Positions 1 to 21,062 of a stretch of 21,062 nucleotides of DNA are shown here, one piece after another (the stretch's first letter is position 1; every line of letters starts with the position of its first letter). A program made the position numbers and the translations under genes. This stretch comes from Flavobacteriaceae bacterium (lineage in GTDB: Bacteria > Bacteroidota > Bacteroidia > Flavobacteriales > Flavobacteriaceae): NCBI GenBank assembly GCA_002703065.1, contig PAEO01000009.1, positions 19,763-40,824 of the forward strand, written 5' to 3'. The notes beneath the pieces were generated by a model. It ran no database searches. It saw only the letters and a list, made by a program, of their open reading frames with translations, and had not been told where the DNA came from.

Positions 1-129
1 CATAAAACATTAAATATTAATGTAAAAATGCTATTTTTTTATATGAATAGTTCCTTATAAGTGTTTACTAGCTTGTTTTAGTGTTATTTAGTTCTTTTTA
101 ATCTATTATATTTCATTTTTTGGCATTTT

Positions 130-163
130 TTTGATGATTTTACGTGTTTTTTTATCATTTTTG
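130..163 (+). promoter_or_regulatory. Possible accB promoter (weak match to Bacteroidota consensus)
   Basis: The Bacteroidota housekeeping promoter is TTTG about 19 bases before TAnnTTTG. Here TTTG at 130-133 is followed by CATTTTTG at 156-163, which differs from TAnnTTTG at one base. The spacer is 22 bases, longer than usual. A start point a few bases downstream would leave a leader of about 15 bases before the accB ATG at 185. The rest of 1-184 is T-rich and holds no ORF, RNA or strong hairpin that I recognise. The call is tentative because T-rich DNA produces such matches by chance. Confidence 0.25.
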
Positions 164-184
164 CTCAAATAATTGATTATTCAA

Positions 185-667
185 ATGAATTTTAAACAAA
201 TACAACAATTAATAAAGTTTGTCGCAAGAACTGGCGTAAGTGAGGTAAATATTGAGAATAGCAATATTAAAATCAATATTAAAGGAAACAATAAGGTTTC
301 AGATCAACCTCAAGTTATACAGCAACCTATTATAGCTCAACCTCAAATTCCTGTTCAGCAACCAGTTGAGCAACCTAAACCTGATCAAATTGAAACATCA
401 GATAAAGTAACAGAATCTGAAAATTCTAGTATTATTACAGTCAAGTCTCCTATTATTGGTACTTTTTATCGAAAGCCATCCCCTGATAAAGACAATTTCG
501 TTGAGGTTGGTGATTCTGTTTCCGTAGGTCAAGCACTTTGTGTTATAGAAGCTATGAAATTATTTAATGAAATTGAGTCAGAAGTTTCTGGAAAAATTGT
601 TAAGGTTTTAGTTGACGATGCTGAACCTGTTGAATTCGATCAACCGTTGTTTTTAATAGAACCATAA
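185..667 (+). CDS. accB: Acetyl-CoA carboxylase biotin carboxyl carrier protein
   Basis: This is the cytoplasmic biotin carrier of acetyl-CoA carboxylase, which moves CO2 from AccC to the carboxyltransferase during malonyl-CoA formation. The protein has 160 residues. The N-terminal helix (MNFKQIQQLIKFV) matches the start of known AccB proteins, followed by a Pro/Gln-rich mobile linker at about 38-75 and a C-terminal biotinyl domain. That domain contains SPIIGTFYRKPSPD and the EAMKL biotinylation motif, with the modified lysine at K125. I chose the ATG at 185 over an in-frame TTG at 173 because the family N-terminus begins there. accC follows after 9 bases, so the two are almost certainly co-transcribed. 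accA and accD are not in the window. Confidence 0.95.
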   Translation: MNFKQIQQLIKFVARTGVSEVNIENSNIKINIKGNNKVSDQPQVIQQPIIAQPQIPVQQPVEQPKPDQIETSDKVTESENSSIITVKSPIIGTFYRKPSPDKDNFVEVGDSVSVGQALCVIEAMKLFNEIESEVSGKIVKVLVDDAEPVEFDQPLFLIEP

Positions 668-676
668 TAACATATT

Positions 677-2032
677 ATGTTTAATAAGATTTTAATTGCC
701 AATAGAGGCGAGATAGCTTTACGTGTCATACGTACATGTAAGGAAATGGGAATAAAGACTGTTGCTGTTTATTCTACAGCCGATAAAGATAGTTTACATG
801 TTAGATTTGCTGATGAGGCTGTTTGTATTGGCCCAGCTCCAAGTAGTAAATCCTACTTAAAAATTGCAAATATTATTGCCGCTGCTGAAATTACGAACGC
901 TGATGCTATTCATCCTGGCTATGGTTTTCTTTCAGAAAAAGCAAAATTCTCCAAAATTTGCTCTGAACATAAAATCAAGTTTATCGGGCCTTCACCTGAG
1001 ATGATTGAAAAAATGGGAGATAAAGCAACAGCAGTTTCAACCATGATTTCTGCAAAAGTTCCTACTATACCCGGATCTGGAGCAGCAATAGAAACGGAGG
1101 AGGAAGGATTGCAAATATCTTCTAAGATTGGTTTTCCTGTTATGATTAAAGCTTCTGCTGGTGGTGGAGGTAAAGGTATGAGAGCTGTTTGGAATAAAAA
1201 TGAATTTTCAAAAAGTTGGAATAGTGCTAAACAAGAAGCTGTAGCTGCATTTGGTAATGATGAAATGTACATAGAAAAATTAATTGAAGAACCTCGTCAC
1301 ATTGAAATTCAGATAATTGCTGATCAATATGGAAATATATCCCACTTATCCGAAAGAGATTGTTCAATTCAAAGAAGACATCAAAAGTTAACTGAGGAAA
1401 CCCCATCTCCATTTATGACAAAAGCTTTGAGGCACAAGATGGGTAAAGCAGCTGTAAAAGCCGCTAAGTTTATTAATTATGAAGGAGTTGGAACTGTCGA
1501 ATTTTTAGTTGATAGTGATAGGAATTTTTACTTTATGGAGATGAATACAAGAATTCAAGTTGAACATCCAATTACTGAACAAGTAATTGATTATGATTTA
1601 ATTAAAGAACAAATAAAAGTTGCTGCGGGAATTAAAGTTTCTGGAAATGATTATTACCCTAAGCTGCATTCTATAGAATGTAGAATTAATGCAGAAGATC
1701 CTGATAACAATTTCAGACCGTCGCCAGGAAAAATCACGAATCTTCATCTACCAGGTGGACAAGGGGTAAGAGTAGATACTCATGTATATAGCGGTTATAC
1801 GATTTCTCCAGATTATGATTCTATGATTGCAAAAATTATAACAACGAGTCAAAGTGGAGGAACTTATGATCAAAAAAGAAAAGAGGCCATCAATAAAATG
1901 AGAAGAGCTTTGGATGAGTTTGTTATCGAAGGAATAAAAACTACAATCCCATTTCATAGAAAATTGATGGATAACGAAGACTATATCAAGGGGGTTTATA
2001 CCACTAAATTCATGGAAGAAAATAACTTTTAA
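677..2032 (+). CDS. accC: Acetyl-CoA carboxylase, biotin carboxylase subunit
   Basis: ATP-dependent carboxylation of AccB-bound biotin, the first half-reaction of acetyl-CoA carboxylase. The protein has 451 residues, the normal family length. It shows an N-terminal biotin-carboxylase domain ([14 protein letters not shown]), an ATP-grasp domain with the glycine-rich loop [12 protein letters not shown] at 158-169, and a C-terminal domain. Residues lining up with E. coli catalytic and ATP-binding positions are present: K116, K158, H208, E288 and R292 in [11 protein letters not shown], and E296. The ATG lies 9 bases after accB. The gene converges on asd, and the two stop codons overlap at 2029-2032, so there is no space for a terminator between them. 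Confidence 0.97.
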
Positions 2033-3018
2033 CTAATCAAGTTATTTTTTATCAAATGAGAAGCTATTTGAACAGTATTTGTTGCAGCTCCTTTTCTTAA
2101 ATTATCTGCGACAATCCATAAGTTTAAACTGTTTTCACAGGAATAATCTTTTCTAATTCTACCTACAAAGACTTCGTCTTTATCTCTTGAGAAATAAGGC
2201 ATAGGATAGTCCAGTTTAGAGTTATCATTTTGGACAACAACGCCAGGAAAATCATTTAATTCTTGAATTACATCTTCAATTTTAAAAGAATCTTCAAGTG
2301 TAATATTAACAGACTCACTATGACCGCCCATGACAGGAATTCTTACAGCTGTGGCCGTAATTGAAATGTTAGAGTCAAGAATTTTGTTTGTTTCATTCAC
2401 TAATTTCATTTCTTCCTTTGTATAACCATTCTCTAGAAAATCATCGCAATGAGGGATAGCGTTTTGATGAATTCTATAGTTATATGCCATTTCTCCATCA
2501 ACATCATTGTATTCATTTTCGAGTTGTTTTACAGCTTTCATTCCAGTACCAGTGATTGATTGATATGTAGAGACTACAATTCTTTGAATATTATATTTTT
2601 TATGAATAGGGCTCAGAACCATTAACATTTGAATAGTAGAGCAGTTAGGATTAGCAATAATTTTATCGCTTTTAGTTAGAAGATGACCATTTATCTCAGG
2701 AATGATAAGTTTTTTTGTCTCATCCATTCTCCATGCGGATGAATTATCAATAACTGTTGTACCAACTTCAGAAAATTTTTCAGCCCATTCTAATGAAGTA
2801 TTGCCGCCTGCAGAAAAAATTGCAACGTCAGGTTTTTTATCAATTGCATTTTGAATTCCAGTTATAATATATTTTTTGTTGTCAAAAATAAGTTCTTTCC
2901 CAATTGATCTTTCTGACGCTACAGGGATAAATTCATCAATTTCAATATCAGACTCTTTTAATACTTTTAGAATTTCCTGGCCTACTATTCCAGTTACACC
3001 AACAACTGCTAACTTCAT
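2029..3018 (-). CDS. asd: Aspartate-semialdehyde dehydrogenase
   Basis: NADPH-dependent reduction of aspartyl phosphate to aspartate semialdehyde, the branch point to lysine/diaminopimelate, threonine, methionine and isoleucine. The protein has 329 residues, typical for the family. The Rossmann nucleotide loop is [10 protein letters not shown] near the N-terminus. The active-site cysteine is C126 in NPNCST, followed by [10 protein letters not shown] with Q153, and the catalytic histidine is H233 in MGGHSES. It lies 23 bases downstream of tdk on the same strand and is probably transcribed with it, although the functions are unrelated. Its stop codon overlaps that of accC on the opposite strand. 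Confidence 0.96.
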
Positions 3019-3041
3019 TTTTTAAATTTTTTCAAATTTAC

Positions 3042-3590
3042 TTATTTATTTTTCATTTTTGAAATGAAAGCTTTTCTTGAAAGAGGCTCATATTCATCTT
3101 TTTCTCCAGGTAAAACAACATTATCATTCTTGCCTTTTCTATAGCTATACAAAGCAGGTTCTCCAGTTTCAGAGCACACTGCATGAACTTTTGAAACTTC
3201 TTCAGCGATAGCCATTAAATCTGGCATGGGTCCAAATGGTTTTCCAGAAAAATCCATATCTAATCCAGCAACTATTACTCTTATTCCTCTGTTTGCTAAA
3301 GTATTACAAACATCCACAAGCTCAGAAGAAAAAAACTGTGCTTCATCAATCCCAATTACATCAAAATCAGTACTTAAATCTAGAATTTCTTTTGGATTAG
3401 TGACAGTTTCAGCTTTTATTTTAATCTTTCCGTGAGATTTTATTTTATTTTTTTTATTTCTTGTATCTATTTCTGGCTTAAATACTTTAAAACTTTGATT
3501 AGCATATTTTAACGTCTTGAGTCTTCTAATAAGTTCTTCAGTTTTTCCAGAAAACATTGATCCACATATAACTTCAATTCTGCCTATCAT
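3042..3590 (-). CDS. tdk: Thymidine kinase (TK1-like), zinc cysteines mostly missing
   Basis: ATP-dependent phosphorylation of thymidine to dTMP (pyrimidine salvage). The protein has 182 residues. The P-loop is GSMFSGKT at 10-17, the DEAQFF motif carries the catalytic E83, and the GLDMDFSGKPFGPMPDLM segment and the C-terminal lasso (YSYRKG, YEPLSRKAF) are clear. In most type II kinases two CxxC pairs hold a structural zinc in the lasso. Here they read C139-x-x-T142 and S171-x-x-A174, so only one ligand remains. I chose the ATG at 3590. An upstream TTG at 3668 would add 26 residues unlike the family and overlap the start of rsmI. The gene is divergent from rsmI across 40 bases and followed by asd. 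Confidence 0.94.
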   Translation of the reverse strand: MIGRIEVICGSMFSGKTEELIRRLKTLKYANQSFKVFKPEIDTRNKKNKIKSHGKIKIKAETVTNPKEILDLSTDFDVIGIDEAQFFSSELVDVCNTLANRGIRVIVAGLDMDFSGKPFGPMPDLMAIAEEVSKVHAVCSETGEPALYSYRKGKNDNVVLPGEKDEYEPLSRKAFISKMKNK

Positions 3591-3630
3591 AAAATAATAA
3601 CTCTTATTTTTAGGGTAAAGATAAGCTATA

Positions 3631-4302
3631 ATGTCTAAATTAATTTTAATCCCAACTCCAATCGGCAACCTAGATGATATAACTTATAGAGCTGTGCAAA
3701 ACCTTAAAGAAGCTGATTTTATTTTATGTGAAGATACCAGAAGAACATTAAAGATTTTAAATCATTTAGAAATTAAAAAGCCATTAAGATCATATCATAA
3801 ATTTAATGAGCATGATGTTGTTGAAAATATAATTGGCAGGATTCTCTCTGGTGAAAAAGTAGCACTAGTTTCAGATGCGGGAACACCTGGTATTTCAGAT
3901 CCTGGATATCTTATTGCATCTAAATGTATTGAAAATGATATTGAAGTTGAATGTTTACCAGGTCCAACTGCTTTAATCCCTGCTTTAGTTATTAGTGGTT
4001 TACCCTCTGAAAGGTTTACCTTCGAAGGATTTCTGCCAATAAAAAAAGGAAGGAAAACTAGACTTGAATTTTTATCAAATGAATCTAGAACGATGATTTT
4101 TTATGAATCTCCACACAAGATTATAAAAACAATAACTGATTTTAAAACTTATTTTGGAGGAGATAGAAAAATTTCTATTTCTAAAGAAATTTCAAAAATT
4201 TTTGAATCTACTATAAGGGGAACAATTGATGATATTTTATCATCTTTTGAAAATAAAAAACCAAAAGGAGAATACGTAATTATTGTTAGAGGTATAAAAT
4301 AA
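3631..4302 (+). CDS. rsmI: 16S rRNA (cytidine1402-2'-O)-methyltransferase
   Basis: S-adenosylmethionine-dependent 2'-O-methylation of C1402 in 16S rRNA, in the decoding centre. This is a tetrapyrrole-methylase-fold enzyme of 223 residues. Family motifs appear in order: LIPTPIGNLDDIT at 6-18, CEDTRR at 33-38, SDAGTPGISDPG at 81-92, LPGPTA at 109-114, ERFTFEGFLP at 127-136 and YESPHKI at 158-164. It lacks the roughly 60-residue C-terminal extension of the E. coli enzyme (286 residues), and the methylase core is complete. The start is the ATG at 3631, 40 bases from the tdk start. The stop codon merges with the A-tract of a strong terminator, so the gene appears to be a single-gene unit. Confidence 0.95.
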   Translation: MSKLILIPTPIGNLDDITYRAVQNLKEADFILCEDTRRTLKILNHLEIKKPLRSYHKFNEHDVVENIIGRILSGEKVALVSDAGTPGISDPGYLIASKCIENDIEVECLPGPTALIPALVISGLPSERFTFEGFLPIKKGRKTRLEFLSNESRTMIFYESPHKIIKTITDFKTYFGGDRKISISKEISKIFESTIRGTIDDILSSFENKKPKGEYVIIVRGIK

Positions 4303-4329
4303 AAAACCCTCCATTTTTGGAGGGTTTTT
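4301..4329. terminator. Bidirectional rho-independent terminator
   Basis: A perfect stem CCCTCC (4307-4312) / GGAGGG (4319-4324) with a 6-base loop is flanked by an A-run on the left (4301-4306) and a T-run on the right (4325-4329). The A and T runs also pair and extend the stem. It gives a U-tract in either direction, so it can end both rsmI (+) and the receptor gene that converges on it and stops at 4349 (-). It is the only strong intrinsic terminator I found in the window. Confidence 0.92.
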
Positions 4330-4348
4330 ATAAATTAAGATTCTAAAT

Positions 4349-7123
4349 TTAGAATTGATAAGTAAAACCTAAGTTCCAAGTTCTTCCCCATCCTGGGAAT
4401 ACTTTGTTGTCAACATTAATACCCCTATAATTGGTACTAGTTGGAGTTACAGGATAGTTTGTAGTAGACATTGGATAGTATTCTTCATCAAATAGATTAT
4501 TAATATTTAATCTAAGCCTAACACTATCATCACCAATTTTGAATCTATATGTTGCTCCAGCATCAAAGATTTGATAGTCTGGTAGTCGCATATCAGTTAA
4601 ATTTTCATCCATATATCCATATTCATCATCAAAAATTGAGTCCTCATGTATTCCACCAAAAATATCATCAGCATGAAACAGAGATATATTAAAGTAAAAA
4701 TTATCTGATGGAGAAATTACCAAGTTAGCTCTAGCAGTTGTTTGAGCACTATCTTCGATTCTTAACCCTTCTAAATATAATGTAGATGAACCAATTACTT
4801 GACCATCATTATTTGTAACAGTATCATCTGTAATATCAGCCATATATTTATAATTACCAAGGGTTGCCATGGCTTCTAATTTTACAAACTTACTAATATT
4901 CCATACTCCATCAAATTCGATTCCAGTATGTAATTGCTCTACACCAGTATAGTTAGCAGTTCCACTCACACCATCGATTCTAATACCATCTGAAAGGAAT
5001 CTATCTTTCCATGATGTTCTAAACAGGTTTAAGTTCATATTAAGATTACTTGATCTATATCCATAACCAACTTCTAAACCAAAAACTTTTTCATTATTTA
5101 AATCAGCATCTGGTGTTACGTAATTATCATAATCAAGAAATACTGCATCAAAATTTGGAGCTTTTGAGTAATATCCACTGTTTATATAAACATTATTTTT
5201 AGCATCAATATTAAAATTTGCTCCACCTTTAATTGTACCGCCAAGTATATTTTTAGTAGCACTTTTATGCATAGGATCGTTTACTTTATATCTAAAAAAG
5301 TCAACTCTTTGGAATCCTTGATTAGCAACAGAGCCTTGAACAAATACAGAATATGAATCAGTAACATATTCAGCTTGACCAAATAAACCTTGCCAAGAAA
5401 CAAGACCATCATTATGATAGTCAATTTTCTCATCATCATCAGTAGATTTAAATACATTCCAAATATTTTCCATTGTCGACGGATGTTCTTTGGTGGCAAT
5501 AAATCCTCCTGGATAATTTACATTATCAAAATCTCTATATCCATCAGCACCAAGTAAATTATCTAATCTTCTGTAATGAATACCTTTGTAATATCTTATA
5601 TCAGCACCAATTTGATAAGCAAAATTTTCATTGGATTGTGTTTTGAAATTTATTAAACCTCCAACCCAGTTGTGTGAATTAACAGAAGCTCTTCTAATAA
5701 TTCCATTTCTCTTAACGCCATTAACCGTCTCATCTGGATCGTTAACGATATATAAGCCAGTAGTTGGATCTATGACATTAGAATAAGTTCTTCCACTGTA
5801 AAAAGTAGTCGGAATACCGCCATTGGATGCTGCAAGTTTGTCGAAATCAAAATATCCATTACGTGGATTTCTAAGGGCATATCTTCCAGGTTGTGATCCA
5901 TAATTTAAATCACCACTAAAATAGTGGAATCCATAAATTCTTCCAAGATCTCCTGTTCCACCACCTCTACCTACAGAAGCATAAGCAGTAACTGATAAAG
6001 TAGATTTAGAATTTAATTTACTTTCCCAGTTAACAGATGCAATTGGTTTGTGATAAAAATTTCTTCTCATGTTAAAACCTTCACCTTTATACATCCCCCC
6101 AGTATAATTATAATAAATACCATGATCTTTGTATTGTTGAAGTGTAGCTTGATTATAATAACTATAATATCTTTGTTGGTGGTATTGAGGAGCACCAGTT
6201 ACAATAAATTGCACATTGTTTTTATCATCCTCACTTTTCCATCCATATCCTAAAAAATAAGCATAAGATTCAAATTCTGTAAAATCAACTACACCATCAC
6301 CGGCAGTTCTACTGAAAACAAAAGATAGAGCATGACCACCATCCATAATTCCAGTATTATAATTAAGAACAGTTTTTAAATAGCCATCGTTTCCAACCGT
6401 AGCAGCAACTTTTCCACCTTGAGAAAGTTCTGTGGATTTAGTAACAATGTTAATGGTTCCACCAACAGAAGATATAGGGAGAGGAGACGATCCTAATCCT
6501 CTTTGAACCTGCATTGCTGAAACAACATCAGTCAAACCAGCCCAGTTGCTCCAATATACTTTGCCATTTTCCATATCATTAACAGGCATACCATTAATTA
6601 AAACCGCAACATTCTCTTGTTTAAATCCTCTAACACTAATATAACTATCACCAAAAGCACCACCTCTTTTAGTAGCATATACGCCAGGGGTTGAATTTAA
6701 TAATTCAGGAAATTCTAAATTGCCAATTCTCTCTTCGATTTCTGTTGAATTTAGTGTTGAAACAGCTACAGGTGTCTCTCTGTCAGTAGCAAGGGATAAA
6801 CCCCCAAAAACAGTTACGCCTGAAAGAATATTTTTGCCAGGATTTAATTTAATTAAACCTAGATCTAAGTTTTCACTAACAGAAATTTCAGCAGATTCGT
6901 AACCGATATATGAAATCTCAATTGTGGAGCCTGAATCAGCGTTAATGGTAAAACGTCCATTAAAGTCACTTGAAACTCCAGTTGTTGTCCCTTGAATTAA
7001 AATTGAAGCTCCAGGAAGACCAGTTCCAGTCTCTGAATCAATTACGACTCCAGTTACAGAATTTTGAGCTAGCATAATTCCACTGAAGAAAAATGCTGCT
7101 ACTAATGTGATTAATTTTTTCAT
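4349..7123 (-). CDS. TonB-dependent outer-membrane receptor, substrate unknown
   Basis: A predicted outer-membrane beta-barrel that imports an unknown ligand using TonB/ExbBD energy. The protein has 924 residues. A signal peptide (MKKLITLVAAFFFSGIMLAQ) is followed by a carboxypeptidase-regulatory-like beta-sandwich at about 22-98 (VTGVVIDSETGTGLPGASI) and then a plug domain at about 112-228. The plug includes SVRGFKQENVAVLINGMPVN, NDMENGKVYWSNWAG and SVGGTINIVTK. The rest is barrel, rich in aromatic and Asn/Asp residues, ending in a terminal Phe (GFTYQF) as outer-membrane proteins usually do. No SusD-type lipoprotein gene lies next to it, so it is not an obvious glycan SusCD pair. Upstream is the largest internal gap of the window (126 bases), consistent with its own promoter. 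The ligand cannot be read from the sequence. Confidence 0.9.
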   Translation of the reverse strand: MKKLITLVAAFFFSGIMLAQNSVTGVVIDSETGTGLPGASILIQGTTTGVSSDFNGRFTINADSGSTIEISYIGYESAEISVSENLDLGLIKLNPGKNILSGVTVFGGLSLATDRETPVAVSTLNSTEIEERIGNLEFPELLNSTPGVYATKRGGAFGDSYISVRGFKQENVAVLINGMPVNDMENGKVYWSNWAGLTDVVSAMQVQRGLGSSPLPISSVGGTINIVTKSTELSQGGKVAATVGNDGYLKTVLNYNTGIMDGGHALSFVFSRTAGDGVVDFTEFESYAYFLGYGWKSEDDKNNVQFIVTGAPQYHQQRYYSYYNQATLQQYKDHGIYYNYTGGMYKGEGFNMRRNFYHKPIASVNWESKLNSKSTLSVTAYASVGRGGGTGDLGRIYGFHYFSGDLNYGSQPGRYALRNPRNGYFDFDKLAASNGGIPTTFYSGRTYSNVIDPTTGLYIVNDPDETVNGVKRNGIIRRASVNSHNWVGGLINFKTQSNENFAYQIGADIRYYKGIHYRRLDNLLGADGYRDFDNVNYPGGFIATKEHPSTMENIWNVFKSTDDDEKIDYHNDGLVSWQGLFGQAEYVTDSYSVFVQGSVANQGFQRVDFFRYKVNDPMHKSATKNILGGTIKGGANFNIDAKNNVYINSGYYSKAPNFDAVFLDYDNYVTPDADLNNEKVFGLEVGYGYRSSNLNMNLNLFRTSWKDRFLSDGIRIDGVSGTANYTGVEQLHTGIEFDGVWNISKFVKLEAMATLGNYKYMADITDDTVTNNDGQVIGSSTLYLEGLRIEDSAQTTARANLVISPSDNFYFNISLFHADDIFGGIHEDSIFDDEYGYMDENLTDMRLPDYQIFDAGATYRFKIGDDSVRLRLNINNLFDEEYYPMSTTNYPVTPTSTNYRGINVDNKVFPGWGRTWNLGFTYQF

Positions 7124-7192
7124 GTAATTATAAAATTTTAATTAACGCAAATATTAACAAAATTTTAAGAAAGTATGTTAAATGGATATTAA

Positions 7193-7208
7193 TTTTATGA
7201 ACATAAAA
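7193..7208. repeat. Short inverted repeat upstream of the TonB receptor gene
   Basis: TTTTATG (7193-7199) and CATAAAA (7202-7208) are perfect inverted arms around a central AA. The site lies 70-85 bases upstream of the receptor start in the 126-base gap between pgi and the receptor gene. It could be an operator-like site or a weak hairpin. It is AT-rich and short, so chance is a real alternative. No clear TTTG/TAnnTTTG promoter pair was found in this gap. Confidence 0.3.
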
Positions 7209-7249
7209 CCATCTTGTTTTTAACATTAATTTAATACCTGAGGAAGATA

Positions 7250-8842
7250 TTATTTTAATTTTTTTAAGATTGATTTTGTGGAACTGTCATGTTCTTTAAT
7301 TGAACCACTCTCAATCTCATGAAGTAAGGATTTTGCCATTTTTTTTCCAAGCTCTACACCCCACTGATCATAGCTAAAAATATTCCAAATAATTCCCTCA
7401 ACAAAAATCTTATGCTCATACATTGAGATTAGTTTTCCTATTGATTCAGGAGTTAGTTTATTTATTAATATTGTATTTGTAGGTTTATTACCATTAAAAA
7501 TCTTAAATGGAGTAATTTTTTCATCACTAGAATTTTTAGATTCATTTATAACTTCTTCTCTTGATTTCCCATTTAACAAGGCTTCAGTTTGACCTATGAA
7601 ATTTGAAAGTAGTTTGTTATGGTGATCTTCATTTTGAAACAATGATTTTTTAAAACCAATGAAGTCACATGGAATAAGTTTAGTTCCCTGATGAATTAGT
7701 TGAAAAAAGGCATGTTGTGAATTTGTGCCTGTACTTCCCCAAATAATATTTCCAGTTTGATATGAAACTTTTTTACCATTTCTGTCTACACTTTTACCAT
7801 TACTTTCCATAATCGCTTGTTGTAGGTAAGAAGGCAGATATTTTAAATACTCAGAGTAAGGAACTACAGCATGTGTTTCTGAACCGTGAAAGTTATTATA
7901 CCAGATACTAAGTAAAGCTAATACAACAGGAATATTTTTTTCAAAAGGTTCATTTTTAAAGTGATTATCCATCTTATGAGCTCCTTTTAAAAGATTCTCA
8001 AAATTTTCATAACCTATAGCTAAACAAATTGAAAGACCTACCGTGCTCCATAATGAAAATCTTCCTCCAACATAATCATACATAGGAAAAACAAATTCAG
8101 GGTTTATTCCAAAATCTTCTATTGCACTTAAATTTGTTGATACTGCAGCAAAGTGATTTTTTATATTCTCAGATCCAACCTTTTTAGAAAACCATTTCTT
8201 AACAGTATTTGCATTTGAAAGAGTTTCCTGAGTTGTAAAAGTTTTTGAAACAACTATAAATAATGTTGTTTCTGGATTAAGTGTTTTTATAACTTCATTC
8301 ACATGGTCACCATCAACATTTGATATAAAATGGACATTCAAAGATGATTTATAAAACTTTAGAGCTTCAACAACCATAACAGGACCTAAATCAGACCCGC
8401 CAATACCAATATTTACTATATCAGTAAAAGTTTTTCCAGTAGAACCTTTTAATTCACCACTCAACACTTTTTGAGTAAAATCTTTTAATTTTTTTCTGTC
8501 TTCTAATATCTGATTATAATTATGCGTGCTATTTTCAAAACTTCTTATAGCAGTATGAAGAACTTTTCGACCCTCTGTTTCATTTATTTCTAAACCATCA
8601 AATTGAGACTGAATTGCTTTCTTGAGATGACATTCTTCAGCAAGATTCAAAAGTAATCCCATCACATTTTTAGAAATCATATTTTTTGAAAAATCTAAAT
8701 GAAAATCTTGAAAAGAAATTGAAAAATCTTCTGCTCTCTTGAAATTACTTTCAAAAAGAGCTTTAATATCTTCTTCTTTACTAGAGTTTTCCAAGAGTTT
8801 CCAGGACTCAGTTGTTGTTGGATTAATTTTTGGCAATGTCAT
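7250..8842 (-). CDS. pgi: Glucose-6-phosphate isomerase
   Basis: Interconverts glucose 6-phosphate and fructose 6-phosphate in glycolysis and gluconeogenesis. The protein has 530 residues, close to E. coli Pgi. Visible motifs are the sugar-phosphate loop GIGGSDLGP at 146-154, PGI signature 1 DYVGGRFSLWSTVG at 256-269, and signature 2 near the C-terminus (FVEGIIWNIFSYDQWGVELGK region). Expected catalytic residues are E346 (MESNGKSVDR), H377 (NSQHAFFQ) and K500 (ELGKK). I chose the ATG at 8842. A TTG 9 bases upstream is possible but adds only three residues. It is the last gene of the run uvrC > DUF3108 > M23 peptidase > pgi, 12 bases after the peptidase gene. Confidence 0.97.
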   Translation of the reverse strand: MTLPKINPTTTESWKLLENSSKEEDIKALFESNFKRAEDFSISFQDFHLDFSKNMISKNVMGLLLNLAEECHLKKAIQSQFDGLEINETEGRKVLHTAIRSFENSTHNYNQILEDRKKLKDFTQKVLSGELKGSTGKTFTDIVNIGIGGSDLGPVMVVEALKFYKSSLNVHFISNVDGDHVNEVIKTLNPETTLFIVVSKTFTTQETLSNANTVKKWFSKKVGSENIKNHFAAVSTNLSAIEDFGINPEFVFPMYDYVGGRFSLWSTVGLSICLAIGYENFENLLKGAHKMDNHFKNEPFEKNIPVVLALLSIWYNNFHGSETHAVVPYSEYLKYLPSYLQQAIMESNGKSVDRNGKKVSYQTGNIIWGSTGTNSQHAFFQLIHQGTKLIPCDFIGFKKSLFQNEDHHNKLLSNFIGQTEALLNGKSREEVINESKNSSDEKITPFKIFNGNKPTNTILINKLTPESIGKLISMYEHKIFVEGIIWNIFSYDQWGVELGKKMAKSLLHEIESGSIKEHDSSTKSILKKLK

Positions 8843-8854
8843 TTTATACAAAAT

Positions 8855-10087
8855 CTATTCAAAGTTAAGATTTGAATTTATATTATCTAATTTATATTTG
8901 ATTGGCTCCATATAAGTTAGATATTTTAACCTCAATTCATCAGAAATAGGCTTTGCTTCTGGCAGCTTTTGTTTTAAAGGATCAACTTGCTTGCCATTTT
9001 TCCAAAATCTATAACAAACGTGAGGACCTGAGGTATATCCAGTCATTCCAATTTCACCAATTTTATCACCTTGTTTTACTTGTGTTCCAACTTTGAGTCC
9101 CTTTTTTCGCATATGAAGATATTGTGTTGAATAACTGCCATTATGTTTAATTTTTATGTAATAACCATTTGCTCTAGTGTATCCAGATTTTTCAACTCTT
9201 CCAGACGCCGTAGCTCTAATTGGAGTTCCCACTGGAGCAGCAAAATCAGTCCCATAGTGAGGTCTAACTCTTCCATAATAAGCAATTTTTCTTCTAAGGT
9301 TATATCTAGAAGAAATTCTACTAAATTGAACTGGAGATAACAGGAATGCTCTCCTTAAATTTTTACCATTTTCATCAAAATATTCAGTAATTCCTCGAAT
9401 AGAATCAGTTTCATATTCAACGGCATAGAAGGGTTTTCCCCTGTGCTCAAAATATGCATTATGAACTCTGTTTAATCCAATGTAAATAGAATCATCAATG
9501 AATTTTGAAGTATACAATATTTTAAAATTATCTCCCTTTTCTAATCTAAAAAAATCGATATTCCACGCATATATTTCTGAAAGTTCATTTGTAATTAAAG
9601 GGCTTAATCCTAGTTCCTGCATGGTTTCTGAAAGAGAGCTTTTTATGACACCTGAAGCTTCATACTCAACAACCTTAACTTCTTTTTGTTTTTTTTCAGC
9701 ATAGATGCTATCACCCAGAGATACAACTAAATAATCGATTGAACTTGGTTGATAAATAAAATACTCTGGCTTCCGAATCGAATCTTTTGAATATAGAATT
9801 GTGTATGGTCTTCCTACGTTAACTCTTCTTATATCAAATATTTTTTTTACTTCATTTACAATATTGAAAATTTTCGGATAGTAAAGTTCATTTTTTTCGA
9901 GAATTAGCCCAAATGAATCTCCTCTATCTATTGTGTCTTTCTTTACTTCATAGTTGTTTAATATAAAACCAAATTCCTTTATGATTTTTTCTATTTTTGG
10001 TTGAATAATTTCAGGTTCAACTTTTTTATCATTACCACATGAAACGATAAAGAGCAGGATAGAAAGCTTAAAAATTTTCTTAATCAT
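8855..10087 (-). CDS. M23 family peptidoglycan endopeptidase, lipoprotein
   Basis: A predicted zinc peptidase that cuts peptide cross-links in peptidoglycan and is anchored in the envelope. The protein has 410 residues. A lipoprotein signal ends in IVSC, with lipidated C17. A LysM-like/OapA-like region (about 48-100) and a second Csd3-like regulatory domain (about 143-235) precede a LytM/M23 domain at about 268-372. In that domain H277 and D281 (HYGTD) are zinc ligands and H325 (YLHM) and H356 are catalytic positions. The usual HxH reads H356-V-C358, so the third zinc ligand is Cys instead of His. The domain order resembles MepM/Csd3 D,D-endopeptidases. The start overlaps the end of the DUF3108 gene by 8 bases, suggesting translational coupling. 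Confidence 0.9.
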   Translation of the reverse strand: MIKKIFKLSILLFIVSCGNDKKVEPEIIQPKIEKIIKEFGFILNNYEVKKDTIDRGDSFGLILEKNELYYPKIFNIVNEVKKIFDIRRVNVGRPYTILYSKDSIRKPEYFIYQPSSIDYLVVSLGDSIYAEKKQKEVKVVEYEASGVIKSSLSETMQELGLSPLITNELSEIYAWNIDFFRLEKGDNFKILYTSKFIDDSIYIGLNRVHNAYFEHRGKPFYAVEYETDSIRGITEYFDENGKNLRRAFLLSPVQFSRISSRYNLRRKIAYYGRVRPHYGTDFAAPVGTPIRATASGRVEKSGYTRANGYYIKIKHNGSYSTQYLHMRKKGLKVGTQVKQGDKIGEIGMTGYTSGPHVCYRFWKNGKQVDPLKQKLPEAKPISDELRLKYLTYMEPIKYKLDNINSNLNFE

Positions 10088-10892
10088 TAATTACAATCTT
10101 AAATGGATTTGTTAATCCTCTAAAAGTGGTCAAATCAGCGACAATTGTTCCTATTCTCAAATTAGCTTTAACTTTAATTGGCACTCTGTTGTCATCATTT
10201 GTAACCCACAATTCAAGACCTTTGTTGCTTCTAAAAACCCTACCAGCTTCCATATAGGGATTTAACTTCATGCATTCAATTGTGCCAAATTTCGTCTTTA
10301 TATTTTCTATTCCTAAAAATTTCATTTTAAAAGGATAGTTTTCAGAGTCAAAAAAAATATTAACGTAAATATAGTCTCCAGGATTTAATTTAGAAATATC
10401 TAAATGTTTTCTTAAATAGTAAAATGTTGAAACTATATCTTGAATATTTTCACCAAGCTTAAATTCTTTTTTTTCATTTGTTAGTTTATTATATAACAAA
10501 GCTTTGTTATAGTCATAATCATAAGTAGTTTCCGTATTTTTTACATAGCCTCCTTCATAGATATTTCTTGTCGATTTTAATGGTTTTACTAAGTTCTTGT
10601 CAAAATAGGTTTCGTAAAGATCTTCTACTTTAAAAAAAAGTCTTGCCAGTCCTGTTGTTCGCCCTATTGCACTTGCTCTAAAAATTTCTTTATCACCAAG
10701 TATTTCTTCCTTCAATTCTAACGACGCGTAACTTGCATTGAAGAAGCCATAGTAAAGCTTATATTCGAAAAACTCACCAGATTTAAAGGCATTATAATTT
10801 TTAGAATACAGCGTGTCAATTATATTTTTTGAGAAAAGGCTCGTTGATGAAAAAAATAACAGGAATAATATTAAGGCTCTATAATTTTTCAA
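10080..10892 (-). CDS. DUF3108 family periplasmic protein
   Basis: A conserved envelope protein of unknown function. The protein has 270 residues. It has a signal-peptide-like N-terminus (about 1-22: a lysine, then a hydrophobic stretch rich in Leu, Phe and Ser). A soluble beta-rich domain follows with DUF3108-like features: GEFFEYKLYYGFFNASYASL near the start, GDYIYVNIFFDSENYPFKMKFLG in the middle, and a conserved end (GLELWVTNDDNRVPIKVKA). The start is a TTG at 10892, directly preceded in frame by TAA. No ATG lies close enough to keep the signal peptide. It follows uvrC by 21 bases and overlaps the M23 peptidase gene by 8 bases. That coupling suggests, but does not show, a role with the peptidase in the cell wall. 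Confidence 0.82.
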   Translation of the reverse strand: MKNYRALILFLLFFSSTSLFSKNIIDTLYSKNYNAFKSGEFFEYKLYYGFFNASYASLELKEEILGDKEIFRASAIGRTTGLARLFFKVEDLYETYFDKNLVKPLKSTRNIYEGGYVKNTETTYDYDYNKALLYNKLTNEKKEFKLGENIQDIVSTFYYLRKHLDISKLNPGDYIYVNIFFDSENYPFKMKFLGIENIKTKFGTIECMKLNPYMEAGRVFRSNKGLELWVTNDDNRVPIKVKANLRIGTIVADLTTFRGLTNPFKIVIND

Positions 10893-10913
10893 TTATGTAA
10901 AATTAAGAAACTA

Positions 10914-12704
10914 CTAGTTTCTCTTCAAAAACTTTAATATTAATTTAGCTTTATCTTTTCCAATTTCATCAATTAATTCCTGTGTTTCTGCATTTTGAAT
11001 TCTTTCAAAAGATTTAAAACGTTTCATTAGTTTATCTTTTGAAATGGATCCAATTCCTTTTATGTTATCAAGTTGTGATTCTAAGGAAAATTTTGATCTT
11101 CGATCTCTATGAAATCCTAGACCAAATCTGTGAGCTTCATTTCTTATCTGCTGAATAATTTTTAAAGTTTCTGACTTTTTATTTAAATATAGTGGAATAG
11201 GATCTTGTGGATAATAAAGCTCTTCTAATCTTTTGGCAATTCCTAAAATAGGTATCTTATTAAATAGATATAGCTCTTTTAGGCTTTTTACTGCTGAGCT
11301 AAGTTGACCTTTTCCTCCGTCAATTATTATGAGATCTGGCATATCTTGATTTTCATCTAATAACCTTTTGTATCTTCTGTACACAACTTCTTCCATTGAT
11401 CCAAAATCATTTTGTCCTTCAACAGTTTTTATATTGAATTTTCTATACATTTTTTTTGTTGGCTTACCATTTTTAAAAACAACGCAAGAAGCAACATTAT
11501 TAGTCCCCTGTATATTTGAAATATCAAAGCATTCTATATGTCTAGGCTCACGCTTTAATTTTAAATCAATCATCATCTGTTCCATAATTCTATTGTTGTG
11601 TCTTTCTGGATCTACCAATTGTATTTGTTTATTCCTTTCAATTCTAAATGTTTTAGCATTTTTAATTGAGAGGTCTAATAACTTTTTATTGTCACCTGAT
11701 CTTGGTACTAAACATTTGAGATTAGTTTGACTAGTTAAATTGAATTGACATATGATTGTTTTTGATCTCGAGCTATATTTTTCTCTTAAATTAATAATGA
11801 GATGACTTAAGATTTCTTCATCAGTTTCATCCAAACGCTTTTTTATTTCTTGATTATGAAATCTTATAACTCTGCCGTGTGATATTTGAAGATAATTTAT
11901 AAAAGCAGATTCTGAGTCAGAAACTATGCTAAAAACATCAATATTATTTAGTTTAGAGCTTACTACAGTTGATTTATGTTGATAATTGTCTAGTAGATCA
12001 ATTTTATCTTTAATTTTTTGTGCCTCCTCATACATTTCTTTATTTGAAAATTCAATCATTTTCTTCTTAAATTCCTTTTTAGATTTAGAAATATTCCCCT
12101 TAAGAATTTCTTTGATTTCAGAAATACCCTTATCATAGTCTTTTTTAGTTTGTTTAAGCTCACAGCCTCCTAAACAGTTTCCTAAATGATACTCCAGGCA
12201 TACTTTGTATTTTTTTTCAGTAATATTTTTTTCAGATAAATTATAACTACAATTTCTTAGAGGGTATAGTTTTTTAATAATACCCATTATTGTATTTATG
12301 GTTTTAAAACTTGTAAAAGGTCCAAAGTATTGAGAACCATCTTTAACTAACTTTCTTGTGACAAAAACTCTAGGAAATGGTTCGTTTTTAATACATATCC
12401 ACGGGTAGGTTTTATCATCTCTAAGCAGAATATTATATTTTGGTTGGTTTTTCTTAATTAAAGAGTTTTCCAACAATAGCGCATCAGATTCTGAAGGAAC
12501 AACTACGTGTTCTATCTTATGAATATTTTTTACAAGATTAACTGTCTTTCTAGATTTAATATTTTTTTGAAAATATGAGGATACTCTTTTCTTAAGATTT
12601 TTAGCTTTTCCTACGTAGATAATTGTCTGATCTTTATTTATGAACTGATATACACCAGGTTTTTTGGGGATAGTTTTTAAAATAATTTCCTTTGAAATAG
12701 ACAC
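10914..12704 (-). CDS. uvrC: UvrABC excinuclease subunit C
   Basis: The dual-incision nuclease of nucleotide excision repair, recruited by UvrB to damaged DNA. The protein has 596 residues, normal length. A GIY-YIG domain (about 12-92, with Y19, Y30, R40 and E79) makes the 3' cut. Four cysteines, C152, C169, C177 and C181, match the reported iron-sulfur cluster site. A UVR motif for UvrB binding lies around 210-243. The RNase H-like domain for the 5' cut has D394, D433, D462 (IIIDGGKGQL) and H525 (EAHRFGLGFHR). A C-terminal helix-hairpin-helix contains IKGIGSISKDKL. The start is a GTG at 12704, directly preceded by in-frame TAA, which rules out an upstream start. It is the first gene of a four-gene minus-strand run. 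Confidence 0.97.
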   Translation of the reverse strand: MSISKEIILKTIPKKPGVYQFINKDQTIIYVGKAKNLKKRVSSYFQKNIKSRKTVNLVKNIHKIEHVVVPSESDALLLENSLIKKNQPKYNILLRDDKTYPWICIKNEPFPRVFVTRKLVKDGSQYFGPFTSFKTINTIMGIIKKLYPLRNCSYNLSEKNITEKKYKVCLEYHLGNCLGGCELKQTKKDYDKGISEIKEILKGNISKSKKEFKKKMIEFSNKEMYEEAQKIKDKIDLLDNYQHKSTVVSSKLNNIDVFSIVSDSESAFINYLQISHGRVIRFHNQEIKKRLDETDEEILSHLIINLREKYSSRSKTIICQFNLTSQTNLKCLVPRSGDNKKLLDLSIKNAKTFRIERNKQIQLVDPERHNNRIMEQMMIDLKLKREPRHIECFDISNIQGTNNVASCVVFKNGKPTKKMYRKFNIKTVEGQNDFGSMEEVVYRRYKRLLDENQDMPDLIIIDGGKGQLSSAVKSLKELYLFNKIPILGIAKRLEELYYPQDPIPLYLNKKSETLKIIQQIRNEAHRFGLGFHRDRRSKFSLESQLDNIKGIGSISKDKLMKRFKSFERIQNAETQELIDEIGKDKAKLILKFLKRN

Positions 12705-12734
12705 TTAACTAAAATAATTATTTATTTGCATTAT

Positions 12735-13313
12735 ATGCTTAGCAAAATCGAAGCCAGAGAAAAGTATAGAAATCTGAGAAAACAATTACCAGAATCAGAA
12801 TTACTTGACATGAGTTTGGAAATTGCAAATAACCTTTTGAAGTTTAATATATGGGAATTAAAGACTTTTCATCTTTTTATGACTATAGATGAAAATAAAG
12901 AGGTGGATACGAAACCAATTTTCGACTTATTAATAGGCAAGGGGAAAGAAATTATTATCCCTAAAATAAACATAAACAGTAATACTTTAGATTCTTTTAT
13001 TTTTGATCAAAAAACTGTATTTGAAATTAGTAATCTTAGAATACCAGAACCAAAAAATGGAATAGTATTTAATGGTAAAATTGATGTAGTAATTCTGCCT
13101 CTTCTTGTTTATGACTTAGATGGCAATAGGATTGGATATGGAAAAGGTTTTTATGATAACTTTATTAGCAATCTAAAATCAGAACCATTAAAAATTGGTG
13201 TTTCATATTTTTCACCTGAGAAAAGTTTAGAATGTAATAATCACGATATCAATCTAGATTACTGCATTACGCCAAATAAAATCTTTAGTTTTTCAGAAAA
13301 ATCTTATTATTAA
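12735..13313 (+). CDS. 5-formyltetrahydrofolate cyclo-ligase
   Basis: ATP-dependent conversion of 5-formyl-THF (folinate) to 5,10-methenyl-THF, returning a storage or inhibitory folate to the one-carbon pool. The protein has 192 residues, the usual length (YgfA/MTHFS family). The N-terminus MLSKIEAREKYRNLRK is typical. ENKEVDTKPI and NLRIPEP belong to the substrate site, and DGNRIGYGKGFYDNF is the ATP/phosphate-binding signature. I chose the ATG at 12735 over a TTG at 12726, since only the later start matches the family N-terminus. The gene is divergent from uvrC across 30 bases, and its last 29 bases overlap the end of lspA on the other strand. Confidence 0.93.
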   Translation: MLSKIEAREKYRNLRKQLPESELLDMSLEIANNLLKFNIWELKTFHLFMTIDENKEVDTKPIFDLLIGKGKEIIIPKININSNTLDSFIFDQKTVFEISNLRIPEPKNGIVFNGKIDVVILPLLVYDLDGNRIGYGKGFYDNFISNLKSEPLKIGVSYFSPEKSLECNNHDINLDYCITPNKIFSFSEKSYY

Positions 13314-13929
13314 AGATAATCATCAGGAAAATTCCTATTGAAATTGATGAATCGGCAATATTAAAAACAGGTTCGAAGAAAGTAAACTCATTACCACCGA
13401 TTGATGGGATCCAATCAGGCCAAGTCAATGTAAAAAGAGGGAACTGGAACATATCAACAACATTCCCAAAAAATAAACTTTCGTATCCATTTCCAGGTGA
13501 AAAAGTTGCAACCTCAAAATAGCTTTCGGTAAATAAGTATCCATAAAACACTGAATCAATTACGTTTCCAATTGCACCTGCAAGAATCAATGCTAAAGAA
13601 ATTTTTAATATAGAATTTGCTCCTTCTTTAATTGATTTCCTAAGCCAATAAAAGATGAATCCAATTGCAATAATTCTAAATAAAGTTAAGAACAGTTTTG
13701 CAAATTTATCATCAATAAAAGGTATAAAATCATTGAGTTTTGCTCCCCATGCCATTCCTCTATTTTCAATAAAAAGTAATCTGAACCATCCATAATCTAT
13801 AATTGCAGGATCACCATAAAATGTTAATGAATAGTTGAGTTTTATATAAACTTTAAGAACTTGATCAACTAGGATTAAGCCAAAAACTATTAAAAAGTAT
13901 TTTGAAAGATTTAACTTTTTAATTTTCAT
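13285..13929 (-). CDS. lspA: Lipoprotein signal peptidase (signal peptidase II)
   Basis: An inner-membrane aspartyl protease that removes signal peptides from diacylated prolipoproteins, such as the M23 lipoprotein in this window. The protein has 214 residues, against about 165 in E. coli. Membrane segments lie at about 10-28, 80-97, 109-127 and 190-207. Conserved boxes are VDQVLK at 21-26, ENRGMAWG at 55-62, GNVID with catalytic D125, VVDMF with catalytic D159, and FNIADSSISIG at 189-199. The two aspartates are 34 residues apart, against 19 in E. coli, so an extracytoplasmic loop is enlarged. A further loop around 165-185 is also longer. It follows the DksA-like gene by 38 bases and overlaps the cyclo-ligase gene tail to tail by 29 bases. 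Confidence 0.94.
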   Translation of the reverse strand: MKIKKLNLSKYFLIVFGLILVDQVLKVYIKLNYSLTFYGDPAIIDYGWFRLLFIENRGMAWGAKLNDFIPFIDDKFAKLFLTLFRIIAIGFIFYWLRKSIKEGANSILKISLALILAGAIGNVIDSVFYGYLFTESYFEVATFSPGNGYESLFFGNVVDMFQFPLFTLTWPDWIPSIGGNEFTFFEPVFNIADSSISIGIFLMIIFNNKIFLKN

Positions 13930-13967
13930 TTATGTTTTCTAAATAAATAAAACTTTTTTGATAAAAA

Positions 13968-14354
13968 TCAAGACATTTTATTTTTGGCCTCTATACTCAA
14001 GGTTGCATGAGGAACCAATTCAAGTCTTTCTTTTGAAATCAACTTTCCAGTAACTCTGCATATACCGTATGTTTTGTTTTCAATTCTTATCAATGCATTT
14101 TTAAGATCTCTTATAAACTTTTCCTGTCTTATTGCTAACTGTGTGTTTGCTTCTTTTGACATAGTTTGAGATCCTTCTTCAAATGCCTTGAAAGTGGGAG
14201 CTGTATCTTCAGTTCCGTTATTACCGTCATTCATGTAAGCACTTCTAATCAATTCTAGATCTCTTTGTGCTTTTGAAATTTTTTCCTCAATTAATATTCT
14301 AAAAGACTCTAAATCCTTATCAGAATACCTTACTACTAAATCTTCTTTTTCCAT
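13968..14354 (-). CDS. DksA/TraR-type RNA polymerase-binding protein lacking zinc cysteines
   Basis: A predicted transcription regulator acting through the RNA polymerase secondary channel. The protein has 128 residues. A long coiled coil (about 12-95) has its tip around NGTEDTAP (46-53), followed by the C-terminal globular segment YGICRVTGKLISKERLELVP, with the final helix at 115-125. The canonical four-cysteine zinc site reads C99-x-x-T102 and S120-x-x-A123, so only one Cys remains. Of the E. coli DxxDxA tip motif only D50 and A52 are visible. I chose the ATG at 14354. A TTG two codons earlier overlaps the ileS stop. Two bases separate it from ileS and 38 from lspA, indicating one transcript. 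Its role in ppGpp responses is inferred from the family. Confidence 0.9.
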   Translation of the reverse strand: MEKEDLVVRYSDKDLESFRILIEEKISKAQRDLELIRSAYMNDGNNGTEDTAPTFKAFEEGSQTMSKEANTQLAIRQEKFIRDLKNALIRIENKTYGICRVTGKLISKERLELVPHATLSIEAKNKMS

Positions 14355-14356
14355 TT

Positions 14357-17300
14357 TCAATTAGTTTTATAAATTCTAGCTTTTATGCTAATGTTTTCAA
14401 ATTCAATAATCGATTTTGATTCAAGATTTTGCTTAAAAATCAAATCTACAGCTAGAGTCTCATTTTTTACATAATCAAGATTTTCAAAAATAGCTTTTTC
14501 AACTAAATTATTGGTTTCTAGTTCAATAATTATTTTATCACTAACATTATATTTTAAATCCTTTCTTAAGTTTTGAATTCTATTCACTATTTCTCTGCAC
14601 ATTCCTTCATTTTTTAATGATTCATCAATAGTTGTATCTAAAGCAATAGTTTTTCCATTTTCAGAGGCAACCAACCAGCCTTCAATATCTTCAAAATAAA
14701 TTTCAACATCCTCGGGTGTTAATGTAAATTCTTTATCTCCATGAACAATTGTTACATTTATTGAATTATATAACTTTTCAATTTGTTCATTATTTAAATT
14801 ATTAATTAGCCCAACAACAGTTTTCATTATTTTACCGTATTTCGGGCCTAATAATTTAAAGTTTGCTTTAGCTTTTTTAACTAATATCTCAGAGGAATCA
14901 GTAATTAATTCAATGGTTTTAACATTGATTTCTGATTTTATGAATTCTGAAATTTCTTCAAGAACCTTTTTTTCTTCAATGTTTTTAAAAGGAACTAATA
15001 TTTTAGGTAAGGGTTGACGAACCTTAATTTTTTCTTTCTTTCTTAGAGATAGGGCTAATGAACATATATCTTGAGATAATCTGATTTTATTTTCTAATTC
15101 AATATCTATAAGTTCCTTAGAATATATTGGAAAGTCAACCAAATGAACAGAACCAATCTCACTATTAAGATCTTGAAACAAATTGTCCATATAAAAAGGA
15201 CTTATTGGAGATGAAATTATTGAAATTTTACTCAAACATTCATGTAAGGTTTGATATGCTGAAAGCTTATCTTCATTATATTCTCCCTTCCAAAATCTTC
15301 TTCTTGAAAGCCTAATATACCAGTTACTTAAGTTGTCTTGAACGAAAGTTGAAATTAACCGAGCAGCTTTAGTGGGCTCATAGTTTTCATATGAGCTTTC
15401 TACCTCTGCAATTAAAGAGTTAAGCTCAGAAAGTATCCACCTATCCAGTTCGTATCTATTTAAATAAGGAATTGATTTCTCACTTCCGTTAAATCCATCA
15501 ATATTTGCATACAAGCTAAAAAAGGAATAAATGTTATGAATGGTACCAAAAAACTTCCTTTTTACCTCCTCAATTCCACTGATGTCAAATTTTAAATTAT
15601 CCCATGGATTAGAATTTGAAATCATATACCACCTTGTGGCATCAGGTCCAAAATTATCTAATGTCTCAAATGGATCAACCGCATTTCCTAATCTCTTAGA
15701 CATTTTTTGACCATTCTTGTCTAAGACAAGTCCATTTGAAACAACATTTTTATATGCATTAGTGTTGAAAATCAGAGAACCAATTACGTGAAGTGTATAA
15801 AACCATCCACGTGTTTGATCTACACCTTCAGCTATATAATCAGCTGGAAAATATTTTCTAGAATCAATAAACTCTTTATTTTCAAAAGGATAATGCCATT
15901 GAGCATATGGCATTGCACCTGAATCAAACCAAACATCGATCAAATCACTCTCTCTAATCATTTTTTCACCCTTTGAAGAACATAATATTACGGAATCTAC
16001 TATGTGTTTATGTAAGTCTATTTTCTCATAGTTTTCATCACTCATATCTTCAAGTTTAAATCCAATAAATGGATTTACAGACATGAATCCTTTTTCAATT
16101 GACTGTTCAATTTCATAAATTAAATCCTTAACGGATCCAATAATTTTTTGTTCACTGCCATTTTCGGTATTCCATATAGGAAGAGGAATACCCCAAAACC
16201 TTGATCTTGACAAATTCCAATCATTTGCATTTTGTAGCCAATTACCAAATCTGCCCTCACCTGTTGCCCTAGGTTTCCAATTAATCTTCGAATTATTATT
16301 AATTAAAGATTCTCTCTTTTCTGTCACTTTCACAAACCATGAATTAAGCGGATAATATAGAATTGGTTTGTCAGTTCTCCAGCAGTTGGGATAACTGTGG
16401 GTATATTTTTCAACTCTAAACGCTTTATTTTGTTCTTTAAGCTTAATAGCAATTTCAACATCAACTGATTTTTCAGGAACATCCTCATTAGAATAGTATT
16501 CATTTTTTACATATTTACCACCTATTTCATCTAGACTATCAACAAATTTTCCTTGAAAATCGACAAGAGGTACTAATTCTTTATTCTTATTGTAAATGAG
16601 CATTGGAGGAACTTCTGGGACAGCATTTTTTGCTGCTATTGCATCGTCAGCACCAAAAGTAGGAGCAGTGTGAACCACACCAGTCCCATCTTCAGTAGTC
16701 ACGAAATCACCAGAAATTACTCTAAATGCATTTTCTGGAGTTATTGCAGGCTTGGGGGCATTTTCCCATAATTGATGATAATTGACTCCAACTAGTTCAT
16801 CTCCAATAATATTTTCACACACTAAGTATGGTATATTTTTTATTGAGTCAAAATTAAGATCATCCTCATCTTCCACCTCAACAAAATTTACTTTAAAAAC
16901 TTTATGAATTAAATCTTTTGCAAGAATTACATTAATGGATTTGTAAGTATAAAGATTAAAGGTTTTTATTAGAACATAATTAATTTTTTTACCAACTGTT
17001 AAAGCAGTATTAGATGGTAATGTCCACGGTGTAGTTGTCCAAGCTAAAATGTGAATCTGAGAATACTTTTTAAGTTTTTCAGGGAGTGTTTCTTTAACAC
17101 ATTCAAATTGTGCAGTGACTGTTGTATCTGTTACGTCTTGGTATGTTCCAGGCTGGTTAAGTTCGTGAGAGCTCAAACCGGTACCTGCTTTTGGTGAATA
17201 TGGTTGTATGCTATAACCCTTATATATTAAGCCATCATCATAGAGCTTTTTTAGAAGCCACCAAACAGTTTCGATATACTTTGACTTATAGGTAATGTAA

Positions 17301-17740
17301 GGATTGTCCATGTCAACCCAATAGCCTATTCTTTCAGTTAATTCATTCCAAATATCAGTATATTTCATTACAGCTTTTTTACAAGCATCATTATATTCTT
17401 CAATACTAATTTTTGATCCTATATCTTCTTTGGAAATTTGTAGGTCTTTTTCAACACCAAGTTCTACTGGCAGACCATGAGTATCCCATCCAGCCTTTCT
17501 TTCAACTTTAAATCCCTTTAAGGTTTTATATCTACAAAAAATATCTTTGATAGCTCTTGCCATAACATGATGTATGCCTGGCATTCCGTTAGCAGATGGG
17601 GGCCCTTCAAAAAAAACAAAATCTTTTGAATCTTTTCTGGTTGATATACTTTTTTCAAAAGTATTGTGAGCCTTCCAGTATTCTAATATTTCATTAGAAA
17701 TCTGTACTAGATTCAAATTTTTATATTCTTTAAAAGACAT
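14357..17740 (-). CDS. ileS: Isoleucyl-tRNA synthetase, eukaryote-like (IleRS2) with G-x-H-H signature
   Basis: Charges tRNA-Ile with isoleucine and edits misactivated valine. The protein has 1127 residues, a class I synthetase. Domains in order: Rossmann catalytic domain; CP1 editing domain at about 200-450, with WTTTPWTLPSNTAL (234-247) and GTGVVHTAPTFGADD (352-366); KMSKR at 679-683; and an anticodon-binding region with NWYIRLSRRRFW. The C-terminus lacks the four-cysteine zinc module of IleRS1, and the overall sequence is of the eukaryote-like IleRS2 type. The HIGH signature, expected after PSANGMP, reads G55-I56-H57-H58. First and third positions are swapped, as in the mupirocin-hyper-resistant IleRS2 group. 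The start is the ATG at 17740. It heads ileS > dksA-like > lspA, 56 bases after a receptor gene. Confidence 0.97.
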   Translation of the reverse strand: MSFKEYKNLNLVQISNEILEYWKAHNTFEKSISTRKDSKDFVFFEGPPSANGMPGIHHVMARAIKDIFCRYKTLKGFKVERKAGWDTHGLPVELGVEKDLQISKEDIGSKISIEEYNDACKKAVMKYTDIWNELTERIGYWVDMDNPYITYKSKYIETVWWLLKKLYDDGLIYKGYSIQPYSPKAGTGLSSHELNQPGTYQDVTDTTVTAQFECVKETLPEKLKKYSQIHILAWTTTPWTLPSNTALTVGKKINYVLIKTFNLYTYKSINVILAKDLIHKVFKVNFVEVEDEDDLNFDSIKNIPYLVCENIIGDELVGVNYHQLWENAPKPAITPENAFRVISGDFVTTEDGTGVVHTAPTFGADDAIAAKNAVPEVPPMLIYNKNKELVPLVDFQGKFVDSLDEIGGKYVKNEYYSNEDVPEKSVDVEIAIKLKEQNKAFRVEKYTHSYPNCWRTDKPILYYPLNSWFVKVTEKRESLINNNSKINWKPRATGEGRFGNWLQNANDWNLSRSRFWGIPLPIWNTENGSEQKIIGSVKDLIYEIEQSIEKGFMSVNPFIGFKLEDMSDENYEKIDLHKHIVDSVILCSSKGEKMIRESDLIDVWFDSGAMPYAQWHYPFENKEFIDSRKYFPADYIAEGVDQTRGWFYTLHVIGSLIFNTNAYKNVVSNGLVLDKNGQKMSKRLGNAVDPFETLDNFGPDATRWYMISNSNPWDNLKFDISGIEEVKRKFFGTIHNIYSFFSLYANIDGFNGSEKSIPYLNRYELDRWILSELNSLIAEVESSYENYEPTKAARLISTFVQDNLSNWYIRLSRRRFWKGEYNEDKLSAYQTLHECLSKISIISSPISPFYMDNLFQDLNSEIGSVHLVDFPIYSKELIDIELENKIRLSQDICSLALSLRKKEKIKVRQPLPKILVPFKNIEEKKVLEEISEFIKSEINVKTIELITDSSEILVKKAKANFKLLGPKYGKIMKTVVGLINNLNNEQIEKLYNSINVTIVHGDKEFTLTPEDVEIYFEDIEGWLVASENGKTIALDTTIDESLKNEGMCREIVNRIQNLRKDLKYNVSDKIIIELETNNLVEKAIFENLDYVKNETLAVDLIFKQNLESKSIIEFENISIKARIYKTN

Positions 17741-17775
17741 TTTGATTAAAAATGCGAATTTACTTAATTTTAATA

Positions 17776-17803
17776 GAATTAGCAGATAGAAATGTGCTAA
17801 TTC
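17776..17803 (-). terminator. Hairpin at the end of the heme-type receptor gene
   Basis: A perfect 9-bp inverted repeat, GAATTAGCA (17776-17784) and TGCTAATTC (17795-17803), encloses a 10-base loop and includes the stop codon of the upstream receptor gene (17797-17799). On the minus strand the stem is followed by an AT-rich stretch but not a clean U-run, so it may be a weak terminator, an mRNA 3'-end stabiliser or an attenuator in front of ileS. Its position between two genes of different function favours a unit boundary. Confidence 0.45.
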
Positions 17804-20292
17804 AAAGTCAATTTTAAGTTTAGAGATCGGCCAGGTGATGAAATTCCAGATGCAAATTCACGATAATGGATGTCAAAAATATTGCCTATTAACACTTGTA
17901 AATATATTTTTGAATTGATTTTGACTAGCGATGATAGCTGAAATATACCCCATTTTGGCATTCCCCCATAAATGGGATTTCCATTTTCATCTATTGACAA
18001 TATTGGAGTTTCTTCAATACTATCTTCACCTCCTAAACTATATTCATTTGGGTCTTTACTTCTTGAAAATTTATATGAAAGCTGCAACTGATATGTGCTT
18101 TTGGTAAAATTAATTTTAAAATTCCCAAAAAGAGGTGGTATTGAAGGCAAAGTAATTCCCTTATCTTTTATGTCACCTTCAGTAAACGAAAGACTACCAG
18201 TAAACTTAAATTCTTTGGTGATGAGCTGAGAAAAATCAAAATTGAATCCGTAAATGTCAGATTTGCCTAAATTGAAATTACTCATTGTTAACACTTCATC
18301 TCCGTCATAGATAACTGTAGATGGGTTATCTGTAGATTTTTCTTCAAAATCATAAAATATATTTCTACCAATTGTTTCATTTAATCTGGTGTAGAATAAA
18401 TTGAAGGAATAATTAAATTTTCTTTCATATTTAGACAATCCAAAATCAATACTAATGGCTTTTTCAGGTTCAAGATTTGAATTAGGGACGGTTAGTATAC
18501 CTCCATTTTCTCTAATTTTTCCTATATCATCAATGTTTGGAGCTCTAAACCCTTTAGAAATATTTAATGAAAATTTATTGAAATTATTTATTTGATGTGA
18601 TAATCCTAATGTGTAAGTCAGTGATGAATTAACAAGTTCAAAATCTTCAAATTGATTAAAAAACTCAATTAAGTTTAAACTTCCATCATTAGAAATACTG
18701 TTCCATCCTGCTTCTACAAATATTCTTGAAAATCTTGAACCCGCATTTAAGTAGGTTTTTTCAGAGATCATTCTTTTTATGTTAAAGTATCCTGCTGTTG
18801 AGCTATATGTACTTCCATTATCAGGGTACCTGCTTATTCCGGGAGATTTTACTTTATCAACTATATCATTATTTGAAATAGAAAGTGTGTAGTTGTTTCC
18901 AATTGATTCAAGGTTATTTTTTGTTGTTTCAATTCCATATGAAATAAAGTTCTTCTGACCTATATTTTTAGAAAAATCAGCATTTATTGAGAAGACATAA
19001 AGTTTTTCTTCTTGAGATCTTAGTTCTAGAGAATTAAATTTCCTGCTATTTCTAGATTCATTAATGTATTGATGGGATAAAATAATTGAACCTTTATCAA
19101 AAAGACTTTTAGTTGTTAAGTTGTAATTAATAGAACTAAGTAATCTTTTCTGAGGACCATAGTACCATTGAGCGTATTTTAGATTATTATCTTCATTTAT
19201 TTCACTTAGCTTATCAAATCTTGAAATATTTGAGGATTCAGAAAATTGAAAATTGAGTATAAGATTTGAGTTTTCACTTGTTTTAAAATTAAATTTTTGA
19301 AGAAAATCTTTTTGTTTATATGAGGTATTTTTTTGGATTGAAGTGTTTGAATTAACAGATGCATCTTCAAAATATTTTGAAGCACTGTTTCTGCTATAAA
19401 ATTTAACAATTCCCCAATCTTTAAAACCATGTCTTCTATTTTCACCCATTATAACATCACCATAAAAAGATCTGGTGAAACTTGTTAAACTTGCCCATTT
19501 TTTGTTTGAAATCTCTATATTCCTTGATCTAATTATTGATTTGTCCGAAATGTTATAAGAATAAGTTCTATAGTAGTTGAATGAAAAACTTTCACTGAAT
19601 TTTGGTGTTTTTGTATAAAAATGAACTACACCTCCAAGAGCATCAGATCCATAAGCGACTGAAGCTGGGCCATATATCAATTCAGTTCGCTCTAATGAGT
19701 TCTGATCGATTGTTATAGAGTTTTGTAGATGTCCTGATCTGTAAATAGCATTATTCATTCTAACTCCATCGATAACAAGCAAAACTCTATTAGCTTCAAA
19801 ACCTCGAATAACAGGACTTCCACCTCCAGCCTGAGTTTTTTGAATATGAACCCCACCAGCTTGATAAAGTAAATCAGCGGTTGTTTTAGGTGCTTCAAGT
19901 CTAAGAGAAGATGCATCAATTACAGACACTTTTCTAGAAATTGATTTTACATTTTGACTATTTCTTGAAACAGATAGAACAATCCCAGTTAAATTATATG
20001 ATTTTTCCAAAAGGAATATTTTTTTTCTGGCTATCAGTTCACTTAAAATGATAGACTTTTCTTTGTAAGAAATATGACTAAATGTAATGATGTCGTTTTG
20101 AATAAAATCATCTAAAGAAACAAGGCCATCAAGGTTGGTAATTGCCCTCTTTGATTTATCAGAATTATATAACAGTACATTTGGAATTCCATCTCCTGAA
20201 TTTTCATCAATCACAGTTATTGTCTGTGAATTCAAACTGATAAAACAGAATGAGAAAAATAAGATTAATATGTAATTATGAAAAAAGTTCAT
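17797..20292 (-). CDS. TonB-dependent receptor, heme/siderophore type
   Basis: A predicted outer-membrane receptor for an iron-containing ligand, probably heme. The protein has 831 residues. A signal peptide (about 1-23, ending near SLNSQ) is followed by a carboxypeptidase-regulatory-like domain at about 24-98 and a plug at about 118-230. The plug contains SPVIRGFEANRVLLVIDGVR, RSGHLQNSITID and YGPASVAYGSDALGG, the pattern of the heme/hemoglobin receptor subfamily. In the barrel, FRAP at 582-585 and NSNL at 604-607 resemble the FRAP/NPNL boxes of heme receptors. No histidine lies between the two boxes, which weakens the heme call. The start overlaps recO by 17 bases, and an in-frame TAA directly before the ATG fixes it. 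No hemophore, heme lyase or transporter gene is nearby. Confidence 0.85.
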   Translation of the reverse strand: MNFFHNYILILFFSFCFISLNSQTITVIDENSGDGIPNVLLYNSDKSKRAITNLDGLVSLDDFIQNDIITFSHISYKEKSIILSELIARKKIFLLEKSYNLTGIVLSVSRNSQNVKSISRKVSVIDASSLRLEAPKTTADLLYQAGGVHIQKTQAGGGSPVIRGFEANRVLLVIDGVRMNNAIYRSGHLQNSITIDQNSLERTELIYGPASVAYGSDALGGVVHFYTKTPKFSESFSFNYYRTYSYNISDKSIIRSRNIEISNKKWASLTSFTRSFYGDVIMGENRRHGFKDWGIVKFYSRNSASKYFEDASVNSNTSIQKNTSYKQKDFLQKFNFKTSENSNLILNFQFSESSNISRFDKLSEINEDNNLKYAQWYYGPQKRLLSSINYNLTTKSLFDKGSIILSHQYINESRNSRKFNSLELRSQEEKLYVFSINADFSKNIGQKNFISYGIETTKNNLESIGNNYTLSISNNDIVDKVKSPGISRYPDNGSTYSSTAGYFNIKRMISEKTYLNAGSRFSRIFVEAGWNSISNDGSLNLIEFFNQFEDFELVNSSLTYTLGLSHQINNFNKFSLNISKGFRAPNIDDIGKIRENGGILTVPNSNLEPEKAISIDFGLSKYERKFNYSFNLFYTRLNETIGRNIFYDFEEKSTDNPSTVIYDGDEVLTMSNFNLGKSDIYGFNFDFSQLITKEFKFTGSLSFTEGDIKDKGITLPSIPPLFGNFKINFTKSTYQLQLSYKFSRSKDPNEYSLGGEDSIEETPILSIDENGNPIYGGMPKWGIFQLSSLVKINSKIYLQVLIGNIFDIHYREFASGISSPGRSLNLKLTLN

Positions 20293-20998
20293 TTAATATT
20301 TCTAAAGATTTTGGAATTTTAAGTCCAGGGAGATGAATCATGTAATATTTTAACATCAAATCTATCATTTCTCTTCTTCTTGTTACATTATATAAAACAT
20401 TATTAGAGTAATCAAATTGTGTGCCTAGTATCAGGGATAAATCATTAGTAACTTGTCCAGATATTGAAGTTGTTGAATCTTGATTCTCACTAAAACATCC
20501 ATTTTCTAAATCAAAAAATAAATGACTATTAATGTTTTTTTCTGGATAAATACCTAAAAATTTAGTTATATAAACCATAAAAAGAACATGAAAACTTGAA
20601 TAATTTTCAGATTTTTCAAACCAATCAAAACTACTTTTTAGAAAATCAAAAAGTTCTGTATCTGCGTTATGGTTTTTTAAAATCATTGAAAGAATTTCAG
20701 ATAGAAAAGCTGCAATATTGAATTTAATTACATCTGAATTAATTGAATTGTAAGTATGTATAATTTTGATGTTTTTTAAAAAAGAAAGTTCATTCCCTTT
20801 AATATTTCCACTTTCAATTTCAACCAAGTTCAGTCTTTGGAAATGACCTAATTTAAATCTGGTTTTTTTCTTCGATCTTACACCTTTCACAATGTAAGAT
20901 GTGTATCCATCTAATAATGAATAACAGTTTACAATTATGCTTGTTTCAGAATATTTGGTAAAGTTTAATACAATTGATTGAGAAGAAACATTACCCAT
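20276..20998 (-). CDS. recO: DNA repair protein RecO
   Basis: A RecF-pathway mediator that helps load RecA on SSB-coated single-stranded DNA and anneals strands. The protein has 240 residues, normal length. An N-terminal OB-fold (about 1-80: QSIVLNFTKYSETSIIVNCYS, then SYIVKGVRSKKK) is followed by a helical C-terminal domain with FNIAAFLSEILSMIL, HVLFMVYITKFLGIYPE and FFDLENGCFSE. The zinc-finger cysteines found in some RecO proteins are absent, as in E. coli. The start is the ATG at 20998, just 7 bases after the stop of the upstream gdhA-like gene. Its end overlaps the receptor gene by 17 bases. Confidence 0.92.
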   Translation of the reverse strand: MGNVSSQSIVLNFTKYSETSIIVNCYSLLDGYTSYIVKGVRSKKKTRFKLGHFQRLNLVEIESGNIKGNELSFLKNIKIIHTYNSINSDVIKFNIAAFLSEILSMILKNHNADTELFDFLKSSFDWFEKSENYSSFHVLFMVYITKFLGIYPEKNINSHLFFDLENGCFSENQDSTTSISGQVTNDLSLILGTQFDYSNNVLYNVTRRREMIDLMLKYYMIHLPGLKIPKSLEILNELFS

Positions 20999-21005
20999 AT
21001 TTATT

Positions 21006-21062
21006 TTAAACTACTCCTTGAGCAAGCATTGCATCAGCAACTTTAATAAATGCTGAAATATT
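21006..21062 (-). CDS. gdhA: Glutamate dehydrogenase, C-terminal end (cut by window edge)
   Basis: Only the last 18 codons and the stop (TAA at 21006-21008) are in the window. They encode NISAFIKVADAMLAQGVV, which closely matches the highly conserved end of hexameric NADP-type glutamate dehydrogenases (E. coli GdhA ends in ...NIAGFVKVADAMLAQGVI). The enzyme joins ammonia to 2-oxoglutarate to make glutamate. The gene continues beyond 21062. It lies 7 bases upstream of recO on the same strand. Cofactor preference cannot be judged from this fragment. Confidence 0.8.
   Translation of the reverse strand, partial: NISAFIKVADAMLAQGVV

Follow-up and report, generated by a model that had tools for sequence, protein, structure and literature searches.

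The ileS gene of a Flavobacteriaceae bacterium (GenBank assembly GCA_002703065.1) encodes a type 2 isoleucine--tRNA ligase (IleRS2) in which the class I signature HxGH is replaced by GxHH. We put a probability of about 93% on the reading that this is the housekeeping IleRS of the organism, most likely its sole one, that its GIHH motif most likely descends from the ancestor of the phylum with no recent gain, and that H57 of the motif is catalytic and renders the enzyme hyper-resistant to mupirocin. The gene lies in a window of 21,062 nucleotides, the whole stretch of DNA that was analysed (contig PAEO01000009.1, positions 19,763 to 40,824), and window coordinates are counted from its first letter. 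Judged by sequence comparison, it is an ordinary, vertically inherited GxHH IleRS2 and one more member of a published kind.

The ileS open reading frame (14357..17740, minus strand) is intact, with 1127 codons and a stop. Its product matched the TIGR00392 ileS profile over residues 6-927 with 957.2 bits (cut-off 621.4), and Pfam analysis identified the synthetase, anticodon-binding and DUF5915 domains (PF00133, PF08264 and PF19302). A sequence-only reading of the window had reported a swapped signature in this protein, and re-reading the codons at 17578..17567 in the frame of the 1127-residue ORF bore this out: GGC ATA CAT CAT (17567..17578, minus strand) encodes G55-I56-H57-H58, in the local sequence GPPSANGMP-GIHH-VMARAIKD. 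In an alignment of seven sequences, GIHH matched the E. coli IleRS motif HIGH residue for residue with no gap, in agreement with the earlier claim of a true exchange of positions 1 and 3 and not a misalignment. Chance origin of the motif is excluded because the same residues recur in all 194 genomes or records, of 197 surveyed, in which the region could be read. The second class I signature, KMSKR (residues 679-683; 15692..15706, minus strand, computed from the ORF start at 17740), has Arg at its last position.

To assign the enzyme to a type, we used published marks that separate the two bacterial IleRS types, among which HYPFE denotes IleRS2 (PMC4861432). HYPFE, which is also a eukaryote-like signature, was found at residues 616-620 of the window protein (15881..15895, minus strand, computed from the same ORF start). 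The column of Tyr-59, an IleRS1 mark, is occupied by Ser-49 (17594-17596, minus strand), a variation on the Phe or Thr that PMC4861432 names for IleRS2 at this position. The IleRS1 mark NKIL was absent, its column reading ARAI, and the alignment revealed no Cys counterpart in the window protein to the C-terminal zinc-binding CPRC...CGRC region of E. coli IleRS. A search of solved structures returned Priestia megaterium IleRS2 entries as the four top matches (757 to 745 bits), led by 8c8w, a GVHH mutant, at 757 bits. The highest IleRS1 structure was 8c9f, a P. megaterium IleRS1 mutant, at 296 bits; 1ffy, which we take to be S. aureus IleRS1, reached 288.5 bits. Given HYPFE, the missing IleRS1 marks and the best structure matches, the enzyme is assigned to IleRS2. 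Canonical IleRS2 enzymes are of the same sequence type (P. megaterium 8c8u and 8c8v, 752 and 750 bits; Thermus thermophilus 1ile, 649 bits) but read HVGH where the window enzyme reads GIHH.

The signature swap and the mupirocin hyper-resistance that accompanies it were described by Brkic et al. in 2023 (PMC10485003), whose Table 1 Ki data agree with the mention of a hyper-resistant GxHH subgroup in the sequence-only reading. According to the legend of their Fig. 2, 86 of 379 IleRS sequences were G/AXHH IleRS2, and every IleRS1 was HXGH. The window motif belongs to this class, which is defined by Gly or Ala as the first residue and His as the third and fourth. Canonical IleRS2 enzymes are reported there as moderately sensitive, with a mupirocin Ki of 1.08 uM for P. 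megaterium and 0.20 uM for T. thermophilus, and exchange of the motif in three IleRS2 enzymes shifted the Ki about 175- to 820-fold; restoring the canonical order in the D. radiodurans enzyme lowered it 823-fold. The published structures indicate that the third His replaces the first, in a position where it would clash with mupirocin. The two natural non-canonical enzymes named there with their Ki are those of Deinococcus radiodurans (ALHH) and, from an earlier paper, Streptomyces griseus (PMC10485003). Both share with the window enzyme the swapped residues 1 and 3, the IleRS2 backbone and housekeeping use, but they come from outside the Bacteroidota. Words beginning with Bacteroid- or Flavobact- are absent from the main text of PMC10485003, although the phylum may still be represented in its tree. 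A literature search combining mupirocin, Bacteroidetes and IleRS found no paper, and searches on Flavobacterium or Bacteroides, judged by title or the start of the abstract, revealed nothing about the IleRS of this phylum.

By analogy with these enzymes, H57 would take over the catalytic contact made by the first His of HxGH, a substitution that the displaced position of the motif in IleRS2 would permit, with adenine still accommodated. This residue would also sterically exclude mupirocin, making the enzyme hyper-resistant with a Ki in the high-micromolar to millimolar range. The protein would thus act as a functional housekeeping IleRS despite its swapped signature. Hyper-resistance is the right prediction in light of the published Ki data for G/AXHH IleRS2, and we regard it as soundly drawn. 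Its level may vary among GxHH enzymes, since the natural ones named with a Ki lie outside the phylum and the Ki of T. thermophilus IleRS2 reached only 35 uM when GVHH was introduced (PMC10485003).

We surveyed the motif across the Bacteroidota. A close IleRS was detected in 391 of 392 genomes drawn from the phylum; the one exception, G176, has the N-terminal part of an IleRS at the end of a contig. The signature was read in a set of 197 genomes or records, comprising the source genome and 29 others with a locus from the draw of 392, 40 chosen to span families, 30 loci from 31 genomes that added new families (G096 yielded none), 11 with odd match patterns, five from the family search, 80 named genome contigs and one Phocaeicola record. 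This set covered 55 of 57 family labels (f32 and f49 are missing), is non-random and weighted to Flavobacteriaceae, and may count some genomes under both a named and an anonymous entry. GxHH was present in 194 of the 197 and an HxGH IleRS in none; in the other three (G276, G528 and G539) the stretch read lacks the N-terminus, G528 and G539 having C-terminal IleRS pieces only. Position 2 alone varied, being I, V, L or M. Rows reading HMGH or HIGH in five genomes that also have GxHH were ValRS by profile. Since every relative with a readable motif shares it, the swapped motif is, on this comparison, an ancient heritage and no peculiarity of this genome. The GxHH state most likely goes back to the phylum ancestor, with no recent acquisition.

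Two further active-site positions set the class of the window apart. KMSKR was found in 128 of 139 genomes or records of this class but in just 1 of the 58 that represent the phylum's other classes (the KMSKS counts include a few ValRS rows). The Tyr-59 column was Ser in 137 of the 139 and Thr in 57 of the 58; the remaining two and one, respectively, lack the region. Our guess is that these class-wide differences may matter for editing or drug binding. A wider proposal, which we hold as tentative and on balance doubtful, is that the swap has become fixed across the Bacteroidota as an alternative catalytic state and is no currently selected resistance trait, and that the Bacteroidia add to it KMSKR and a Ser at the pre-transfer-editing position.

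The source genome is 0.99 Mb in size and 55.6% complete. Its IleRS was closest among named proteins to that of MED-G118 (95% identity over residues 1-928), and the nearest named relatives were Flavobacteriales or Flavobacteriaceae records, from which we take the family to be Flavobacteriaceae, within class Bacteroidia and phylum Bacteroidota. The label MED-G118 presumably denotes a metagenome-assembled genome (MAG) from Mediterranean plankton; going by such MAG names, the source bacterium is probably marine. A FastTree phylogeny was built from 83 proteins and 1009 columns with the motif columns removed, using 79 phylum sequences and four outgroups (an Acetoanaerobium GIHH enzyme, the IleRS of plasmid pTML1 and two IleRS1). 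The closest neighbours of the window protein were MED-G118 and two further uncultured records, and the other Flavobacteriaceae joined next (support 0.985). All 79 phylum sequences grouped together (0.996) apart from the outgroups; some inner nodes were weaker (0.70 to 0.88). The protein is thus nested within its own family, class and phylum, a placement that is as expected for vertical descent. With only four outgroups, the tree is silent on where among phyla the swap arose.

The gene neighbourhood was also conserved. A dksA/traR-like zinc-finger gene (13968..14360, minus strand) overlaps the end of ileS by four bases and is followed by lspA, encoding signal peptidase II (13285..13929, minus strand). 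Of 80 named relatives fetched, 76 had at least about 700 nt of sequence beyond ileS; the dksA/traR-like gene followed ileS in all 76 of these and lspA in 70. The earlier claim of a standard ileS-lspA context thus holds as to conservation but not as to arrangement, the order being ileS, dksA/traR-like gene, lspA and not the direct ileS-lspA order of E. coli. On the far side of lspA, a 5-formyltetrahydrofolate cyclo-ligase ORF (12726-13313, plus strand) converges with it (lspA, 13285-13929, minus strand), the two overlapping by 29 bases at their 3' ends.

The number of IleRS genes per genome was assessed by homology searches. No second IleRS was found in the source genome at its 55.6% completeness, where the only other match was a ValRS piece, identified by profile (C18; L002/L209); the absence of a second ileS consequently rests mainly on relatives. 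None was found in 73 relatives in which all first-look candidates were scored (31 at E up to 1e-60, 11 at 1e-20, 5 at 1e-20 and 26 at 1e-40), although a very divergent second copy could escape the stricter of these limits. Among 199 genomes of the family, with at most four best candidates scored in each, a match was present in 198 and scored above the cut-off in 197. Four of the 199 listed two matches, which proved to be one ORF in two segments in G103, G492 and G571 and one full-length match on re-check in G573. We also re-examined all 40 genomes of the draw of 392 that listed two matches (in batches of 5, 9 and 26). The segments spanned successive parts of the query and lay side by side on one contig, indicating one gene each, save in G276 and G288, where the IleRS gene is divided between two contigs; in G268 there is a stop inside the second segment.

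These data bear on whether the gene could instead be an acquired ileS2-type resistance gene, with a canonical housekeeping ileS elsewhere in the genome. The incompleteness of the assembly leaves room for a second copy, and the NCBIfam models for MupA and MupB of staphylococci do match the window protein, at 723 and 755 bits. These scores lie far below the 1900-bit cut-offs of both models, and plasmid-borne MupA is only about 36% identical to the window enzyme, whose gene sits in a conserved, chromosomal-type neighbourhood. Together with the species-like position in the tree, the single IleRS in the relatives checked and the identity of the second match as a ValRS piece, this led us to reject acquisition as very improbable and to side with the sequence-only reading, which had taken the gene for the housekeeping copy. 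Still less credible are a degenerate signature in an IleRS1, a pseudogene and a sequencing error, all rejected on the intact 1127-residue ORF with 957 bits to TIGR00392, the IleRS2 signatures, and the recurrence of GxHH in the 95%-identical relative and others.

The housekeeping enzyme might also owe its motif to a lineage-specific adaptation of this marine organism to seawater antibiotics that resemble mupirocin, thiomarinol among them. MED-G118, the closest relative with a name, is a MAG presumably from Mediterranean plankton, which would fit such an origin. Marine Pseudoalteromonas produce thiomarinols, which target IleRS, and TmlM confers resistance to thiomarinol, a marine relative of mupirocin (PMC3069032). 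However, GxHH occurs in all readable relatives (194 of 197) across 55 family labels, Phocaeicola included, so the swap is older than this lineage and nothing here points to selection within it. The survey counts against a lineage-specific event and not against an early adaptation of the phylum ancestor. Moreover, the IleRS on plasmid pTML1 of Pseudoalteromonas sp. SANK 73390 (L211), taken to be TmlM, reads HHGH and not GxHH. We therefore rejected lineage-specific adaptation, to which we attach only a very slight probability. A further alternative accepts a GxHH IleRS2 yet holds that mupirocin resistance is not strong in this phylum, other active-site residues (for example KMSKR and Ser-49) being different. 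The class of the window does depart from KMSKS and at the Tyr-59 position, and the kinetic table of PMC10485003 contains no enzyme of the phylum. Against this, the published clash is ascribed to the third His itself, and the Ki shifts of about 175- to 820-fold were seen in three different IleRS2 enzymes. We consider weak resistance unlikely, if less so than the other alternatives, and retain the reading of an inherited, hyper-resistant housekeeping IleRS2.

Two enzymes from outside the phylum were compared alongside. The pTML1 IleRS is IleRS2-like, with HYPFE and KMSKR, and is 37% identical to the window enzyme, but its signature order is unswapped; if it is TmlM, this order goes together with strong resistance to a relative of mupirocin. 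The IleRS of Acetoanaerobium noterae (Clostridia; L212) also reads GIHH and is 45% identical to the window enzyme. It was taken from a 2.6-Mb record labelled as a plasmid, which is probably a mislabelled chromosome.

A separate observation was made in G571, a genome of the same family as the window (L217/L220). Its IleRS ORF extends to 1282 codons through the in-frame insertion of a DUF559 endonuclease domain into the essential ileS gene, immediately behind HYPFE (L217, about 3385-3822; about 146 residues; Pfam PF04480, 117 bits). Relatives of this insert (E up to 1e-15) were detected in 32 of 100 family genomes. Of the 12 best (E at most 1.3e-29), 11 lay in ORFs of 573-1154 codons and one in a 136-codon ORF; the more distant relatives listed were mostly short stand-alone ORFs. 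Profiles identified four hosts: the domain interrupts RecG, LeuRS and MetH in frame and follows the C-terminus of HisD. Inspection by eye of the residues on either side suggests that six further hosts are RecG or LeuRS. These insert relatives were located in L222-L230 and L232, from other genera of Flavobacteriaceae. In L217, the insert has a perfect inverted repeat of 13 nt immediately within its two ends; comparable repeats were not found at the other three of the four DUF559 inserts searched, and no splicing signals were recognised at the inserts by eye. Our literature search, judged by title or the start of the abstract, found nothing describing such insertions. On these comparisons, the inserts look like members of a nuclease-domain family that invades housekeeping genes.

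That a class I signature can be rewritten was a principle already published in 2023. The present case indicates that a housekeeping enzyme can carry an altered form of the most conserved motif of the class I synthetases, here seemingly across an entire phylum. Mupirocin resistance is accordingly predicted to be intrinsic and non-transferred throughout the Bacteroidota, with the warning that such genes in metagenomes should not be called acquired resistance genes.
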